Positions 1 through 64,000 of a stretch of 64,000 nt of DNA are shown here, one piece after another. Below the pieces are notes generated by a model. It saw only the letters and a program-made list of their open reading frames with translations. It was not told the DNA's origin and made no database searches. Made by a program: the position numbers and the translations under genes. Position 1 is the stretch's first letter, and each line of letters opens with the position of its first letter. The stretch comes from Smaragdicoccus niigatensis DSM 44881 = NBRC 103563. Its GTDB lineage: Bacteria > Actinomycetota > Actinomycetes > Mycobacteriales > Mycobacteriaceae. The stretch spans positions 62,001-126,000 of the forward strand of contig NZ_AQXZ01000017.1 in assembly GCF_000380645.1 (NCBI RefSeq). The letters are read 5' to 3'.

Positions 1-2168
1 CAGTGCTCTCGGAGCGCCTTGATTCGACCGGCTTGGCGGGCTTTGACGACTCTGAGCGTGGGCACCAGATCGATCGGTTCATCAAGACTGGTCTCGATGT
101 CCGAAGGCGGATGGTCACCGAGCTTCCGGCGCGGCTCGTTCAGCGCCGGACGTTCGATTCCCGAGGTTCGCGGGGGCGGATCGGCGACCTTCGTCAGCAA
201 CTCGGGCGACGCCGCGGTGGCCTGAGTATTCGGCAGCTGCTGCACCGATTCCCGGACATCATTCCGCAGGTCACTCCATGTTTCCTGATGAGTCCGGGGT
301 CGGTTGCGCGGTTCTTGCCCGCGGAGATGGAGTTCGACCTCGTCGTCTTCGACGAGGCCTCGCAGATCCGGGTTCCGCAGGCGATCTGTGCGATGGGCCG
401 CGGGAAATCCGTGGTGATCGTCGGCGACTCGAAGCAGATGCCCCCGACGTCGATGTTCTCGGCGACATCGACCGACGAGGACGAGGAGATCGAGGCGCAG
501 GACGGTCTGCCGGTTCCGGTCGACCTCGAGTCCGTGCTGTCGGAGGCCGTGGAGTCGGGCTTTCCGTCTCGGCTGCTGTCTTGGCATTACCGGAGCCGCG
601 ACGAGTCGCTCATCGCGTTCTCGAACCAGTACTACTACGACGGTCGGCTGTCGAGCTTTCCGATGCCGCCTGATGTGGGCGGACAGGGCCTTCGGCTTGT
701 CCGCGTCGACGGCGAGTGGGAAGGCGGAGGACGCGGGGCTGCACGAGTCAATCGCGCGGAGGCCAAGGCGGTGGTCGAGGAGATACACCGGATTCTCGAC
801 GAAGACCCCGATCACACCATCGGCGTCGTGACGTTCAACAGCCAGCAGCAGACACTGGTCCTCGACATGCTCGAAGCCGACGGTGACTCTCGAGTCCGCG
901 ATGCGCTCGAACGTGACGACGAACCGTTGTTCGTGAAGAACTTGGAGAATGTCCAAGGTGACGAGCGGGACGTCATCCTGTTCACCCTCGCGTTCTCGAA
1001 GGATTCGAAGGGACGCGTGCCACTGAACTGGGGTCCGCTGACGCGAGCTGGTGGTGAGCGGCGTCTCAACGTTGCCGTCACCCGTGCGAAGAGGCAGGTC
1101 GCGATCTTCAGTTCGTTCGATCCGCACGAATTGGACCTCGGCGGGTCGTCGTCGAAGGGTCTCGCGGATCTCAAGGACTACCTGCTGCTCGCGCGGAATG
1201 GTGTTGCGCACGTTGGGCTTCGGAGACCCTCGACGCTCGACCGCCATCTCGAGGAGATCGCAAACCGTCTGCGTCTGGCCGGACTCGAAGTGGCGACCAA
1301 GGTCGGACTTTCCGACTTCACAGTCGACCTCGCCGTTCGCTCGGGGGACCAGCCGTGGATTGCGGTTCTGCTAGACGGCCCCGAATGGGCGCAGCGCGCG
1401 ACGGTCGGCGACCGGGAGAGTCTGCCGTCGGCCGTCCTGACCGGAGCGATGGGATGGCCTCAGGTCGTCCGGATCTGGCTGCCGACTTGGGTGCGGGACA
1501 GCGACTCAGTGGTCGACGCGGTGCGGCAGGCGGCGGTGTCGGGCGTGGCTCCCGCGACGGTTGCCGCTGAACCTGAGGTGGTCGCCGAACCCGAGGTGGT
1601 CGACGAGCCGGCGCCTGTTCTGGTGCGCGAAGAGACCGTTGTCTCGAATGTGTTCGTTCCCGCCGACGATCGCCCTCGATACGATCCGGCAGGTCTTGAG
1701 ATCCCGGCGATGGTCGCCGCCGAGGCGGTGAAGGTCGTCGAAGAAGAAGGGCCGATCATGGCCGACCGGTTGATCAAGATCGTGGCCTCACGGTTCGACC
1801 TCGGACGCGTGCGCGAAGGTCGCTGGTTGCAGATTCGGAACCACTTTCCACCGGGCTTGCTCAAGAAGGCGCCGAACAACGAGTTCGTCGCGTGGCCGGC
1901 TTCCGCAGACCCCGCGCAATATCTCGACTACCGGACGGGCAAGCGCGACATCCTCGAGGTGCCGTACCACGAGTTGCGAAATGCGCTGGTCGCCGCAGTT
2001 CGATCGGCGCATGGGCTCAGCCGGGAGGATGCGCTCCGCGAGACGGCGAAGGCGTTCGAGGGAACGCGGTTGGCCTCCAAGGTTCGACCGCGACTCGAGG
2101 GAGTCATCATGGCCGCGGAGCGGGAGGGCGTCATTGTCGATCGCGAAGGGCTGATTCTGGAGCCGTAG
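1..2168 (+). CDS. SF1 helicase/nuclease, C-terminal part (5' end outside window)
   Basis: The frame is open from the first base, so the protein begins upstream; 721 residues are visible. They hold the motor half of a COG1112-type superfamily 1 helicase: a DEASQ Walker B box (VVFDEASQI) near residue 115, then GDSKQMPPTS, and the late SF1 motifs VQGDERDVILF and LNVAVTRAKRQV. Next comes a VSR/MTES_1575-like restriction endonuclease fold (FTVDLAV, then WIAVLLDGPEWA, residues about 405-500), an acidic Val/Glu/Pro linker (about 515-545) and a C-terminal DUF3320-type domain (about 560-650). Full-length relatives with DUF4011 and DUF3320 are usually well over 1,000 residues. Such helicase-nuclease fusions often lie in defence islands; the role here is inferred. 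The convergent neighbour ends only 3 bases away. Confidence 0.85.
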   Translation, partial: VLSERLDSTGLAGFDDSERGHQIDRFIKTGLDVRRRMVTELPARLVQRRTFDSRGSRGRIGDLRQQLGRRRGGLSIRQLLHRFPDIIPQVTPCFLMSPGSVARFLPAEMEFDLVVFDEASQIRVPQAICAMGRGKSVVIVGDSKQMPPTSMFSATSTDEDEEIEAQDGLPVPVDLESVLSEAVESGFPSRLLSWHYRSRDESLIAFSNQYYYDGRLSSFPMPPDVGGQGLRLVRVDGEWEGGGRGAARVNRAEAKAVVEEIHRILDEDPDHTIGVVTFNSQQQTLVLDMLEADGDSRVRDALERDDEPLFVKNLENVQGDERDVILFTLAFSKDSKGRVPLNWGPLTRAGGERRLNVAVTRAKRQVAIFSSFDPHELDLGGSSSKGLADLKDYLLLARNGVAHVGLRRPSTLDRHLEEIANRLRLAGLEVATKVGLSDFTVDLAVRSGDQPWIAVLLDGPEWAQRATVGDRESLPSAVLTGAMGWPQVVRIWLPTWVRDSDSVVDAVRQAAVSGVAPATVAAEPEVVAEPEVVDEPAPVLVREETVVSNVFVPADDRPRYDPAGLEIPAMVAAEAVKVVEEEGPIMADRLIKIVASRFDLGRVREGRWLQIRNHFPPGLLKKAPNNEFVAWPASADPAQYLDYRTGKRDILEVPYHELRNALVAAVRSAHGLSREDALRETAKAFEGTRLASKVRPRLEGVIMAAEREGVIVDREGLILEP

Positions 2169-2171
2169 GGG

Positions 2172-2471
2172 TCAGGCCAGCCATATGCGATCCCTGAATC
2201 CGCCCCGATCGTGCGCCTTTTTCGACGCCGCATTCACGACGTCCTGCAACGTGTGGCCGTGCTGAGCCGCAATCGCTTGGAGCACCTCCAGGACGTCCGC
2301 CGCTTCCTCCAGCACTTCTGCGCCGACCGCAGCGCGAAGCTCCGCCGCCTCCTCATCGAGCTTGGCGTGCAGGGCTGCGGCGTACTCGTGGTCGTCGAGG
2401 ATGCGAGTCACCGGCTCGCGCCCCGAGGAACGGATGATCTCGGGAATACGGTCCCGAACGAGCTTGCCCAT
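2172..2471 (-). CDS. MazG-like nucleoside triphosphate pyrophosphohydrolase (COG4997 type)
   Basis: A 99-residue all-alpha protein beginning MGKLVRDRIPEII, the typical start of the small phosphoribosyl-ATP pyrophosphohydrolase-like family. The Mg-binding EExxE and ExxD pair is visible as EEAAE and EAAD, 14-20 residues apart. The start at 2471 is favoured over an upstream in-frame codon because its ATG overlaps the TGA of the HNH gene by one base (TGATG), implying translational coupling. Family members hydrolyse (d)NTPs or related nucleotides to monophosphate and PPi; the substrate here is unknown. Coupling to an HNH nuclease next to a helicase/nuclease gene raises the option of a defence role rather than plain housekeeping. 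Confidence 0.85.
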   Translation of the reverse strand: MGKLVRDRIPEIIRSSGREPVTRILDDHEYAAALHAKLDEEAAELRAAVGAEVLEEAADVLEVLQAIAAQHGHTLQDVVNAASKKAHDRGGFRDRIWLA

Positions 2472-3493
2472 CAGATGTGCTCCAAATAGTCGTCCTTGCC
2501 CCGCCACAACAGAGAGCCATGTGGCAGAGCGGCATAGATGCCTACCGACGCAGATCGAGTCCGTTCGTGCAGGAGTGGAAAGCGCGCCAGCTTGGCGATC
2601 GTCTTGAGGTCGGTGCGTCCCAATGCGCGTTCCGTGTGTTCACGAACTGGAATCGTCGCGCGTTTGGCGAGATTGCAACGTTGATCAGCAGCAACGAGAT
2701 TCGCCACACCGTCGATCGGGATCACCGACCACGGAAGAACGTGATCAACGTGGACAGAACTGTTGAGCCGCGAATCACAGTAGAAGCATCGATTCCCCTG
2801 AAGTTCGCGAAGGGGATTCGTCAGCGCGGACAAGCCAGTCCGATCGGAACCGAACAGGAACTGCTCAAGCCTGTTCTCCTCGAGCTCGGTCGGGTTGATG
2901 GCGATGACATCCCGCGTCCAGAGCGCTCGGATGTACGTCTTGAGCAGCGTCGATGCATGGCGGAGACCGTCGGCGACCCCGGGGCGCAGAACAATGTGGT
3001 TGATGCGTTCGACGTCACGATGCGTCATCTCCCTCTGAAACTCGCTCGCGTCGTAGAGGAAATCCGTGTCGTGCGATCCCTTCACCGCTGTCTGAAGATG
3101 CTTGATCGGCATGTTCGAGACACGCAACGTCTCGGTTCGCGCGAAGTTCAGGTACTCGCGATCCTCGATCTCACGTGCGACCTCCGGCGACTTGATTCCG
3201 CGAGCGGCGAGACGATCCCGAATCGCGGCAATCGCATCGGTGAGGCTTCGGCCCGATCCTTTGAGCTGGCGGAGGCGTCCCTGCTCACCGAACGTCCGGG
3301 TCTGGTTCCAATACAGTGCGATCACCCGGTGCGTGATCTCCTGGAGCGGGATGGCGAGCGTCCCGTCCGGCGCTGGTTCGTACTCGACGCAGATGTCGAT
3401 GATCGCCGTCACCAGGGCGAGTTTGTAGGTGGCCGATCGTGCACCGGTTTCGAGCAGCATTGCGACTCGAGCGGCGGCGGTGATCGGATCCAC
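2471..3493 (-). CDS. HNH endonuclease domain protein
   Basis: A 340-residue protein starting at a GTG. The C-terminal third carries an HNH module: a zinc-knuckle CxxC (NRCFYCDSR), the H-x-D-H core HVDHVLPWS, and the DQRCNLAKR segment that supplies the Asn and final metal ligands. The N-terminal two thirds are helical, with no family I can name, and probably recognise DNA or a partner. The gene is translationally coupled to the MazG-like gene downstream. Family members are metal-dependent DNA nucleases in restriction, mobile elements and toxin systems; which applies here cannot be read from sequence. Codon use matches the neighbours. Confidence 0.8.
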   Translation of the reverse strand: MDPITAAARVAMLLETGARSATYKLALVTAIIDICVEYEPAPDGTLAIPLQEITHRVIALYWNQTRTFGEQGRLRQLKGSGRSLTDAIAAIRDRLAARGIKSPEVAREIEDREYLNFARTETLRVSNMPIKHLQTAVKGSHDTDFLYDASEFQREMTHRDVERINHIVLRPGVADGLRHASTLLKTYIRALWTRDVIAINPTELEENRLEQFLFGSDRTGLSALTNPLRELQGNRCFYCDSRLNSSVHVDHVLPWSVIPIDGVANLVAADQRCNLAKRATIPVREHTERALGRTDLKTIAKLARFPLLHERTRSASVGIYAALPHGSLLWRGKDDYLEHI

Positions 3494-3534
3494 CTACAGG
3501 ACGTTAGTGGTGGGGTCCGACATCCCGTTGGTTC

Positions 3535-4971
3535 CTACGAACCGCCGACCTCGCGACCCACCATCTCCACCAATTCCGAATGATCAACTTCGACCTGGTC
3601 GGCGTAGCGGATCGCATATTCGCCGATGGCGTTGTGCAGGTCCTTGTCGTCGTCGAAATAGCCGGCGAGCAGGCGAGGGTCGAGTGTGCGGGTGTGGGCG
3701 CGCGCCAAGAGAGAGCCGGCGAGGCGCCCATAGTCATCGAGATGGCCCTTCGACAGCGCCGTCGGATCGATGTCGCCCTTCATGTTCCGGAACTGGCGAA
3801 CCATGAACGGCAGCCCGTCGATCGTGGTCCAGCCGAGCAGAATATCCGGCGCCGACTGGACGATCCGCGCACCGAGCACGATGCGCTTTCCTTCGTGCTT
3901 GTGCTTCGAAGCAGGAAGGTACGGTGCGAGAGCCGACGGGCGCGCCTGCTTCAACTGCAGGACGAGAACCTCGTCGCGGTTGCCGTGCAGGAGCGCGATG
4001 TAGCTGCGAATTCCGACGCTTCCCGTTCCGACAATTCGGAACGCGACGTCTTGGACGGCGAATCGCCGCAGCAACGCCTGCCGCGAGACCGGCAGCGAGT
4101 CGACATAGTCCTCGAGTCCGGTGATGACGGATTCGCGTTCGGGCTCGCCGACGTGAGTCAGGATCGGCGGGTCCTCGATGAAACGGTGGCCGCTGATGCC
4201 GGCCTCATGATCCTCGAGGTGTCGCACCGACTTCGCGACGACGCGATCACTGGTGTTGAGACGGGCCTTCTCGGCGGCCTCGTTGAAGTCGTCGATGAGG
4301 GCATCGGCTTCCGCGGCCTCGACGACCGACGCATCGGGTAGTGCCGCCCACGACCGCAGAAATGGTTGTTCCGCAAGCTGATTCATCGTTCGCCGGTACG
4401 ACCGCACCGCGTCTTCCGCGGCCTTCCGCTGAGTCTTCTCGGGGACGTCGCCCTCGCGTCCAGCAAGCACGAGGCTCGCTGCGAGTCGCTTGATATCCCA
4501 CTCCCACGGACCGACGAGCGTCTCGTCGAAGTCGTTGATGTCCATGACGATCTCGCCGTGGGGTGAACCGTAAAGTCCGAAATTCGCGGCATGCGCATCA
4601 CCGCACAGTTGTGCATCGACGCCGTTGGTCGGGGTACCGGCAAGGTCGGCGGCCATCAGGCCGGCTGAACCGCGGAAGAAGGCGAACGGCGAAGACGCCA
4701 TTCGACTGACGCGAAGGTCGATCAAATGCTCGAGTCGACCCTCGTTCGACGTGCGCATGAACTCAGCCACCGACGGCCGGGCGCCGCTCGTTGCCGCGTG
4801 GTCATGTGCATCCGTTGGCGTGACCTCGCGCAGAGCGCGACCGCGGTCATAGGCCTCATCAGCCGTCGCGAAGGTTCGCAGATCTGTCCGAGCCAACTCA
4901 GTCCTCTCCAAGGGTCCTCTTTGGAGAGTAGTGGGCGATTTGCCGCCTTCTCTGCGCGTGTGAGAAGGCAC
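3535..4971 (-). CDS. DUF2252 family protein (kinase-like fold)
   Basis: A 478-residue protein with the hallmarks of DUF2252: RMASSPFAFFRGSAGLMA, then LCGDAHAANFG and VMDINDFDE, reminiscent of the catalytic loop and metal site of aminoglycoside-phosphotransferase-like kinases. No signal peptide or membrane segment is seen. The start is a GTG with a weak AAAGG about five bases upstream; no ATG lies near. The family is common in actinobacteria and has no established substrate. The gene lies 8 bases downstream of the DUF2127 gene, so the two may be co-transcribed. Function is not assigned. Confidence 0.85.
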   Translation of the reverse strand: MPSHTRREGGKSPTTLQRGPLERTELARTDLRTFATADEAYDRGRALREVTPTDAHDHAATSGARPSVAEFMRTSNEGRLEHLIDLRVSRMASSPFAFFRGSAGLMAADLAGTPTNGVDAQLCGDAHAANFGLYGSPHGEIVMDINDFDETLVGPWEWDIKRLAASLVLAGREGDVPEKTQRKAAEDAVRSYRRTMNQLAEQPFLRSWAALPDASVVEAAEADALIDDFNEAAEKARLNTSDRVVAKSVRHLEDHEAGISGHRFIEDPPILTHVGEPERESVITGLEDYVDSLPVSRQALLRRFAVQDVAFRIVGTGSVGIRSYIALLHGNRDEVLVLQLKQARPSALAPYLPASKHKHEGKRIVLGARIVQSAPDILLGWTTIDGLPFMVRQFRNMKGDIDPTALSKGHLDDYGRLAGSLLARAHTRTLDPRLLAGYFDDDKDLHNAIGEYAIRYADQVEVDHSELVEMVGREVGGS

Positions 4972-4979
4972 TCATGCCT

Positions 4980-5750
4980 TTAGGCCTCGGCAGCCTCTCG
5001 GGCCGCCGCGTGTTCGACCGTCAGGAGGCTCTCGGCCGCGTGTTCGGCGTGATAAGCCGGAGCCCCGCCGTTGATGCCGAACAACCGCTTCGACCACACC
5101 AGCCAGACCACCGCCGCGATGTTGAGAGCAAAGATTGCGATGCGGAAGACGGTCAGTCGTTCACTGAGCTCGTAGATCTCAAGCGGGATGAACACGCTCG
5201 TGGCGACGACGGCAAAGTATTCGCCCCAGCGCTTCGCCAACCACAGACCGGTGGCCTCGACCATCAAGATTCCGGCATAAACGAACAAGCCCACCGCGAT
5301 GAACAGCAGGGTCTCGGCAGACATGCTGAACGCCTTGATGAAGAAGTGCACGACCTTCGACGTGTCCATATCCCACCCGAGTTGCTCGGCGAGGGGACGG
5401 ATCAGCGGCAGCTCTCGATTGAACGCTTCCTGTAGTTGTTCGTGCGAACCTCGAATTCGGATGACGCCGATGCCGATCAGCACGATGACCAATCCGCGGA
5501 TGCCGCGCTCGACGGCCAGAATTCGCATGATCGCCAGATCGCGGAGCACTTTCCCGCGCGGAACTTCGGGTGCAGTACTCGCGGGACCGCTGCCTCGCGG
5601 TGGCCCGACGACGAAGGTCTCGCACCGTAAACAGCGCCATGCTTCGCCGGCCACCGTCGTGACGTGGAGACGTTCCCGCAGCTCCGGTTCGTCCGGTGCA
5701 AATGTCGCGTGACCGTGCCGGCTGCACGCCCGCAAGGAAAAGTCGATCAT
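4980..5750 (-). CDS. DUF2127 membrane protein
   Basis: A 256-residue protein with the start taken at ATG 5750 (MIDFSLRACSRHGHA). The N-terminus is cytoplasmic and carries two cysteine pairs (ACSRHGH and WRCLRCETF) that look like a small metal-binding module. Four hydrophobic segments follow, the first ILAVERGIRGLVIVLIGIG and the last IAIFALNIAAVVWLVW, the DUF2127 pattern. The C-terminal tail is Ala/Glu rich. The family has no known activity. Adjacent same-strand DUF2252 gene; divergent from the PASTA lipoprotein with a 90-base shared promoter region. Confidence 0.8.
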   Translation of the reverse strand: MIDFSLRACSRHGHATFAPDEPELRERLHVTTVAGEAWRCLRCETFVVGPPRGSGPASTAPEVPRGKVLRDLAIMRILAVERGIRGLVIVLIGIGVIRIRGSHEQLQEAFNRELPLIRPLAEQLGWDMDTSKVVHFFIKAFSMSAETLLFIAVGLFVYAGILMVEATGLWLAKRWGEYFAVVATSVFIPLEIYELSERLTVFRIAIFALNIAAVVWLVWSKRLFGINGGAPAYHAEHAAESLLTVEHAAAREAAEA

Positions 5751-5840
5751 CTGCCCATGGTGTCCGACGAACATTGGACTAGTCCCGCATATTGCCATTT
5801 CGCCACGCCGACGCGCCTACTCTCCAAGGTGAGGTGTGGA

Positions 5841-6230
5841 GTGAAAAAGACTGTGGCGGTTGGTATTTTCGCGGCGGTGTGGGTGGTTGGTTGTGGCGCG
5901 AACGGCGCCAATGGTCCGGCGGTGACGACCTCTGTGAAGACAGTGATCGCCACCGTCCCGGCGACGGCGACCGACGGACCCCAAGCGCAGCCGAAGAAGG
6001 TTCCCATGCCGAACGTCGTGTGCATGAACCTGCAGGCCGCGCAGGACGAGATCCAGCGCGCCGGCGTCTTCTACTCACGTTCGACCGATGCCTCCGGACA
6101 GGGTCGTCACCAAATCCTCGACCGGAACTGGACAGTGGTCAGGCAGGAGCCTGCACCCGGCGAACTCATCGGCGAAGGTGACGCGAATCTGTTCGTCCTG
6201 AAGACGGACGAGATCACCACCGAGTGCTGA
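5841..6230 (+). CDS. PASTA-domain lipoprotein
   Basis: The start is GTG 5841 (VKKTVAVGIF), preceded by the purine-rich run aggtgaggtgtgga. The 129-residue product has a lipoprotein signal peptide with a lipobox ending WVVGC, so it should be acylated and anchored on the outer face of the membrane. After a Thr/Val/Pro linker there is one PASTA-like domain (about residues 55-125) with VPMPNVVCMNLQAAQDEI and the closing VVRQEPAPGELI. Two extra cysteines (VVCMN and the C-terminal TEC) could form a disulphide. PASTA domains bind muropeptides or beta-lactams in Ser/Thr kinases and PBPs; here the domain stands alone, so a sensing or accessory wall role is inference. Confidence 0.8.
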   Translation: MKKTVAVGIFAAVWVVGCGANGANGPAVTTSVKTVIATVPATATDGPQAQPKKVPMPNVVCMNLQAAQDEIQRAGVFYSRSTDASGQGRHQILDRNWTVVRQEPAPGELIGEGDANLFVLKTDEITTEC

Positions 6231-6263
6231 AACGGGTACTCATCATCCGGGAGGTGCCCGGAG

Positions 6264-7277
6264 ATGCGGCTACGACGAGTGAACCCGAATGGGCCCGGAC
6301 TCAAACGGATCAGGCGTGGGCGAGGATTTTCGTACGTCGATAGCGACGGTTCAAGGGTCACCGACCCCGAGCTCCTCGAACGAATTCAGCAACTCGTGAT
6401 TCCGCCGGCCTGGCGAAACGTGTGGATTTGCGAGCGCCCGAATGGACACATCCAGGCGGTCGGCGAAGATGCCGCGGGCCGGCGGCAGTACATCTACCAC
6501 GAGCAGTGGCGCAACGACCGCGACGAAGAGAAGTTCGATCGCATGCTCGAACTCGCCGCCGCGTTACCTGACCTGCGCGCGCAGGTCCACCAGGACCTGG
6601 CCTCGCGTGGTCTCACCAGGAGGCGTGTGGAGGCGGTCGCGATCGTTCTGCTCGACCGCGGAGTCTTCCGCGTGGGCGGGGAAGCCTATGCCGACGAGAA
6701 CGGTACTCATGGCGTCTCCACCCTTCTCCGATCCCATGTCCAGGTCTCGGGAGATCGGATCCGGTTCGATTTCACCGCCAAGGGTGGCATTCGGCATCAG
6801 GCGGAAATCACCGATCATCTGCTGGCGACGGCGATCCGAGCACTGAAGCGGAGCCCGTCGACGTCCGAACGGCTTCTGATGTACCGCCACGGTGACGAGT
6901 TCCGGGAGTTGCATGCCGACGACATCAACGATCGAATCCATGAACTCACGGGGTGTGCCTGTACGGCAAAGGATTTCCGGACCTGGCATGGAACGGTGAT
7001 GGCCGCGGCCGCGTTCGCCGAAACGGATCGTCCAACGTCGAAGAGGGAAATGACATCAACGCAGCGGCGCGTCATGGAGGAAGTCGCGCAATTACTCGGA
7101 AACACACCTGCGATAGCCAAGGGATCCTACGTCGATCCGCGGATCATCCGCGCATACGAGCACGGTGCGACGATCGAACGGGCACTCAAACGCGCAGCTC
7201 AGAAGCGCTCGAAGAACGCCCGTCAGTCGGTCGTTGACAAGGCGGTCGTTGCCACGATCAGGTCGACGTCCGCGTAG
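6264..7277 (+). CDS. DNA topoisomerase IB
   Basis: A 337-residue poxvirus-type topoisomerase IB. The N-terminal domain (about 1-90) has RGFSYVDSDG and IPPAWRNVWI. The catalytic domain shows the expected Arg in FRVGGEAYA (R136), Lys in FDFTAKGG (K173), the KDFRTWHG motif (K236, R239, H242) and the nucleophile Tyr289 in KGSYVDPR. It nicks and reseals one strand to relax supercoils of either sign without ATP. The start is supported by gggaggtgcccgg upstream. The 3' end overlaps the convergent GGCT-like gene by 55 bases. The length is normal for bacterial TopIB. Confidence 0.95.
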   Translation: MRLRRVNPNGPGLKRIRRGRGFSYVDSDGSRVTDPELLERIQQLVIPPAWRNVWICERPNGHIQAVGEDAAGRRQYIYHEQWRNDRDEEKFDRMLELAAALPDLRAQVHQDLASRGLTRRRVEAVAIVLLDRGVFRVGGEAYADENGTHGVSTLLRSHVQVSGDRIRFDFTAKGGIRHQAEITDHLLATAIRALKRSPSTSERLLMYRHGDEFRELHADDINDRIHELTGCACTAKDFRTWHGTVMAAAAFAETDRPTSKREMTSTQRRVMEEVAQLLGNTPAIAKGSYVDPRIIRAYEHGATIERALKRAAQKRSKNARQSVVDKAVVATIRSTSA

Positions 7278-7780
7278 GCGAGGTCGCGAAGTCCGACCAC
7301 CTGACCGTCCACGAGAAGCGGGGGACGGATGTCCGTTCCGACGTAGACGTGCGGTGTCACAACGATGCCGCTGCTCACGGTGCAGACGCCCCAGAACGGT
7401 TCACGGCGATATCGGACGGGATGTCCTTCCCAACCATCAACCGCATCGAGCTGAGTCGGATTCAGTCCGAGCACCGGACACGACTCGACGTTCCCGGGTG
7501 ATCGAACGAGGGTCGCCACGACGTCACCCGCCATTCGCCGGGCTCGACACCACACGGCCTTCGCATCGTTGATCGTCGCTTCGAGCACCACGACATCGTC
7601 GAGACCCTTTCGGTGAAGCTTCGCGGGGTTTGCGTTCGATCCGTAGGCCAGGACCCAGATCAAGTCATCGAGGACGTCGACGTCGAGGGAGTGGACGAAG
7701 CCGCGGGACAGGCGCCAGGACCCGGGCGGTCGTAGTCCTGGGTAGGGGAGTTCCGGCCAATCGCTAACCCGCCACCGCAT
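7223..7780 (-). CDS. Gamma-glutamylcyclotransferase-fold protein
   Basis: A 185-residue product with the start taken at ATG 7780, since GAGG lies nine bases upstream; ATG 7789 has no spaced ribosome site. The sequence has the YGSN signature of the GGCT/AIG2 fold in LAYGSNANPAKL, which binds the gamma-glutamyl substrate. The catalytic Glu is not clearly placed, so activity on gamma-glutamyl peptides is not assured. The first 17 bases overlap the end of the coiled-coil gene upstream, which suggests coupling. The 3' end overlaps topoisomerase IB on the other strand. Confidence 0.75.
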   Translation of the reverse strand: MRWRVSDWPELPYPGLRPPGSWRLSRGFVHSLDVDVLDDLIWVLAYGSNANPAKLHRKGLDDVVVLEATINDAKAVWCRARRMAGDVVATLVRSPGNVESCPVLGLNPTQLDAVDGWEGHPVRYRREPFWGVCTVSSGIVVTPHVYVGTDIRPPLLVDGQVVGLRDLAYADVDLIVATTALSTTD

Positions 7781-8591
7781 CTTCGGCATCCTCAACACGA
7801 CGTTCCGCTTCATGAACAGCGCGCTCGGCCGACCGGCGGGTGTCCTCCGCCGATCGTTCCGCACTGCGCGCGAACTGACGTTCCTGCTCGGCGCGCTCGA
7901 GTTCGTCGCGCAGCTTGGAGATTCGCTCATCGATATCGCTGAGGCGGTTTCGCGCATCGACCACTGCCGACTTCGCCGCTTCGGCCTCCGTGCGGCGCTT
8001 CTTCAATTCGGTGCGAGCGGCCTCGAGTTCGGCTTGCTTCTCCGCCTGGTCGTCCGACTCGGGAGCCTCAACCTGCTTGGCAGCGGGCTCCTTGACCGAC
8101 GACAGTCCTGCCGGTCCGAATCCGCTGTATGTTGCCGCGGCGGCGAGCGTCCCTGAGCGAACCTTTGCTGCCACGTCCGGGTCGGCGAGGGCCGCACTCA
8201 GCGACTCACCGACCTCGCGGATCGCGGTCTCGTTCAACGGGTGGCCGTTCTCGGCGGCCAGGTCGCCCACGCGTTTCGCGAGCGCACCGACGACCTGCTG
8301 ACGCTGGGCGGTCAGCTTCTTGAGCTGTGGCCCCGAGAGATGCCGCTGCGCGTCACGCAACGCATCGCCGAGCTGAAGGAGTCCGGCGAGTTCGGACTGC
8401 AGTTGGCGGGACGCGAGATTGACCGCCCACGCGACGAGCGTCGGCTTCCGCAGCTTGCCGATTTCGGCGGCGAGATCCTTGTCGCCGGCCCTCTTCGCTG
8501 CTTTGATCCGCTCGGCGCGCAGCGGGATGAAGTCGGCAGGGTCAACCGAGTACAACTCGCCCACGATGTCGTCCAACTGCTTGGCACCCAC
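7764..8591 (-). CDS. Conserved actinobacterial coiled-coil protein
   Basis: A 275-residue soluble protein. The N-terminal half begins with IVGELYSVDPADFIPLRAER and includes LRKPTLVAWAVN, a conserved actinobacterial hypothetical family. The second half, from about residue 180 to the end, is a long Glu/Arg/Ala coiled coil. No catalytic motif is seen. GTG 8591 has a TAGCCT box exactly six bases upstream, the leaderless pattern. The 3' end overlaps the GGCT-like gene. A structural or DNA-associated role is possible but unproven. Confidence 0.7.
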   Translation of the reverse strand: MGAKQLDDIVGELYSVDPADFIPLRAERIKAAKRAGDKDLAAEIGKLRKPTLVAWAVNLASRQLQSELAGLLQLGDALRDAQRHLSGPQLKKLTAQRQQVVGALAKRVGDLAAENGHPLNETAIREVGESLSAALADPDVAAKVRSGTLAAAATYSGFGPAGLSSVKEPAAKQVEAPESDDQAEKQAELEAARTELKKRRTEAEAAKSAVVDARNRLSDIDERISKLRDELERAEQERQFARSAERSAEDTRRSAERAVHEAERRVEDAEDAVAG

Positions 8592-8597
8592 AATGTG

Positions 8598-8603
8598 AGG
8601 CTA
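8598..8603 (-). promoter_or_regulatory. Leaderless -10 box for the coiled-coil gene
   Basis: TAGCCT on the minus strand (TANNNT) followed by six bases and then the GTG start at 8591. This spacing would place the transcript 5' end at the start codon. Confidence 0.5.
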
Positions 8604-8622
8604 ACCGCATCGATAGGCGAGA

Positions 8623-9288
8623 GTGGCAGTCCAACAGCAAGATAGACCCATGGGCAGGGTGTGGCACGGGTTGACCGCCGCGGCGGCGTTGATCGCTTTG
8701 TCGGTGCAATTCGTCGTGATGTGGCGCGGTGACACCGCGCCTGACGACAGCCGCGCCGACCGGGTGATCCACTACTTCGCGTATCTGACGACCTGGACGG
8801 TACTGATCGCCGGCGCGATGGCGTTGACGATCGCTATCGGGACCGACCGGGACACCGCGGTCTGGCGAGCGCTGCGCCTCGATTCGGTTGTGCTTCCGGT
8901 CGTCATCGGCACCGTGAACTTCGTGATGCTTCGACCGCTGGGCGACCTGCATGGCCTCGCGAATCTCGGCGATCATCTGCAGCACGATGTCGTTCCGATT
9001 CTGGCGCTGACCGGCTGGATCGTATTCGGTCCGCGCGGTCGGGCTCAGTTCTCGGACGTTGGCGCTTTCGCGATCGTTCCGGTCGTCTGGGTGGTGTTCA
9101 CGTTCGTGAGTGGCGCGTTCAGCGGGTGGTATCCGTACCCGTTCATCGACGTGCCCAAGACCGGATATCTGCCCGCGATCATCTTCTGTGTCGTGGCTGC
9201 GTCGGCGATGACGCTGCTGGCGGCGGGCGCGGTGTTCGTGGACCGGTTGGTCAGCTCTCGACCAGGTACTTCGACAACAGCGTCTTGA
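8623..9288 (+). CDS. Pr6Pr family membrane protein
   Basis: A 221-residue integral membrane protein with six predicted helices, matching the Pr6Pr family (FAR-17a/AIG1-like relatives). Helix 1 is LTAAAALIALSVQFVVMW; later conserved features include FAYLTTWT, NFVMLRPL, LGDHLQHDVVP and the polar GWYPYPFIDV loop. His and Asp residues at membrane faces in the related AIG1 group form a threonine-hydrolase site; only the HLQHD cluster is obvious here. The start is GTG 8623 after taggcgaga; ATG 8650 is an alternative. The last 38 bases overlap the convergent thioesterase gene. Confidence 0.8.
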   Translation: MAVQQQDRPMGRVWHGLTAAAALIALSVQFVVMWRGDTAPDDSRADRVIHYFAYLTTWTVLIAGAMALTIAIGTDRDTAVWRALRLDSVVLPVVIGTVNFVMLRPLGDLHGLANLGDHLQHDVVPILALTGWIVFGPRGRAQFSDVGAFAIVPVVWVVFTFVSGAFSGWYPYPFIDVPKTGYLPAIIFCVVAASAMTLLAAGAVFVDRLVSSRPGTSTTAS

Positions 9289-9661
9289 TCTCGTCCGACA
9301 ACGGCTTGGACGTGTTCGTCTTCCCGTCGAATCCGACGAGCACCGCGTCGACCCGGGCCGCGCGATTTCCGTCTTTGTCGCAGATGTCGTGCCGGATCGT
9401 GCACGAGCTGTTGCCGATCTTGAGGATCGAAACGTCGACGTGGATCGGGCTCGACGTCAGAAACAGCGGCCGCTCGTAGTCCACTTCCATGTGTCGCACA
9501 ACCATGCTGTTGTCGCGGCCCCAGGTGATGGTCGAGTCCTCCCCGAAGAAGCGAATCCGGGCATCCTGCGCGAACTCGATGAACTTCGCGTTGTTGACAT
9601 GGCCAAGCAGATCACAGTCGGTCCACCGCATCTCAATGGTGGCCCTAAACGTCGTTGTCAT
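9251..9661 (-). CDS. Acyl-CoA thioesterase, hot-dog fold (4HBT type)
   Basis: A 136-residue single hot-dog protein. The active-site helix motif is RWTDCDLLGHVNNAKFIEF, the 4-hydroxybenzoyl-CoA thioesterase pattern with a catalytic Asp and the HVNN segment. It should hydrolyse acyl- or aryl-CoA esters as a cytosolic tetramer; the chain specificity is not readable. A TAACGT box lies exactly six bases before the ATG, suggesting a leaderless message. The end overlaps the Pr6Pr gene on the opposite strand. Confidence 0.9.
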   Translation of the reverse strand: MTTTFRATIEMRWTDCDLLGHVNNAKFIEFAQDARIRFFGEDSTITWGRDNSMVVRHMEVDYERPLFLTSSPIHVDVSILKIGNSSCTIRHDICDKDGNRAARVDAVLVGFDGKTNTSKPLSDEIKTLLSKYLVES

Positions 9662-9667
9662 AGGGGC

Positions 9668-9673
9668 ACGTTA
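9668..9673 (-). promoter_or_regulatory. Leaderless -10 box for the thioesterase gene
   Basis: TAACGT (minus strand) is followed by six bases and the ATG at 9661. It overlaps the stop codon of the DUF1353 gene upstream, so the thioesterase may be read both from its own promoter and by read-through. Confidence 0.45.
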
Positions 9674-10567
9674 TCCGGCGGCGAGCGCCCACCAACCTGC
9701 GAGAACACAGGATGTGACGATCGCGACTGCAATCACGGACGGCCGAACGGCGTCGCGGAGGCGGTCGTCGAAGGCCGCCTCGACCGCCAAGAAGATGTTC
9801 GAGACGACGACGAGCGCGATCGTCACGTGCAGCAGAAGCGCGAGGGCAACACCGGAGATCGCACCTACTCGCCAGCGTCGACCCCAGACCGCGAAGCTGA
9901 ACACAAAGGGAATGACGACCGCCGACACGGCCCCGATGAGGACTTGGAGCCAGAACGGGCCGACCATCCAGGGGAGCAGTTCCTGGCCCGGAAGCAAGTC
10001 GATCGTGGCGGCGATACCGAGCAGCGAGATCGCACCGATCCAGCCGTAGACCAGCAGGCGAAGTCCCCAACTCTGCGCGTTGCCCAGCGTCCCCAGCGAT
10101 GCTCCCGTCCACATCAGCCAACGCCGGACGCCGCTCACCCCGAGGTCACGCAGAGCGTCCCGGAAGATTCGGTCCGCGGTCTCCCTGTCGATCAACCCGT
10201 TCCGATGCTTGTAGGTCGGCGGCTCGCCCGGGTAATCGGGGACGAGTCCGTCATGGATGAGCGCGGCCGGTAAGTGCTTGCCCGACTTCGGAATGAGCCA
10301 CGTGAAGAGCGCGGGAACCGAGGTGAAGTCCGTCCCGAAGGTGTCGAGATCGGCGGGCACGATGATGCCGCGCTCGTGTGCGTCCCAGTATCCGATCGGG
10401 CGGAGAAGCCGGAACTCCTCGACGCCGAGATCGGACACGATCCGCGACAGCAGAAATTCCGGTGGGGAGTCCAAACGGTTCGGGTCGAAGAATCCACTGG
10501 CCTGATTCCCGAGAACCGCCGGCCGATCTACCGGTGGTTCCGGAACGGGCGAAAGTGGCGCCGTCAT
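9671..10567 (-). CDS. DUF1353 protein with C-terminal membrane helices
   Basis: A 298-residue two-part protein. Residues about 20-165 form a DUF1353 domain with TFGTDFTSVPALFTW, ALIHDGL and DRIFRDALRDLGVS, a small fold of phage and bacterial origin with a conserved Asp/His pair. Residues about 170-298 hold four to five transmembrane helices. A soluble DUF1353 unit tethered to the membrane is unusual compared with the short phage forms. The ATG overlaps the stop of the SLOG gene upstream by four bases (ATGA), so the two are translationally coupled. Function unknown. Confidence 0.8.
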   Translation of the reverse strand: MTAPLSPVPEPPVDRPAVLGNQASGFFDPNRLDSPPEFLLSRIVSDLGVEEFRLLRPIGYWDAHERGIIVPADLDTFGTDFTSVPALFTWLIPKSGKHLPAALIHDGLVPDYPGEPPTYKHRNGLIDRETADRIFRDALRDLGVSGVRRWLMWTGASLGTLGNAQSWGLRLLVYGWIGAISLLGIAATIDLLPGQELLPWMVGPFWLQVLIGAVSAVVIPFVFSFAVWGRRWRVGAISGVALALLLHVTIALVVVSNIFLAVEAAFDDRLRDAVRPSVIAVAIVTSCVLAGWWALAAG

Positions 10568-11055
10568 AAAGCGATTGAAGCACGTAGCCGCTCGAACGCC
10601 GACGAGACGTCAGTGGCCAACATCAACTCGGGTCCGGCGAATGACGGGGGAGTGACACCGATGCCGACGATGGGAACTCCGGTTCGAGCGGCCAGCGCGA
10701 TCTCCGACAGCGTTCCCCACGATTCACCGATCGCGAGAACGGCATCGGCGCATCGGACGAGAAGCGAATTCCGCATCTCGCCGAGGCCGGTCGGGAGGAC
10801 GACAGAATGTCCCCGCGAGGCCGCGGCTCTATCCCGGCCCGGGAGCAGCGCAATCGCGGTCCCGCCAACGGATTCGACACCGGACGCCGCGGCGGCCATG
10901 ACACCGCCGAGTCCTCCGGTGAGAACGAACCACCCGAGCCCGCCGGCTGTCCGCCCGGCTTCGAACGCCATATCGAGAATCATCCGGTCGCGGGGCTCGC
11001 CGGGGCCGCTGATGAAGAGGTAGGGCGGATGCGGGGACATACGGCAATCGGACAT
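10564..11055 (-). CDS. SLOG-superfamily protein (TIGR00725 type)
   Basis: A 163-residue Rossmann-like protein. The nucleotide-binding motifs are FVLTGGLGGVMAAAASG near the N-terminus and LGEMRNSLLVRCADAV followed by GESWGTLSEIALA, matching the TIGR00725 branch of the LOG/DprA-related SLOG group. Relatives bind or hydrolyse nucleotides such as cytokinin precursors or NAD derivatives; others sense nucleotides in defence systems. The start is taken at ATG 11055 with AGGTC six bases upstream. It is coupled to the downstream DUF1353 membrane gene and divergent from DUF808. Confidence 0.8.
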   Translation of the reverse strand: MSDCRMSPHPPYLFISGPGEPRDRMILDMAFEAGRTAGGLGWFVLTGGLGGVMAAAASGVESVGGTAIALLPGRDRAAASRGHSVVLPTGLGEMRNSLLVRCADAVLAIGESWGTLSEIALAARTGVPIVGIGVTPPSFAGPELMLATDVSSAFERLRASIAL

Positions 11056-11104
11056 CGGCTGACCTAGGGTTGTAAAGAACGAACAAAGAAAGGGCCGATC
11101 TCGC

Positions 11105-12046
11105 ATGGCTGGTGGTTTGGTCGCTCTGCTCGACGATGTGGCGGCGCTTGCCCGGTTGGCCGCGGCGAGCCTCGATGACGTCGGCGCGGCTGCGAGTCGG
11201 GCGAGCGTGAAGGCCGCCGGAGTGGTCGTCGACGACACCGCGGTCACCCCGCGCTATGTGCACGGTCTGGCGCCGGAGCGCGAGTTGTCGATCATCGCGC
11301 GGATCGCCCGTGGATCGCTGATCAACAAACTGCTGTTCATCCTGCCGGTCGCGATGATCCTCAGTCAGTTCGCGCCGTGGGCGCTGACACCGCTGCTGAT
11401 GATGGGCGGTGTTTACCTCTGCTTCGAGGGCGCCGAGAAGATCTGGGAGAAGTTCGAGGGCGGTCACGAGGACGAGACGCCCGTGACCGAGGAGGGGCCG
11501 GAGGCGGAGAAGACCGTCGTCTCGGGCGCGATTCGAACTGACTTCATCCTGTCCGCCGAGATCATGGTCATCGCCCTCAACGAGGTCGCCCACGAGCCAT
11601 TTCTGTCTCGGCTTTTCATTCTGATCGTCGTCGCGCTGCTCATCACCGCGCTCGTCTACGGTGTCGTCGCACTCATCGTGAAGATGGACGACGTCGGGTT
11701 ACACCTGACGAAGCGTGCCTCGGCCTTCGCCAAGAAAATAGGTTCCGGCCTGGTCAAGGGCATGCCGATCGTGCTGGCGGTCCTGGCGAATGTCGGTGTC
11801 ATCGCGATGCTGTGGGTCGGTGGCCACATCCTGCTCGACGGTGCGCACAAGCTTGGGCTCGAAGCCCCCTACGAGGCCGTTCACCACATGGAACACTATG
11901 TCGCCGAACATGTTCCGGGCGTCGGTGCGGTTGTCGGCTGGTTTGTGAACACCGGGGCGTCAGCGATCGTCGGTCTCGTGATCGGTGCGATCGTCGTCGC
12001 GATCATGCACGCGGTGCACAAGATCAAGCACAAGGCTGATCACTGA
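11105..12046 (+). CDS. DUF808 (YedI-like) membrane protein
   Basis: A 313-residue inner-membrane protein of the DUF808 family. The amphipathic start AGGLVALLDDVAALARLAA and the VTPRYVHGLAPERE segment are typical. Membrane segments follow near LFILPVAMILSQFAPWAL, FILIVVALLITALVYGVVAL, IVLAVLANVGVIAML and near the C-terminus, with a His-rich loop (HHMEHYVAEH). The family has no proven function. It is preceded by gaaaggg 12-18 bases before the ATG. It converges on ppk2 with a 9-base gap. Confidence 0.9.
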   Translation: MAGGLVALLDDVAALARLAAASLDDVGAAASRASVKAAGVVVDDTAVTPRYVHGLAPERELSIIARIARGSLINKLLFILPVAMILSQFAPWALTPLLMMGGVYLCFEGAEKIWEKFEGGHEDETPVTEEGPEAEKTVVSGAIRTDFILSAEIMVIALNEVAHEPFLSRLFILIVVALLITALVYGVVALIVKMDDVGLHLTKRASAFAKKIGSGLVKGMPIVLAVLANVGVIAMLWVGGHILLDGAHKLGLEAPYEAVHHMEHYVAEHVPGVGAVVGWFVNTGASAIVGLVIGAIVVAIMHAVHKIKHKADH

Positions 12047-12055
12047 GGCTGGCCG

Positions 12056-12898
12056 CTAATTCGGCGGGGCGAGCCGCTCCTTCAGCCGCTTGAAGTCGAG
12101 ATCGACCTCGGGATAACTGAGGTTCATGTCCTCGAACGTCTCGAGCAGGATCGACGCGATCGCCCAGTTCCGATACCACTTCTTGTTACTCGGAATGACG
12201 TACCAGGGTGATTGCGCCGTCGAACACCGACCGAGCGCAGTTGCGTACGCATCCTCGAAGGCGGGCCAGAGCTGCCGGTCGTCGATGTCGCCTTCGCGGA
12301 ATTTCCAGTGCTTGGCGGGGTCGTCGAGGCGGGCGAGCAGCCGCTCGCGCTGTTCGTCGAAACTGATATGTAGGAAGCACTTCACGACCGTCACTCCGCT
12401 CGCGGTCAGCTCGGCCTCAAAATCGTTGATCCGGCTGTAGCGCTGCTCGATCACTGATGCCTCGGCCAGCTTGCGGACCTTGACGACGAGGACGTCTTCG
12501 TAGTGCGAGCGATCGAACACGCCGATGAGGCCCGCGGCGGGAACCTGCTTGTGGATCCGCCACAGGAAGTCGTGCTTCAACTCCTCGGATGTTGGCGCCT
12601 TGAATGATGCGAAGCGCACGCCGGCGGGGTTGAACGCACTGACGACGTCCCCGGTGACTCCACCCTTACCGGATGTATCCATCCCCTGCAGGACAAGAAG
12701 GATGCTGCGGGGGTCACCCTCGGCGCCGCGCGCATAGAGCATGTCCTGCTGAACAGCGAGCTTGGATCGGAGTTCGGCGAGTGCCGTGCCGCCCTCTGTT
12801 TTGTCGTCGGGCCCTTTCGACGGGGCATCTGCTGGGTAGTCGCGAGGATGTGTTTTTCCCGGCTGAACGACGAACGTACTGCGTGCAGATCGGCCCAT
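12056..12898 (-). CDS. ppk2: Polyphosphate kinase 2 family protein
   Basis: A 280-residue PPK2 enzyme, which transfers phosphate between polyphosphate and nucleotides. The Walker A-type motif is LQGMDTSGKGG; the lid and Walker B area reads GVFDRSHYEDVLVVKV, and KFREGDIDDRQLW and YVIPSNKKWYRNWA are family motifs. The start is taken at ATG 12898 (MGRSARS), in front of which TAAGCT lies seven bases upstream. It lies 10 bases after the SRPBCC-LuxR regulator gene on the same strand. Class (NDP- or NMP-phosphorylating) is not decided by eye. Confidence 0.92.
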   Translation of the reverse strand: MGRSARSTFVVQPGKTHPRDYPADAPSKGPDDKTEGGTALAELRSKLAVQQDMLYARGAEGDPRSILLVLQGMDTSGKGGVTGDVVSAFNPAGVRFASFKAPTSEELKHDFLWRIHKQVPAAGLIGVFDRSHYEDVLVVKVRKLAEASVIEQRYSRINDFEAELTASGVTVVKCFLHISFDEQRERLLARLDDPAKHWKFREGDIDDRQLWPAFEDAYATALGRCSTAQSPWYVIPSNKKWYRNWAIASILLETFEDMNLSYPEVDLDFKRLKERLAPPN

Positions 12899-12908
12899 GA
12901 TTCGAAGC

Positions 12909-13544
12909 TTAGGGGGACTGGGTCCGGGAGAGCCGGCGAAGCGCGTGACGGGATGGTACTTGGAGTGCCGCCAGGATCGCGGACACATGATGTCCAACCG
13001 TCTTGATGCTGATTGTCAACTCGTCGGCGATCGCCCGATTCGTGAGTCCCTCTTGCACGAGTCGAAGCACATCCTGCTGGCGCGCGGTGAGGTTGCGACG
13101 GGCGCCGCGATCCATCACGTCCGCCAGGTTGAGGAGCCCGGTGTGCAACGTGCGTTCCAGGGAGCCGACCACGACGACTGCCGGCACCGTGTCGAACGAC
13201 ATGCTGATTCCGTCGGGAAACACATATCGCTTGGTGACCTGGGTTCCGCCGCCGGCGGACGCGACCGTTGTTTCTGCGAAGAAGCTCGCGATGGTGTCGA
13301 CGCCGGACAGGACGTACCGGTGTGGTGGTTCGAACAACGTCACTTCGGCGGTCCAGGTGGCCGTCTTGTGGAGAAAGTTGGTGACGCCACGAAATTGGGA
13401 GCCCAGGCCGATCGGACCCTCGGATACGGGAGACAGCTGTGTCGCACCAGGCCCCCAGATCGGAGTATTACCTGGTGAAAGGAGGAAGTCCCAGACCTCC
13501 TGAAGCGGTCGATAGATGACGACCGAAGCTTCAGCACAGTCCAA
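12909..13544 (-). CDS. SRPBCC-LuxR fusion transcriptional regulator
   Basis: A 211-residue two-domain protein beginning at TTG 13544. Residues 1-140 are a START/SRPBCC-like ligand-binding fold ([20 protein letters not shown], then HRYVLSGVD and [13 protein letters not shown]). Residues about 148-205 are a LuxR-type HTH ([20 protein letters not shown], then [14 protein letters not shown]). No receiver domain is present, so it is a one-component regulator that probably binds a hydrophobic small molecule. Neighbours on the same strand are an EspC-like gene upstream and ppk2 downstream; either could be a target. Confidence 0.85.
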
Positions 13545-13608
13545 TTTGTTTGACAGCTCCCTAGCTCGAAACTCGCGTTCGATGATAGGTCGTGTACTCG
13601 GCGCTTCC

Positions 13609-13890
13609 CTACATATTCAGATTTCGGACATTTGTGGTGTCGACGACACGGAACTGCTGGGCGGACGCGGTGAGCGCGTCGCCGTGATTCGCCATCCGTT
13701 GATCGAGTGACGCCGAACTCCCGCGCCAGGCCGCGAGGCGAGAGTTGAGCGCGATGGCCGAGGCACCCACCCAGCCGTCGAGGGCGGAATCGATCGCGGT
13801 GTGCGAAGCATCGTGCTCGGACTTCAGGTCGGATCGGGTCGAATGAACGGTCGCGGCAGCGGTCAACAGGTGTGCAGGTTGGACGATCAT
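13609..13890 (-). CDS. EspC-like type VII secretion target
   Basis: A 93-residue helical protein without a signal peptide. It has a W-x-G motif at 40-42 (DGWVGASA) between two predicted helices, and near the C-terminus FRVVD, which fits the YxxxD/E ESX export signal with Phe in place of Tyr. The size, Ala/Ser richness and pattern match the EspC (PF10824) group of ESX substrates. No ESX machinery gene lies in the window, so the apparatus must be elsewhere. It sits 39 bases after amt and 64 bases before the LuxR fusion gene. Confidence 0.65.
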
Positions 13891-13929
13891 GCCTTGATTG
13901 ACGCGAGTCAGGCCGATCTGGTTCCCGCG

Positions 13930-15195
13930 TCAGTTTCCGATGCCGGGTCGCTTCGTGCCGTGGTGACTCATGCCCCCCTCGGGGTAGGCAGTTTCGGCAT
14001 GCTCGACGAAGTCGATGCCGGTCACCTCGTCGTCCGGAGTGACGCGGAAGCCCATGAGCTTGTCGATGATCGTGCCGATCGCGAACGAAGCCGCGAACGC
14101 ATAGACCCCGACGACACCGATCGCGAGGAGTTGCTTTCCGAGTTGTGTGAAGCCGCCGCCGTAGAGCAGTCCGTCGACACCCTTGGTCATCACCGTGGAC
14201 GCGAGGAATCCGATGAGGAGCGTTCCGATAATTCCGCCGACGAGGTGGACGCCGACCACGTCGAGCGAGTCGTCGTAGCCGGCCTTGAACTTCCAGCCGA
14301 CGGCGAACGAACAAACAACACCTGCCGCGGCGCCGACGACAAGTGCGCCGACGGGGGAGACCGTGCCACAGGACGGTGTGATTGCGACCAATCCGGCGAC
14401 GACGCCAGACGCGCAACCGAAGGTCGTGGGCCGACCGTCGCGGTACTGCTCGACCACCAGCCACCCGACCATGCCGAGGCAGCCCGCGATGAGCGTGTTG
14501 AGGAAGATCGTGGCAGCCAGGCCGTTGGCGCCGAGAGCAGATCCTGCGTTGAAACCGAACCAGCCGAACCACAGGAGCCCGACGCCGAGGAGGACGAGTG
14601 GCAGGTTGTGCGGTCGCATTGCCTCGGACTTGAAACCGATGCGCGGTCCGAGGACCAGCGCCAATGCGAGTGCGGAAGCGCCCGAGGCGATTTCGACGAC
14701 TAGGCCGCCGGCGTAGTCGAGCACGCCCATCTTCGCCAGCCAGCCGCCCGGGCCCCACACCCAGTGCGCGATGGGCGTGTACACGAGCAGCGCCCACACC
14801 GGCACGAACGTCACCCAGGCAGCGAACCGAGCGCGGTCCGCGATCGCGCCGCTCACGAGGGCTGCGGTGATGATCGCGAACGTCAACTGGAAGGTGACGT
14901 ACAGATACGTCGGGACGCCGAGATGCACCGAGTCCGGCGTGATGCCGCTCAACCCGAGGTGCGACAGTCCGCCGATGAGGCTGTTGCCTTCGGTAAACGC
15001 AAGGCTGTAGCCGCCGATCATCCAGACGATCGTCACGAGCGGGATCGAGATGAAGCTCATCATGATCATGTTGAGAACGCCTGACGACCGCATCATGCCG
15101 CCGTAGAAAATGGCCAAGCCTGGCGTCATCAGAAGGACGAGTGCAGTACTGCACAGCAGCCACGCGGTCGCGGCGGTGTCAAGGGTTTCCGGCAC
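13930..15195 (-). CDS. amt: Ammonium transporter with Glu at the first twin-His site
   Basis: A 421-residue Amt/Rh channel with eleven membrane helices. Family motifs include MTPGLAIFYGGMMR, ITAALVSGAIADRARF, WFGWFGFNAGSA and the second pore histidine H317 in LDVVGVHLVGGIIGT. The first pore histidine (H168 of E. coli AmtB) is replaced by glutamate: YAGGLVVEIASG, codon at 14692-14694. The same H-to-E change is known in some fungal Mep proteins and alters transport. The C-terminal tail ends in GIDFVEHAE, the segment that binds GlnK/PII. No glnB/glnK gene is adjacent. Confidence 0.95.
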   Translation of the reverse strand: MPETLDTAATAWLLCSTALVLLMTPGLAIFYGGMMRSSGVLNMIMMSFISIPLVTIVWMIGGYSLAFTEGNSLIGGLSHLGLSGITPDSVHLGVPTYLYVTFQLTFAIITAALVSGAIADRARFAAWVTFVPVWALLVYTPIAHWVWGPGGWLAKMGVLDYAGGLVVEIASGASALALALVLGPRIGFKSEAMRPHNLPLVLLGVGLLWFGWFGFNAGSALGANGLAATIFLNTLIAGCLGMVGWLVVEQYRDGRPTTFGCASGVVAGLVAITPSCGTVSPVGALVVGAAAGVVCSFAVGWKFKAGYDDSLDVVGVHLVGGIIGTLLIGFLASTVMTKGVDGLLYGGGFTQLGKQLLAIGVVGVYAFAASFAIGTIIDKLMGFRVTPDDEVTGIDFVEHAETAYPEGGMSHHGTKRPGIGN

Positions 15196-15219
15196 TCGGG
15201 AAGAATAAGCGATCAGTTC

Positions 15220-15251
15220 TCACATCTCACCGGAACCCCGGTGAGATGTGA
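15220..15251. terminator. Stem-loop between tetR and amt
   Basis: Perfect inverted repeat of 14-base arms (TCACATCTCACCGG) with a 4-base AACC loop, just downstream of the leftward tetR stop. There is no clear T tract. It probably ends the tetR message; because it also lies 25 bases upstream of amt, an operator role for amt is an alternative. Confidence 0.6.
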
Positions 15252-15257
15252 ACAGCG

Positions 15258-15839
15258 CTAGGGCATGAGTCCTCGGGCGGCGGTCGCCAGCAACTGATTC
15301 CACACGCGATCGGCGGTCGTCAGTCCCATTCGCGAAAAAGTGTCCGTCAGTTCGAGTTGGACGAATCCGTGCAGCGTTGTCCACAACTGATAGGCGACCT
15401 CGATGGGATCGGCGGGCCGGAAGATGCCCGCGTCGATCACGCGGGCTGTTGCGTCGACCAACACCTGAAAGGTCGGTGCGGCGTTCGAAATGTCGCTGGC
15501 CTCGACATGCCATTTTCCGAACAGCCCGCCGAACATCACCGAGTACAGGTGGCCGTTCGCCTTCGCAAAGGCCCGGTATGCCGCGGCTTGGTTGGCCAGG
15601 TCGGTGAACGGGTCGTCGGTGAGGGGCACGGCGTCCAAGGCATCAGCGAATCGCGCGAACGCTTCTTCGGCGACCGCCTTGAAAACCTCACCCATGCTGC
15701 CGAAATGTGTATAAACGGCCATCGTCGAGACGCCCAGTTCTTTCGCGAGTCGACGGGTGCTCAGCGCGGCCGCACCCTCCTCGTCGAGGAGGCGAGCGGC
15801 GACGTCGATGACGCGCTCCCGAACACTTTCACTTGGCAC
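15258..15839 (-). CDS. TetR family transcriptional repressor
   Basis: A 193-residue one-component repressor. The N-terminal HTH is clear: VIDVAARLLDEEGAAALSTR, LAKELGVSTMAVYTHFGS. The remainder is an all-helical ligand domain of the TetR C-terminal type with LYSVMFGG and QLWTTLHGFVQLEL. It begins at GTG 15839, and an in-frame TAG immediately upstream excludes a longer form. It is divergent from the carotenoid oxygenase; two 15-bp palindromes lie between the two starts, so repression of the oxygenase and of itself is likely. Confidence 0.9.
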   Translation of the reverse strand: MPSESVRERVIDVAARLLDEEGAAALSTRRLAKELGVSTMAVYTHFGSMGEVFKAVAEEAFARFADALDAVPLTDDPFTDLANQAAAYRAFAKANGHLYSVMFGGLFGKWHVEASDISNAAPTFQVLVDATARVIDAGIFRPADPIEVAYQLWTTLHGFVQLELTDTFSRMGLTTADRVWNQLLATAARGLMP

Positions 15840-15852
15840 CTAGCCATCATCG

Positions 15853-15867
15853 CATAACAGTGCTATG
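15853..15867. promoter_or_regulatory. Probable TetR operator 1
   Basis: CATAACAGTGCTATG, an imperfect 15-bp palindrome sharing its ends and spacing with operator 2, twenty bases (about two helical turns) away. It lies 14 bases upstream of the tetR start. Confidence 0.65.
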
Positions 15868-15872
15868 TTCGG

Positions 15873-15887
15873 CATAACGGCGTTATG
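15873..15887. promoter_or_regulatory. Probable TetR operator 2
   Basis: CATAACGGCGTTATG, a perfect palindrome of 7-base arms around a central G. It covers the ATG at 15885, which argues that the oxygenase starts at ATG 15897 and that the repressor would sit on its transcription start. Confidence 0.7.
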
Positions 15888-15896
15888 GGGGTCCCG

Positions 15897-17339
15897 ATGA
15901 ACAAGTACCTGAGCGGCAATTTCGCTCCAGTCCGCGAAGAAGTCACCCTGACCGATCTGAAGGTCACTGGCTCCATTCCGAAGCACCTCGACGGACGGTA
16001 CGTCCGGATCGGGCCCAACCCCGTCGACGACGTCGACCCGATGCACTACCACTGGTTCATCGGTGATGGCATGGTCCATGGCATTCGTATCCGCGACGGC
16101 AAGGCCGAGTGGTACCGGAACCGCTGGGTTCGATCGGACGACGTCGCCGATTCGCTGGGGGAAGCGCGACGAGGTGGCCGCAAGATCTCCGCGCTCGATG
16201 CCTCCGCGAACACGAACATCGTCGAGGTCAACGGTCGGACTTTCGCTCTCGTCGAAGCCGGCGCACCGCAATTCGAACTCAGTGACGAGCTCGAATCGAT
16301 CGGCTACTGCGATTTCGACGGAACGCTCGACGGGGCCTACACGGCGCATCCGCACCGCGACGCGGCAACGGGCGAGATGCATGCGGTCTCGTATTACTTC
16401 GGCTGGGGGAACAAAGTCCGGTACACCGTGCTCGACAAGGACGCCCACATCAGCAAGTTCGTCGACGTCCCGGTGACCGGCGCTCCGATGGTTCACGACT
16501 TTGCGCTGACCAAGGACTACGTCGTCATGTACGACCTACCGGTGACCCTCGATGTCGGCCAGCTCGCGCCGACGGCGCCGAAACTTGTCCAGTCTCTCCT
16601 CGGACGCATCCTCGGCAAGTACGCGATTCCGGAGCCGATCCTGGCGCGCGCCGCTCGCGGAGCCGCCTCGTCGAAGGCGATGCCCTACAGCTGGGACTCC
16701 GACTATCCGGCGCGTGTGGGCGTTCTGCCCCGGACGGGAACGGCGAAAGACGTGCGCTGGTTCGACGTCGATCCCTGCTACGTCTTCCACACGATGAATG
16801 CCTTCCAGCAGGGCGACGACATCGTGCTGGATGTTGTCCGCCACCCATCGATGTTCACCTCGGACCGAACTGGTCCGAATTCGAACCGCGATGGCGAGTC
16901 GGCGCTCTACCGCTGGACCGTCGACAGCGAGGCCGGCAAGGTTCGGGAGGAACTCGTCGACGGTCAGGCTCAAGAGTTCCCGCGTTTCGACGAGCGGTTA
17001 CAAGGGGATCAGTATCGCTTCGGCTACTCGGTTGGATTCAGTAGCGACTCCGACGACTCCCTTTCGACGACCTCGATCATCCGCAACGACCTCAAAGAAC
17101 GCCGCTCGGAGACCCGTTCGCTCGGAGCCCGCAACGCCAGCGAGTTCGTGTTCGTCCCCGACTCCGACGATGCTCCCGAGGAGCGCGGCGTGCTCATGGG
17201 ATACATCTACGACCCGGATCGCAACCTCAGCGATCTCGAGATTCTCGATGCGCAGACGCTCGAAACCGTTGCCACCATCCATCTTCCGGTGCGGGTTCCG
17301 TACGGATTCCACGGAAACTGGCTGCCGACGACCGCGTAG
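15897..17339 (+). CDS. Carotenoid oxygenase (cleavage dioxygenase) family protein
   Basis: A 480-residue seven-bladed propeller enzyme with nonhaem Fe(II). The four iron-ligand histidines are visible in order: TAHPHRDAATG, APMVHDFALTKDYVV, CYVFHTMNAF and, near the C-terminus, PYGFHGNWLP. The opening GRYVRIGPNP and WFIGDGMVHGI are family signatures. It should split a conjugated double bond with O2, in carotenoids/apocarotenoids or stilbene-like phenolics. No carotenoid synthesis gene is nearby. The start is taken at ATG 15897; ATG 15885 lies inside an operator. Regulated by the divergent TetR by inference. Confidence 0.92.
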   Translation: MNKYLSGNFAPVREEVTLTDLKVTGSIPKHLDGRYVRIGPNPVDDVDPMHYHWFIGDGMVHGIRIRDGKAEWYRNRWVRSDDVADSLGEARRGGRKISALDASANTNIVEVNGRTFALVEAGAPQFELSDELESIGYCDFDGTLDGAYTAHPHRDAATGEMHAVSYYFGWGNKVRYTVLDKDAHISKFVDVPVTGAPMVHDFALTKDYVVMYDLPVTLDVGQLAPTAPKLVQSLLGRILGKYAIPEPILARAARGAASSKAMPYSWDSDYPARVGVLPRTGTAKDVRWFDVDPCYVFHTMNAFQQGDDIVLDVVRHPSMFTSDRTGPNSNRDGESALYRWTVDSEAGKVREELVDGQAQEFPRFDERLQGDQYRFGYSVGFSSDSDDSLSTTSIIRNDLKERRSETRSLGARNASEFVFVPDSDDAPEERGVLMGYIYDPDRNLSDLEILDAQTLETVATIHLPVRVPYGFHGNWLPTTA

Positions 17340-17356
17340 TTGTCGGTGGCTGGCGC

Positions 17357-17362
17357 TAACGT
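17357..17362 (+). promoter_or_regulatory. Leaderless -10 box for the DNA ligase gene
   Basis: TAACGT followed by exactly six bases and the GTG start at 17369; no Shine-Dalgarno sequence is seen. Confidence 0.5.
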
Positions 17363-17368
17363 CGGATC

Positions 17369-18862
17369 GTGCTGCTCGAAACCCTGGTCACGGCATCGCG
17401 GTCGGTCGCGTCCACGCGGTCGCGCCTCGCGAAAGTCGCGGTACTCCGCGACGTTTTGCAAGCCGCGCAACCGCACGAGGTCCAAACCGTCGTCGCCTGG
17501 CTGTCTGGTGAGTTGGTCAGCGGGCGAATTGGAGTCGGCTGGCGGACGCTCATGTCGACGATGGGGGAGCCGGCGCCGGTCGCGACTCTTCGGATCGACG
17601 ACATCACCCGACGGCTCGCGGATGTTGCCGGCGCGTCCGGTCCAGGTTCGGTGAACCTCCGCAAACAGATCCTCACCGAGATGTTCGGTCTGGCAACCAC
17701 GGACGAACAGCAGTTCCTCATTCAGCTACTCGGCGGCGAGCTGCGGCAGGGAGCCGGGGAGGGCGTCATGCTCGCGGCGATCGCCGCGGCTGCGGACGTG
17801 CCCGAGGCAGCCGTGCGGCGCGCATTCATGTTGTCGGGCCAGCTGCCGGTCGCTGCCGAAGCTGCGCTGACGAAGGGGATGGCCGGCCTCGCGGAGTATG
17901 GACTCCAACTCGGGCGTCCCATCCAGCCGATGCTCGCGTCGACGGCCGACTCCATCCCGGACGCGATCGCCGAACTTGGTGACGTGAGCGTCGAATACAA
18001 GCTCGACGGCGCACGGATTCAGGTGCATCGGGACCAGGACGATGTGCGGATCTTCACCCGCAATCTTCGGGACATCACGGCGAACGTTCCCGAACTCGTG
18101 TCGGCTGCGCTCGCACTGCCGTGTCGCTCCGTTGTGCTCGATGGTGAGGCACTCGTACTCGGGCCGGACGGCCGACCTCGATCGTTTCAGGAGACGATGA
18201 GTGAGTTCGCGGTCGACGATGTGAGTTCGCTGCGGCCGTTCTACTTCGACTGTCTCCTGCTCGATGGCCAGGACCTGCTCGACGAACCGTTGGAGCAGCG
18301 GCTGACCGCCTTGGGTGCAGTTGGCCAGTACATCCCGGCTGTCCTGCGCCCGGACGTACCTGCCGCTCAAGCCCATCTCGAGGCTGCCATCGACGCCGGA
18401 CACGAAGGCGTGATGATCAAGTCACTGTCCTCCCCGTACGCGGCTGGTAGACGCGGAAGTGCCTGGCAGAAGGTCAAACCGGTGCACACCCTCGATCTCA
18501 TCGTCATGGGTGCGGAATGGGGCTATGGCCGGCGGACGGGCTACCTGTCGAACCTGCATCTCGGCGCGCGCGACCCCAACGGTGGGCCGCCGATCATGCT
18601 TGGCAAGACCTTCAAGGGCATGACGGACGCATTGCTTCAGTGGCAGACCGATGAGTTTCCGCGACACGAGGCATCGCGCGACGATCGTGCGGTCTATCTG
18701 CGCCCGGAACTTGTTGTCGAGATCGCAATCGACGGTGTTCAGGTCAGCACGCGGTACCCCGGCGGTGTGACTCTGCGTTTCGCGCGCGTCGTGCGGTATC
18801 GCCCGGACAAGTCGCCGGCCGAGGCCGACACGATCGACGCGGTTCGGGCGATGCTGCGTTGA
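17369..18862 (+). CDS. ligB: ATP-dependent DNA ligase (LigB type)
   Basis: A 497-residue ligase with the archaeal/eukaryotic-like arrangement: N-terminal DNA-binding domain (1-180), nucleotidyltransferase core with the adenylated Lys211 in VEYKLDGARIQVH (motif I), RSVVLDGEALV (motif III), HEGVMIKS (motif IV), AWQKVKPVHTLD (motif V), then an OB domain ending in VTLRFARVVRYRPDK. It closes nicks with ATP, and in mycobacteria the LigB homologue is a dispensable repair ligase. The start is GTG 17369 behind a TAACGT box. The stop abuts that of the convergent methyltransferase with no spacer. Confidence 0.93.
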   Translation: MLLETLVTASRSVASTRSRLAKVAVLRDVLQAAQPHEVQTVVAWLSGELVSGRIGVGWRTLMSTMGEPAPVATLRIDDITRRLADVAGASGPGSVNLRKQILTEMFGLATTDEQQFLIQLLGGELRQGAGEGVMLAAIAAAADVPEAAVRRAFMLSGQLPVAAEAALTKGMAGLAEYGLQLGRPIQPMLASTADSIPDAIAELGDVSVEYKLDGARIQVHRDQDDVRIFTRNLRDITANVPELVSAALALPCRSVVLDGEALVLGPDGRPRSFQETMSEFAVDDVSSLRPFYFDCLLLDGQDLLDEPLEQRLTALGAVGQYIPAVLRPDVPAAQAHLEAAIDAGHEGVMIKSLSSPYAAGRRGSAWQKVKPVHTLDLIVMGAEWGYGRRTGYLSNLHLGARDPNGGPPIMLGKTFKGMTDALLQWQTDEFPRHEASRDDRAVYLRPELVVEIAIDGVQVSTRYPGGVTLRFARVVRYRPDKSPAEADTIDAVRAMLR

Positions 18863-19663
18863 TCAGCGCTTCGTGCGAACGTGCGTGATCGTGGGAAGCA
18901 GGTTGTGCAGGAACGGAATTCGACCGAGGACTCCGGCGATGGCGCCCGGTCCATGCGGCGGGGCGAAGCTGCGGTTCGTGACGGACTCCACCCGTGACGA
19001 CCAACCCCGCAGCAGCGGCTCGAGGCTGTCGCGCGTGACTCCCCAGGGCATGACCGGCGTCTGGTAGTGCTTCGTCTTCCGGAAGCCTTTCTTCGTCATC
19101 TCCGAGAACATGGGTGGAATCGAGTCGAACAGCAATTCCACGCCGGGGAACCGTTCGATCACGGCCGTGACGAGACGCTCGACGTCCTCCGGCTCGAAGT
19201 ACATCAACAGGCCCTGGGCGCTGACGAAGACGTCCGTTGCGTCGATGTCATCCATCCAGCTGAAGTCGAGCGCGCTTTTCGCCAGGTATCGACAGCGCGG
19301 CTCTGGTGGAAGGAAACGTTCGCGGATCGCGATCGACTCGGGCAGGTCGATGCACACCCACTGGATCGTGCCGTTGTCACAACGCTGGAACTGCGTCTCC
19401 AGACCGGCCGCCAATTCGACGACTGTGCCTTCCGGGTGATGCGCGATCCACGGCAGCACAACCTCGTCGAACAGGCGTGATCGCAACGCGTGAGTGCCGT
19501 CCGAGGCTCCGAAACTGCGCTCGAAGTCGTAGTCGATCGACTCGTAGATCCGAACCGCGTCGGGGTCTCGCAGAATCGGCCGCACCTTCCGGGCTTCGGA
19601 AGCACGCGTATGCAGAGTCCAGAGCATGGTCTCCGGAACACCGGTCAGGTTCGGCTCGGTCAT
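18863..19663 (-). CDS. Class I SAM methyltransferase, LCMT/TcmP family
   Basis: A 266-residue methyltransferase of the leucine carboxyl methyltransferase-like group, often found in polyketide tailoring and mycobacterial lipid loci. Visible features: [16 protein letters not shown] near the start, motif I as [16 protein letters not shown], the acidic [13 protein letters not shown] that contacts SAM, and [18 protein letters not shown] strong AGGAGG lies eight bases before the ATG, and that ATG overlaps the stop of the carbonic anhydrase gene by four bases. Substrate unknown; O-methylation of a carboxyl or hydroxyl group is typical. Confidence 0.88.
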
Positions 19664-20184
19664 GAATGAACCTCCTTCGCGCCCCGGTGCACATCGCGCA
19701 GGTGCCCGTACGCTGCGGCGTTGAGCTTGATGTGGTTGATCTCGTCTTCGCTGAGTTCGCGGCGCACCTTGCCTGGCACACCGGCGACCAGCGTGCCCGG
19801 CGGGATGACTGCACCCTGCGGGATCAGCGCATTCGCGGCGATCATCGCGCCGTCACCGATCACGGCGCCGTTGAGGACCGTTGCACCCATACCGACGAGC
19901 ACGTCGTTGCCCACCGTGCAGCCGTGCAGGATTGCGTTGTGGCCGACGGATACCCCGGTGCCGACAGTCAGCTTGAAGCCTGGGTCGGTGTGCAGAGCGC
20001 AGCCGTCCTGAATGTTCGAGTTCTCGCCGATGGTGATGTCGTCCATGTCGCCGCGGATCACCGTCGAGTACCAGACCGATGCGCCGGCGGCGAGAGTCAC
20101 CTTGCCGATGACGGTCGCATTTGGTGCGACCCAGGCGGTGTCGTCGATGGTCGGGATGTCTTCACCAAGCTGAATGATCGTCAC
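19660..20184 (-). CDS. Gamma-class carbonic anhydrase-like protein
   Basis: A 174-residue left-handed beta-helix protein starting at GTG 20184. The hexapeptide repeats and the zinc ligands are visible: H65 in GCALHTDP and H82/H87 in VGHNAILHG, with R44 and D46 in VIRGDMDD completing the active site. Family members hydrate CO2 or act as related acyltransferases. The C-terminal helix ([15 protein letters not shown]) packs the trimer. Coupled by ATGA overlap to the methyltransferase downstream, which is an unexplained but tight pairing. Confidence 0.9.
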
Positions 20185-20228
20185 GGCGTAAGTATTGCTC
20201 GTACCGGGAAAAATACTTTCGGCAAGTG

Positions 20229-20255
20229 TGTCGGTTTCGTCGTGACGGCTCCGAC
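20229..20255 (+). promoter_or_regulatory. Candidate ECF42-type promoter
   Basis: TGTCGG at 20229-20234 and CGAC at 20252-20255, separated by 17 bases and about 50 bases upstream of the YciI-like gene. The pair resembles the TGTCGA / CGA(or T)C elements I recall as reported for ECF42 sigma factors; autoregulation by the sigma factor encoded downstream is inferred. Confidence 0.45.
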
Positions 20256-20306
20256 CTGTCTGTGAGAGCGCCGATGGGGCGCTCGAATCCAGAAGGAGTG
20301 ACTGAC

Positions 20307-20708
20307 ATGAAGTACCTGCTGCTGAAGCACTGGGCACCGACCGCTTACTGCGACACCGACATCACCCAGTGGAAGCCGGAGGAGATCCAGGCGCACATCG
20401 ACTTCCAGCGCGCGCTCGGCGAAGAGCTCAAGAAGACGGGTGAATTCGTGGACGCGCAGGGCCTTGCGTTTCCGGACCAGGCGCTCATCGTGATGTCCGA
20501 CGGCCGGAATGCGCCGGTTGTGTCCGAGGGCCCGTTCCCGGAGACCAAGGAGTTCCTCGCCGGCTACTGGATGATCGACGTCGAGAGCCAGGAGCGAGCC
20601 ATCGAGATCGCTGCGAAGGCATCGGCCGGCCCCGGCCCCGATGGCAAGCCCGTCGGCGAATATATCGAGGTCCGCGCTCTGATGAGTGCTCCCGCCTCGG
20701 ACTCGTGA
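20307..20708 (+). CDS. YciI/DGPF family protein
   Basis: A 133-residue protein of the YciI-like (YCII, DGPF) fold. It starts [16 protein letters not shown] and carries the conserved [20 protein letters not shown] segment (the DGPF-like motif) and EYIEVRAL near the end. Proteins of this kind are dimeric ferredoxin-like folds with no fixed activity, typically encoded beside ECF42 sigma factors and induced by them. A clear agaaggag precedes ATG 20307. The stop overlaps the GTG of the sigma gene (GTGA), so the two are coupled. Confidence 0.9.
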
Positions 20709-21904
20709 ATCTGACGATGGTGCAGGACCTGCTGCGCGAATTGGCGCCGCAGGTCCTGACCGCGATCATCCGGCGGTCGAGCGATTTCGGGCTCGCCGAG
20801 GACGCGGTCCAGGAAGCGTTGATCATCGCAGCGCAGCAGTGGCCGGAGTCTGGCGTTCCGGACAACCCGCGCGGGTGGCTCATTCAGGTCGCGCACCGAC
20901 GCATGATCGACAGCATCCGGTCCGAGATCGCCCGACGCGAGCGGGAGGAGACGGTGGCCCGGCTCGAGTCGGACGCGGACGCTGTCTCCGTCGACGATTC
21001 GCTCGAATTGCTGTTCCTCTGTTGCCATCCCGAACTGCCGCCCGCGAGCGCGATCGCGCTGACATTGCGGGCGGTCGGTGGTCTGACAACCGGGGAGATC
21101 GCGAGAGCGTTCCTCGTACCAGAAGCCACGATGTCGCAGCGGATCGGGCGGGCGAAGAAGCGGCTGGCCGAGCTGGAACGGCCGTTCGCCCAGCGTGGGG
21201 GCACTGATCGGCTCCGCCCGGTACTGCACGTCCTGTACTTGATCTTCACCGAAGGGCATGCGACGACCAGCGGTGAGGCGGTGAACCGGACAGATCTGTC
21301 CAATGAGGCGATCCGTCTCACGCGGCAGATCCAGAGCAGCCTGCCCGACGACCCGGAAGTCACCGGACTGCTTGCGTTGATGCTGCTGACCGATGCTCGC
21401 CGGGGTGCGCGTTCGGGGCAGCACGGGGAACTCATTCCGCTCGCGAAGCAGGATCGCCGATTGTGGAATCGGGACTTCATTCTTGAAGGTGTGCGGCTGG
21501 TGACTCGCACACTGAAACAGGGGCTGAACGGCCCCTATCAGATCCAGGCGGCCATCGCTGCGGTCCATGCTCAGGCCGCGAGTGCCGAAGCAACAGACTG
21601 GGAGCAGATTCTGGCGCTCTACCGAATTCTCGAGCGCGTCGCGCCAAGCCCGGTCGTCTCACTCAATGCGGCGGTCGCCGTGGCGATGGTCAACGGACCG
21701 GCTGCGGGATTACTCGCCACCAAAGGCCTCGATGATCCGCTGAAGGGAAGTCACCGCTTGGACGCGGTGCGCGGCCATCTCCACGAAATGGCCGGACATT
21801 ACGACGCCGCGATCGCGAACTATGAGCGCGCAGCACGGCTCACGACGAGTGTTCCGGAACGTGACTATCTGACGATTCAGGCGGCGCGACTGCGCATGGG
21901 CTAG
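20705..21904 (+). CDS. ECF sigma factor, ECF42 type with C-terminal TPR-like extension
   Basis: A 399-residue RNA polymerase sigma factor. Region 2 is at the N-terminus (LAEDAVQEALIIAAQQW, PRGWLIQVAHRRMID), region 4 follows (GLTTGEIARAFLVPEATMSQ, IGRAKKRLA), and about 220 further residues form a helical, tetratricopeptide-like extension (DUF6596 area: VLYLIFTEGHATTSG, then YRILERVAPSPVVSLNAAVA). This extension is characteristic of ECF42 and replaces an anti-sigma factor; none is encoded nearby. The partner is the coupled DGPF gene upstream. The signal sensed is unknown. Confidence 0.92.
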   Translation: MNLTMVQDLLRELAPQVLTAIIRRSSDFGLAEDAVQEALIIAAQQWPESGVPDNPRGWLIQVAHRRMIDSIRSEIARREREETVARLESDADAVSVDDSLELLFLCCHPELPPASAIALTLRAVGGLTTGEIARAFLVPEATMSQRIGRAKKRLAELERPFAQRGGTDRLRPVLHVLYLIFTEGHATTSGEAVNRTDLSNEAIRLTRQIQSSLPDDPEVTGLLALMLLTDARRGARSGQHGELIPLAKQDRRLWNRDFILEGVRLVTRTLKQGLNGPYQIQAAIAAVHAQAASAEATDWEQILALYRILERVAPSPVVSLNAAVAVAMVNGPAAGLLATKGLDDPLKGSHRLDAVRGHLHEMAGHYDAAIANYERAARLTTSVPERDYLTIQAARLRMG

Positions 21905-21936
21905 CCGCCGCAACCTAGTTACTCACGCACAGCGGT

Positions 21937-21962
21937 TTGTGCGAAACGTACGTTTCGTACAA
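21937..21962. promoter_or_regulatory. 26-bp near-perfect palindrome, operator-like
   Basis: Arms TTGTGCGAAACGT and ACGTTTCGTACAA with one mismatch and a perfect 16-base CGAAACGTACGTTTCG core. There is no T tract. It lies 32 bases after the sigma gene and 53 bases before the -10 box of the TfoX-like gene. It resembles TetR-family operators, but no regulator gene adjoins it; terminator of the sigma operon is the alternative. Confidence 0.5.
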
Positions 21963-22015
21963 CGCGATTTTCGCGAGACTTGTCCCTCCGACAGCCTTCC
22001 CGATGCGCCACCATC

Positions 22016-22021
22016 TACGGT
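22016..22021 (+). promoter_or_regulatory. Leaderless -10 box for the TfoX-like gene
   Basis: TACGGT, then six bases, then the GTG start at 22028. Confidence 0.5.
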
Positions 22022-22027
22022 TTCTCT

Positions 22028-22354
22028 GTGGCTTACGATCGCGACCTCGCCAACCGGATCCGGGAACTTCTAGCTGGGGAGAGCGTCGTCGAAAAGGCGA
22101 TGTTCGGCGGTCTCGCCTTCCTGCTGAACGGCAACATGTCCGTCGCGGCGAGCGGGCAGGGTGGACTGCTGGTTCGGTCCGACCCCGACGACCAGAGTGT
22201 TCTCGACGAACCCGGCGTCAGCCCGATGGAGATGCGTGGGCGGGAGATGAAGGGGTGGCTGCGGGTGACCGCGGACGCCGTGGAGAGCGATGCTGCGATG
22301 GCCCGTTGGGTGCGCCACGCGGTCAGCTACGCGAAGACGCTGCCGCCGAAGTAA
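22028..22354 (+). CDS. TfoX/Sxy family N-terminal domain protein
   Basis: A 108-residue protein starting at GTG 22028 (VAYDRDLANRIREL). The TfoX_N motif EKAMFGGLAFLLNGNMSVAA is clear, and the C-terminal half (WVRHAVSYAKTLPPK) matches the stand-alone actinobacterial form. The proteobacterial TfoX is a competence regulator, but single-domain forms in actinobacteria have no shown role in DNA uptake. No Shine-Dalgarno is visible; the TACGGT box six bases upstream suggests leaderless expression. Confidence 0.85.
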   Translation: MAYDRDLANRIRELLAGESVVEKAMFGGLAFLLNGNMSVAASGQGGLLVRSDPDDQSVLDEPGVSPMEMRGREMKGWLRVTADAVESDAAMARWVRHAVSYAKTLPPK

Positions 22355-22361
22355 GGCGAGA

Positions 22362-22655
22362 TCAGGCGAGTTCCAGTCGGACCGTCACCGGATCGCCGCC
22401 CGCGACCCTCTCGGCGGTCCGCACCTGCTTCTTCACCGGAAGGAGGAAGCTCCCGGATTCCTTCTCCGGGAACACCGATGTCGACCACTGCGAATCGCCG
22501 ATCGTGGCCAACACTTTCACCGAGCCGAAGCCCTTTCGCGGCCCGAACTGCTCGTCGCGAATCGCGTCGGCGACATCGAGTGGAATCCGCAGGAACGTCC
22601 AGGAACTAGCGTCGCCTTGCCACAGAAACAACTCCGACTCGAACGTCCAGGCCAC
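22362..22655 (-). CDS. DUF1905 protein
   Basis: A 97-residue beta-rich protein starting at GTG 22655. FESELFLWQGDASSWTFLRI and SGSFLLPVKKQVRTAE are typical of DUF1905, a small double-psi beta-barrel-like domain of unknown role. It follows the GH3 lipoprotein gene after 3 bases on the same strand, so it is probably the second gene of that operon. Confidence 0.85.
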   Translation of the reverse strand: MAWTFESELFLWQGDASSWTFLRIPLDVADAIRDEQFGPRKGFGSVKVLATIGDSQWSTSVFPEKESGSFLLPVKKQVRTAERVAGGDPVTVRLELA

Positions 22656-22658
22656 TGC

Positions 22659-23891
22659 TCACCACTCCAGAGCGGACGCCGCGCGGGCAGCCTGGGTCGA
22701 GATGTCCGCGGGAATCGCCTTCTCGTCGGCGACTCGCTGCTGCCACATCTGCAGCGCGATGACCTTCGCGACCTTGTCGATGACCTGTTCTTTCGGCAGC
22801 TTGCCGCTGTCGATCGCGGCCTTGATCGCGGTGTGCGCGATCGCGGGGTCGGCGGGCATGAGCACGAGGTCCGCGCCGGCGAGCAGTGCGCTGACCTCGG
22901 GCTGATCCCGTTTCATCACGGCACCCATACCCATCGAGTCGGTCAGGACGACGCCCTCGAACTTGAGGTCGTCGCGGAGCAGGTTGTAGATCTCGGGCGC
23001 GAGAGTCGAGGGCATCCCGGGCGCGACGGCCTGAACGTTGAGGTGACCGACCATGACCGCGTTGGCGCCTGCCTGGATCGCACTCTCGAACGGCTTGAGG
23101 TCGACATTGCGCAACTGGTCCATCGACTTCGAGATATTGGGTAACGAAACGTGGCTGTCCGTCGTGGCCGACCCGTGCCCCGGGAAATGCTTGGGCGTAC
23201 CGACGATTCCGGCATCGTGGTAACCCGTGATCGCAGCCGATACCGCCTTCGATGCAGTGTCCGCGTTCCGGGAGGCGGAGCGGGTCCCGATGGTGACGTC
23301 GCCGGGACCGATCGTCACGTCCGCGTCGGGCGCGAAGACCCAGGTGAAGCCGAAGTCGCGCAGTTCGAGTCCGAGCGTGCGGGCCGCTTCCTGAACGACC
23401 TTGGGGCCGGTCACGGGGTCAGCCTCGATCGTTGCGCCGGCGGCCGCGAAGGGTGGGAACTCGGTGGCGATGCCACGCAGATGCTCGACCGTTCCACCCT
23501 CCTGATCGACACCGATGATCGGCGGAAAGTCGCGGCCGTCCGCGTGCTCGGCGTCCGTGATCGCCTTTGTGAGAGCGCGGACTTGCGCGGCATCGGTGAC
23601 GTTCGAACCCTGGACGGACATGCCGGCAAGGTGAAGGCGGCGGACGAGATCGGCGGCGACCGCCGGGTCGGTTCCCTTGAAGCGTCCGACGATCAACTGG
23701 CCGGCGAGGCGATCCGAGTCCCAACCGCTGATGAGACTCCGGGCACGTTCGACATCGGCGGACGTGGGACCCCAGTTGTACTGGACAACGGCGGGTGCCG
23801 GTTGGGCGACGTGGGATGACGGCGTCGAGTTGCCGCACGCGACCGCCATGGTTGCCACCGTTGCCGCGATCAAGATTCGAGCCCGTCTCAC
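22659..23891 (-). CDS. GH3 beta-N-acetylhexosaminidase-like lipoprotein
   Basis: A 410-residue exported glycosidase. The signal peptide RRARILIAATVATMAVAC ends in a lipobox-like AVAC, so it is probably a lipoprotein as mycobacterial LpqI is. The GH3 barrel shows LAGQLIVGRFKG, GVDQEGGTVEHLRG, the catalytic His/Asp loop KHFPGHGSATTDSHVSLP and the nucleophile Asp in VVLTDSMGMGAV. It should remove terminal beta-GlcNAc from peptidoglycan turnover products. Starts GTG 23891 and GTG 23900 are both possible; TAAGGT lies seven bases before the former. Confidence 0.92.
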   Translation of the reverse strand: MRRARILIAATVATMAVACGNSTPSSHVAQPAPAVVQYNWGPTSADVERARSLISGWDSDRLAGQLIVGRFKGTDPAVAADLVRRLHLAGMSVQGSNVTDAAQVRALTKAITDAEHADGRDFPPIIGVDQEGGTVEHLRGIATEFPPFAAAGATIEADPVTGPKVVQEAARTLGLELRDFGFTWVFAPDADVTIGPGDVTIGTRSASRNADTASKAVSAAITGYHDAGIVGTPKHFPGHGSATTDSHVSLPNISKSMDQLRNVDLKPFESAIQAGANAVMVGHLNVQAVAPGMPSTLAPEIYNLLRDDLKFEGVVLTDSMGMGAVMKRDQPEVSALLAGADLVLMPADPAIAHTAIKAAIDSGKLPKEQVIDKVAKVIALQMWQQRVADEKAIPADISTQAARAASALEW

Positions 23892-23952
23892 GCCGCCCAC
23901 CTTAGAGGGTCGGTATGACAGCTTCGTCTCGCCGCCGGTGGGGGGAGGTCCC

Positions 23953-25380
23953 CTAGGTGTGCATGTCCTCGAGTTCCTTGCCCTTCGTCTCCTCGACCCA
24001 CTTCCAGACGAAGATTCCGGAGAGCAGCGCGCAGAGCGAGTAGAAGCCGTAGGCAAAGCCCAGCGAGAAGTCCTTGAGTGACGGGAAGCTGACGGTGATC
24101 GCCCAGTTCGCTACCCACTGACCCGCGGCTGCAAAGGAGAGGGCGGCAGCACGGATGCGGTTCGGGAAGGACTCGCCCAGCAGCACCCACACGACCGGTC
24201 CCCACGACATTCCGAAGGCGACGACGAACAAGTTCGCGGCGAGGAGGGCGACGATTCCCTCGACGTCGCTGAGCTGCGGAATTCCGTCCACGACAGGTGC
24301 GGTGCCGAAGATGTAGGACATCACACCCAGGGTCACGAACATTCCCGATGAACCGATGAGGAGCAGCGGCTTTCGGCCGAACTTGTCGATCGTGCCGATG
24401 GCGATGAACGTCGTGACGATATTGACCACCGCGGAGATGACCGTGATCTTGAACGAGTCGGACTCGCTGAAGCCGACGGCCTGCCACAGGATCGTCGAGT
24501 AGTAGAAGATGACGTTGATTCCGACGAACTGCTGGAAGATGGACAATCCAAGGCCGACCCAGACGATGGGCGCCAAGCCAGTCCCCGGGGCTCGCAAATC
24601 GACCCACGACGGCTTCTTGTCGACGGCGAGAGTCCGCTGAATGGTGTCGATCTTGATGTCGACGCCCTTCTCACCGAGCAGTGCCGAGAGGATCTTGCGC
24701 GCTTCGGGAATGCGGTGGACCGCGACGAGGAAGCGCGGCGACTCGGGGATCGTGAGGGACAGCAGGCCGTACGCCAGGGCCGGGATCGACATGGCCAGGA
24801 ACATCCAGCGCCAGGCCTCCAACCCCAGGGCGAAGTCCTTCGAAGCGCCACCTGCCGCAGACTGGAAGATGTAGTCCACCAGAAGGGAGATGAAAATACC
24901 GGTGACGATCGCCAACTGTTGAAGTGACGCGAGGCGGCCGCGGATTCGCGCCGGCGAGACCTCGGAGATGTAGGTGGGTGCGATAACCGATGCGACACCC
25001 ACGCCGGCCCCGCCGACGATGCGGAAGACGACCAGCATCACCAGATTGGGCGCGAGTGCCGTGCCGATTGCGCTGATCAAGAACAGGACCGCCGCAATCT
25101 TCATGACGAACAGGCGGCCGAACCGGTCCGCGAAGCCGCCCGCGGTGAGAGCACCGACGGCCGCGCCGATGAGCGCGGAGGCGACTGCGAATCCGAGCGA
25201 TGCGGGATCAGCGTGGAAGTGATCGCCGATCGCCCCGACCGCGCCGTTGATGACCGCACTGTCGTAGCCGAAGAGGAATCCACCGAGCGCTGCGACCGAC
25301 GCGATCCGAACGACGCCCTTTCCGGTGTGTTCTTCGTTTTCGTCGGATGGAAGGACTTCGAACGAACCGCCGTGGCTCAT
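23953..25380 (-). CDS. MFS sugar porter
   Basis: A 475-residue, twelve-helix transporter of the sugar porter group. The signatures are present: GGFLFGYDSAVINGA in helix 1, GGFADRFGR after helix 2, the PTYISEVSPARIRGRL (PESP-type) motif, QQFVGINVIFYYS in helix 7 and the closing VWKWVEETKGKELEDM. Substrate probably a hexose, pentose or inositol taken up with H+; specificity is not decided. The start is ATG 25380, with a GGGGGAAAT ribosome site. It lies 61 bases upstream of the GH3 gene, so uptake of released sugar is an attractive but unproven link. Confidence 0.92.
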   Translation of the reverse strand: MSHGGSFEVLPSDENEEHTGKGVVRIASVAALGGFLFGYDSAVINGAVGAIGDHFHADPASLGFAVASALIGAAVGALTAGGFADRFGRLFVMKIAAVLFLISAIGTALAPNLVMLVVFRIVGGAGVGVASVIAPTYISEVSPARIRGRLASLQQLAIVTGIFISLLVDYIFQSAAGGASKDFALGLEAWRWMFLAMSIPALAYGLLSLTIPESPRFLVAVHRIPEARKILSALLGEKGVDIKIDTIQRTLAVDKKPSWVDLRAPGTGLAPIVWVGLGLSIFQQFVGINVIFYYSTILWQAVGFSESDSFKITVISAVVNIVTTFIAIGTIDKFGRKPLLLIGSSGMFVTLGVMSYIFGTAPVVDGIPQLSDVEGIVALLAANLFVVAFGMSWGPVVWVLLGESFPNRIRAAALSFAAAGQWVANWAITVSFPSLKDFSLGFAYGFYSLCALLSGIFVWKWVEETKGKELEDMHT

Positions 25381-25492
25381 ATTTCCCCCTACGTCGACCC
25401 GTCGAGCTGTGCAGCCCGGCACTCAAGATCGATCACTTCCATCGTCTCTCAGATATGGAGATTTGTTGAGGGGAGTGCAGAAGTCCGGTGAT

Positions 25493-25888
25493 CTAAGTTC
25501 GGCGCCGCGCCACTGCCGCGAACGCGGTACCGCCGGCCAGAGTCATGACGCCCAATCCGGCGAGCGCGATAGCGGGCGGTGAAAAGCTCTCCGACAGCGT
25601 CAGGGGCACGAATGTCTGGTGCTGGGCTGCGGGTTTACTGGCGTTCTGTTCGTCCTGGGCGACATGCGCATCGTGCGCCAGGATGAGCGGCAGGGCCAGC
25701 GGGAGGATGTTCGCCGGAGGTGCGGGCAGCGGCGCGAACGTGGGTGCCGAGGTCGGCATGACGGGACCTGGGGTGACAGCCGCGGTCGCGGGAGCGCTGG
25801 TTCCGACGAAAATGGCGGCGCAGATCGGGGCGACGAACGCGATATTGCGAATGCGACGAAGTACGTGATGGTGACTCTGGGACTGCAT
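25493..25888 (-). CDS. Small exported protein with C-terminal membrane anchor
   Basis: A 131-residue protein of no recognised family. It has an N-terminal signal peptide (RRIRNIAFVAPICAAIFVG, cleavage likely after APATA), a Pro/Ala/Thr-rich middle, a His/Asp patch (AHDAHVAQDEQ) and a C-terminal hydrophobic segment AIALAGLGVMTLAGGTAFAA followed by RRR. The tail has the shape of a sortase anchor but lacks an LPxTG motif, so a simple membrane anchor is more likely. It is divergent from the large LuxR regulator, with 282 bases between the starts. Confidence 0.6.
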   Translation of the reverse strand: MQSQSHHHVLRRIRNIAFVAPICAAIFVGTSAPATAAVTPGPVMPTSAPTFAPLPAPPANILPLALPLILAHDAHVAQDEQNASKPAAQHQTFVPLTLSESFSPPAIALAGLGVMTLAGGTAFAAVARRRT

Positions 25889-26153
25889 GGGTTTTCGAAA
25901 AGCTCTCGTTGTGGTGTGTCGGCTAGGCGTTGTGGCCCCCGGACCACGGTGAACCTATTTGGCCCGTCGTCGAGATCGCAACCTGAGGTACCGCTGAGGC
26001 TGAAGTCTTAACCGTCTGTTCACCTCAGCTCGGCGTGGCTCTTGAATGAGACGTCGTGTCCCAAGACCTTTCGCGATGTCGTGTGAACAGTGGATAGGGA
26101 CTTGGAGAATGAGCCAAAGGCTGGGCGTTTGTTTTCGCGACCTGGGACAGATG

Positions 26154-26170
26154 GCCCTATTTTGTAGGGC
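26154..26170. promoter_or_regulatory. Inverted repeat and leaderless -10 box at the LAL regulator start
   Basis: GCCCTA and TAGGGC (six-base arms, five-base spacer) end right at the ATG. Inside lies TATTTT (26159-26164), exactly six bases before the ATG. A protein bound here would block a leaderless promoter. The rest of 25889-26153 holds no gene I can support. Confidence 0.5.
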
Positions 26171-28789
26171 ATGTCCCCCACGCAGAGCTACTCGACCCGG
26201 CGGTCCCAATGGCCTTTCGTGGGACGCCTTGGCGAGGTCGATCGACTCAGCAAGATCTTCGATGAGATCAACCGTGGAGCGTTGACCGCCGGCGTGGTCA
26301 TCGCCGGCGAAGCGGGTGTGGGCAAGTCGGCACTCGCACAACAGTTCGTTGATCATCTCGGCAGCCGTTGGGAGGTGCGTCGGTTCACCGCATCGCCGGC
26401 GTCCCAGGCGATCGCCTTCAGCGTGTTCGGCCGAAACAACATCGAACCCGGCAACGACCCGTTCACCCAGGCCGAGCGTCTTGTCGACCGACTGGCGGTC
26501 GGAGCACCTGGCAAGCGAGTCGTCCTCTATGTCGACGACGTTCACTATCTCGACGACTCGTCGGCGTTCGTACTGCAACAGGCCGCCGCGCGTGGTGTCG
26601 CCTTGCTGCTGACGTATCGGTCGGAATCGCCGTGTCCGGATTCGGTTGCAGAGCTGTGGCGCAGTCGAACGGTTGATCGGCTCGACCTCGAACCCATGCA
26701 CCCCAAAGATGCCGGCGACCTGCTCGAAACGCTGCTCGGCGGGGTAGTCGAGACCGCGACCACCCGGCGCTTGTGGGATATCACGCAGGGAAATGCGCTC
26801 TACCTACGTGAAGTAATCGAGGGCGAGCGGGCAACTGGGCGGCTGAGCCAAGAGAGCGGCGTTTGGTTGTGGTCCGGCGCTCCGACCCTGACGCCGAACC
26901 TTCGCGACCTGATTTCGGCGCGTATGGGTGCGGTCGCCGAACCGCAGCTCACCGTCATCGACGCCCTCGCGGTGTCGGAGCCCCTCCCGGTTTCGGTGCT
27001 GGCGGATTTGTCGTCGCCGGAGGCCGTTGAGGCCGCCGAGGCGCAGCGACTCATTTCGGTGACCACTGGAGACGGTGAACTCCAGGCGATCCTCGCGCAC
27101 CCGCTCTTCGGTGAGGCGCGGCGTGAAAAGGCGGGAACGGTTCGACTGCGCCGAATCCGCGGTGCGGTGATGACCGCCCTCGAGGCGTACTCGTCGGACC
27201 CGCGGGTTCTCCTCCGCGTCGCTGCGCTGTCGCTCGACGCCGACGTGCCGCTCGATCCCGAACTGCTGGTCTCCGGTGCGCGCGCGGCGCTATCGCAGTT
27301 CGACTTTCCGCTCGCGAATCGCCTCGCGGACGCTGCGAACTCGATCTCCGCTGCGCCCGCAGTCCGACTGAGTCACGCGGGGATCCTGGTGACGCTCTTT
27401 CGGGGCGCGGAGGCCGATGCTGTGCTTTCCTCGCTGGATCTCGCTCCCGACGACGAGTTGTATTCGCACACAATCGCATTGCGGGCGATCAATCTCACGG
27501 GTGGGCTCGGGCAGGTCGAACTGGCGGATCAGGTTCTCAACGAGGCGATTGCCGTTCTGGGTTTCGCGCCGCCCGCTATCGCGGGTGCGAAGGCCGGAAT
27601 TCTGGCCGCGAGGGGCGAACTCGAACGAGCGCTGTCGGACGCGACCACCGCGCAGAAATCGTCGATCCCGCCGTATGTCGACATGATGATCGCCGCGTCA
27701 CGAGTGCTGAGTGCGGGCGTGCTCGGCCGGATCGACGACATGGAAGCCGCGGCGGACTACGCCTTTTCGCTGGCTGCGTCGGAGCCGGAAGCGTCCCAGC
27801 TACGGTTTTACGTCGCCTCGCTGGTGATCACGGGCTACCTCGGAGCGGGCTTCGCGGATCGACTCGACGCGACCGCATCGCGACTCGACGACGAGGCTTC
27901 GCTCGTTCCGCCGGGCGTGGCGGACGCTCCGGCGACCGTGTTGCTCGGCATGCAGGCGTTCAGTCACGGTCAGACCGGTGCCGCAATTCAGCGGCTCAAC
28001 GAAGCTCTGGTGCAGCCGACCGCGCGGGGCATGGCACCGCGGGCGTTGGTGTGTCTGTCGCAAGCGCATGCCATGCGCGGGGAGGCCGCGGCGGCCCGCC
28101 AGTTCTGGCAGATGCTCAAGATGGTCCTCCCGGCGCAGCTGAAGTTCATGCATGGTCCGCTCGGCGTCGCCGAGGTATGGGTTCTGGCCGCCGAGGGCCT
28201 GGTCGCCGAAGCCATTACGCGCGCGCACGACGTCGCGCGCGATGCCGCGGCGATCGGCGATCGGCTCAGCGAAACTCTCGTGCTGCAAGTGGCGGTGCAG
28301 CTGGGAGACGCGACTGCCGTGGCCAGGCTCGAAGAACTCGCAGCCTCCGCGGAGGGGCCGCGTGCCGGGGTGGTTGCCGCACACGCCAGGGCCCTGGCTG
28401 CCAAGTCGCCGGAGGCACTCGAAGATGCAAGCGACAGCTACGCCAAGCTCGGCGACGGTATCGGTGCCATCGACGCCGCAGCCCAGGCGGCGCTGCACTA
28501 TGAACGCGCCGGTGACCGGGCGAAGGCGAACAAGCTTTCGGCGCATGCGCAACGGATCGCCACTGAATGCGGGGCCCGGACGCCGGCGTTGCAGCAGGTC
28601 CAGATGCCGGATCTATCGGTGCGCGAGCGCGAGGTCGCAACCCTGGTCGCGGACGGGCTCACCACCAAGGACATCGCGGCTCGACTCGGACTGTCGGCGC
28701 GAACCGTCGAAGGCCATGTCTCGCGGGCGCTCCAGAAGACCGGCTCCGCGACGCGAATGGAGTTGACGGCGTTGTTCCGCCGCGGGTGA
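26171..28789 (+). CDS. LuxR-family LAL-type regulator with AAA/NACHT-like ATPase
   Basis: An 872-residue regulator. The N-terminal ATPase has Walker A GEAGVGKSAL (residues 46-55) and Walker B VVLYVDDVHYLDD (about 117-130), then winged-helix and a long TPR-like helical region (about 320-790) that would bind the inducer or partner proteins. The C-terminal LuxR HTH is LSVREREVATLVADGLTTKD and LGLSARTVEGHVSRALQKTG. These LAL regulators act as ATP-dependent activators of nearby catabolic or secondary-metabolism genes. The only immediate neighbour is the divergent exported protein. The start is ATG 26171 behind a leaderless box. Confidence 0.92.
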   Translation: MSPTQSYSTRRSQWPFVGRLGEVDRLSKIFDEINRGALTAGVVIAGEAGVGKSALAQQFVDHLGSRWEVRRFTASPASQAIAFSVFGRNNIEPGNDPFTQAERLVDRLAVGAPGKRVVLYVDDVHYLDDSSAFVLQQAAARGVALLLTYRSESPCPDSVAELWRSRTVDRLDLEPMHPKDAGDLLETLLGGVVETATTRRLWDITQGNALYLREVIEGERATGRLSQESGVWLWSGAPTLTPNLRDLISARMGAVAEPQLTVIDALAVSEPLPVSVLADLSSPEAVEAAEAQRLISVTTGDGELQAILAHPLFGEARREKAGTVRLRRIRGAVMTALEAYSSDPRVLLRVAALSLDADVPLDPELLVSGARAALSQFDFPLANRLADAANSISAAPAVRLSHAGILVTLFRGAEADAVLSSLDLAPDDELYSHTIALRAINLTGGLGQVELADQVLNEAIAVLGFAPPAIAGAKAGILAARGELERALSDATTAQKSSIPPYVDMMIAASRVLSAGVLGRIDDMEAAADYAFSLAASEPEASQLRFYVASLVITGYLGAGFADRLDATASRLDDEASLVPPGVADAPATVLLGMQAFSHGQTGAAIQRLNEALVQPTARGMAPRALVCLSQAHAMRGEAAAARQFWQMLKMVLPAQLKFMHGPLGVAEVWVLAAEGLVAEAITRAHDVARDAAAIGDRLSETLVLQVAVQLGDATAVARLEELAASAEGPRAGVVAAHARALAAKSPEALEDASDSYAKLGDGIGAIDAAAQAALHYERAGDRAKANKLSAHAQRIATECGARTPALQQVQMPDLSVREREVATLVADGLTTKDIAARLGLSARTVEGHVSRALQKTGSATRMELTALFRRG

Positions 28790-28801
28790 GCGACGCCCGG
28801 C

Positions 28802-29083
28802 CTACTTCACGACGACGTACGTGTAACTCCGAGCGATGATGCCGTTCTCGTCGTAACACGAGACACCGCAGCCGAGCTTGTGCCCGGACTTCGCATAGAC
28901 GACGGTCTTGACGTCCTCGATGCAGCCGGAGCTGGCGAGGCAACGACCCTCGTCATAGTCGAAGACCGTGAAGTGAAAGCGAGCGTTCTCTGCACCCCGC
29001 AGGTTGGCGCGCACCAGGACCACACCCTCACTCGGCGACCGGAAGGTGACCGACAACTGAGAGCGGGTTCCAATCTCTACCAT
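28802..29083 (-). CDS. Hypothetical 93-residue beta-rich protein
   Basis: Unrecognised. ATG 29083 is supported by GAGGA seven bases upstream; a longer frame exists upstream but lacks a ribosome site and coding character. The product is beta-rich, with alternating hydrophobic residues (SQLSVTFRSPSEGVVLVRAN) and four cysteines (GRCLASSGC and LGCGVSC) that could bind metal or form disulphides although no signal peptide is present. It lies 279 bases from the divergent ABC transporter operon; that gap holds promoters and a small CTACGTAG palindrome (29188-29195) but no gene. Confidence 0.55.
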   Translation of the reverse strand: MVEIGTRSQLSVTFRSPSEGVVLVRANLRGAENARFHFTVFDYDEGRCLASSGCIEDVKTVVYAKSGHKLGCGVSCYDENGIIARSYTYVVVK

Positions 29084-29362
29084 CGCGAATTCCTCACAGT
29101 CCGAGCGTGATTGCGGTGAGAATCGAGCGTTCTGCCCGACCTGCCTCCACGCTAGGAAAGGAATACGCGGCGCAATAGCGTAGAGACCTACGTAGTTCGA
29201 TTGCAGGACATACGCAGACCGGCGGTTGCTAAGCGTCTGCTGAGGTAGATGGCAGTCGTACACGCCGAACGCGTTGCACAAGGTTTACCAAGCATCTCGT
29301 CGTCCGTATCACTAGGGTCTGACATGATGAGCGCCACATTCTTCGGCTGATGAGGAGGCCCG

Positions 29363-30526
29363 ATGCGTATTCACAAGCTGACAGCCGTTTTTGCCCCGAT
29401 CTTGGCGGTGAGCGCGGTCTCCTGCGCCTCCAACGACAACAAGTCGGCCGAGGGCGAGAAGGGCGTGGGGTCCGAGAAGACCTGCCAGCTTGCGAACCCG
29501 GTGAAAGTCGGTGCCGCACTCAGCCTGACCGGTGCGGCCGCGCCGTACGGCAAGTCCCAGAAGAACGGCCTCGACCTCGCAGTCGCGCAGCTCAACGACA
29601 AGGGCGGCGTCAAGTACGAGGTCTCGTATGAAGACGATGCGACGGACCCGAAGCAAGGTATCTCGATCTTCGAGAAGTTCGCCGATGGCGGCATGTCAGT
29701 GCTTTTGGGACCGACATTGTCCAACGCCGCAAAGGTCACCGACCCGATCGCGCAGGAGAACAAGGTTCCGGTTCTCGGAATCTCGAATACCGCAGCCGGT
29801 ATCACCTCCATCGGAAACTACGTCTTCCGTGACTCGCTCACCGAGGCGGTTGTCATCCCGAACACGATCCAGCAGGCCAAGGCGAAGCTCGGGCTCAAGA
29901 AGGTCGTCGTCATGTACGCCAACGACGATGCCTTCACGCAGTCCGGTTACGACGCGTTTGCCGCGGCGCTCGCCGCCGAGAAGGTAGCCGTCGCCAAGAC
30001 GATCACCTTCTCGAAGGCGGACACGGATTTCCACGCACTACTCACCGACGCGAAGGCGGAGAACCCGGACGCGATCGTCGTCTCGAGCCTCATCGAAGCC
30101 GGCGTTCCGCTCGTCACGCAGGCGCGCGAGCTCGGCATCAACGTGCCGATCATCGGCGGCAACGGCTTCAACACCCCGAAGCTGATCAAGGATGCGGGCG
30201 CTGCGGCCAACAACGTTGTCGTCGGTGCCGCCTGGAACCAGGCCAACCAGACCGAGGCCAACGCCGGCTTCCTCGACTCGTACAAGCGGAAGTTCAAGGC
30301 CGACCCCGACCAGTTCGCAGCACAGGCTTACACGGGTCTGCTCCTCGTCGACCAGGCGGTTCGCGCAGACTGCTCGACCGACCGCAACGCGATTCGCGAC
30401 AACCTGGCCGAGATCGTGAACATGCAGACCCCGCTGGGCAACTTCTCGTTCGACGCGAACCGGGACGCCGTCCACCCGCCGGTGGTGTACACCATCAAGA
30501 ACGGTAAGTACCAGCTGCTCCACTGA
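29363..30526 (+). CDS. Branched-chain amino acid-type ABC transporter substrate-binding lipoprotein
   Basis: A 387-residue periplasmic-binding protein of the LivJ/LivK group. The signal peptide (RIHKLTAVFAPILAVSAVSC) ends in a lipobox Cys, anchoring it to the outer face of the membrane. The mature part begins with KVGAALSLTGAAAPYG and has VLLGPTLSNAAKVTDP, VVMYANDDAFTQSGYDAF and DQFAAQAYTGLLL, the type I fold pattern. A strong gatgaggagg ribosome site precedes the ATG; TAGGGT at 29313-29318 is a plausible -10. It heads a four-gene operon and overlaps livH by one base (TGATG). Confidence 0.92.
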   Translation: MRIHKLTAVFAPILAVSAVSCASNDNKSAEGEKGVGSEKTCQLANPVKVGAALSLTGAAAPYGKSQKNGLDLAVAQLNDKGGVKYEVSYEDDATDPKQGISIFEKFADGGMSVLLGPTLSNAAKVTDPIAQENKVPVLGISNTAAGITSIGNYVFRDSLTEAVVIPNTIQQAKAKLGLKKVVVMYANDDAFTQSGYDAFAAALAAEKVAVAKTITFSKADTDFHALLTDAKAENPDAIVVSSLIEAGVPLVTQARELGINVPIIGGNGFNTPKLIKDAGAAANNVVVGAAWNQANQTEANAGFLDSYKRKFKADPDQFAAQAYTGLLLVDQAVRADCSTDRNAIRDNLAEIVNMQTPLGNFSFDANRDAVHPPVVYTIKNGKYQLLH

Positions 30527-31401
30527 TGCAGCAGGTCTTCAACGGAATTTCGTCGGGTTCGATCTATGCCCTGTTCGCGATCGGGTTCACGCTCGTGTTC
30601 GGGGTACTGGATCGACTGAATCTCGCGCATTCCGCGGTCTTCACCGTGGCGGCGTACGTCGGCATCGAGTTCGTGGTGACCGGCGGGCTGCCCATTTGGC
30701 TCGCCATCGTCGGCGTTCTCGTCGTCGGTGCGCTGCTTGGGCTGATCATCGAACGCGTCGCCTTCCGTCCGCTCGCCGGGCGACCGGATGCCCATTTCGC
30801 GGGGCTCATCAGCTCGATCGCACTCGGCGGAATCCTGCTGTCGTTGCTGCAAGCCCGGTTCGGCCCGGACACCCGCCGCTTCCCGCCCGACGCGTTTCCG
30901 CCGACGGCCTGGGAGTTCGGGGGAGCGCGCGTCACCCTGATCCAGGTCCTGATCCTCGTGATCGCCTTCGGCCTGATGGTCGGACTGGCGGCATTGGTGC
31001 AGCGCAGCCGGCTCGGTCGGGCGATGCGCGCCGTCGCGGAGAACCCTACGGCGGCAAAGGTTCTCGGCATCAACGTCAACATGGTGACATCGACGACGTT
31101 CGCCATCTCCTCGGCCTTCGGTGCCGTTGCCGGCGTGCTCCTGGCATTGAATGTCAACACCGCGCAGCCGGGAATGGGATTCGCCATTGAACTCAAAGGC
31201 CTCGCGGTCATCATCGTCGGCGGGATGGGTTCCCTGCTCGGCTCGATGGTGGGCGGCATCCTGCTCGGGCTCGCCGAGGTCTTCGCGGTTGCGTACATCG
31301 GGTCGTCGTGGCGGGACGTCATCGCGTTCGGCCTGTTGTTCGCGATTCTGCTCGTGCGTCCGGAGGGGATGTTCGGGGTCAAGAAGGTTCGAGAAGTCTG
31401 A
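30526..31401 (+). CDS. livH: Liv-type ABC transporter permease (LivH)
   Basis: A 291-residue membrane permease with eight to nine helices. It starts MQQVFNGISSGSIYALFAIG, the usual LivH opening, and contains the EAA-like AVAENPTAAKVLGINVN loop that contacts the ATPases and LKGLAVIIVGGMGSLLGSMV. It forms the channel together with the LivM half of the next gene. One-base overlaps with both neighbours imply coupled synthesis in equal amounts. Confidence 0.93.
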   Translation: MQQVFNGISSGSIYALFAIGFTLVFGVLDRLNLAHSAVFTVAAYVGIEFVVTGGLPIWLAIVGVLVVGALLGLIIERVAFRPLAGRPDAHFAGLISSIALGGILLSLLQARFGPDTRRFPPDAFPPTAWEFGGARVTLIQVLILVIAFGLMVGLAALVQRSRLGRAMRAVAENPTAAKVLGINVNMVTSTTFAISSAFGAVAGVLLALNVNTAQPGMGFAIELKGLAVIIVGGMGSLLGSMVGGILLGLAEVFAVAYIGSSWRDVIAFGLLFAILLVRPEGMFGVKKVREV

Positions 31402-33056
31402 TGCTGACTCCGTCGACCGTCACCTTCATCGCGCTGACGGCGCTCTTCGCCTATTCCTTCTATGCCGTGCTGTACGCCGGCCAGTTGAGCCTGGCGCAAG
31501 CCGGATTCGCGAGCCTCGGGGGCTTCACCGCGACGCTCGTCGTTCCGGACCACGCGATTGCGGGACTGAACCCGATCATCATCGGGGTCCCGGTCGGGGC
31601 CGCGGTGGGCGCGTGCGCGGCGTTTGTACTGGGCATTCCGGTGATGCGGCTGCGCGGTGTCTATCTGGCGATCGCCACGCTCGGATTCGGCGAAGTGGTA
31701 CGGCTCATCCTCATCAACCTCCCGGATTGGACCGGGGGAGCCAACGGCACCGTCGTCCACAAGTGGGTCACTCCCGGAATCGCGTGGGCGGCACTCATCG
31801 TCGTCGCGTACTGGTTCTGGCGACTGGCTCCGTCGCGGCTCGGGCGGGCTCTGACCGCGGTGCGTGAGGACGAACTTGCCGCGCGCGCGATGGGGATCGA
31901 CGTGACCCGTCACCGGATGTTCGCCTTCGTGGCCGCCGGTGCGATCGCGGGCGTGTACGGCGTGCTCATCTCCTACTTCTCGCGGCTCATCTCGCCGAAC
32001 GACTTCAACTTCCCGGCCGCGGTGAACGGACTGGTCACGGCTGTTGTCGGCGGCGCAGTGATGTTCGTCGGCCCGCTGCTCGGTAGTACGTTCTTCACGC
32101 TCGTTCCCGAGATTCAGCGCGCAGTGGGCGTTCAGGCGGGTTGGATTCGGCCACTCATCTCGAACATCCTGCTGCTCGTCGTCATCCTTTTCCTCCCCGG
32201 CGGGTTCGCCGGGTTGATCCCGCTGCGCCGATCGAAGGTTCCGACCGGCACCGCGACCGTGGAAATGAAGCCGCTGCCGGAGCCGGGGACGCCATTGGTG
32301 TCGCTCACCGAAATCAGCAAGGACTATGGCGGTGTCCACGCCGTTCGCGACGTCTCGCTCGAGATTCGAGCTGGAGACGTCGTCGGACTGATCGGCCCGA
32401 ACGGCGCAGGTAAGACGACCCTCGTCAACCTCCTCACCGGACTGACCATTCCGAGTCATGGACGCGGAGTGGTGGCTGGAATCGACCTCGGTACCGTTGC
32501 ACCGCACACCTTTCCGGCTGCCGGAGTGTGTCGGACGTTCCAGCAGTCCAAGCTCTTCGACCGGCTCACCGTGCTCGACAACGTGGTGATCGGCGCGCAC
32601 GTCGTCAGCCGGCCGACCGTCCTCCGCCGACTGGTGTGGCTACCGTCCGCACGCCGTGATGAACGAGACGTTCTCCACCGGGCGGCCGCTGCGCTGGCCC
32701 GGGTCGGGTTGAGCGAGCAGGCGAACACCAAGGCCTCGCAACTGTCCTACGGGGACCGTCGCCGCGTGGAGATCGCGCGCGCGCTCGCGGCGCATCCGGC
32801 ATTGCTGATCCTCGACGAGCCTGCGGCCGGCATGAATCACGTCGAGGCCGCGGAACTCTCGGATGTCATTCGCCGACTCGCGGCGGACGGCACCACGGTG
32901 CTCTTGATCGAGCACAACGTGCGCATGGTGCTCAACACCTGCGAGCGCATCCTCGTGCTCGAATTCGGTGCGCTCATCGCCGATGGGACACCCGCGGACA
33001 TCACCTCGAATCCAGCGGTGGTTGCGGCGTACCTCGGGTCGGAGGCGGTCTCGTGA
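31401..33056 (+). CDS. Fused LivM permease-LivG ATPase
   Basis: A 551-residue fusion. Residues about 1-285 are a LivM permease ([56 protein letters not shown]). After a short Lys/Thr/Val linker, residues about 300-551 are a LivG ATPase with Walker [16 protein letters not shown], the [15 protein letters not shown] signature and Walker [16 protein letters not shown], then the family tail [16 protein letters not shown]. The fusion is recurrent in actinobacteria and fixes permease-ATPase pairing. ATG 31401 overlaps the livH stop by one base. Confidence 0.93.
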
Positions 33057-33757
33057 TCCTGGAGGTCGACAAGCTCGACGTCAGTTATGGACGGGTGCGT
33101 GCGGTGCGCGAGGTCTCGTTCCAAGCCGAGGCCGGATCGCTCGTCGCCGTCATCGGTGCCAATGGCGCAGGTAAGTCGTCGCTCATGAATGCCGTTGCGG
33201 GACTGCTCAAACCGAAGTCCGGCCGCGTCGTGTTCGATGGCCGCGACGTCACCGGCTGGCCCGCGCACCGGCTGGTTCGTGCGGGCCTGGTCCTCGTTCC
33301 CGAAGGGCGGGCCGTCCTCGGCACGATGACGGTCGCGGAGAACCTGCAGCTCGGCGGATGGAATCGACGGTCGAGCCTGAAGGCGTCGATCGACGAGCTG
33401 TATTCCCGGTTTCCGGTTCTCGGCGAGCGGCGGCAGTTGCCGGCGTCGGCGTTGTCCGGTGGAGAGCAACAGTTGCTGGCTATCGCTCGAGCGATGCTCG
33501 CGACACCGCGCGTGATCCTCATGGACGAGCCGTCGATGGGATTGGCGCCGCGTGCGGTGGACGAAGTGTTCCGGGTGATCGAGGAGATCCGATCGACCGG
33601 TACCACTGTCGTTCTCGTCGAACAGAACGCGCGGCGCGCCTTGCGGGCCGCCGACACGGGCTATGTCATGGAGGTCGGCGAGGTGGCCCACTCCGGTCCG
33701 GCCGGCGAACTGCTGCACGACCAACGGATCGTGCACGCCTATCTCGGTCTCGAGTAG
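33053..33757 (+). CDS. livF: Liv-type ABC transporter ATPase (LivF)
   Basis: A 234-residue ATPase. Walker A is GANGAGKSSLMNA, the signature is LSGGEQQLLAIARAML, and Walker B is VILMDEPSMGLAPRAV, the classic LivF form. It pairs with the LivG half of the preceding fusion to drive import. GTG 33053 overlaps the previous stop by four bases (GTGA). It ends the operon; the convergent VOC gene follows after 11 bases. Substrate may be a branched-chain amino acid, amide or aromatic acid. Confidence 0.93.
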   Translation: MILEVDKLDVSYGRVRAVREVSFQAEAGSLVAVIGANGAGKSSLMNAVAGLLKPKSGRVVFDGRDVTGWPAHRLVRAGLVLVPEGRAVLGTMTVAENLQLGGWNRRSSLKASIDELYSRFPVLGERRQLPASALSGGEQQLLAIARAMLATPRVILMDEPSMGLAPRAVDEVFRVIEEIRSTGTTVVLVEQNARRALRAADTGYVMEVGEVAHSGPAGELLHDQRIVHAYLGLE

Positions 33758-33768
33758 TGAGAAACCCT

Positions 33769-34161
33769 CTAGACCGAAGAAGCCCAACCGCCGTAGGGGA
33801 CGGTGATGATCTCGAGCGAATTGCCGTCGGGGTCTCGCCAGTAGACGCCGCGTCCACCGTCATGTGTGTTGTGTTTCCCCGGCTCGTGCCCGAACGGGTC
33901 CGCGTAATAGTCGAGCTTTCGATCCCGGATTCGGCCGAAGATGGCATCCCATTCGTCGTTGCAGACGAGAAACGCATAGTGCTGTGGGGCATGGTCGCCT
34001 TCCGCGTCCATGAAGTCCAGCGAAATGCCGTTCGAGAGCTCGACGACCTGGAACGGTCCGTATCGGCGTGGCGCGGGAAGGCCGAGGATCTCGGCATAGA
34101 ACTGCGCCGAGGCTTCCTTGTTTCGTACGTGGACGATCGTGTGGTTCAACTCAACTGCCAC
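33769..34161 (-). CDS. VOC/glyoxalase superfamily protein
   Basis: A 130-residue two-module beta-alpha-beta-beta-beta protein. It opens with VELNHTIVHVRNKEASAQFY and closes with GRGVYWRDPDGNSLEIITV, the common VOC metal/substrate face including the Glu ligand; H in LNHTI and in APQHYAFLV are further candidate ligands. Such proteins include dioxygenases, glyoxalases and resistance proteins; this one cannot be placed. It starts at GTG 34161 with CATGGT six bases upstream and lies 42 bases downstream of the PucR-type regulator gene. Confidence 0.88.
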   Translation of the reverse strand: MAVELNHTIVHVRNKEASAQFYAEILGLPAPRRYGPFQVVELSNGISLDFMDAEGDHAPQHYAFLVCNDEWDAIFGRIRDRKLDYYADPFGHEPGKHNTHDGGRGVYWRDPDGNSLEIITVPYGGWASSV

Positions 34162-34203
34162 ATGTCCACCATGCCTGGACAGTCGAGAACCCGCCAGTGA
34201 CGC

Positions 34204-35373
34204 CTACGAGAATCGGCGCACGACCTCCAAAGCCAGACACAATTCGGCCACGTGGCGCGGATTGTTGAAGCTCTTGCCGGTGTACTTCTCGATCCGGTGC
34301 ATGCGGTGGCGGACCGTGTTCGGGTGGCAGTACAACTGCGCGGCCGCGTCCTGAGCGGATCCCTCGGTCGAGATCCAGGCTTCGAGGGTTTCGAGGAGCA
34401 TGTCGCGCTCATCGTCGGGCAATCCACCGAAGACACCCGCGGAAATCGTCTGCATGACCTCGGGGTCGCTCGCGGCGGCGATCGCGAGGGGAGCGGAGTC
34501 GAAGACCGTGACCGACGGGCCGGCCTTCCTTCCGGCGCCCGCGATCCGCGCCAAGCGAACGATGTCCGATGTTCGCGTGAGGTCCGAGTAGATCGAGCTG
34601 ACTCCGACGCTCGTCGTTGCGAGCCGTTTGAGTACCTCGACCACGGCGTCGCGTTGCGCCTTGTTCCGCAGGCGCACAATGCCGAGGTAACTGTCCGGCA
34701 TGAGCTGCCACGCCGACGGGATGTTCAGCGTTCGAAGTTCGTTGGAGATACCCGGCATCGGCGTCTTTCCGACTTCCGCGCACGCGACGCACACCGCGAC
34801 GTACGGGCCCGACGTCGGGAGGCCGAGCACATCCGCGATCTCCCACACCGCTTTCCGGTCGACGATGGTTCCGGAGAGCAGGCCGTTGACGAGTGCGTTT
34901 CGTCGTTCGTCCTCGGCGCGTACGAGGGCGGACTGTTCCTTCGAATAGGCGCCGGCCATCGCGTCGATGAGTGCATCCGTCGCCGTGACGACGCGCTCGG
35001 TCGCTTCGAGGAAGGTGTCAGCTGTCACCTGGAGTCGTTCGCGGATCTCGCCGCTGACGTCTTTCCAGACCTTGCGGATCGCAGCGCGGTACGCCGTCAT
35101 GACCGCGTGTAGTGGCATTCCGGCGCGAGCTCGGTTGATTCCGGTCGCAATCGCGGCCGACATTTCCAAGTCCGTGTGACCGGCGAGTGTCGCGAATACA
35201 TAGCGAATATTCGCGGTGACGCTGGTTTGCAGTTCTTCGAGGTCGATCGCGTTGGTCGCCCCGTAAAACTCGACCTGGCGAAGGATCGATTTTGCGGCCT
35301 GTGCGCCGAGTTCGTCCGCGCGCGCCAACAACTCGGTGGCGAACGCGGAGATTTCCTGGTCGGAATTGCTCAT
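34204..35373 (-). CDS. PucR/CdaR-type transcriptional regulator
   Basis: A 389-residue regulator. The N-terminal 150 residues are helical (RsbR-like sensory region in this family), the middle has a GGDEF-like degenerate fold (GPYVAVCVACAEVGKT, then SVGVSSIYSDLTRTSDIVRL), and the C-terminus is the PucR HTH: LLETLEAWISTEGSAQDAAA, QLYCHPNTVRHRMHRIEKYT. It is divergent from the P450/dioxygenase operon with 197 bases between the starts, so that operon is the most likely target. A TAAGGT box lies exactly six bases before its ATG. Confidence 0.9.
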   Translation of the reverse strand: MSNSDQEISAFATELLARADELGAQAAKSILRQVEFYGATNAIDLEELQTSVTANIRYVFATLAGHTDLEMSAAIATGINRARAGMPLHAVMTAYRAAIRKVWKDVSGEIRERLQVTADTFLEATERVVTATDALIDAMAGAYSKEQSALVRAEDERRNALVNGLLSGTIVDRKAVWEIADVLGLPTSGPYVAVCVACAEVGKTPMPGISNELRTLNIPSAWQLMPDSYLGIVRLRNKAQRDAVVEVLKRLATTSVGVSSIYSDLTRTSDIVRLARIAGAGRKAGPSVTVFDSAPLAIAAASDPEVMQTISAGVFGGLPDDERDMLLETLEAWISTEGSAQDAAAQLYCHPNTVRHRMHRIEKYTGKSFNNPRHVAELCLALEVVRRFS

Positions 35374-35379
35374 GGGCTC

Positions 35380-35385
35380 ACCTTA
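35380..35385 (-). promoter_or_regulatory. Leaderless -10 box for the pucR-like gene
   Basis: TAAGGT on the minus strand, then GAGCCC, then ATG at 35373. The rest of 35386-35570 holds an AT-rich patch (35479-35496) that is probably the opposing promoter of the dioxygenase operon, and a CAACGTTG palindrome at 35436-35443. Confidence 0.5.
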
Positions 35386-35570
35386 TGACCCGCGCGCGCG
35401 TGAGGCCGTTGTTCTGCGTCACCGTGTAACCCCGTCAACGTTGTTCCCACACACATGGTTCTTCTGACCTGCGCAAAAGAGAATTTTTATATCAACAAGC
35501 TCTGGTTGAGTGGGAATCGCGAGACGCCCCAACCAATCCGAGCAGCCACTAAATCGGAGGTCCCGCTTTC

Positions 35571-36242
35571 ATGTCAGAACCGTTCATTACCGACATTCCG
35601 GGCGGTGCGTCTGCAGATCAAATCCTTTCCATTCTTCGGGAGCGCGCCGTGACCGAGCCGGTCGAAGCCGCCCAGGACGCCTGGGAGCTCATCGATCGTC
35701 TCCGCATTCGCGCCACCCACGATCGAGACGGTGCTGCTGCAGCGCTGAACGACCTGTTCGCTCGCGGCACCACTCCGACCGGCCTGAACGGGCCGACTGA
35801 CGGCATGCTCGTCGCCACCACGACGAACCCAGCGCTCGACGCCTTCGCGACCGCCCTCACCAAGAACTGGATGCCGTGGCGCGGCAAGAGCTTCGACGCC
35901 GCCACCAGCACCGGTGAGAACCGTATGACCGACTCCTCGACGATCGTCGGCAAGGTCCTGTGGCCGCTCTACTCGATGAAGTCGGGCGCCGACGGCAAGG
36001 CCGCGTTCGATTTCGAGACGTTCACCGAGGCGGGCAAGGAAGACCCAGAAGTTCCGGTCCTCGTCATCAACTACGAGTCGGTTGCGAGCAACCCGGCGCT
36101 GCTCATCCGCAGCATTCGCGATGAACTCGTCGAACTCGTCCCGGGCACCTACCTCGGGAAGATCTTCTTCCGCACGCCGGCACTCCCCGGTAAGGAAGGC
36201 AACTTCGCCCGCATCGGCTACTTCGCACTGCGTACCAAGTAG
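35571..36242 (+). CDS. Unknown protein, first gene of the P450/dioxygenase operon
   Basis: A 223-residue protein I do not recognise. There is no signal peptide or membrane helix. The N-terminal half is helical (SADQILSILRERAVTEPVEA), and the rest is mixed, with KNWMPWRGKSFD, the aromatic WPLYSMKSGADGK and the beta-rich end TYLGKIFFRTP and FARIGYFALRTK. The last two segments resemble the barrel strands of small lipid-binding folds, which would fit carrying a fatty acid or oxylipin, but this is inference. A gatatgcggaggt-like site (cggaggtcccgctttc) precedes ATG 35571. Forty-four bases separate it from the P450 gene. Confidence 0.7.
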   Translation: MSEPFITDIPGGASADQILSILRERAVTEPVEAAQDAWELIDRLRIRATHDRDGAAAALNDLFARGTTPTGLNGPTDGMLVATTTNPALDAFATALTKNWMPWRGKSFDAATSTGENRMTDSSTIVGKVLWPLYSMKSGADGKAAFDFETFTEAGKEDPEVPVLVINYESVASNPALLIRSIRDELVELVPGTYLGKIFFRTPALPGKEGNFARIGYFALRTK

Positions 36243-36286
36243 CCCTGAGCACGCAGCAATCAACAGTCCCTGGAAGGAAAATACGG

Positions 36287-37609
36287 ATGGTTACCCCGCC
36301 AAGCGCGTCGATTATCGAGGGGATTCAGTTCACCGCGACCGCAGCCGCCCCCAACGCCATCACCGGCCTCTTCAGCCGTAAGGAAGGACCGGTCAAGGTC
36401 GCGAACTTTCTCGATGTCGACCGCCGCGGGTTCGACACCATTCGTGGCCTCGTGCGCAAGTACGGCCCGGGTCCGTTCTACGTCCGGGTCGCCGCGGCGA
36501 ACAGCATCCTGGTGACCGACCCCGAGGACATCAAGTTCGTTCTCGACGGTTCGCCGTCGAAGTTCGCGTCCAACCCGGCCAAGAAGCAGGCGGGAATGGT
36601 TGTGTTCCAGCCGGACTCGCTGACGCTGTCGCGGTCGCCGGAATGGGAGGGCCGCCGCTCGTTCGCCGAGCACGTCCTCGCCACCGGCAAGCCGCTGCAC
36701 CCGTTCGCCGGTCGGTTCCTCGAAGTCGCGTACGACGAGGCGGACCAGCTTGCGGCCAAGGGCACGATCACCTGGGAGGACATCAACGAGTCTTTCCAGC
36801 GTCTGACCCGTCGCGTTGTGCTTGGCGAGGCCGCGGCCCGCGACAAGCAGCTCACCGAGATCCTGCAGTCGCTGATGGCGGAGGCGAACGGAACGCCGGG
36901 CAAGGTCGGCGAGCAGTACCCGGAATTGCTGCACTGCATCGCTCGGTACACCAAGGAGCCCGAGGCGAACAGCCTCGTCGCCTTGATCGCCGATGCACCC
37001 GGGAAGATCTACGGCCCGGTCGAGGGCCAGGTCATCCACTGGCTGTTCGCGATGGGCGACACGCTGCCGGCGAACCTGCTGCGCACGCTTGCGCTGCTGG
37101 CGACTCACCCGGTCAAGCTGACGCTCACGAAGGAAGAGATCGCCGCCGCCGACCTCAGTGACCCGCAGTCGGTCGCGAAGCTCGACTATCTCGCCGGCTG
37201 CATCTACGAGGCCATGCGTCTGTGGCCGACCACGCCGATGCTGGCCCGAGTTGCCCTCGAGGACGTCACGTTCCCCGGCGGCGCCACGGTTCCGGCGGGC
37301 ACCGACGTAGTCATCCACAACATCTTCAACCACCGCAACGGCGACCGGATCGACTACGCCGACCGCTTCGCCCCCGACGAGTGGAGCAAGGGCGACGCCG
37401 GCAAGGACTGGGGATTCAACTTCTTCAGCCACGGACCGCAGGGTTGCCCCGGCGCCGGCCTTTCGATCTTCCTGGGTCAGGCGGTACTCGCCCGGCTCCT
37501 GCAGAACCACGGCCTGGAAGACCAGGGCAGCGAACTCCACCCTGGCAAGCCGCTGCCGTACACCCTCAACCACTTCACCACCACCGTCGGTTTGACCCCG
37601 ACCGTCTAG
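36287..37609 (+). CDS. Cytochrome P450 paired with alpha-dioxygenase
   Basis: A 440-residue soluble P450. The haem-thiolate Cys387 lies in FFSHGPQGCPGAG; the residue two before Cys is Gln where His or Arg is usual. The K-helix ExxR is EAMR (E308, R311) and the I-helix has FAMGDTL, a slightly altered AGxxT. The N-terminal segment before residue 45 is short and lacks a membrane anchor. A strong tggaaggaaaa precedes ATG 36287. Encoded next to a fatty-acid dioxygenase-like enzyme, it may rearrange or hydroxylate the hydroperoxide that enzyme makes, as the P450 half does in fungal diol synthases. Redox partners are not adjacent, which fits a hydroperoxide-using enzyme. Confidence 0.9.
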   Translation: MVTPPSASIIEGIQFTATAAAPNAITGLFSRKEGPVKVANFLDVDRRGFDTIRGLVRKYGPGPFYVRVAAANSILVTDPEDIKFVLDGSPSKFASNPAKKQAGMVVFQPDSLTLSRSPEWEGRRSFAEHVLATGKPLHPFAGRFLEVAYDEADQLAAKGTITWEDINESFQRLTRRVVLGEAAARDKQLTEILQSLMAEANGTPGKVGEQYPELLHCIARYTKEPEANSLVALIADAPGKIYGPVEGQVIHWLFAMGDTLPANLLRTLALLATHPVKLTLTKEEIAAADLSDPQSVAKLDYLAGCIYEAMRLWPTTPMLARVALEDVTFPGGATVPAGTDVVIHNIFNHRNGDRIDYADRFAPDEWSKGDAGKDWGFNFFSHGPQGCPGAGLSIFLGQAVLARLLQNHGLEDQGSELHPGKPLPYTLNHFTTTVGLTPTV

Positions 37610-37678
37610 ACACCGTCGGCGGAGCCGACCAGAAACATCAGCCCCACTAGCCCACACCCCCGAGAAGGAAAGAACACA

Positions 37679-39499
37679 ATGAGCGACCGTCAGTGGTACG
37701 AGAACCCGAGCCTGCTCCTGCAGCTCAAGGCGCTGTCCGGAGCCCGTGACGACCTGCGCGAGAAGAACCTGTTCGAGGCGCCGGACATCCGTCCCGAGAA
37801 TGGCCTTCCGAAGGAAGCCCCGGCGGAGGCCTTGGTGGCACGGACCCCGGAAGGGACGTACAACGACCTCGGCGGCTGCCCGCACATGGGTGCCCGCGGA
37901 ACCGGCTTCGGCCGTAACGTCCCGATCGAGAAGACCATCGTCAACAAGAAGCGTCTCCTCGATCCCGACCCCCGCGTCATCAGCCGCACGCTCATGGCTC
38001 GCGACACCTTCAAACCGGCTGGCATCCTCAACGCACTCGGTGCGGCGTGGCTGCAGTTCGAGAACCACAACTGGTTCTTCCACGGCGACGGCATCGAGGG
38101 TCGCAACATCGAGATCCCGCTGAAGGACGGCGACGACTTCCCCGAGAACCCGATGCGCATCCGGGAAACCATCCCGATGCACGGCGGCGAGATCGAAGAC
38201 GGCAAGCCGGCTCCGGTCTTCGCGAACCAGGAAACCCACTGGTGGGACGGCTCGCAGATCTACGGGTCGGGTATCGACCGGACCAATAAGATGCGTACGT
38301 TCGTCGACGGCAAGATCAAGGTCGACGACGATGGCCGGCTGTTCAAGAGCGACACCCCTGGTGTCGACCTCACCGGATTCCAGGACAACTACTGGTTCGG
38401 CCCGGGTCTTCTCCACACGCTGTTCTCGCGTGAGCACAACCACGTCGTCGGCGAGCTGAAGAAGGCATACCCCGAACTCAACGACCAGCGTCTGTACGAG
38501 CTCGGTGTCCTCGTTGTCTCGGCCCTGATCGCCAAGATCCACACCGTGGAGTGGACCACCACCGTCCTGCGTCACCCCGCGCTGCAGATCGGTATGAACG
38601 CCAACTGGTACGGCGCCCTCGGCGAGACCTTCAAGGACAAGCTCGGCCGCGTCGGCGACAGCGAAGCACTGTCGGGCATCGTGGGTTCGTCGACCGACCA
38701 CCACTCGGCGCCGTTCTCCCTGACCGAAGAGTTCGTGTCCGTGTACCGCATGCACCCGCTGGTCCCGGACGACTGGGACTTCTACTCGCTCGAGAGTGGA
38801 GAGCTGAAGTCGTCGGCGTACTTCACCGAGCTCCAGGGCAGTCACACCCGCGGCTTCATGGACAGCATGCCGCTGGGCGACCAGTGGTACTCGATCGGTA
38901 AGGCCAGCGCCGGTGCGGTGTGCCTGCACAACTACCCGAACGCGCTGCGCAACCTCAAGCGCGTCGATGGTCAGGTCACCGACCTCGCAACGCTCGACAT
39001 CGTCCGCGACCGTGAGCGTGGAGTCCCGCGCTACAACGACTTCCGCGAGGCTCTCCGGATGCCGCGTCGGAAGACGTTCGACGAGATCACCCCGAACAAG
39101 CAGTGGGCCCGCGAGATCGCCGACGTGTACAAGGGCGACATCGACAGCGTCGACCTGCAGATCGGTATGCAGGCGGAAATGCCGCCGAAGGGCTTCGGCT
39201 TCTCGGACACCGCGTTCCGCATCTTCATCGTCATGGCTTCGCGCCGACTCAAGAGCGACCGGTTCTTCACCAAGGACTTCCGTCCGGAGGTCTACACGAA
39301 GGTCGGCTTCGACTGGGTCAACAACAACGGCATGAAGGACGTGCTGCTGCGCCACTACCCGGAGCTCGAGCCGGTCATCGGTAACGCAGACCGCATGTTC
39401 GCGCCGTGGGCCGAACTCGGTGCTCCGGTGCCGGGCAAGCCGAACCCGATCGTCCGCCTCGCGGACACGGTCAAGGCGTACATGCCCTGGGACATCTGA
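37679..39499 (+). CDS. Alpha-dioxygenase/cyclooxygenase-like haem enzyme (animal haem peroxidase superfamily)
   Basis: A 606-residue protein of the PIOX/alpha-DOX branch. The distal haem His is in WLQFENHNWFFHG (H130), the ETHWWDGSQIYGSG calcium/substrate region follows, and the catalytic Tyr356 and proximal His359 are in EFVSVYRMHPLVPDD, identical in layout to the YRMH of plant alpha-dioxygenase and to YxWH of cyclooxygenase. FGFSDTAFRIFIVMASRRL and the Arg that binds the carboxylate lie in the last third. The expected reaction is insertion of O2 into a fatty acid to give a 2-hydroperoxide or internal hydroperoxide. There is no signal peptide. Good gaaggaaag ribosome site; last gene of the operon, followed by a strong terminator. 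Confidence 0.92.
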   Translation: MSDRQWYENPSLLLQLKALSGARDDLREKNLFEAPDIRPENGLPKEAPAEALVARTPEGTYNDLGGCPHMGARGTGFGRNVPIEKTIVNKKRLLDPDPRVISRTLMARDTFKPAGILNALGAAWLQFENHNWFFHGDGIEGRNIEIPLKDGDDFPENPMRIRETIPMHGGEIEDGKPAPVFANQETHWWDGSQIYGSGIDRTNKMRTFVDGKIKVDDDGRLFKSDTPGVDLTGFQDNYWFGPGLLHTLFSREHNHVVGELKKAYPELNDQRLYELGVLVVSALIAKIHTVEWTTTVLRHPALQIGMNANWYGALGETFKDKLGRVGDSEALSGIVGSSTDHHSAPFSLTEEFVSVYRMHPLVPDDWDFYSLESGELKSSAYFTELQGSHTRGFMDSMPLGDQWYSIGKASAGAVCLHNYPNALRNLKRVDGQVTDLATLDIVRDRERGVPRYNDFREALRMPRRKTFDEITPNKQWAREIADVYKGDIDSVDLQIGMQAEMPPKGFGFSDTAFRIFIVMASRRLKSDRFFTKDFRPEVYTKVGFDWVNNNGMKDVLLRHYPELEPVIGNADRMFAPWAELGAPVPGKPNPIVRLADTVKAYMPWDI

Positions 39500-39512
39500 G
39501 TCCTAGCTGACT

Positions 39513-39549
39513 GAAAGTCCCCGTACTTCGTTGAGGTGCGGGGACTTTC
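39513..39549 (+). terminator. Terminator after the dioxygenase operon
   Basis: A 17-base stem (GAAAGTCCCCGTACTTC with its partner, two G-T pairs) and a GTT loop, directly after the stop codon. The lower stem shares GGTGCGGGGACTTTC with the terminator at 40373. Confidence 0.85.
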
Positions 39550-39571
39550 GTATGTCCTAGCTCACAGCCGT

Positions 39572-39600
39572 GGTGGGTATCCGCCCACCCCTAGGGGCGG
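39572..39600 (+). promoter_or_regulatory. Two mutually exclusive hairpins upstream of the RDD gene
   Basis: GGTGGG (39572-39577) pairs with CCCACC (39584-39589), while CCGCCC (39581-39586) pairs with GGGCGG (39595-39600); the two stems share bases. If transcribed this could switch structure. No known riboswitch core is recognised, and no promoter is certain. Confidence 0.3.
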
Positions 39601-39685
39601 TAGTTGCGGCGGCTTCGCGGTGTCAATGTCTTCACTACCGACGTTCAAGATCGCCAGTGCAGACTGACAACAGAAGGAATCACTC

Positions 39686-40354
39686 ATGACCAATAGTGCA
39701 TTCGACCCGAACATGACACCGCCGAGCGGGCAGTCCTTCGGTGCGTCCTACCAACCTCAATGGGGCGCGCCCGGCGTGCAGCCCGGTGGAAACCCGCCAC
39801 CGCCGTTCTATCCGGGACAGTCGCAGAACGGATTCGCGCCGCGTCCCACTCCCGGTGCTGGACAGCCGGCCGAACTCCTCGACCGCTTCCTCGCCCTCCT
39901 CATCGACAGCGTCTTGCTGTGGGTTGTGTCGTGGATCGTCATCGCCATCGTCGGGGTGGTGAGCTTCGCGTCGGGATCGTTCGCGGTCATCGCCGTCATC
40001 ACGTTCATCGGCTGGCTCGTCGTCATCGCCGCCCAAGCCGCGTACTTCGTACTGCTGCAGCACCAGCGCGGCCAGACGTTCGGCATGCAGATCATGAAGC
40101 TCAAGGTCGAAGGTCCGACCGGCGCGAACCCGACGCTCGAGCAAGCCGCGAAGCGTTGCTTCTATGTCTTCCTGCCGCTGACCTACGCCGTCGGCGGGCT
40201 GATCCCGTTGATCGGCTGGCTGCTCTCGCTTGTCGGCGCGTTCGCGCTGCTCGCGGCCTACATCTACATCGCGGTGACCATCAACCAGAGCCCTACGCGG
40301 CAGGGTTGGCACGATCACTTCGCGGGTGGCACGCGGGTCGTCAAGACCGCCTGA
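39686..40354 (+). CDS. RDD family membrane protein
   Basis: A 222-residue protein. The first 55 residues are Pro/Gly/Gln rich and disordered (typical of mycobacterial RDD proteins), followed by the RDD domain: AELLDRFLALLIDSVLLW (R and D of the motif), two more helices, QTFGMQIMKLKVEG and the closing SPTRQGWHDHFAGGTRVV. Family members are small membrane proteins of unclear transport or envelope role. acagaaggaa precedes the ATG. Confidence 0.9.
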   Translation: MTNSAFDPNMTPPSGQSFGASYQPQWGAPGVQPGGNPPPPFYPGQSQNGFAPRPTPGAGQPAELLDRFLALLIDSVLLWVVSWIVIAIVGVVSFASGSFAVIAVITFIGWLVVIAAQAAYFVLLQHQRGQTFGMQIMKLKVEGPTGANPTLEQAAKRCFYVFLPLTYAVGGLIPLIGWLLSLVGAFALLAAYIYIAVTINQSPTRQGWHDHFAGGTRVVKTA

Positions 40355-40372
40355 CGCCAGCAGTTGGTGGAT

Positions 40373-40397
40373 CCCCGCACCTCGTCGAGGTGCGGGG
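40373..40397. terminator. Bidirectional terminator between the RDD and Lrp genes
   Basis: CCCCGCACCTCG and its complement around a single T, then actttcc. It sits between two convergent genes. Confidence 0.8.
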
Positions 40398-40405
40398 ACT
40401 TTCCG

Positions 40406-40858
40406 TCAGTGGGGTAGTGGCCGATCCTCGATCAGGTGCTTCATCACGAGGGTTGAGCTGATGCGCTGAACCCCGGGCAGCTTCGCCAGTTGTTCGTCAT
40501 AGAGACGCTGGTAGGCGGCCAAGTCTTGGGCGACGACCCGAAGGAGGTAGTCGGGCTCACCGAACAGGCGCTGAGCCTGGACCACCTGGGGGATGGCCTC
40601 GACTGCGGTCTCGAACGTCGCGACGGTGTCCCGGTGTTCCCAACGCAGCGTCGCGAAGACGATCGCTTCGAAGTTCAAGCCGACCGCCGCCGCATTCACC
40701 ACCGCGCGATAGCGCCGGATCGCGCCGGAGCTCTCGAGATCGCGCAGCCGGCGATGGCACGGCGAGACGCTGAGCTGCACGCGCGATGCCAGTTCGGTAA
40801 TGGTAAGTCGACCATCCAGCTGTAGTTCGGTAAGAATCTTCCGATCTAGCCCGTCCAT
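40406..40858 (-). CDS. Lrp/AsnC family regulator
   Basis: A 150-residue regulator with an N-terminal winged HTH (MDGLDRKILTELQLDGRLTI, LASRVQLSVSPCHRRLRDLE) and a C-terminal RAM/AsnC ligand domain (AVEAIPQVVQAQRLFGEPDY, LLRVVAQDLAAYQRLYDEQL). It binds amino acids as an octamer or dimer set. It is divergent from a LysE exporter, the usual Lrp-exporter arrangement, so control of that exporter by an amino acid is likely. The 82-base spacer should hold the operator. Confidence 0.93.
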   Translation of the reverse strand: MDGLDRKILTELQLDGRLTITELASRVQLSVSPCHRRLRDLESSGAIRRYRAVVNAAAVGLNFEAIVFATLRWEHRDTVATFETAVEAIPQVVQAQRLFGEPDYLLRVVAQDLAAYQRLYDEQLAKLPGVQRISSTLVMKHLIEDRPLPH

Positions 40859-40940
40859 GGCAAAGATTCTTCTACAGATGGCGTCTGATCGGGGTAACTA
40901 TGAAAACACCTTCGGGCTGATCGGAAATAGTCTTCCATGC

Positions 40941-41555
40941 ATGGATACGACCACGTTGATGGCCTTCGTGGCGGTGGACCTCCTGCTGGTTTTCACCCCG
41001 GGAGCTGACTGGGCCTACGTGATCGCGGTGGGACTGCGAGACCGGTCGGTCATTCCGGCGGTGGCTGGCTTGGTCGTTGGTTATGTGGGGCTCACCGCGG
41101 TCACGGTCGGCGGTTTGGCGTTCCTCGTCGCGCAGTCATCAACGTTCCTGTCGGCGCTCAGCGTGGGCGGCGCGATGTACTTGTTGTGGCTCGGCTGGGG
41201 AACCGTGCGGAGCCCGGTATGCCCTGCTGCAGCAGCCGAACCGGCAGTGTCGCAAAGGCGAGTCATGTGGCGGGGCGCGGCGATCAGCGGTTCGAACCCC
41301 AAGGCGTTGCTCCTTTTCCTCGCGTTGTTTCCGCAGTTCATCGTCGCGGCTAACACGTGGCCGGTGGCTGCGCAGACCGCCTTCTTCGGCCTGTTCCACA
41401 CGGTCGCCTGCGCCCTGGTCTACCTCGCCGTCGGCGCCTTTGCCCGGACAGTGTTGGCTGCTAGGCCCGTCGTGGCGCGAGCGGTGACCCGAACGTCGGG
41501 TGCCATGATGATCGCCATAGGCGGATTGCTTCTGGTTGAGGGCGTCGTCGCCTAG
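40941..41555 (+). CDS. LysE family amino acid exporter
   Basis: A 204-residue, six-helix exporter. The first helix has VAVDLLLVFTPGADWAYVIA with the LysE/RhtB FTPGADW motif, and SGSNPKALLLFLALFPQFI is the second conserved loop. It exports amino acids or related metabolites using the proton gradient. The start is taken at ATG 40941 with TAGTCT seven bases upstream. The end overlaps the convergent hydrolase by four bases. Probably controlled by the divergent Lrp-type gene. Confidence 0.9.
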   Translation: MDTTTLMAFVAVDLLLVFTPGADWAYVIAVGLRDRSVIPAVAGLVVGYVGLTAVTVGGLAFLVAQSSTFLSALSVGGAMYLLWLGWGTVRSPVCPAAAAEPAVSQRRVMWRGAAISGSNPKALLLFLALFPQFIVAANTWPVAAQTAFFGLFHTVACALVYLAVGAFARTVLAARPVVARAVTRTSGAMMIAIGGLLLVEGVVA

Positions 41556-42211
41556 CCGGTGATGAGGGTCGCGACCGCATCCGGTTGATCGATCATCACG
41601 CGATGCCGGGATGGGCTGATCACCGTGAAATCGGCGTCCAGTTCGCGCGCCAGGTCGCGTTGCAGGCGCATCCAGCGCCGACCGAACCAGCTGCGGCGGC
41701 CGGTGTCAGCCATCGCGACGGTCGTGGGCACGGTGAGGGGTGTGCGCTCGCGCAGTTGGCGCATCTCGTCGCAGAGTTCGGGGTAGGCGACGTACTCCCG
41801 GACGACCGCTCCGAGATAGGCACCCGCTCGGGCCGCCGACGCGGCGACAGCGAGCCGCCATCGCCGGGGGAGGAACGGTCGTTGGTCCGGGACGCTCGAA
41901 TCGAGCAGCAGAATGCGGCCGCACCGGTCGGGGTACAGGCGCGCGAAGCCCTCGGCATAGAAGCCGCCCATCGAATGGCCGACGACATCCGCCTTCGCGA
42001 CGGCCAGCGAGGTGAGTACGTCCGCGATGCGCCGGGCTTCGCCGGCGATGGTCGGAAGCTCGGCGGCGTCGGGGCGTCCATCGAGCCCCGGGCGATCGAA
42101 TCTGATGACCGTGCGGCCCGCGATGTGGCTGACGGCATCGTCCCAGTCGAGGGCACGACCACCCAAGCCGCTGCACAGAATGACTGCGGGTCCGGTTCCC
42201 TCGACGATCAT
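41552..42211 (-). CDS. Alpha/beta hydrolase
   Basis: A 219-residue hydrolase. The nucleophile Ser80 is in VVGHSMGGFYAEG; the oxyanion segment is CSGLGGRALDWDD, the acid is probably Asp104 of LLLDSSVPDQ or a later Asp, and the catalytic His is in SPSRHRVMIDQPD near the end. The cap region is small. The ATG overlaps the DUF998 stop by four bases (ATGA), so the two are coupled. Substrate unknown (ester or lipid-like). It is not exported. Confidence 0.88.
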   Translation of the reverse strand: MIVEGTGPAVILCSGLGGRALDWDDAVSHIAGRTVIRFDRPGLDGRPDAAELPTIAGEARRIADVLTSLAVAKADVVGHSMGGFYAEGFARLYPDRCGRILLLDSSVPDQRPFLPRRWRLAVAASAARAGAYLGAVVREYVAYPELCDEMRQLRERTPLTVPTTVAMADTGRRSWFGRRWMRLQRDLARELDADFTVISPSRHRVMIDQPDAVATLITG

Positions 42212-42915
42212 CGAGCCCCGCGGTTCCGCCTTGCGAGCATCGCCGTCGCGGCGGCGTAGACAAGCCACGTCGTAATCGTGAGGAGTTGCACCCGCTGCGC
42301 GGTTCCGAGATCGGCCGGCTTGCCGAGGCTGTCGAGAGCAACAGCCACCAGGGTCCACACCGTCGACACCACCATGAGTCCCGACGTGGCAAAAGCGCAG
42401 ATTCGGGACACCAGCCACTGCGCCGGGCGTTTGAGGGCGATGACCATGAACGCGAGCATCGACACGATCGCACCGCCCGTCGAGACGGTGCTGGTCAGCA
42501 GGTGAATCTGGTCGGTCAGGGGTTCGCTCGCGGCAAGTCGGGCGGCGCATTCGGGGTCCGAATGGGGAGCACATGACATCGGTAGGAGCGAGTCGAGGAC
42601 CGTGAACCAACCGAACGCGGCCATCCCGACCCACGCGACCGTGTTGAATACCGACGTCGGGCGCCGGCGCAGAACAATCAACGCCGCCAGGCCGGCAGCA
42701 GTCCCGCCGAGGAAGTCGCCGGTCCGGAACAGCCACGAAAACGGTTGGCCCCGGGCAGAGAGTTCGCTGACATACCCGACCGGAGATTCGACATCGAACA
42801 GAACGAATTCGAGAATCCAGGTCGAATAGCAGAGCGCGGCGGCACACAACAACGACACCAGGGCGATCTGCCGGGAGCGCGCTGGCGGCTTCGTTGACTC
42901 GTGGATGGAGCTGAT
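42208..42915 (-). CDS. DUF998 membrane protein, probable ATC start
   Basis: A 235-residue protein with about six helices. The DUF998 pattern is clear: CYSTWILEFVLFD, GYVSELSARGQPFSWLFR, GDFLGGTAAGLAAL and TDQIHLLTSTVSTGGAI. The first canonical start, GTG 42858, falls inside the first helix and has no ribosome site. An ATC at 42915-42913 has GGAGG seven bases upstream and adds a basic cytoplasmic tail, giving a complete first helix (IALVSLLCAAALCYSTW). The frame has no ATG, GTG or TTG between its upstream stop and 42858. I chose the ATC; 42858 is the conservative alternative. Coupled to the downstream hydrolase. Confidence 0.75.
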   Translation of the reverse strand: MSSIHESTKPPARSRQIALVSLLCAAALCYSTWILEFVLFDVESPVGYVSELSARGQPFSWLFRTGDFLGGTAAGLAALIVLRRRPTSVFNTVAWVGMAAFGWFTVLDSLLPMSCAPHSDPECAARLAASEPLTDQIHLLTSTVSTGGAIVSMLAFMVIALKRPAQWLVSRICAFATSGLMVVSTVWTLVAVALDSLGKPADLGTAQRVQLLTITTWLVYAAATAMLARRNRGAR

Positions 42916-43026
42916 TTTGCAACCTCCGTACTTCTAGCGTGCACCGTCCTGGCGTGGATCGGCAGCTTTCTGACCCGATCCCTTCGCGCGCGGACATACG
43001 ATTTTCGAAACACGAAGGAGTTGTTT

Positions 43027-43521
43027 ATGGCGCCGTGGTTTTCTCTTGACCCAGTCGACGAGTCGTTCTTCCGGACTGCGCCGCACATTGACACGCTCGT
43101 CATGGATCTTCCGGTGCCGGCGGTCAAGGTATGGGAGGGGATCACCAACAACGAGCCGCTCAAGTGGTGTTCGCGGCTCCACAATGGGCACTACACCTCT
43201 CCCACGCCGCACGGTGTCGGTACGTTGCGGGAGATCGGTGCGTTCAAGGGCGCCGTGCGTCTCAAGGAGTACTTCTTCGCCTGGGACGACGAGGAAATGC
43301 ACCACAGCTTCTACGTGACCCATGCGTCGGTACCGGCCTTCAAATCGTTCGCGGAGGACTATCGCATCGAGCCGACCCGAAACGGGTGTCGATTCACGTG
43401 GACCTTCGCAGCAGCCGGCAACCCCTTGATGGGACCGACTTTCGGCTGGTCGCAGCCCATCACTCGAAAGGTTCTGTACAAGAGCTTCGAGCGCGACACC
43501 CTGAAGCACTTCGGCGCTTGA
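43027..43521 (+). CDS. SRPBCC family protein
   Basis: A 164-residue START-like/polyketide cyclase-type fold: LVMDLPVPAVKVWEGITNNE, then GVGTLREIGAFKG, RLKEYFFAWDDEEMHHSFYV and the C-terminal helix RKVLYKSFERDTLKHFG. It would bind a hydrophobic ligand in a helix-grip pocket; no catalytic residue can be assigned. A clear gaaggag precedes ATG 43027. Divergent from the DUF998/hydrolase pair with 111 bases between the starts. Followed after 4 bases by a VOC gene, probably one operon. Confidence 0.85.
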   Translation: MAPWFSLDPVDESFFRTAPHIDTLVMDLPVPAVKVWEGITNNEPLKWCSRLHNGHYTSPTPHGVGTLREIGAFKGAVRLKEYFFAWDDEEMHHSFYVTHASVPAFKSFAEDYRIEPTRNGCRFTWTFAAAGNPLMGPTFGWSQPITRKVLYKSFERDTLKHFGA

Positions 43522-43525
43522 GCTG

Positions 43526-43954
43526 ATGAGCCACGAAATTCAAGTGACGTTCGATGCCGGCGATCCGGCCGCTCTTGCACAGTTCTGGGCCGAGGTGCTC
43601 GGGTATCGCATCCAAGATCCGCCAGCAGGTTTCGACAGCTGGGATGCCGCTCTGGACGCCTTCGGTGTGCCACCCGAGCGGCGCAACGACGCGTCGGCGA
43701 TCGTGGGGGACGGGCCGCGGGTCTTCTTTCAGAAAGTGCCCGAGGGCAAGACCGCGAAGAACCGCGTTCACCTCGACGTTCGTGCGGCTCCGGGTTTGGC
43801 GGGTGACGAGCGAATGGCGGCATTGGAAGACGAATGCACGCGCTTGGTTTCGCTGGGGGCGACTCGGCTGTCGCGATTCGAACCCGCACCGCCGCTCCAG
43901 GGCGGCCATATCGTCATGGCCGATCCCGAGGGGAATGAGTTCTGCCTCGACTGA
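43526..43954 (+). CDS. VOC family (glyoxalase_6-like) protein
   Basis: A 142-residue protein of the Glyoxalase_6 type, with QVTFDAGDPAALAQFWAEVL, KNRVHLDVRAAPG and HIVMADPEGNEFCLD. The His in RVHLDV and the Glu in NEFCL lie on the metal or ligand face. Actinobacteria carry many such proteins of unknown substrate. It lies 4 bases after the SRPBCC gene and 25 bases before the MBL-fold gene. Confidence 0.88.
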   Translation: MSHEIQVTFDAGDPAALAQFWAEVLGYRIQDPPAGFDSWDAALDAFGVPPERRNDASAIVGDGPRVFFQKVPEGKTAKNRVHLDVRAAPGLAGDERMAALEDECTRLVSLGATRLSRFEPAPPLQGGHIVMADPEGNEFCLD

Positions 43955-43979
43955 GTGACCTCGCGAAGCAGAATGGGCT

Positions 43980-44756
43980 ATGAAGGTTCACCACCTCAAC
44001 TGCGGAACCATGCACTATCCCGGGGCGCACCTCGTCTGCCACGTCCTGCTCGTGGAAACCGACGACGGGTTGGTGCTGGTTGATTCCGGGTTCGGACTCG
44101 ACGACATCGCCCACCCCGGGAGTCGCGTCGGTCCGATCCGTTTCGTTTCTCGGCCCACGCTGGATCGCGATGAAACGGCGGTGGCTCATCTGAAACGACT
44201 CGGGTACAGCCCGAACGATGTGCGCCATATCGTCCTCACGCACCTCGACGGCGATCACGTGGGCGGGGCGTCGGACTTTCCAGATGCGACGCTGCATGTG
44301 ACGACGACCGAGGCGCAGGCGGTGCGCAAGCCGAAGCAGTTGATGGAACGGGCTCGCTACCAGCACACGCGGTGGGCATTGAACGCCAAGCTCGTCGAGC
44401 ACGACACGGCCGGTGAGGCGTGGCAGGGATTCGCGGCGGCCAAAGAACTGCTCGCCGGAATCGTCATGATTTCTCTGCCGGGCCACTCCCGCGGTCACGC
44501 TGCGATCGCCGTCGACGCGGGTCATCGATGGGTGCTGCATGCCGGCGATGCCTTCTACCACTGGAGCGTCCTCGAGGGGCGGCCCAAGGTTCCTTCGGTG
44601 CTCGCTCTTCAGGAACGGCTCGTCGCCTATGACCTCACGGCGCTGCGAGCGAATCAGGAGCGGCTGGCGGAACTGCATCAACGACGCGAGCCGCGAATGT
44701 TGGTCGTGTGTGCCCACGATCCGGAGCTTTACGAGCACGCGCGCGAGACGGCTTAA
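43980..44756 (+). CDS. MBL-fold metallohydrolase
   Basis: A 258-residue metallo-beta-lactamase fold enzyme. The HxHxDH-type metal motif is HIVLTHLDGDHVGGASDF, the next ligand is LPGHSRGHAAIAVD, and the last His is in ACTinobacterial VVCAHDPELYEHA. Relatives include lactonases (N-acyl homoserine lactone hydrolases) and other esterases; the ATEDGLVLVDSGFGLDD-like opening (VETDDGLVLVDSGFG) fits that group. Substrate unassigned. No signal peptide. Confidence 0.88.
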   Translation: MKVHHLNCGTMHYPGAHLVCHVLLVETDDGLVLVDSGFGLDDIAHPGSRVGPIRFVSRPTLDRDETAVAHLKRLGYSPNDVRHIVLTHLDGDHVGGASDFPDATLHVTTTEAQAVRKPKQLMERARYQHTRWALNAKLVEHDTAGEAWQGFAAAKELLAGIVMISLPGHSRGHAAIAVDAGHRWVLHAGDAFYHWSVLEGRPKVPSVLALQERLVAYDLTALRANQERLAELHQRREPRMLVVCAHDPELYEHARETA

Positions 44757-44819
44757 GCTTGGCACCCTCACGCTGGTTTCGACGGCGTCGGATTCCAGCA
44801 TGAGGGTGCCGAGCGTCGG

Positions 44820-45365
44820 CTACTGTGCGGGACGCTCCGGGATCATGCACACCATTCCCTCGGCCATTCCGGTCGGGCGAACACCGAGTGCCTGGTTGAG
44901 GCGAGCACGCTGGTTCTCCCACACGATCGCGGCGGCGAGTTCGGCGACCTGACCCTTGGTGAAGTGGGTGAGGAGTTCGTCGCGGATCTCCTCGATATTG
45001 ATCGCCGGTGTCCGCGTGATCGCTTCGGCGAACGAGATGACGAGCTTCTCGACATCGGAGTAGGCGTCGCTGTCGCGGTAGCGGGGGAGGTCCAGGATCT
45101 GCTGCTCGGTCATACCCGAGACGTTGCCGAGGGCAGAGGCGATGTCGATGCAGAACTCGCAGTTCACCATCGCGGCGGCCTTCATCTCCGCGAGTTGCTT
45201 CAGCTTGGGGTCCATCCGGTTGCTGAACATCAGGCCGACCTCGTAGATGAAGTAGGCAAACCCGATCAGCGGCCGGCGGATGAGCCACTTGAAGATGTCC
45301 GAGCGATTCCGCTTGGCCTTCGCCATGACCTTCGTGTACTTCCACATCTTCTTGAGCGCGCGCAT
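44820..45365 (-). CDS. Carboxymuconolactone decarboxylase (AhpD-like) family protein
   Basis: A 181-residue CMD-fold protein with the start at ATG 45365. The redox CxxC is in MVNCEFCIDIASA, and the family His position in the helix is replaced by Asp/Ile, so a peroxidase-type AhpD mechanism is possible but not certain. The N-terminus is rich in Lys/Arg with an aromatic stretch (GFAYFIYEVGLMFSN). It lies 4 bases downstream of a membrane gene and probably ends the sigma-factor operon. ECF sigma factors of the SigJ/ECF41 class are often linked to CMD proteins. Confidence 0.85.
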   Translation of the reverse strand: MRALKKMWKYTKVMAKAKRNRSDIFKWLIRRPLIGFAYFIYEVGLMFSNRMDPKLKQLAEMKAAAMVNCEFCIDIASALGNVSGMTEQQILDLPRYRDSDAYSDVEKLVISFAEAITRTPAINIEEIRDELLTHFTKGQVAELAAAIVWENQRARLNQALGVRPTGMAEGMVCMIPERPAQ

Positions 45366-45369
45366 GGGG

Positions 45370-45804
45370 TCAGTCTCCTTCGGTGACTTTGATGGTGAGG
45401 ACGAGAACGACCGGCAGGATGATTGCAACCACCAACCCGACGATTCCGGTCAGAAATCCGGTGGTGCTCATGGTCGGGACGCGATGCATCAGATGGAAGA
45501 CCAGATGCGGTGCGGAGAACACGAACAGCGTGGCCGCGGCGACGAACGTCAGGAGACGGTCCCCGATGATCGCGGCCAGGAGCAGCAACACACCGACCGC
45601 AAGGAAACCGACTCCGGCGTCGCTCGCGAGATGAGCATTGAAGGGTGGCTCGGCCGCAACCAGTGGTTCGCCGAAACCGGGATAGTTTGCGTACCAGTTG
45701 GCGGGTGCAAGCACTGCCCAGAATCCGGTCGCGAGGTGTGGGATTGCGGTGATTCCCAAAGCAATCCGAGCCCAGGTCGGGATCGCCGTTCGTAAGGTGT
45801 TCAC
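45370..45804 (-). CDS. Small four-helix membrane protein
   Basis: A 144-residue membrane protein starting at GTG 45804, with helices near ALGITAIPHLATGFWAVLAP, GVGFLAVGVLLLLAAIIG, FVAAATLFVFSAPHLVFHLM and GIVGLVVAIILPVVLVLT. It has HLATGF and HLVFHLMH histidines near the membrane. No family is recognised. Encoded between the putative anti-sigma gene (2-base gap) and the CMD gene (4-base gap), so it is probably part of the same regulon. Confidence 0.7.
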   Translation of the reverse strand: MNTLRTAIPTWARIALGITAIPHLATGFWAVLAPANWYANYPGFGEPLVAAEPPFNAHLASDAGVGFLAVGVLLLLAAIIGDRLLTFVAAATLFVFSAPHLVFHLMHRVPTMSTTGFLTGIVGLVVAIILPVVLVLTIKVTEGD

Positions 45805-45806
45805 AC

Positions 45807-46337
45807 CTAGTCTTTGCGCGTACCCCGTCGCCTGTAACGTGACGTGCGCCACCAGAAATAGAGAACTGCGATCGCGGCGATTCCCTCGGTGAGATGGAAG
45901 ACCGCGCCCCACGCGAAGACGGTCACTTCACCGATGCCGTGCACGCCGTACGCGAGGCCCAGCGGGACCGCCGCCAACAACGTCACCGGCAGCCATTCGC
46001 GGCGCAGGAGACACGCGATCGCGACCGTGCCAATTGCCATCGCGGCAAGTCCGCCTTCGAGCGTGGCGTGCGGGGCATAGGGCTCACCGATGTTCTGGGC
46101 AATCCACGGGCCCAGAGCGATCGAGCTGAGGCCGTGCCAGAACAGCACGACACCGAGCACCGCGGCCGCCCACTGCGCAGCTGACCACCGGCGCAACCAC
46201 ACCATTCGAGTGATCCGTCGACGCAGACGCGCAGGCGGTTCGGTACGGAATTCGGACGCGAGCCACGTCAACGCGGGATCCGCGGATTTACCGGCCAAGG
46301 CCTGGGAAATCTCGTGTTCCAACTCTTCGGGTGTCAC
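45807..46337 (-). CDS. Membrane protein coupled to ECF sigma factor (putative anti-sigma factor)
   Basis: A 176-residue protein. The cytoplasmic N-terminus (about 1-45, PEELEHEISQALAG and ASEFRTEPPARLRRRI) is followed by four hydrophobic segments (WAAAVLGVVLFWHGLSSIAL and others). The GTG overlaps the sigma gene stop by four bases (GTGA). Position and topology fit a membrane anti-sigma factor, but the zinc anti-sigma HxxxCxxC motif is absent, so the assignment rests on context only. Confidence 0.6.
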   Translation of the reverse strand: MTPEELEHEISQALAGKSADPALTWLASEFRTEPPARLRRRITRMVWLRRWSAAQWAAAVLGVVLFWHGLSSIALGPWIAQNIGEPYAPHATLEGGLAAMAIGTVAIACLLRREWLPVTLLAAVPLGLAYGVHGIGEVTVFAWGAVFHLTEGIAAIAVLYFWWRTSRYRRRGTRKD

Positions 46338-46816
46338 TTCATCACCTCCCGCAGCTTGCCGACTGCGCGGTAGACGAGCATCCGCGCGGCGGTCGCTGAG
46401 ATTCCCATCGCCGCGCCGATCTGCTCCGAGGTCATCTCTGATCCGAAGCGCAGCGCGACGGCTTCGCGTTCTTTTGCGGTCAGGTGCCGGAGGAGCTTGC
46501 GGAGATCCTCGGCGCCGGCGCGAGCGAGGACGATGCCCTCCGGATCATCGGGTGCGGGGGAGTCGACTGCCTCTCCGTCGAACGGAAATTCGTGACCTCG
46601 CTTACGCCACCAGGCCGCGAGACAGTTGCGTGCAATCCCCGTCAGCCAGGCCGCGACGGGCCCCCGCGTGGAGTCGTATTGAGGCCACGACCGCATGGCC
46701 TGCGTGAACACTTCGCTCGTCACATCCTCGGCATCTGGGTCAGATGGCACGTGAGCGCGCACGTATCGCCACACCGGTGTCACATGTGTGCGATAGACGT
46801 CGGCGAACTCGGCCAT
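46334..46816 (-). CDS. ECF RNA polymerase sigma factor
   Basis: A 160-residue two-domain sigma factor. Region 2: YRTHVTPVWRYVRAHVPSDP, DAEDVTSEVFTQAMRSWPQY; region 4: LTAKEREAVALRFGSEMTSE, IGAAMGISATAARMLVYRAV. The linker is short and Asp/Pro rich. ATG 46816 is preceded by agaagg. It is coupled to the membrane gene downstream and divergent from the Ser/Thr kinase gene. The target promoters and signal are unknown; the operon probably regulates itself. Confidence 0.92.
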   Translation of the reverse strand: MAEFADVYRTHVTPVWRYVRAHVPSDPDAEDVTSEVFTQAMRSWPQYDSTRGPVAAWLTGIARNCLAAWWRKRGHEFPFDGEAVDSPAPDDPEGIVLARAGAEDLRKLLRHLTAKEREAVALRFGSEMTSEQIGAAMGISATAARMLVYRAVGKLREVMK

Positions 46817-46887
46817 GACCTTCTTTCTTTGCCGATTCGGGCCCAACCGTAACGCGTCGTGGGGCACAGTCTGACCGGCATGGCCCG

Positions 46888-46893
46888 TACAAT
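46888..46893 (+). promoter_or_regulatory. -10 box for the Ser/Thr kinase gene
   Basis: TACAAT, a near-consensus -10, thirty-two bases before the proposed ATC start and ahead of the GGAGAG ribosome site (46915-46920). Confidence 0.5.
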
Positions 46894-46925
46894 CGACGAT
46901 CGAAGACCAGAACCGGAGAGACGTC

Positions 46926-48368
46926 ATCGAATCCAGCCAGGTAATCGCGGGTCACTACCGCCTTGTCGAACGGATCGGCAGTGGCGGTACTGGTGTTGTC
47001 TGGCGCGCGATTGACGAGCGCCTCGGCCGTGTCGTCGCCATCAAGCAGATCCCCATTCAGCCGAGCCTTCCGGACAGCGAACGCGAGCTGATTCGCCAGC
47101 GTGCGATCCGCGAGGCGCGCAATGCGTCGAAGCTGCAGCACCCGAATGCGATCGTGTTCTTCGACATCACCGAGAGCAACGGCGATCCGTGCCTGGTGAT
47201 GGAGTACTTCGAAGGCAAGAGCATGTCGCAGGTGCTGGCGAAGCGGTCGAGGCTGCCGCTTTCCGAGGTGGCGCAGATCGGTCGTCAGGCGGCCGCCGCG
47301 CTTGCCGCCGCGCACAAAGCGGGGCTGGTCCACCGCGACGTGAAGCCTGGCAACATCCTCATCGACGACCACGGCAAGGTGAAGATCACCGACTTCGGAA
47401 TCTCCAAGGCCGTCGGCGACACGACTCTCACCGCGACCGGCCTCGTCTCCGGTACCGCTGCGTACATCCCGCCGGAGATCGCGCGCGGCGCCGAGCCGAC
47501 CCCTGCCTCTGACGTATTCGGTTTGGGTGCAACGCTTTTCCATGCACTCGAAGGGGAGCCGCCGTACGGGCTCAAAGAGAACCCGCTCGCGATTCTCTAT
47601 GCCGCAGCCAACGGGCAAGTCAGCACACCGCACCGTGCCGGCCCGGCGACCGAACTGATGACCGCACTACTCGATCCGGATCCGCGGGCTCGCCCGTCGA
47701 TGCAGGAGACCGAGAACGCGCTCGCACAATTCGTCAACGCGGGCCCGGTCAAGGCGACGGCGACGCAAGTGATGCCCACCCAACGAACGGCTCACATCCA
47801 GCAGCCGATCCCGGTCGGCCGACCGCTGGGAAACACCGGTTACGCCACTCCGCGTGAGCCGTACCCCGTGGTGAAGCCGAAGCGTCGAAACGGGCTCGGA
47901 TACCTCGCCGCAGTCATCGCCGTGCTCGTGGCGCTGGGCGGTGTCATCTGGGGCATCAGCAACTTGGACGGCGGCATTGCGGGCCTCGGCTTGGGCAATG
48001 GTTCGGAGCAGACCGAGGACCTCGGCAAGACGCCAAGCGACGGCACCGTGAATGGTGGCGCGGCTGCCACTCTGATCGATTCGTTCTATTCGAATCTGAT
48101 CTCTGGTTCGTCCACGATCGCCCAGTCATGGGACATGCTGACTCCGGCCGCCCAGAAGGTCTACGGGTCCCAGGAGGAGTTCGTCACGTACTGGAAGGCG
48201 CACGGGGTCACCAACTACCGGAACATTCAGGTGCCCAGTCCGAACCAGTCCGACGGTTCGATCGATGTCACTTTGGCGAGTTTGACCGCGGGCGGCACCA
48301 CCAAGTCGCTCACGTTCCACATCGTCATGAAGAGCGGCAAGATGCTCATCGACAGCGACACCCGCTAG
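46926..48368 (+). CDS. Membrane Ser/Thr protein kinase, probable ATC start
   Basis: A 480-residue kinase. Gly loop RIGSGGTGVVWRA, catalytic Lys40 in VVAIKQI, HRDVKPGN (D138), DFG at 156-158, then TGLVSGTAAYIPPE. A Pro/Thr linker precedes one membrane helix (323-346) and an extracellular NTF2-like domain (about 365-480) that would sense a ligand. The frame is open from a TGA at 46872, but its first GTG is at 47154, which would remove the Gly loop and Lys. GGAGAG lies five bases before the ATC at 46926, and that gives a complete kinase. The ATC is chosen; a base error in the sequence is the alternative. Confidence 0.85.
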   Translation: MESSQVIAGHYRLVERIGSGGTGVVWRAIDERLGRVVAIKQIPIQPSLPDSERELIRQRAIREARNASKLQHPNAIVFFDITESNGDPCLVMEYFEGKSMSQVLAKRSRLPLSEVAQIGRQAAAALAAAHKAGLVHRDVKPGNILIDDHGKVKITDFGISKAVGDTTLTATGLVSGTAAYIPPEIARGAEPTPASDVFGLGATLFHALEGEPPYGLKENPLAILYAAANGQVSTPHRAGPATELMTALLDPDPRARPSMQETENALAQFVNAGPVKATATQVMPTQRTAHIQQPIPVGRPLGNTGYATPREPYPVVKPKRRNGLGYLAAVIAVLVALGGVIWGISNLDGGIAGLGLGNGSEQTEDLGKTPSDGTVNGGAAATLIDSFYSNLISGSSTIAQSWDMLTPAAQKVYGSQEEFVTYWKAHGVTNYRNIQVPSPNQSDGSIDVTLASLTAGGTTKSLTFHIVMKSGKMLIDSDTR

Positions 48369-48369
48369 G

Positions 48370-48981
48370 TCACGCCTGCGCGATTCCCCAGATCAGCGGC
48401 CGCAGATGCGCCGGTGCCTTGGGCAGTTTGTCGTTCGACACCCGCAACACGGTGAAGCCCGCCGCGCGGATCGACGCGAGGGTGTCCCGGTTGCAGTTGC
48501 AGCCGTGCCCGACAACCTGGTTGATGCCGTTGAGCCGGTCCTGCCATTTGACGATCGAGCCTTCGCCCCGCACGTGTTCGAGGAACAGCAGATTCCCGCC
48601 GGGACGCAACACCCGCCGGATTTCGCTGAGGGCGCGGGCCGGGTCGTTGACGGTGCACAGGACCAGCGTCGACACGACGGTGTCGAACGTCTCGACCGAG
48701 AACGGCAACTCCTCGGCCGGCGCTTCGACGACCTGCAGCACGCTCCCGTCGACCTTGCGCGAGAGCTGCTTGAGCATCGGTCCCTCGGGCTCGGCCAGCG
48801 TCAGCGTTTCGATTGCCTTCGGGTACAGCGAGAGGTTGAGGCCGGTGCCGGCACCGATCTCCAACACGTCGCCCGTCGCGTAGCTGAGCAGTTCCCGACG
48901 CATGTCGGTGAGTCCGGCCCGTTCGGTGCGCTCGAAGATCCGGTCGTAGAAGTGCGCGAAAATCTGCCCGCCGATATTCAT
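48370..48981 (-). CDS. Class I SAM methyltransferase (Methyltransf_11)
   Basis: A 203-residue enzyme. Motif I is GDVLEIGAGTGLNLS, the acidic residue is in LTLAEPEGPM, and the post-motif sequence is TFDTVVSTLVLCTV, RVLRPGGNLLFLEHV. The CNCNRDT near the C-terminus is unusual and is seen in phospholipid or quinone methyltransferase relatives. Substrate unknown. The stop abuts the kinase stop (2 bases). TAGGTT lies exactly six bases before the ATG, and the divergent Nudix gene shares the short spacer. Confidence 0.88.
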   Translation of the reverse strand: MNIGGQIFAHFYDRIFERTERAGLTDMRRELLSYATGDVLEIGAGTGLNLSLYPKAIETLTLAEPEGPMLKQLSRKVDGSVLQVVEAPAEELPFSVETFDTVVSTLVLCTVNDPARALSEIRRVLRPGGNLLFLEHVRGEGSIVKWQDRLNGINQVVGHGCNCNRDTLASIRAAGFTVLRVSNDKLPKAPAHLRPLIWGIAQA

Positions 48982-48987
48982 GACTCG

Positions 48988-49003
48988 AACCTAGCGCTAC
49001 GTT
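48988..49003. promoter_or_regulatory. Back-to-back leaderless -10 boxes
   Basis: TAGGTT (minus strand, 48988-48993) is six bases before the methyltransferase ATG. TACGTT (plus strand, 48998-49003) is seven bases before a GTG at 49011 in the Nudix frame. The two face away across five bases. Confidence 0.45.
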
Positions 49004-49004
49004 T

Positions 49005-49580
49005 ATGACCGTGAGTCTCGATGACGTACTCCGCCGAGTGTCGGCCCACCGCCCGAACACGATCGAGCTCTCGCACGGTTTGCAGGCCGCAACCGCACTC
49101 ATCATCACCGCCGAAGCGGACCCTCGTTTTGCGATCATCCGTCGCACCAAACATGACGGCGATCCGTGGTCGGGGCATGCGGCATTGCCCGGTGGAAAGG
49201 TCGATCCGACCGACGTGGACGCCGTGGCGACCGCTCGGCGTGAGGCCTTCGAAGAGGTCGGAGTGGAGCTGGGCGAGGCTGTCGGTCGTCTGGATGACAT
49301 TGGCGGACGAATCATGAAAGGCGTCGTCACGCCGGTCGTCTTCCATATTCCAGAAGCGGTGCCGTTCTCGCCTGACCCACGCGAAGTGGCTGGCGCGCAC
49401 TGGATTCCGCTGTCGATCATCACCGACGCGAGCTATCGCATCAGGTATCCGAACCGCCTCGTCGGTCCCTGGCCGGCGTGGAATGTCCGGACCGGCGAGC
49501 CGGCACCCCTCGACAACCTGGTGATCTGGGGCCTCACCCACCGCATCCTTTCCGCATTCCGCGAGGTCGCGCTCGACTGA
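49005..49580 (+). CDS. Nudix hydrolase, probable CoA pyrophosphatase
   Basis: A 191-residue Nudix protein. The Nudix box reads GGKVDPTD, AVATARREAFEEVGVELG, with a preceding HAALPGGK of the NUDT7/8 CoA-diphosphatase type. It should split CoA or acyl-CoA into phosphopantetheine and 3',5'-ADP. The frame opens at ATG 49005; GTG 49011 (VSLDDVLRRV) is favoured if the message is leaderless. Confidence 0.9.
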   Translation: MTVSLDDVLRRVSAHRPNTIELSHGLQAATALIITAEADPRFAIIRRTKHDGDPWSGHAALPGGKVDPTDVDAVATARREAFEEVGVELGEAVGRLDDIGGRIMKGVVTPVVFHIPEAVPFSPDPREVAGAHWIPLSIITDASYRIRYPNRLVGPWPAWNVRTGEPAPLDNLVIWGLTHRILSAFREVALD

Positions 49581-49653
49581 TCGAAGAGAGACGTAACGCA
49601 CGCACGCTCCCCGGGCGATGAAGCAGATGAATTTGTCTGTCAGGGGGGCTGTG

Positions 49654-50004
49654 ATGATCGACGGACTGGTGACTCTGCGGGATGAAATCGGCGCGTACTA
49701 CCGTGGCGCCGGTCAGCCCACCGTGCTGCGTGAGGCGTTCCGCCAGGCCTCCCTCTTCGTGCCACTAACCGACGACGAAGACGTGTACATGGGATCCATG
49801 GGCGGAGTCCATTGGCTCTGTGCCTTCTCCACCGAGGCCGAGATGGGCAAATACTGCGCCAGCCGTGCCGACATGTCGAGCGGGCGATTCATCACTGTTC
49901 CCGGCTGGCGACTGCTGAATGCCGGCGGCAACCCGACGTGCGTCATCGTCGACGTCAAGGGCGAGTTCCCGATGTCCTTCCCACCGGCGCCGACGGTCAT
50001 TTAG
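49654..50004 (+). CDS. SseB-like protein
   Basis: A 116-residue product with ATG 49654 chosen because aggggggctgtg places the ribosome site five bases upstream. It shows the pattern of the SseB N-terminal domain: LREAFRQASLFVPLTDDEDVY followed by HWLCAFSTEAEMGKYCASR and RLLNAGGNPTCVIVD. SseB domains enhance rhodanese activity in E. coli and occur beside type VII genes in actinobacteria. The role here is not assigned. Its end is 3 bases from the multicopper oxidase gene on the other strand. Confidence 0.65.
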   Translation: MIDGLVTLRDEIGAYYRGAGQPTVLREAFRQASLFVPLTDDEDVYMGSMGGVHWLCAFSTEAEMGKYCASRADMSSGRFITVPGWRLLNAGGNPTCVIVDVKGEFPMSFPPAPTVI

Positions 50005-50007
50005 CGG

Positions 50008-51876
50008 TCACATCACCCGCATCGGCAGCATCATGTCGTGATCCTCGTGGTCGAGGATGTGGCAGTGCCAGACGTACCCCTGGGCCTGCTTCGACCCGGA
50101 CGTGGTCTTCGGCATCGGCATCGACATTCCAGGCATGGACATCCCCGGCATCGACATTCCCGTTGTCGGGATCGGCTCGTTGACGGTGAACGGCGCGTCC
50201 GGGTCGAATCCCATCTCGTCCCGGGACGGGAAGTGCACGAGAATTCGCGTGATGAAGCCGACCGGGCACGCGACGGTGTCCTTCCAGCCGACCTCCTCGG
50301 GCTCCGGAGGTTCCATCGGTCCGATGACGTAATTGTCGGCCGAAGGGTTCCACCGGCGGCCGTCCTCAGCAGGTGGCGGGTTCGAGCCGAAGTAGCCCGC
50401 CGAGTTGAACGGCTGACGCCCGATCACGCGGAACTTGCACAGATGGATGTGGATCGGGTGATCGACCAACGTGCTGTTGATGAGGTTCCACTGCTCCACG
50501 GAGCCGGACGGGACCATCTCGACGTCCTCGGTATGGAACCGCAGGTTATTGAGCGTGTTCATGGCGGGCGCGCCGCTCTGGGGCCGCGCTTCATCGAGGA
50601 GCGTCAGCATCGTCATCGAGCGAACTCGGTCCGGCTTGGTGAGGCCCGGGATGGCTGCCGGGAGTCCGGGGCCGCCCCGCAGAAGCTTCGGGATTCCGCC
50701 GGTGAACCCCTTTTCGGGGCCGACAACGAACTCCATGATGTTCGGCAGCGCCTGAATCATGAACGCGGCGTCGCCGACCGAGTTGTTGGCGACGTTCTCC
50801 AGCACGATGCGGGTGCCCGGCGGCACGTTGCTGAAGTCGATGAGGACGTCGTACCGTTCGCCCGGCATCGATCCGAAGTCTTCGACCTTGACCGGAGCAT
50901 TGAGCAGACCCTGGTCACTACCGATGACCCACATCGGCGCGTCGTTGCTCAGCTTGAATTGGTAGTTGCGCGAGTTGCTGCCGTTCACGAAGCGGAAGCG
51001 GTAGATCCCACGCTTGACGTCGAGTCGTGGCCACGCGACTCCGTTTACGCAGGCCACGTCGCCGTAGTTGCCGGCCTGGTTGAAGTTCGTCGGGAGGAAG
51101 AACCACAGAAGCGGAACCATGGTGCCGTCGGGCCGGAAGATCTTGTCCTGGACGACCAGCGGAATCTCGTACTCGCCGCTTGGCAGGCCAAGCGGGTTGC
51201 CGGCCTCCCCGGTGTCGAATTCGTCGCGCACCCAGTACGCACCGGCAAGACCGGCGTGCACATTGAGCCGGGTGATGCCGACCGCGTGGTCGTGGTACCA
51301 GAGCGTCATCGCCTCTTGGCGGTGCGGGTAGCTGTACGTGATGGCTCCGCCGTTGCGCACGGTGTCGTACGGGTGCCCGTCCGACGACGCGGGAGTGACG
51401 CCGCCATGCAGGTGGATGTTCGACCGCGGGTTCGTCTTGTCTTCTTCGGTGGCGCCGTGGAGCGTGGTGTCGACGTGCTGCGCGAGCGGGTGGACACCGA
51501 GCTGGTTGGTGACCGTCAGATTGGCGGTGACGTGGCTTTGCGCGATCAACGTCGGCCCGAGGTAGGCCTGGTCGTAACCCCACACCCGAGTCGGCGGGAG
51601 GTCCCGGTGGAACTTGTGCGGGCCGGCGACCATCGACAGCTGGCCGGAGTTGCCGCGTCGCGCGGGAATCGGGAGCTTGTCGACGTACGGCTGCAACGGC
51701 GGGGAGTGATACCCCAGCGGCGACACCGGGACTGGGGCGATGTCGGGAATCGGTCCGCCCGGCGGGGGTAGGGGCACCGCATCTGCTGAGGAAACGACGG
51801 TTCCGGCTGCGGCGGCACCCGCGGCGGCTCCGAGCGCCCACATGGCTTCACGTCTCGTCAGTGATCTCATCAGCAT
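50008..51876 (-). CDS. Tat-exported multicopper oxidase with Met-rich insert
   Basis: A 622-residue CotA/phenoxazinone synthase-like oxidase. The signal peptide has a Tat motif (LTRREAMWALG) and an Ala-rich core. Copper ligands are visible: HLHGGVTPASSDG, WYHDHAVGITRLNVHAGL, HPIHIHLCKF and WHCHILDHEDHDMM (Cys605, axial Met). Residues 573-589 form a Met-rich repeat (GMSMP three times, then MP) just before the last copper motif, a feature of cuprous oxidases such as CueO. Substrate may be Cu(I), Mn(II), bilirubin or a phenol. Folded in the cytosol with copper and exported by Tat. No copper regulator is adjacent. Confidence 0.93.
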   Translation of the reverse strand: MLMRSLTRREAMWALGAAAGAAAAGTVVSSADAVPLPPPGGPIPDIAPVPVSPLGYHSPPLQPYVDKLPIPARRGNSGQLSMVAGPHKFHRDLPPTRVWGYDQAYLGPTLIAQSHVTANLTVTNQLGVHPLAQHVDTTLHGATEEDKTNPRSNIHLHGGVTPASSDGHPYDTVRNGGAITYSYPHRQEAMTLWYHDHAVGITRLNVHAGLAGAYWVRDEFDTGEAGNPLGLPSGEYEIPLVVQDKIFRPDGTMVPLLWFFLPTNFNQAGNYGDVACVNGVAWPRLDVKRGIYRFRFVNGSNSRNYQFKLSNDAPMWVIGSDQGLLNAPVKVEDFGSMPGERYDVLIDFSNVPPGTRIVLENVANNSVGDAAFMIQALPNIMEFVVGPEKGFTGGIPKLLRGGPGLPAAIPGLTKPDRVRSMTMLTLLDEARPQSGAPAMNTLNNLRFHTEDVEMVPSGSVEQWNLINSTLVDHPIHIHLCKFRVIGRQPFNSAGYFGSNPPPAEDGRRWNPSADNYVIGPMEPPEPEEVGWKDTVACPVGFITRILVHFPSRDEMGFDPDAPFTVNEPIPTTGMSMPGMSMPGMSMPMPKTTSGSKQAQGYVWHCHILDHEDHDMMLPMRVM

Positions 51877-52033
51877 TCAATCCGTTGGTCGTCATTGGCG
51901 TACGGCGAAGCGCGTGTGACCGATGGGAAAGACGATCACTAGTGGTGCAGTTGTTCACTTATCGCCGCGAAAGTGAATCACGTTTCGTCGTCATGCGAAT
52001 AACGAACTGGACAAAGTCATTCGTTCGTCGACC

Positions 52034-52741
52034 GTGCCTACCGACGACGGTGAGCCTGCGACAATTGGCGACGTGACCGCAGAACGGATCGATGAACTCG
52101 AAGCTGAGAACCTCCGACTCCGGCAACTGCTCGCACATCACGTCGGCGAAGACGTGGCGGAGCGCGAACTGGTCTCCGGTGCCAATCGGGAAGGCGATGT
52201 GCGGTTTGTCGCGGTCCTCTTCATCGACCTCGTCGGCTCGACGAAAAAGGTCGCGATGATGCGCCCGGCGCAGGTCGTCGACCTGCTCAACCGTTTCTTC
52301 GACATCGTCGTGGACGTGGTCGAGCGCAACGGCGGCTTCGTCAACAAGTTCATCGGTGACGAGGCCCTCGTGATCTTCGGCGCTCCGGCATACTCGGCGG
52401 ACGCCGCCGGCGACTCTCTCAAGGCGGCGCGCGAACTCCACGAGGCGCTTGTCGGGAATCCCGAGATGCAGGCCGGAATCGGCGTCGCCGCGGGCACTGT
52501 GCTCGCAGGCAACATCGGCTCGAGCACTCGATTCGAGTACACCGTGATCGGTCAGCCGGTCAATGAGGCCGCGCGTCTCACCGAGTTGGCGAAGAAGCAC
52601 GAAGGCCGTGTCGTGGCCTCGGAATACACCGTCAACTTCGCTCGCGACGAGGAGCGCGCCCATTGGGAGGTTGGCGAACTCGTGGAACTGCGCGGTCGCG
52701 GCAAACTCACGCGCCTCGCGTGGCCCCGCCCACAAAGCTGA
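52034..52741 (+). CDS. Soluble class III adenylate/guanylate cyclase
   Basis: A 235-residue cyclase without membrane segments. Metal Asp are D65 in VLFIDLVGST and D109 in KFIGDEALVIFG; Lys105 sets purine choice; N177 and R181 in QPVNEAARL are the transition-state residues. At the second purine position EYTVIGQ has Thr in place of the usual Asp, the class IIIb type, which includes bicarbonate-responsive enzymes. The N-terminus has a short coiled coil (IDELEAENLRLRQLL). It looks like the catalytic end of a larger mycobacterial cyclase without the HAMP/membrane part, although no upstream frame supplies one. GTG 52034 is used. Confidence 0.88.
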   Translation: MPTDDGEPATIGDVTAERIDELEAENLRLRQLLAHHVGEDVAERELVSGANREGDVRFVAVLFIDLVGSTKKVAMMRPAQVVDLLNRFFDIVVDVVERNGGFVNKFIGDEALVIFGAPAYSADAAGDSLKAARELHEALVGNPEMQAGIGVAAGTVLAGNIGSSTRFEYTVIGQPVNEAARLTELAKKHEGRVVASEYTVNFARDEERAHWEVGELVELRGRGKLTRLAWPRPQS

Positions 52742-52762
52742 GTCGAGGCCAAGATCAGCCCA

Positions 52763-52768
52763 TAGGAT
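52763..52768 (+). promoter_or_regulatory. Leaderless -10 box for the gene at 52775
   Basis: TAGGAT, six bases, then the GTG at 52775. Confidence 0.5.
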
Positions 52769-52774
52769 TGCGGG

Positions 52775-53764
52775 GTGGATTCACCCGAGATCCCCGACGA
52801 CAAGTCGGCCGCCCTCCTCGAAGCGCTCGTGGACTATTGCAACGAGCAGCTGTCGGGTGAGCTTTTCGTGCGTTGGGTCCACGAAGAAGTCCGCCTTGCC
52901 ATGGTTGCCGCGGAGAAGCTCACGCTCAGTGAGGTCGTGAGCCCGCAACAGGTCCGCGGCGTCGCCGTCAAGTACGCGCTGGAATGGCGCTTCGAGGACA
53001 CCTTTGTCGATCTCCTGTCCGAAATCGCCGTTCGAATCCATAACCGACTGTTCGATCCGGAATCGAGCCTCGATCTGGAGAACGGCGTCAAAGAGGCGTT
53101 CGAGCGACTCGAGAACGTTCCCGCGTTCCAACGCCTGATCGGCGCGATCTACCAGAGCGAGTTCGTTCGGCGGTCGTCTGCAGCACTGGTGTATCAAGCC
53201 GCTGTAGATGCGTTGAAGAAGAATCGCGGTGTGGAAGCGAAGGGGCTCGGTCGTTTCCTGCAACTCACCGGAGGCATCGTCGAGCGGGTTCTCCCGGACG
53301 CCGAGCAGCGCGCCGACGCAATCCTGCATGGGGTCGCCGAGCAACTCGCGACGTTGGTCCAACGCGACAAGACCGACCCGGCTGATATTGCGCACAACAT
53401 CGTCGCGGCGATCAATTCGTCGAGCGATGGTCGCGGGCTGACGACCACGATCGAAGCCAGCGACATCGAGGACTTCCTCTTGGTCGCCTTCGAGTTGTTG
53501 CGCGACGTGCGCACGACTCGCCCGCTGCGCACCGCGATCGAAGAGGGCATCAACGTCTTCTTCGAGCGGAATGCGAATTACACGCTGGCGCAACTGCTCC
53601 TCGAAATGGGCATCACGGCCGAAGACATGATCGAGGAAGCGCTGCGGTTTGCCCCGCGGGCAATCGCGGCTTCGCAAAAGCACGGCATCTTGGACGAGGT
53701 GATCCGGCGACGCTTCCGCGGGTTCGCCGAGTCGGACCGGGTCAGGGAACTGCTCGGCGACTGA
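52775..53764 (+). CDS. Hypothetical helical protein downstream of the cyclase
   Basis: A 329-residue soluble, mostly helical protein of no recognised family. It contains LLEALVDYCNEQLSGELFVR, the repeated KNRGVEAKGLGRFLQLTGGI section and LEMGITAEDMIEEALRFAPR. There is no signal peptide or membrane helix. GTG 52775 lies 34 bases after the cyclase stop, and a leaderless box gives it its own promoter. Co-occurrence with the cyclase gene could be checked in relatives; no function is suggested. Confidence 0.65.
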   Translation: MDSPEIPDDKSAALLEALVDYCNEQLSGELFVRWVHEEVRLAMVAAEKLTLSEVVSPQQVRGVAVKYALEWRFEDTFVDLLSEIAVRIHNRLFDPESSLDLENGVKEAFERLENVPAFQRLIGAIYQSEFVRRSSAALVYQAAVDALKKNRGVEAKGLGRFLQLTGGIVERVLPDAEQRADAILHGVAEQLATLVQRDKTDPADIAHNIVAAINSSSDGRGLTTTIEASDIEDFLLVAFELLRDVRTTRPLRTAIEEGINVFFERNANYTLAQLLLEMGITAEDMIEEALRFAPRAIAASQKHGILDEVIRRRFRGFAESDRVRELLGD

Positions 53765-53899
53765 TGTCGCACATTCTCCGGATGGACGGAACTGCTTGTC
53801 GAAGCGGGCCGTCCAACGGGCATGAGATCAGCACGACTACTTCACCGGCGGCTATGTTCGGGAAAGTCGAAGCCGGACGGGTAGTTCGGACGGGATGGA

Positions 53900-53905
53900 T
53901 ACGAT
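53900..53905 (+). promoter_or_regulatory. Leaderless -10 box for the gene at 53912
   Basis: TACGAT, six bases, then the ATG at 53912. Confidence 0.5.
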
Positions 53906-53911
53906 CCGGTC

Positions 53912-54388
53912 ATGGCCGACACCGCGCCCTCGTGGGCGACCCGATTGGCATCCGTCGCGATTGTCGTAGCACTGATCGCGATCGCCGTGGCCGTGTGGGC
54001 ACTACGCGCGCGATCGCCTGAACCGCCGTTGGCGGGACCGGCAACGGGTGACTTGAAAACGAGAGCCTGCAGCGACTTCGCCGTCGTCAAGAAGGCGGTG
54101 TCCCTGCAAACCCATGCCACCGCCGTGCCGGGAAGCGTGGATGAGCAGGTCGTCGACGTGAACTCGCGCCTCGCGATGTCTTCCGGTGCGTTGTATCTGC
54201 TCACTCGACTTGATCCCGCGACTGCGGGTGATCTGGCCGATGAGATCCGGCGCTTCGCGTCCGACCTGCAGGAGATCTCCATCTATGCCCAGGCCGGCGT
54301 CGCCTACGACGACCCGGCTGAAGCCGCGCGTTTGAGGGACGCGCAAGCCGCCAGCGACCGCATCGATGTCCTCTGCGGCGCTGCATGA
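53912..54388 (+). CDS. Small single-pass membrane protein with extracytoplasmic domain
   Basis: A 158-residue protein with one N-terminal membrane helix (RLASVAIVVALIAIAVAVWAL) and a helical outside domain of about 115 residues. Two cysteines (RACSDF and VLCGAA) could form a disulphide that closes the domain. The shape is typical of small mycobacterial envelope proteins of unknown function. ATG 53912 follows a leaderless box. Confidence 0.6.
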   Translation: MADTAPSWATRLASVAIVVALIAIAVAVWALRARSPEPPLAGPATGDLKTRACSDFAVVKKAVSLQTHATAVPGSVDEQVVDVNSRLAMSSGALYLLTRLDPATAGDLADEIRRFASDLQEISIYAQAGVAYDDPAEAARLRDAQAASDRIDVLCGAA

Positions 54389-54389
54389 G

Positions 54390-54506
54390 GTGCCGCGGAG
54401 TGCATCGGTTGCGGTCGTCGGGTTCATGGGCTTCCAGATCGAGCACCTGATCAGGCGCATGGTGCGGCAGTCCATGAAGTCACGGGGTCCGAAACACGCG
54501 AAATAA
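54390..54506 (+). CDS. Possible 38-residue basic small protein
   Basis: GTG 54390 begins two bases after the preceding stop and encodes VPRSASVAVVGF, then MGFQIEHLIRRMVRQ and a basic end SMKSRGPKHAK before TAA. The centre is amphipathic and positive. Nothing else supports it: no homologue is known to me and no ribosome site is clear. The rest of the 251-base gap to 54640 holds the promoter of the Gly-rich gene. Confidence 0.25.
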   Translation: MPRSASVAVVGFMGFQIEHLIRRMVRQSMKSRGPKHAK

Positions 54507-54639
54507 GACCAACTAGTTTGTTTTGATCTCCCGTGGACTTACGATTCAGGTAACTGTTCGGTGGCCGGGTAAATGGTTTACGCCTTAATCACTTTGAGGT
54601 GCGGACAACGTTGTTCGGCGGGTCGCGAGGAGCATCGTC

Positions 54640-57600
54640 ATGGCTGCCACCACCCCCCGCTCGCGCCGAGATTCGCGCGCCAAGAACCGACCACGGAAGG
54701 TTCTGACCACCGGACTCGTTTCGGCCGGACTGTTGTTCGGCCCGAGTGTGGGCGTCGCGTCTGCTGCACCAGCTGTCACGCTGCTCGGCCACTTGTTCGG
54801 AACCGGCACGGCCACAGCATCGTCGACCTTCATCCAGCCCCGATCGCGTGCGCCCTTTGTGTTCACGGGTGCCTCGACGTCGCTGTTCCCGAAGAGTTGG
54901 GCTAACTCGGCCGCTGCGTCGAATAGCTGCGGACTGGTGTGCAACGGCGCCGACGGCACCGCCGACCACCCCGATGGGCAGAACGGTGGCTTGATTCGGG
55001 GCAACGGTGGCAACGGCTACGACTCGACCACGGACGGAGTCTCCGGTGGGAACGGTGGCTCGGGCGGCCGGTTCAGTGGCAACGGCGGTAACGGTGGCGA
55101 CGGGGGCTCGGCCGCCGCAGGTGGCAACGGCGGCAATGCGGGTCGCCTCCGGGGCGATGGCGGATCGGGTGGCAACGGCGGTTCGGGCACTGCAGGAACC
55201 AATGGAGCGGCCGGTACGAACGGCTCCGCCGGCGCCAATGCCACGGAAGTCGATGGCACGCAAGCGAACCCGAACGCGGTCGGCGGCAACGGTGGAGACG
55301 GCACAAACGGGGCTGCCGGTGGCAGTGGCACCGCGGGCACGGCGGGCGGTGCGGGTGGCGCTGGCGGCAAGGGCAGCCTGTTCGGCAAGGGCGGCAGTGG
55401 TGGCAACGGCGGCGCTGGCGGAAACGGCGGAACTGGTGCGACTGGTGGCAACGGCGGTACTGGCGGCAACGGCGGTATCGCGGTTGGCTACACCTCGACC
55501 ACGGCAGGCGACAACGGCGGCAACGCAACTGGCGGAAACGGCGGCGCAGGCGGTGCGGCAGGTGCCGGTGGGTCGGGCGGCTCCGGCGGTGCGGGGGGTG
55601 CGGCCGGAGGCGCTGGCACCGGAGGTCGAGGCAGCGGAACCGTGGGTACCGCGGGCGTAAACGGATCAGCGGGAGCGAGCGGCTCGTCCGGCGTGATGGG
55701 CGACGGCGGCAACGGCGGTCCCGGTACCGGTGGCAACGGTGCGGACGGCGCTGCTGGTGGCGCCGGAGGAAACGGTGGTAACGGCACGGGAGGCGCAGCT
55801 GGAACAGGTGCGACGAACGGACATGTCGGAACCGGTACCGGCGGAGACGGCGGCAACGGTGGCGACGCGACGACGCCCGGTGGTAACGGCGGCGCGGGCG
55901 GCAACGGCGGCTCGAACCTCGGACTCGTCGGCAATGGTGGAGACGGCGGAAACGGTGGCGCGGGAGCAATCGGAGCGACTGGCGCCACAGGAGACCCAGG
56001 CACGAACGGGACGATCGGCACGACCGGCACCGGAACATCGGGTGACCCAGATGCATTGGGCGGCAAGGGAACCGATGGACTCAGCGGTGGTAACGGTGAA
56101 AACGGAGGAAACGGCGGCACCGGCGGAGCGGGCGGCAATGGCGGCAACGCCGGCCTGTTCGGCACCGGTGGAAACGCTGGAAACGGCGGCGCTGCGGGCG
56201 ACGGAGGCAACGGTGGCACAGGAGGCACCGGAGGCACCGGAGGCACCGGTGGGACCGCGGTCGGCTACAGCCCGACGGCAGCCGGAGAAGACGGTGGCAA
56301 CGCTGTCGGCGGTGCTGGCGGCAACGGCGGTGCAGGAGGCGGCGGAGGCGCAGGTGGCCTCAGTGGCAGCGGCGGCGCGGCCGGAACTGCCGGCACGGGC
56401 GGGAACGGCACTGGAGCTGGCGGATTAACTGGCGGATCCGGGACGACGGGCGCAACCGGAGCGACCGGACTCGTCGGCGCCGGCGGCAGCGGCGGATCTG
56501 CGACCGGTGGCAACGGCGCTGACGGAACCCCCGGTGGAGACGGCGGAAATGGCGGGGACGCCACTGGTGGCGCAGGTGGTACCGGCTCGACCACGGGTGC
56601 CGCGGGCGCCGGCAACGGCGGTAACGGTGGCGACGGCGGGGACACCACCACTATCGGCGGCGCTGGAGGCAACGGCGGAAATGGTGGTTCGAGCCTCGGG
56701 ACCAGCGGCAACGGTGGAAACGGTGGAAACGGTGGCGCCGGAGGAACTGGCGCGGACGCCGTTAACCCGACGCCACCGACCGACACCGCCGCGAGCGGCG
56801 CGAATGTCGACGATTACTACAACGGCGCGGGCATTGGTGCCGGAAGCGTTGGTACCGGTACCAACGCGGGCGACGGTAGCAACGGAACAGACGGCCAGAA
56901 CGGTGGAAACGGGGGCAGCATTCCCAACTTCTACAACGGCGCGGGACAAGGTGGAGGGACCGGTAACGGAGGAAATGCCGGAAGCGGAGGAAATGGCGGT
57001 GCTGGTGGTGGAGCCGGCGGCAATGGCGGGGGTATTGGCGCCCTCAACGGAGTCGGACTGGCCGGCAGTACCGGCCACGGTGGAAACGCAGGTAACGGCG
57101 GAAATGGTGGGGAAGGTGGCGGAGTCGGTGGCGACGGCGGCAACCTCGGCGACACGAACGGCGGAGGTTTTGCCGGCGGTACCGGCAATGGCGGGAATGC
57201 TGGCGACGGCGGTACTGGTGGAGCTGGCCTGGCGGGCGAGTCAGGTGGGACCGGGGGTAACGGTGGCGCCGGTGGCAGCGGCGGCACCGTAAGCGGAGCC
57301 GGGGGCAACGGCGGCACGGGCGGCAGCGGTGGCACCGGGGGAACAGGCAGCGCGGGCGGTCCTGGTGGAAGTGGCGGGAACATTGCGGACAGCAATGGAG
57401 TGACTACGGGCACCGGCTCTGACGGCAACGCGGGGAATGCCGGCAACGGCGGCGACGGTGGAGTAGGTGGAACCGGCGGCGTTGGAGGAACTGGCGGTTC
57501 CGGAGGCGCAGCCGGAACTGGCATCACGAGTGGAGCAGGCGGCAGTGGAGGTTCCGGAGGGTCCGGAGGAACAGGGGGCGCTGGCGGTGCTGGGGGTGCC

Positions 57601-57711
57601 GGCGGTACCATTGATGCCTTCAGAAACAACGGCGGATCCGCCGGCAGCGCGGGCTCCACTGGGCAAACCGGCAGCCAGGGCGCCACGGGAACCCCGGGTA
57701 CCAACGGCTAG
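54640..57711 (+). CDS. Exported Gly/Asn-rich PGRS-like repeat protein without PE domain
   Basis: A 1023-residue protein. A basic N-terminus and signal peptide (VLTTGLVSAGLLFGPSVGVA, cleavage near ASAAPA) replaces the PE domain that leads mycobacterial PE_PGRS proteins. From about residue 115 on, nearly all is GGxGGN repeat. Two copies of a module of roughly 270 residues can be aligned by the landmarks AVGYTSTTAGDNGG / AVGYSPTAAGEDGG and NLGLVGNGGDGGNGG / SLGTSGNGGNGGNGG. Then come units with YYNGAG, FYNGAG, LNGVGLAG and TNGGGFAG, and a collagen-like GxxGxx end. In PE_PGRS proteins such arrays form beta-solenoids with Ca-binding or PGII-type folds; cell-surface location is inferred. gcgaggag precedes the ATG. 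Confidence 0.88.
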   Translation: MAATTPRSRRDSRAKNRPRKVLTTGLVSAGLLFGPSVGVASAAPAVTLLGHLFGTGTATASSTFIQPRSRAPFVFTGASTSLFPKSWANSAAASNSCGLVCNGADGTADHPDGQNGGLIRGNGGNGYDSTTDGVSGGNGGSGGRFSGNGGNGGDGGSAAAGGNGGNAGRLRGDGGSGGNGGSGTAGTNGAAGTNGSAGANATEVDGTQANPNAVGGNGGDGTNGAAGGSGTAGTAGGAGGAGGKGSLFGKGGSGGNGGAGGNGGTGATGGNGGTGGNGGIAVGYTSTTAGDNGGNATGGNGGAGGAAGAGGSGGSGGAGGAAGGAGTGGRGSGTVGTAGVNGSAGASGSSGVMGDGGNGGPGTGGNGADGAAGGAGGNGGNGTGGAAGTGATNGHVGTGTGGDGGNGGDATTPGGNGGAGGNGGSNLGLVGNGGDGGNGGAGAIGATGATGDPGTNGTIGTTGTGTSGDPDALGGKGTDGLSGGNGENGGNGGTGGAGGNGGNAGLFGTGGNAGNGGAAGDGGNGGTGGTGGTGGTGGTAVGYSPTAAGEDGGNAVGGAGGNGGAGGGGGAGGLSGSGGAAGTAGTGGNGTGAGGLTGGSGTTGATGATGLVGAGGSGGSATGGNGADGTPGGDGGNGGDATGGAGGTGSTTGAAGAGNGGNGGDGGDTTTIGGAGGNGGNGGSSLGTSGNGGNGGNGGAGGTGADAVNPTPPTDTAASGANVDDYYNGAGIGAGSVGTGTNAGDGSNGTDGQNGGNGGSIPNFYNGAGQGGGTGNGGNAGSGGNGGAGGGAGGNGGGIGALNGVGLAGSTGHGGNAGNGGNGGEGGGVGGDGGNLGDTNGGGFAGGTGNGGNAGDGGTGGAGLAGESGGTGGNGGAGGSGGTVSGAGGNGGTGGSGGTGGTGSAGGPGGSGGNIADSNGVTTGTGSDGNAGNAGNGGDGGVGGTGGVGGTGGSGGAAGTGITSGAGGSGGSGGSGGTGGAGGAGGAGGTIDAFRNNGGSAGSAGSTGQTGSQGATGTPGTNG
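54985..57706 (+). repeat. Intragenic GGN-coding repeat array
   Basis: About 2.7 kb of degenerate nine-base periodic DNA (ggcggcaac and variants), with a superimposed duplicated module of about 0.8 kb. Such arrays change length by recombination or slippage, and assembly here should be checked with long reads. Confidence 0.85.
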
Positions 57712-59702
57712 TCGCCCACCAACCGCCGCAGCGCCTTCCGCACGAGTTGGGGGTCGGTCGTCGTCCAGTACGGCGGCAGCGATGCCCGCAAGAATCCGCC
57801 ATAGCGTGCGGTCGCCAGCCGCGGGTCGAGGACCGCAATGACGCCGCGGTCGTCGACGCTGCGCAGCAATCGCCCAGTGCCCTGCGCGAGAAGCAGAGCG
57901 GCGTGCGTGACGGCGACCGTCATGAAGCCGTTCCCACCGCGGGATTCGACTGCCCGCTGACGAGCAACGAGCAGCGGATCGTCCGGCCGGGGGAACGGAA
58001 TGCGGTCCATGATGACGAGGCTCAGCGAGCGCCCCGGCACATCCACGCCCTGCCACAACGTCAAAGTGCCGAAGAGAGAAGCGGATTCGTCCTCGGCGAA
58101 CCTAGTCACGAGAGCCGGCATCGAATCGTCACCCTGACAGAGGACCGGCGTGCTGAGCCGTTCCGTCATCGCTTCGGCGGCCGCCCGGGCGGCGCGCATC
58201 GACGAGAAGAGCGCGAGGGTGCGCCCGCCGGCCGCTGTGATGAGTTCCTCGATCTCGTCGAGGTACGCAGGCTGCAGACCGTCGCGGCCCGGCTGGGGGA
58301 GATGCTTCGCGAGGTAGAGGATTCCGGCCTTGCGGTGATCGAACGGTGAGCCGACATCGAGCGCCGACCACGCCATTCCCGGCGGTATCTCTTCCGCGGA
58401 CTGTGGCGGCAAGCCCCAGTTGATCGCGAGGCCGTCAAACGACCCGCCGACCTGCAGAGTCGCTGAGGTCAGAACGACTGTCGAGGGCTCGAACAGTCGG
58501 GTGCGCAGCAAGCCGCCGACGGCGAGCGGCGCGACTCGAACGACTCGACGCTGGGCACCGCTGCGCATGTCGTCGAACGCGAGCCAGACGACGTCACGTC
58601 GGGCTGCGGGGTCTGCGTCGAACGCGGTGAGCGCGCGGACGGCGGCGTCGTGCACGTCGTCGATCGCCGCGACGGCCACGCCGCGGGCAGCTGCGGTGTC
58701 GGGATCACCCTTGTCGGACTGTCCGGGTGGCGCGAGTGCAGTGCGCACGTTCCACGCGGAGTCGCGGATCAACGCGAGGACCGCGGCGGCGCCGTCGGGC
58801 ATTTCGTCCCAACGCCCCGGGGCGAGCTCGCCGAGTAGCTGGTCCCACGCCTCGGCGGCGGCTTCGAGTCGATCGACGTCTCCGTCTTCGACGAGCTTCG
58901 TGCACCGACGCGCGGCCATCGTCACCATGCCTGGGCTCAGCTCCGCGGTAGCGGCGCTGGTGACGCGGTCGACGAGTTCGTGGGCTTCGTCGATGACGAC
59001 GACGTCGTGTTCGGGCAGGACCGGGATACCGCTGATCGCGTCGATCGCGAGCAGCGCGTGGTTGGTGACGACGACATCAGCCTTCGACGCCTTCGCCCGC
59101 GCGAGTTCGGCGAAGCACTCCTCGCCGAAGGGGCAGCGCGTACGTCCGAGGCACTCGCGCGAATTGACGCTGACCTGACGCCACGCACGGTCTGAGACAC
59201 CTGGCTTGACCTCGTCGCGGTCTCCGGTCTCGGTTTCCGCAGCCCAGGCGTGCAGTTTCTGGACTTCCCGGCCGAGTCGCGAGATCGCAAAGGCGTCGAA
59301 GAGTTCCTCGGCGGGATCTTCGGGAACGGTGCCCTCGGTCTTGTTGCGGCAGACGTAGTTGTTGCGGCCCTTGAGAATCGCGAACTTCGGAGTGCGCCCG
59401 AGTGGCCCTTCGAGCGCCTTCGCCAGGCGGGGGAGATCGCGGTCGACGAGCTGATTCTGTAGCGCAATGGTCGCGGTCGAGACGACGACGGTCTGAGCGG
59501 TCTCGAGCGCGTGCCGAATACTCGGTACGAGGTAGGCGAGCGACTTACCGGTTCCGGTTCCGGCCTGCACCGCGAGATGACGTTCTGCGGAGATGGATTC
59601 GGCGACCGCGGAAGCCATCGTCAACTGGTTCGCGCGCTCGACACCGCCAAGAGCCTGTACGGCTGAAGCGAGAAGCGACGGAACGTCGGGCAGATCAGCC
59701 AC
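57708..59702 (-). CDS. DinG-family ATP-dependent helicase with Fe-S cluster
   Basis: A 664-residue XPD/DinG superfamily 2 helicase. Walker A is AVQAGTGTGKSLAYL, motif Ia VVVSTATIALQNQL, the four-Cys iron-sulphur site is NNYVCRNK and RECLGRTRCPFGEECFAE, motif II is VVVIDEAHELVD, and the late motifs are LFGTLTLWQGVDVPGRS and QGTGRLLRSVDDRG. It unwinds 5'-3' and resolves R-loops or D-loops. The start is GTG 59702 with TACCCT seven bases upstream; ATG 59753 would overlap the divergent gene. Its stop overlaps that of the Gly-rich gene by three bases. Confidence 0.92.
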   Translation of the reverse strand: MADLPDVPSLLASAVQALGGVERANQLTMASAVAESISAERHLAVQAGTGTGKSLAYLVPSIRHALETAQTVVVSTATIALQNQLVDRDLPRLAKALEGPLGRTPKFAILKGRNNYVCRNKTEGTVPEDPAEELFDAFAISRLGREVQKLHAWAAETETGDRDEVKPGVSDRAWRQVSVNSRECLGRTRCPFGEECFAELARAKASKADVVVTNHALLAIDAISGIPVLPEHDVVVIDEAHELVDRVTSAATAELSPGMVTMAARRCTKLVEDGDVDRLEAAAEAWDQLLGELAPGRWDEMPDGAAAVLALIRDSAWNVRTALAPPGQSDKGDPDTAAARGVAVAAIDDVHDAAVRALTAFDADPAARRDVVWLAFDDMRSGAQRRVVRVAPLAVGGLLRTRLFEPSTVVLTSATLQVGGSFDGLAINWGLPPQSAEEIPPGMAWSALDVGSPFDHRKAGILYLAKHLPQPGRDGLQPAYLDEIEELITAAGGRTLALFSSMRAARAAAEAMTERLSTPVLCQGDDSMPALVTRFAEDESASLFGTLTLWQGVDVPGRSLSLVIMDRIPFPRPDDPLLVARQRAVESRGGNGFMTVAVTHAALLLAQGTGRLLRSVDDRGVIAVLDPRLATARYGGFLRASLPPYWTTTDPQLVRKALRRLVGD

Positions 59703-59727
59703 GGAGACGAGGGTACCGTTTCTTGCT

Positions 59728-60885
59728 ATGCACTCTGGCCCGCCAACGCGCACGTTTGTCGGGTTGAGTGGATTTGCTGCTGCGGCAACGGTAGTGCTCC
59801 TTGCCCTGGGCGAGTTGTTCCCGAGATCGCTCCTCGGCCGCTACGAAGGCACTGACCTCGCGGTCTACCGACTCGGTGGCCGCGTTTGGCTCGAGGGACA
59901 AGATCTGTACGGGCGTCTTCCGGAACTTGCCGGCGGGGTGCCACTCGAGTTCACTTACCCGCCGTTGGCTGCGATCCTTTTCTCGCCTCTGGCCATGGTT
60001 CCGCTCCACGTCGCCAGTGTCGCGGCGCTTGCCGTGTCGACGGTGTTGCTCGCGGTCATCGTGTGGACGTTCCTTGGGGGAGTGCGGGGGATGACGGCGG
60101 CGTTCGGGATTGCCGTCGTTGCGATCGTGCTCGAACCGATTCGAACGGGCCTCGGATATGGGCAGATCAACGCCGTTCTCGTCGCGGTGATCGCCGCGGA
60201 CTGTCTCCTGGCGCCCAATCGGAAGTGGCGGGGAATGGCGGTCGGTCTGGTCGCCGCGATAAAGCTGACGCCACTGGTGTTCCTGCTCTTCTTCCTAGCC
60301 CGGCGAGATGTTCGGGGAATGATCAACGTCGTCGCCGGGTTCGTGGGCGCCACGCTCCTGGCCACCGCCCTCGCCTGGAATGACACCATCGAGTATTGGA
60401 CGAAGGCACTCTTCGATACGAGCCGAATCGGCCCGACGAGTTACGGCCGAAACCAGTCGCTGCACGGTGAGGTGGCACGGGTCTTCGGCGATCACAGTCG
60501 GCTTTCGTCGGTCGCCTGGATCGTGCTGTCACTCGCGGTGATCGTCGCGGCCTTCCTCATCGCGCAGCGCGCCGACCCACGACATGGATTGCTCGCGGTG
60601 GCGATGTGCGGCCTGCTCATCTCGCCGATTTCGTGGACACACCACTGGATCTGGATCGTCCCGCTGCTCGTCGTTCTGGTGATCGACAAGCGGTGGGTGC
60701 TGGTGTCTTCAGGCGTCCTCGTGTTCGGCGTCGGAATGCCAATTCTGTTGCCGGACAACCGCGAAGACTGGCCGAGCTGGGGTCACCTGGTCAACTCGCT
60801 CTATGTGGTGTGGGCTCTTGCCTACCTAGCAAGCGAAGTGGCCTGGACACGAAAGTGGGCCAGACCCGATGGCCTGGCCCACTGA
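59728..60885 (+). CDS. GT87 alpha-1,2-mannosyltransferase-like membrane protein
   Basis: A 385-residue polytopic glycosyltransferase of the DUF2029/GT87 type. It has about ten helices, an early catalytic loop with an Asp (RYEGTDLAVYRLGGR), FTYPPLAAILFSPLA, GYGQINAVLVAVIA, LVAAIKLTPLVFLL, the polar outer loop GRNQSLHGEVARV and the membrane helix with SWTHHWIWIVPL. In mycobacteria such enzymes add mannose to PIM, LM and LAM from polyprenyl-phospho-mannose. Start ATG 59728. Confidence 0.9.
   Translation: MHSGPPTRTFVGLSGFAAAATVVLLALGELFPRSLLGRYEGTDLAVYRLGGRVWLEGQDLYGRLPELAGGVPLEFTYPPLAAILFSPLAMVPLHVASVAALAVSTVLLAVIVWTFLGGVRGMTAAFGIAVVAIVLEPIRTGLGYGQINAVLVAVIAADCLLAPNRKWRGMAVGLVAAIKLTPLVFLLFFLARRDVRGMINVVAGFVGATLLATALAWNDTIEYWTKALFDTSRIGPTSYGRNQSLHGEVARVFGDHSRLSSVAWIVLSLAVIVAAFLIAQRADPRHGLLAVAMCGLLISPISWTHHWIWIVPLLVVLVIDKRWVLVSSGVLVFGVGMPILLPDNREDWPSWGHLVNSLYVVWALAYLASEVAWTRKWARPDGLAH
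60855..60882. terminator. Stem-loop at the 3' end of the mannosyltransferase gene
   Basis: GTGGGCCAG and CTGGCCCAC, nine-base arms around ten bases, reaching the stop codon. It lies between convergent genes 14 bases apart and has no T tract. Confidence 0.6.
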
Positions 60886-60899
60886 CTCGTACGACTAAC

Positions 60900-61556
60900 T
60901 CACGAGCACTTTATGTCGCCCATGACGAGTTTCGCGTCGAGCGTCGTCACGTTCGTTGCCTTGATGATCTCTGCGCTCAACAGCTTCGCTTTGACTCCCT
61001 GTAGCAGCGCGCCACCCTCGGCTTCGATGCCGACACCGTCGGTGTCGTTGACCCAGGGAACCGACGGCGCACCAAGGGCCCGAATCTTCGGTTCGATGAT
61101 GGACGGAGCCTTGACGAGATCCGTGTTGCCTCGAAGCGTCAGTGCCGCGTCGGCCGTCGGAATGTCGACGTTGATGCCCGTGACATCGAGGTTGGCACCG
61201 GCGATGTTGATGTACAGCGTCACCGGCTGACCAAGGAACTCCATGTCGTGCGTGAGACAGAGGCCGTCCGCGGTCGCGTGCGGCACCTGGAAGGTGGCGA
61301 GCCAACGAATGCCGGGACTTCCGTCGTAGTTCTTGATGTGCATGCCACGGACAAACGCGCCATTGTGAGTGGTGCTCAGGCTGTTGATCGTGACGTCGCT
61401 GTCGGCCGCGGACGCGATGAACTCACTGGCGTAGGCACCCTGGCTCACGAGACTGCCTGCGATCGCCGCAGTTGTGGCCAGACCGCCGACCATGAGGATC
61501 GAGGTGCGACCCCATCGCGTCCGGTTGACGGTGTTCTCAGTCAGCTCCTCGTTCAC
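60900..61556 (-). CDS. DUF6230 exported protein (second copy)
   Basis: A 218-residue protein. It starts at GTG 61556 with RTRWGRTSILMVGGL, a signal-anchor helix (GGLATTAAIAGSLVSQGAYA), and an outside beta-rich domain with ATADGLCLTHDMEFLGQPVT and TLDAKLVMGDIKCS. The tripartite RTRWGR start and the Cys pair (GLCLT and IKCS at the C-terminus) recur in the other DUF6230 gene. The GTG overlaps the preceding stop by four bases (GTGA). Function unknown; it is the last gene of the operon. Confidence 0.85.
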   Translation of the reverse strand: MNEELTENTVNRTRWGRTSILMVGGLATTAAIAGSLVSQGAYASEFIASAADSDVTINSLSTTHNGAFVRGMHIKNYDGSPGIRWLATFQVPHATADGLCLTHDMEFLGQPVTLYINIAGANLDVTGINVDIPTADAALTLRGNTDLVKAPSIIEPKIRALGAPSVPWVNDTDGVGIEAEGGALLQGVKAKLLSAEIIKATNVTTLDAKLVMGDIKCS

Positions 61557-62383
61557 TGGAACATCCTCACTTGGGTGATCGGCCCGAACACCGCCGGCTG
61601 ATCGATCGGCGTCGTGATCTTCGCGGCCCAGGCGTCCAGGTCAGCCTTGATGACCGGGAGTTCGGGCAGCGGCACACCGGCGTCGACGAGGACGGCGACA
61701 AGCGGGATGAGCTCCTTGATCGGGATGCACGGACCGACGTTCTTCAGCGGTCCGTTTACGTACGGCTGGAAGACCGCGGCGATCAGCGCAAAAACCTCAT
61801 CGAGACGGCCCTGGAACTGGCCCTTCTCGCTGTTGACCAAGGTGTAGAACGTCTGCGCAGTGACACAGAGCTTCAGGCTGTTGATCGTGACCCAGAGTTC
61901 GATCGTCGTGTTCTTGAGGTCATTTCCGATCGTGAGAACCTGGGCCTTGTTGGACTTGGAGCCGTTGAGGTTCTGCATGAGCCAGGTGTGATCGGGCCGG
62001 ATGCTCTTGATCCGGATGTCGTCCAGCTCGAGCTTGCGCACCTTGAGGTAGACCGTGTCGGGAGGGCTCAGTTGCCCGTTTGCCATCCGGACGCGTGCGC
62101 CCCAGTACGCCTTGGTGAGTCCGTAGATTTCGGCCGTCGGCGACGTGATGTTGATCGACGCGTTCGCCGTCCGCCAACCCGGTTGTGGGAAGGGGATGGG
62201 CTCAAACGGCGCCTTGGGGGCGCCTCCGCCAAGTGCCGACGCGAGGTTGCCCGGGCCGATCGCCATGAGCGCAATGGCGAACGCCAGACCGAACATCATG
62301 GCAGTCCGGACGATTGTTCGTTGGCCCCACGGGCGAGTATCCACGCCCTCGGTCGATGTGCGCGCCCGGCGCGACGCCTTCAT
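61553..62383 (-). CDS. Unknown exported protein between DUF6114 and DUF6230
   Basis: A 276-residue protein with a basic start, a hydrophobic signal or anchor (MFGLAFAIALMAIGPGNLA) and a beta-rich middle (ASINITSPTAEIYGLTKAYW, KVRKLELDDIRIKSIRPDHTW). Two cysteines (LKLCVTAQ and VGPCIPIK) could pair. The C-terminal part is helical. No family is recognised, although the middle resembles the DUF6230 outside domain in its strand pattern. It is coupled at both ends by four-base overlaps, so it belongs to the same complex or pathway. Confidence 0.75.
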   Translation of the reverse strand: MKASRRARTSTEGVDTRPWGQRTIVRTAMMFGLAFAIALMAIGPGNLASALGGGAPKAPFEPIPFPQPGWRTANASINITSPTAEIYGLTKAYWGARVRMANGQLSPPDTVYLKVRKLELDDIRIKSIRPDHTWLMQNLNGSKSNKAQVLTIGNDLKNTTIELWVTINSLKLCVTAQTFYTLVNSEKGQFQGRLDEVFALIAAVFQPYVNGPLKNVGPCIPIKELIPLVAVLVDAGVPLPELPVIKADLDAWAAKITTPIDQPAVFGPITQVRMFQ

Positions 62384-62904
62384 GCCGGAGTCTCAATCTC
62401 TTCCAGCTCGGTGTCCTGCGCTGCCGCCTCTTCGGTGACCTTCTTCTTCCTACCGAACGAGCGGGGCTTCGCAGGTCCCCAGCCCAGGGTCATCGAAGCA
62501 CCGATGACGCCGAACAACATGCCGACGAACAGTCCACCGAGGTTTGAAATGACGATCGAGACGATCGCAACGAGCAGTCCGATGACGCCGGCGAAAAGCT
62601 TCTGCGTCGGGAAGAACCAGGTCGCGAGCCCGCACAGCAGCAGGGTGCCGCCGGTCAGCCAGCCGCCGAGACCGGTCAGGCCGGCCTTGACGATGACCTG
62701 GATCGGCACCATCGACATGTCGAGCAGGAAGTAGGCGCCGACAAGCATCCAGAGGCCGCCCCAGAACGGACGCGTCCGCCGGAATCCGCGGAACCAGATG
62801 CGGCCGTCGTTGAACAGATTCTTGACGCGCTGCACATGCGAGATGGCAACAGGTGCCAGCTCGGTCTCCTGAACTGCGTCTTCGAGAACAGAGTCGGTTA
62901 GCAA
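62380..62904 (-). CDS. DUF6114 membrane protein
   Basis: A 174-residue protein starting at TTG 62904, with a strong GGGGAGG seven bases upstream. It has four predicted membrane segments, opening with FRRTRPFWGGLWMLVGAYFL and continuing GGWLTGGTLLLCGLATWF, VIGLLVAIVSIVISNLGGLF and GMLFGVIGASMTLGWGP. The RPFWGG start is a DUF6114 trait. Its start overlaps the upstream DUF6230 stop by seven bases. Family usually paired with DUF6230 in actinobacteria; role unknown. Confidence 0.87.
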   Translation of the reverse strand: MLTDSVLEDAVQETELAPVAISHVQRVKNLFNDGRIWFRGFRRTRPFWGGLWMLVGAYFLLDMSMVPIQVIVKAGLTGLGGWLTGGTLLLCGLATWFFPTQKLFAGVIGLLVAIVSIVISNLGGLFVGMLFGVIGASMTLGWGPAKPRSFGRKKKVTEEAAAQDTELEEIETPA

Positions 62905-63650
62905 CTCTTCACCTCCCCGGGGTGGATCGACGCGTCAAACGTAGGCGCTTGAAGCGATCCGAGGATGCTGGCGCCACGCGCCGTGCCCTCAACGTTTTCA
63001 AGATGTGCCTGACCCTCGCTTCCGTCGACACCAAATCCACCGGGCTGGCCGTTGAGCGAGACACCGTTGATGGACAGGAGGTCGGCGGACTTTCCGATCA
63101 GAGCGTTCGAGAGAGTCACGTTGTGGCCGACGAGATGAGTCACGTCGAACTGCAGGTTGGCACCTGACGCGAGGCCGGAGTCCGGCGGTACCGACAGGAC
63201 GACCGAATACGTGCCGCCGAGGATCGTCTGCGACGCAATGATGCAGACACCCGTCAGGGTTCCGCTACCCACCGCAGCGTGCAGGATGGCCTCCGGCCTG
63301 GTCTTGCCCTTGGTGTCCGTGACGTTCAGCGAGCTGACGACGATGTCGAGGCCCTGGGCGTCGAGCGCCTGGACCGCCAGCGACATCGGCTTGTCGGCAA
63401 CGTTGAAGTTCGCCGCCAGTGCGCCCTGTGCCATTGCGGCACCGAGGCCGGTGACGATCGCCATGGATGGGACCAGCACCGCTGCTCCGCGTCCCCACCG
63501 GGTGCGGTTCTGCGGCGTGGCGTGCGCGGCTTCTCGAACCTCGGCGTTGAAGGAGTCCGCAGCAGCGAAAGCCTTGGTGCGGAGAGTCACGGTTTGGGCT
63601 ACGAGAGCGCTGCCGCCGCGATTCGCCCAATTCTTCATTTTCGTGATCAC
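62898..63650 (-). CDS. DUF6230 exported protein (first copy)
   Basis: A 250-residue protein. GTG 63650 is preferred because GGAAGG lies ten bases upstream; ATG 63638 is the alternative. After a 45-residue cytoplasmic head comes RTRWGRGAAVLVPSMAIVTG, a membrane anchor, and a beta-rich outside domain with GSGTLTGVCIIASQTILGG and the C-terminal HPGEVKSC. It has the same plan as the second copy. A conserved Cys lies near the C-terminus. The operon order is DUF6114-DUF6230-DUF6114-unknown-DUF6230. Confidence 0.85.
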   Translation of the reverse strand: MITKMKNWANRGGSALVAQTVTLRTKAFAAADSFNAEVREAAHATPQNRTRWGRGAAVLVPSMAIVTGLGAAMAQGALAANFNVADKPMSLAVQALDAQGLDIVVSSLNVTDTKGKTRPEAILHAAVGSGTLTGVCIIASQTILGGTYSVVLSVPPDSGLASGANLQFDVTHLVGHNVTLSNALIGKSADLLSINGVSLNGQPGGFGVDGSEGQAHLENVEGTARGASILGSLQAPTFDASIHPGEVKSC

Positions 63651-63732
63651 TTCTGGTGTTCCTTCCCGCTCTTGGGGAATTGCTGCGGACGTGCACATTG
63701 CGCGGCTGCGCTCTGGGGAAAAATCAGGGTTT

Positions 63733-64000
63733 TCATGCGTTCACCTGCGTGGGGGTGAGTTCTTCGTCGCTCATGCGGCCCTGCGGCAGTGTCCAACCGA
63801 AGGCCCAACACCCACCGATGACCGACAGGAGCATTCCGGCGACGAAGCCGCCGAGGTTGGTGAGCGGGAACGACAGCAGGCCGACGATCACGGCGAGGAC
63901 GCCGGCGACGTTCTTGCTCTGTGGACGGAACCAGATCATGAAGCCGAGGAACAGATCGACGATTCCGAGCACGAGGCCGAAGATCGCGCCGAGGCCGGCG
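63733..64000 (-). CDS. DUF6114 membrane protein, partial (5' end outside window)
   Basis: The C-terminal 88 residues of a DUF6114 protein; the frame runs off the window with no start. Visible segments are IVDLFLGFMIWFRPQSKNVA, VLAVIVGLLSFPLTNLGGFV and GMLLSVIGGCWAFGWTLPQG, matching the paralogue at 62380-62904 segment for segment. It lies 83 bases before the first DUF6230 gene, on the same strand. Confidence 0.85.
   Translation of the reverse strand, partial: AGLGAIFGLVLGIVDLFLGFMIWFRPQSKNVAGVLAVIVGLLSFPLTNLGGFVAGMLLSVIGGCWAFGWTLPQGRMSDEELTPTQVNA

Follow-up and report, generated by a model that had tools for sequence, protein, structure and literature searches.

The gene at 54640-57711 (forward strand) of the window, i.e. 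of the whole 64,000-nucleotide stretch of Smaragdicoccus niigatensis DNA that we analysed, is, judged from its sequence, a real and intact gene for a PGRS protein that has a Sec-type leader and no PE domain. It belongs to the PGRS repeat family and not to PE_PGRS. With a probability of roughly two in three, we think that this protein is exported by Sec and not by ESX-5, that its polyglycine-II array is placed at the mycolate envelope, and that PGRS was Sec-borne first and met PE later.

The gene consists of a single open reading frame of 1023 aa with an ATG start and no internal stop. A Shine-Dalgarno-like GAGGAG (54627..54632, forward strand) was read from the sequence 7 nt 5′ of the ATG. Residues 1-42 (54640..54765, forward strand) form a predicted Sec-type signal peptide, MAATTPRSRRDSRAKNRPRKVLTTGLVSAGLLFGPSVGVASA followed by AP, whose strongly basic n-region precedes a hydrophobic core and an A-x-A site. 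Reading of the sequence and a rule-based prediction both give the n-, h- and c-regions and the signal peptidase I site of a Sec-exported protein, with predicted cleavage between A42 and A43 (ASA before AP); the ordinary Sec-type leader postulated in the initial annotation is thus borne out. Lipoprotein and Tat export were also considered and were rejected on sequence reading, which revealed neither a lipobox Cys nor a twin-Arg motif beside the hydrophobic core. Elsewhere in the window, a multicopper oxidase (PF07731/PF07732; 50014-51876, reverse strand) carries a leader that begins with MLMRSLTRREAMWALG and is possibly Tat-exported. A search of the window protein against NCBIfam gave no match, and plasmid records contained no relative of its N-terminal 147 aa.

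The type VII signal of PE_PGRS is a YxxxD/E motif in the N-terminal domain. As there is no Tyr in residues 1-126 of the window protein, this signal is absent from its N-terminal region. The PE domain itself (PF00934) was found neither in the protein nor in the whole genome at E ≤ 0.1, just as the initial annotation had claimed for the protein. The PF00934 model also matches in our E. coli control, so weak PE matches need caution. Between the leader and the array lie a linker without Tyr or GRPLI (residues 43-96; 54766..54927, forward strand) and a cysteine pair, C97-G-L-V-C101 (54928..54942, forward strand), which adjoins the PGRS module on its N-terminal side.

The glycine array that follows leader and linker comprises 925 residues; past residue 43, the protein contains 44.8% G, 12.4% A, 10.4% T and 9.2% N. 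Residues 101-170 (54940..55149, forward strand) match PF21526 with 42 bits (curated cut-off 27; E 1.2e-10), which assigns the protein to the PGRS repeat family. The array previously called PGRS-like therefore opens with a true PGRS module. Within the 73 positions of this module we saw no difference from PF21526 repeats; the model does not cover the remainder of the protein.

Two tandem modules come next on the same strand, module A at residues 189-446 (55204..55977; AVGY at 281 and NGGSNLG at 422) and module B at residues 451-705 (55990..56754; AVGY at 540 and NGGSSLG at 681), so that the second AVGY and the second NGGSxLG each stand exactly 259 residues after the first. Aligned with each other, the modules score 865, with 159 identities in 258 columns (62%), whereas 500 token-permuted sequences gave 515 ± 18 and a maximum of 581, which puts the observed score ~20 s.d. 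higher. This confirms the duplication that had been proposed from the two landmarks. At the 159 identical residues, 89 codons are different and 70 the same, against 58.8 the same expected under independence; since synonymous codon use is this close to independent choice, the DNA was duplicated long ago and not recently. The remaining array (residues 706-1023; 56755..57708, forward strand) is of a different type, with YNGAG repeats and a collagen-like end. Its segment 707-966 scores 473 and 511 against modules A and B, which is the null level and supports the earlier remark that the C-terminal repeats are unlike the first half.

Full-length AlphaFold modelling from the single sequence produced no usable fold (mean pLDDT 25.3), so polyglycine-II is supported for the first module only. 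With 9 sequences (the window protein and Mycolicibacter loci) and the stretch 99-278, residues 99-168 were modelled at a pLDDT of ~80-93 and showed neither helices nor strands of normal length. Structure comparison matched the model to the springtail antifreeze protein 7jjv (Z 11.7, 2.3 Å over 119 residues, partly in low-confidence model) and to the snow flea antifreeze protein 2pne (Z 9.5, 1.7 Å over 70 residues, mostly in the confident part). These two proteins are eukaryotic and short, their sequence likeness to the module is the glycine pattern alone, and no shared function is implied; a sequence search of solved structures returned only collagen chains (E 0.57-0.93). The opening module is thus predicted to fold as a polyglycine-II bundle with the glycines packed inside, i.e. 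as the polyglycine/polyproline-II bundle of springtail antifreeze proteins, though the predictor may have learned this fold from the antifreeze proteins. Of the two folds that the initial annotation had suggested checking, polyglycine-II is the one predicted for the first module, and a beta-solenoid was rejected because strands of normal length are missing from the model. A glycine-rich array with a polyglycine-II fold, as in PE_PGRS, is accordingly present, with the fold predicted for residues 99-168 only. The model-based prediction agrees with the polyglycine-II sandwich proposed for PGRS in the accessible parts of PMC9436101 and PMC13243192.

According to the mechanism that we propose, SecYEG would carry the chain over the inner membrane and signal peptidase I would cleave it after A42. 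Beyond the cytoplasm, the GGX array would then fold into flat polyglycine-II slabs that are stacked together (opening module, A, B and C-terminal tail), and a disulfide between C97 and C101 may act as a small staple where the slab begins. Such a stack would lie in or on the mycolate envelope with its variable loops outward, serving as an adhesive or spacer surface, and the protein would be surface-exposed. The published membrane-sailing model for PGRS requires a hydrophobic straight edge. Hydrophobic residues make up 6.0% of the window array, the lowest share among the 41 arrays measured (range up to 21.1%), and aromatic residues 1.1%. With so few hydrophobic residues, the array probably attaches to the envelope less firmly through a hydrophobic edge than has been proposed for PE_PGRS33; being the least hydrophobic of the 41, the array also speaks against membrane sailing and makes embedding in the mycomembrane doubtful. 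Envelope attachment may here be weaker than, or different from, that of the sailing model.

Comparison with a second genome of the same genus (G001; the genome of the window is G000, and L-numbers denote loci read in our survey) revealed a clean presence/absence of the segment 53874..57700. This 3.8 kb segment holds the gene and a 158-aa ORF without Pfam match (53912-54388), and in G001 the syntenic place is occupied by 3 bp, with flanking DNA ~90% identical and DinG 97%. Insertion by a mobile element was considered as a possible origin of the segment, from a reading of the junction. A short likeness to the last codons of the gene in G001 hints, at the sequence level, at loss there rather than gain here.

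The genome of the window carries two paralogues, on contigs C19 (611 aa) and C14 (685 aa), both of which are open frames whose PGRS module exceeds the cut-off. The C19 paralogue (L009) resembles the window protein from residue 1, leader included, and is identical to it at 96 of 184 aligned positions. Its counterpart in G001 (L018) has 232 aa from stop to stop between flanks that are ~85-90% identical. The absence of the segment and the difference in array length are in line with the plasticity known for such arrays; G001 is split into 280 contigs, and its shorter array is possibly an assembly collapse of repeats.

We found one EccB locus in the genome of the window. The C19 paralogue (G000:C19:882442-887394; L134:12443-17395) lies directly downstream of eccE (PF11203), near a divergent eccB. 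On contig C31 of G001, a PGRS gene adjoins eccB, and a second eccB is located elsewhere in that genome. ESX linkage was rejected as a general rule, as among the other 11 PGRS genomes outside genus g29 only G044 had an eccB within 30 kb of its PGRS match (~27 kb); two of the 11, G206 and G283, consist of hundreds of contigs, which limits the reading of linkage there.

Two other views of what the protein does have to be weighed against a surface role. The low hydrophobic and aromatic content would suit a protein that leaves the cell rather than staying with its membranes, be it a hydrophilic polyglycine-II spacer or one that structures ice or water. The antifreeze proteins as nearest solved folds would suit it as well, and no sorting signal was seen in the C-terminal array (residues 706-1023) and no anchor motif in the protein. 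We nevertheless consider release unlikely, because higher hydrophobicity is seen in related arrays of other genera, PMC9436101 in its accessible parts reports PE_PGRS at the surface, and likeness of fold shows no function. Even less probable, in our opinion, is a dispensable, rarely expressed repeat gene of little function. Its absence from the syntenic place in G001 and the different lengths of the C19 paralogue in the two genomes would be expected of such a gene, and the promoter scan gave no sigma-70-like promoter on the gene's strand. Against it, the frame is intact across 1023 codons, modules A and B have kept their 62% identity despite the divergence of their codons, and all three paralogues are open frames. 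In our view, the most likely reading is a Sec-exported polyglycine-II protein at the surface of the mycolate envelope.

The search for homologues was run on the GTDB family of the window, and PF21526 modules were found in 33 of its 301 genomes and 8 of its 31 genera; among 397 genomes drawn from the order, 33 were positive, all within this family. We read 112 N-termini and counted 110, dropping L056 (wrong frame) and L017 (match begins in the leader), the latter itself of the leader type. The 110 comprise best matches together with 60 places selected in five genomes of genus code g29 (G084, G123, G266, G284 and G111), so the shares given below are not a census. We infer that g29 is Mycobacterium.

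A PE domain was present at 45 of the 110 loci (18/18 in G084, 9/9 in G123, 17/18 in G266 and 1/1 in G068), which means that PE-bearing PGRS came from 4 of 34 sampled sources, all in g29. The other 65 loci were PE-less, a form that occurs in all 8 positive genera, the named Mycolicibacter loci L012-L017 being PE-less and of the Sec-leader type. In 29 of the 33 family genomes positive for PF21526, no form other than the PE-less one was read (1 to 18 loci were read per genome). The PE-less arrangement is thus not peculiar to this genome and is widespread in the family. In G284, PE was found 13 times, yet none of the 18 PGRS loci read (L025, L105-L121) bears it. Outside g29, PE matches occurred in 9 of 13 PGRS-bearing genomes (G044, G049, G093, G119, G140, G167, G206, G283 and G299; best E 8e-15 to 5e-8) and were missing from G000, G001, G008 and G171. 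Descriptions of PE restrict it to Mycobacterium, and the PF00934 model also matches E. coli, so these nine cases need checking.

A Sec-like signature was recognised in 59 of 65 PE-less N-termini and in 5 of 45 PE-bearing ones, by a loose rule that shuffled copies of the PE-less set pass in 15.6 of 65 cases on average and in 23 at most. The six PE-less N-termini lacking the signature are L049, L026, L029, L060, L055 and L101; L026, L049 and also L072 are cut by the locus edge. Locus L101 (G266:C1:2849339-2850548) is PE-less in an otherwise PE-bearing genome, with 11 open residues before the module, and is probably a PE_PGRS gene broken upstream. The pair CG[LVMF][IV]C[ND]G stands directly before the array in 15 of 65 PE-less loci (from the window's genus, g29 and Mycolicibacter) and in 0 of 45 PE-bearing loci. 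A GRPLI-like linker was found in 39 of 45 PE-bearing and 3 of 65 PE-less loci, the latter three with Sec-like leaders; in L112 and L113 of G284, GRPLI follows a Sec-type leader. The open-licence literature searched gave no paper that treats PE-less PGRS proteins as a class of their own, and the PE-less arrangement with a Sec leader appears undescribed there.

With PE_PGRS such as PE_PGRS33, the window protein shares the PGRS opening module, a GGX array of variable length and a predicted polyglycine-II slab; PE_PGRS sometimes have two tandem slabs, according to the accessible parts of PMC9436101. It differs from them in the missing PE domain, in the Sec-type leader, in the CGLVC pair that stands before the array in place of the GRPLI linker, and in an array less hydrophobic than the three PE arrays measured. 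The PE-less PGRS of Mycolicibacter (L012-L017) and g29 have leader, linker and opening module in the same order, and L012-L016 together with seven g29 loci also have the CG[LVMF][IV]C[ND]G pair. Their linkers have a different sequence (often DLFDP, PLH..W..S), and their arrays are mostly more hydrophobic.

The homology of the opening module was examined with a profile built from 45 PE-type opening modules only. With the composition correction of HMMER on, the window module scored 54.7 bits and the 63 PE-less modules used in this test all scored 31.1-73.8, as compared with a maximum of 20.6 for 315 permuted sequences and of 12.4 for 65 other array windows. With the correction off, 58 of 63 PE-less modules exceeded the permuted maximum, and ordinary array windows reached 94.1 as against 92.8 for the window module; composition therefore explains part of the similarity, and homology rests on the corrected test. 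The scores of the PE-less modules are not independent, since these were themselves selected with the PGRS model. The score of the window module is independent, since its protein was picked by a reader.

These results bear on two accounts of origin that compete with ours. The GGX array could have arisen independently and merely resemble PGRS, given that low-complexity arrays draw chance matches; the accessible part of PMC1660551 (2006) put glycine-rich look-alikes in Nocardia and Streptomyces down to such unspecific resemblance. We find this account very improbable. The match is concentrated in one opening module with fixed positions (NGADGT..P.G..GGL..G.GG.G..ST..G..GG.GG) and not spread along the array, both permuted and array controls fail under composition correction, and the CG[LVMF][IV]C[ND]G pair is common to the window protein and the PE-less PGRS of Mycolicibacter and g29. 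As a profile built exclusively from PE_PGRS modules recognises the opening module, the "convergent" form considered in the initial annotation lost its support. Convergence is largely refuted for the opening module, as far as sequence goes, while the remaining array could be convergent padding.

The other account takes PE_PGRS as the ancestor, from which PE would have disappeared or given way to a Sec leader, with transfer carrying the gene into other genera. It would accommodate the PE matches in nine genomes outside g29 and the presence or absence of the gene between close genomes, as seen for mobile or dispensable genes. The module tree does not settle the direction, because it is poorly resolved and counts of changes carry no direction: for 108 modules (L036 and L059, with partial modules, were also left out) it has 103 inner branches, 7 of them starred and 48 open, and 7 changes of state, and PE-type modules as one clade are compatible with it (p-AU 0.503). 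We judge such a derivation unlikely, since PE-bearing PGRS are limited to g29 while the PE-less form occurs in every positive genus, no PE remnant precedes the window module, and four PGRS-bearing genomes have no PE match at all. The breadth of the PE-less form, these four genomes and the GRPLI linkers on Sec-type leaders favour PGRS before PE_PGRS. The "ancestral" form, the other option of the initial annotation, is thus possible and favoured by distribution and linkers, on a tree without direction.

PGRS would most likely have been carried by Sec leaders first, with PE joining later in one Mycobacterium lineage. In the fuller form of this proposal, to which we give an even chance, PGRS was not born within the PE family and is an older Sec-exported polyglycine-II module of at least 8 genera of mycolic-acid bacteria; in that lineage, PE would have taken the place of the Sec leader in front of a GRPLI-PGRS unit and so have diverted an already existing surface protein to type VII secretion. 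From sequence, GRPLI linkers on Sec-like leaders are a plausible intermediate between PE-less PGRS and PE_PGRS. The proposal differs from published accounts, which in their accessible parts place the emergence of PGRS recently and within Mycobacterium (PMC1660551, 2006) or call the family exclusive to Mycobacterium (PMC6016250). A 2025 review (PMC12209268, accessible part) tabulates pe_pgrs = 0 for two Mycolicibacter species; as named Mycolicibacter genomes carry PE-less PGRS genes, a census based on the PE domain misses them.

The relatives in several other genera suggest that the glycine-rich part reaches beyond PE_PGRS and perhaps predates it. If PGRS is indeed older and Sec-borne elsewhere, the gain of PE would become a datable change of export route, and the basic function of PGRS could be studied in harmless relatives, without ESX-5 and apart from infection.

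Follow-up and report, generated by a model that had tools for sequence, protein, structure and literature searches.

The window (the whole 64,000-nucleotide stretch analysed) ends within an operon of six genes, A-B-C-D-E-F; gene A is wholly, and gene B partly, outside it. The sequence continuing past the window end is referred to as L001, and window position 64000 corresponds to position 6001 of L001. The genes and the feature that follows them are:

Gene A: L001:6141-6818, upstream of B and outside the window, DUF6230 protein
Gene B: 63733..64000 in the window, (-) strand, DUF6114 four-helix membrane protein (PF19609), cut by the window end
Gene B, complete: L001:5734-6150, likely start ATG at L001:6126
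Gene C: 62898..63650, (-) strand, DUF6230-like exported protein, ORF open to 63698, most likely start GTG at 63650
Gene D: 62380..62904, (-) strand, DUF6114 membrane protein (PF19609)
Gene E: 61553..62383, (-) strand, exported protein with an additional helical segment, putatively a very remote relative of DUF6230
Gene F: 60900..61556, (-) strand, DUF6230-like exported protein, with no DUF6114 partner after it
Hairpin: 60855..60883, (-) strand, terminator-like and GC-rich, 3' of F, from fold prediction

Inspection of the ORFs confirmed all five leftward frames of the window, at the place and in the direction given for them in an earlier note on this DNA, which had described an operon of five genes. 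Reading upstream, a check proposed in the same note, completed B and added a true DUF6230 gene, A, giving six genes. The last four genes had been said to be linked by overlaps of 4 to 7 bases, and these were found to be 7 nt for C/D, 4 nt for D/E and 4 nt for E/F, while A and B lie close together and a gap of ~80 nt separates B from C. When the stretch 60840-60905 was folded, the hairpin 3' of F gave -32.7 kcal/mol (z -4.9); it was not listed by the terminator scan and its T tract is short.

Upstream the operon is flanked by nicotinamidase-like and nicotinate phosphoribosyltransferase-like genes, named by sequence inspection only, and downstream by a convergent GT87 glycosyltransferase gene (59593-60885, PF09594 171 bits) and a dinG-like helicase. 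The helicase gene adjoins a frame at 54640-57711 for an exported protein of 1023 residues, PGRS-like and with a signal-type N-terminus, which consists almost entirely of Gly-Gly-X/Asn repeats.

Protein families of the operon

Judged by the Pfam gathering cut-offs (27.9 bits for PF19609, DUF6114, and 27.5 bits for PF19741, DUF6230), D with 106.1 bits, full-length B with 101.3 bits and the visible part of B with 61.4 bits all belong to DUF6114, as had been read from the window, and A with 38.9 bits belongs to DUF6230. The NCBIfam scores for D were weak and far below cut-off. C, E and F gave zero Pfam or NCBIfam matches even at E<=10. Profile-profile comparison placed A, C and F in one superfamily (C-A 97%, F-A 95.5%, C-F 99%), and by this measure C and F are clear remote relatives of DUF6230, outside the Pfam family proper. 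The order first proposed for the window, DUF6114-DUF6230-DUF6114-unknown-DUF6230, is thereby kept for both DUF6114 genes, and for C and F the name DUF6230 applies in the wider, profile-profile sense only.

The 276-residue protein E had been regarded as a third type of outside partner. When compared with a broad DUF6230-superfamily profile it matched at 84.9% probability (pairwise E 6e-6, 121 columns) against 0.2-0.3% for reversed-profile controls, which suggests that E is probably a very remote DUF6230-like protein and that the four outside proteins (A, C, E and F) probably all belong to one kind. Every one of them contains exactly two Cys (residues 136 and 250 in C, 173 and 219 in E, 100 and 217 in F); when A, C and F are compared, the invariant residues are R, W, G and these two Cys only. 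The earlier observation of RTRWGR before the anchor and of C-terminal Cys in both DUF6230-like proteins was borne out, C and F both having NRTRWGR ahead of the hydrophobic helix and a C-terminal Cys. C has an N-terminal extension of ~50 residues, RTRWGR, a hydrophobic helix at 56-74, then the sequence QGALAANF with an AxA-like site, and a beta domain; with its basic N-terminus, its helix and this site it has the features of a signal peptidase I substrate, and the same pattern is found in many relatives.

The AF2 model of C, built on a shallow alignment of 11 sequences, is all-beta with a mean pLDDT of 76 (mostly 80-90 in the beta part) and strands of 21-30 residues, along which hydrophobicity alternates (lag-1 negative, lag-2 mostly positive). 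For E, with 4 sequences, the model is weak and of low confidence (62.9). Fold comparison against the PDB, by Foldseek and VIA-align for C and by VIA-align for E, returned weak and unrelated matches, with a best Z of 3.1 for C and of 3.8 for the low-confidence model of E, and a PDB sequence search with the C and E profiles gave nothing useful. No PDB structure stands out for the C model, so that its fold points to no function.

Copies and relatives of the operon

The same genome has six places with DUF6114 matches. Two of them belong to the window operon, and the other four are on contig C19, which carries a tandem of two complete six-gene modules, as confirmed with class profiles. The six-gene module is therefore present three times in this genome. 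Outside it, a full A-F set is found in Skermania sp. ID1734, with a reversed S26 signal peptidase gene between B and C, and a Nocardiaceae MAG apparently contains two six-gene copies, one of them split over two contigs. These were the two named genomes matched by the E profile, which had no further match in the 347 other genomes of the order; a wider E profile also matched two species of genus g22, of another family (G192 and G132), both with C-D-E-F and a divergent S26 gene. In a distant actinobacterium (G407, the sole genome of its family in the genome set) the order is DUF6230-6114-6230-6114-exported gene-6230, where the fifth gene shows no sequence link to E (hhalign <1%) and equals it by position only. 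A six-gene order that recurs in two further copies within the genome and in other genera is not due to chance.

The last DUF6230-like gene of G407 and that of G192 grouped with the F genes of the operons in the window, in Skermania and on C19 (support 0.89, in one FastTree run on a difficult alignment), and this grouping of F-type proteins from different families by operon position suggests that the F position is old. The dN/dS values were 0.05-0.24 for all genes measured, that is, for the C19 copies against their MAG counterparts with E of the second pair left aside, the divergence between the window copy and its relatives being too great to give dependable figures. The measured genes are under purifying selection. 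The operon is real, conserved and under selection.

A fourth E stands alone on contig C9, head to head with a divergent S26 signal peptidase gene (L018:8378-9757). This site has neighbours similar to those of the full operon in Skermania sp. ID1734, and because the full set there sits at apparently the same place, the C9 pair of E and S26 may be the remnant of an older copy.

DUF6114 was detected in 69/348 genomes of the order and DUF6230 in 22/396 of the phylum. At nearly every DUF6114 locus examined a DUF6230-like gene lies immediately upstream, a frequency that is a biased estimate since loci were mostly chosen by DUF6114 or DUF6230 matches; the pairing itself is real. Besides Streptomyces and Rhodococcus, many further actinobacterial genomes have such pairs, some of them in lineages of another class. 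Scanning viral contigs for DUF6114 and searching plasmids with D of the window both gave zero relatives.

Fused outside domains and signal peptidase genes

In Streptomyces the gene directly after DUF6114 encodes a further exported family, here called T:

T: L087:9345-10745, separate gene, unnamed exported family; the linker is long and of low complexity, and the C-terminal domain matches no Pfam model

In several genomes of several families the DUF6114 frame runs on through another hydrophobic stretch into an outside T domain, mostly with a long Pro/Ser/Thr-rich linker before it (L089, L093-L095, L099). The fused domain matches the separate T of Streptomyces at 92% by profile, and an iterated T profile finds more. 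These fusions join the same membrane part to an outside partner domain and so argue for a pairing of DUF6114 with outside partners in general, whereas the outside proteins of the window are separate genes. E occupies the place in the window operon that T does elsewhere, and the match of E with T (16%, controls 0.3-0.4%) is only suggestive of homology; as it is weak, the fusion argument reaches E by analogy only. In a distant lineage a DUF6230-like domain (92.5%) is the N-terminal part of a protein that also contains transglycosylase and M23 peptidase domains (L085:4506-7040), which fits a location in the cell wall.

Taken as genomic evidence, the conserved order, the overlaps, the three copies, the positional orthology of F across families and the fusion of DUF6114 with an outside domain favour one complex. 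A to F very likely constitute one envelope system, and the genomic evidence gives good support to an envelope complex anchored in the membrane. The multi-subunit envelope complex envisaged in the earlier note is thus upheld in outline and changed in composition, with six genes and with an E that appears related to the other outside proteins. It is quite improbable, in our estimate, that each DUF6230-DUF6114 pair works alone and that E and F are independent and kept by coregulation only: single pairs without E or F are indeed common, and the same genome has one solitary E accompanied by an S26 gene, but the gene overlaps, the order kept over three copies and several families, and the outside domain fused to DUF6114 elsewhere all count against it.

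S26 genes were found beside the locus in seven cases (raw count), namely at L018 (the C9 site of the same genome), L019, L081, L090, L091 and L117, and downstream in L093; that of L019 is a signal peptidase I (TIGR02227, 85 bits). The window and C19 copies have no adjoining S26 gene, the genome having the C9 one, and most DUF6230-DUF6114 loci are without an S26 gene nearby. In the TasA-SipW system a dedicated signal peptidase is encoded next to exported beta proteins, and relatives of the operon resemble it in having a signal peptidase gene beside genes for exported, putatively beta, proteins; there is no detectable sequence relation, and the window copy differs in lacking an adjoining S26 gene. 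Conceivably the beta proteins, once the adjacent signal peptidase has released them, polymerise in this manner into a layer or fibre at the surface, with DUF6114 as assembly platform. The S26 genes adjoining in several lineages, the repetition of one beta domain within each operon and the T proteins with their long linkers are in keeping with this, but the window proteins have no Pfam match to TasA/camelysin-type families at E<=10 and the S26 gene is not near most DUF6230-DUF6114 loci, so that we regard such a polymer as unlikely.

Lipid links and a proposed function

In the Streptomyces-type locus L087 the gene order is thioredoxin-DUF6230-DUF6114-T-pyruvate kinase-Pta-Pfk, and the S. coelicolor genes for pyk2 and a Pfk are SCO5423 and SCO5426, respectively (PMC5801464, PMC12727718). 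From this synteny (pyk2/pta/pfk) and the numbering, SCO5420 should be the DUF6230 gene. SCO5420 has been called a cholesterol esterase and is up ~37-fold on Tween (PMC7494193), and the family, which had been taken as uncharacterised, is therefore not wholly without a reported function, if SCO5420 is the orthologue that synteny indicates. A novel family of actinomycete cholesterol esterases was described by Xiang et al. 2007, as cited in PMC4098958 and PMC3514274.

The two C19 modules together (L008:4803-16181) are bordered on one side by WS/DGAT, 3beta-HSD-like and acyl-CoA carboxylase genes, which were identified from the MAG counterparts in L021. On the other side are a PucR regulator and an alpha/beta hydrolase. 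Such lipid-gene neighbours are confined to the C19 copies; that of the window lies between the dinG-like and the nicotinamidase/nicotinate phosphoribosyltransferase-like genes. Together, the Tween induction of SCO5420 and the C19 neighbours favour a role in lipid handling.

One way to read these links is that the beta proteins are themselves secreted esterases for cholesterol or fatty esters, with DUF6114 only as export or anchoring partner. The name and the induction of SCO5420, a DUF6230 gene by synteny, are in line with this, and so is the family of Xiang et al. 2007, as far as it is known from the citing papers and with its DUF6230 identity putative; the window proteins would share their superfamily with SCO5420, by synteny. 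When searched for in superfamily subgroups, however, a conserved Ser-His-Asp/Glu catalytic set was absent, and no invariant His was seen in the three subgroups tested nor across A, C and F, whose invariant residues are R, W, G and the two Cys only. A classical esterase triad is thereby unlikely, and the C model is all-beta and not an alpha/beta hydrolase. Secreted esterases are accordingly an improbable identity for these proteins in our view.

The best explanation at hand, which we hold tentatively and at somewhat less than an even chance, is a repeated-unit, membrane-anchored and wall-facing complex that handles lipids. Its unit would consist of an exported all-beta protein of the DUF6230 superfamily (A, C, E, F) and a four-helix DUF6114 membrane protein (B, D). 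The beta proteins would be exported by means of the N-terminal basic motif and hydrophobic helix and probably cut at the AxA site by signal peptidase I, the S26 gene adjoining in several relatives, and each may be closed by a disulfide between its two Cys. DUF6114 would hold or dock them at the membrane; in other actinobacteria, where the outer domain is covalently joined to DUF6114, the long linker could span the wall. The most likely task of the complex would be to bind hydrophobic molecules (fatty esters, sterol or wax-type lipids) and pass them between the outer layer and the membrane. A bolder form of this proposal, possible but doubtful, is an undescribed envelope machine of which a Skermania-like bacterium has three modules, and in which DUF6114 platforms carry several copies of a new beta fold, matured by signal peptidase, into or across the wall and lipids are moved between surface and membrane. 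A lipid role, if true, would add a lipid route through the actinobacterial wall besides the Mce-type systems.

Within the literature searched, DUF6114 is mentioned nowhere and DUF6230 in one paper only, in a promoter list. The six-gene operon seems to have been described as a unit by nobody; the DUF6230-DUF6114 pair is already known and uncharacterised. This pair, in S. coelicolor SCO5420-SCO5421 by synteny and on the Rhodococcus plasmid pR8L1 AOT96_RS32575 and AOT96_RS36215, has the same two families in the same order as the window, and the Rhodococcus pairs overlap by 7 nt, as C and D do. In contrast to it, the window operon comprises two pairs and, in addition, E and F, and its C and F proteins have diverged so far that the Pfam model no longer recognises them. 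The six-gene form shows that a larger system can be built on such pairs, and it links them to a third outside partner and to a signal peptidase. On two Rhodococcus plasmids (L101 and L104) a DUF6230-DUF6114 pair is located beside a glycosyltransferase gene and other envelope genes.
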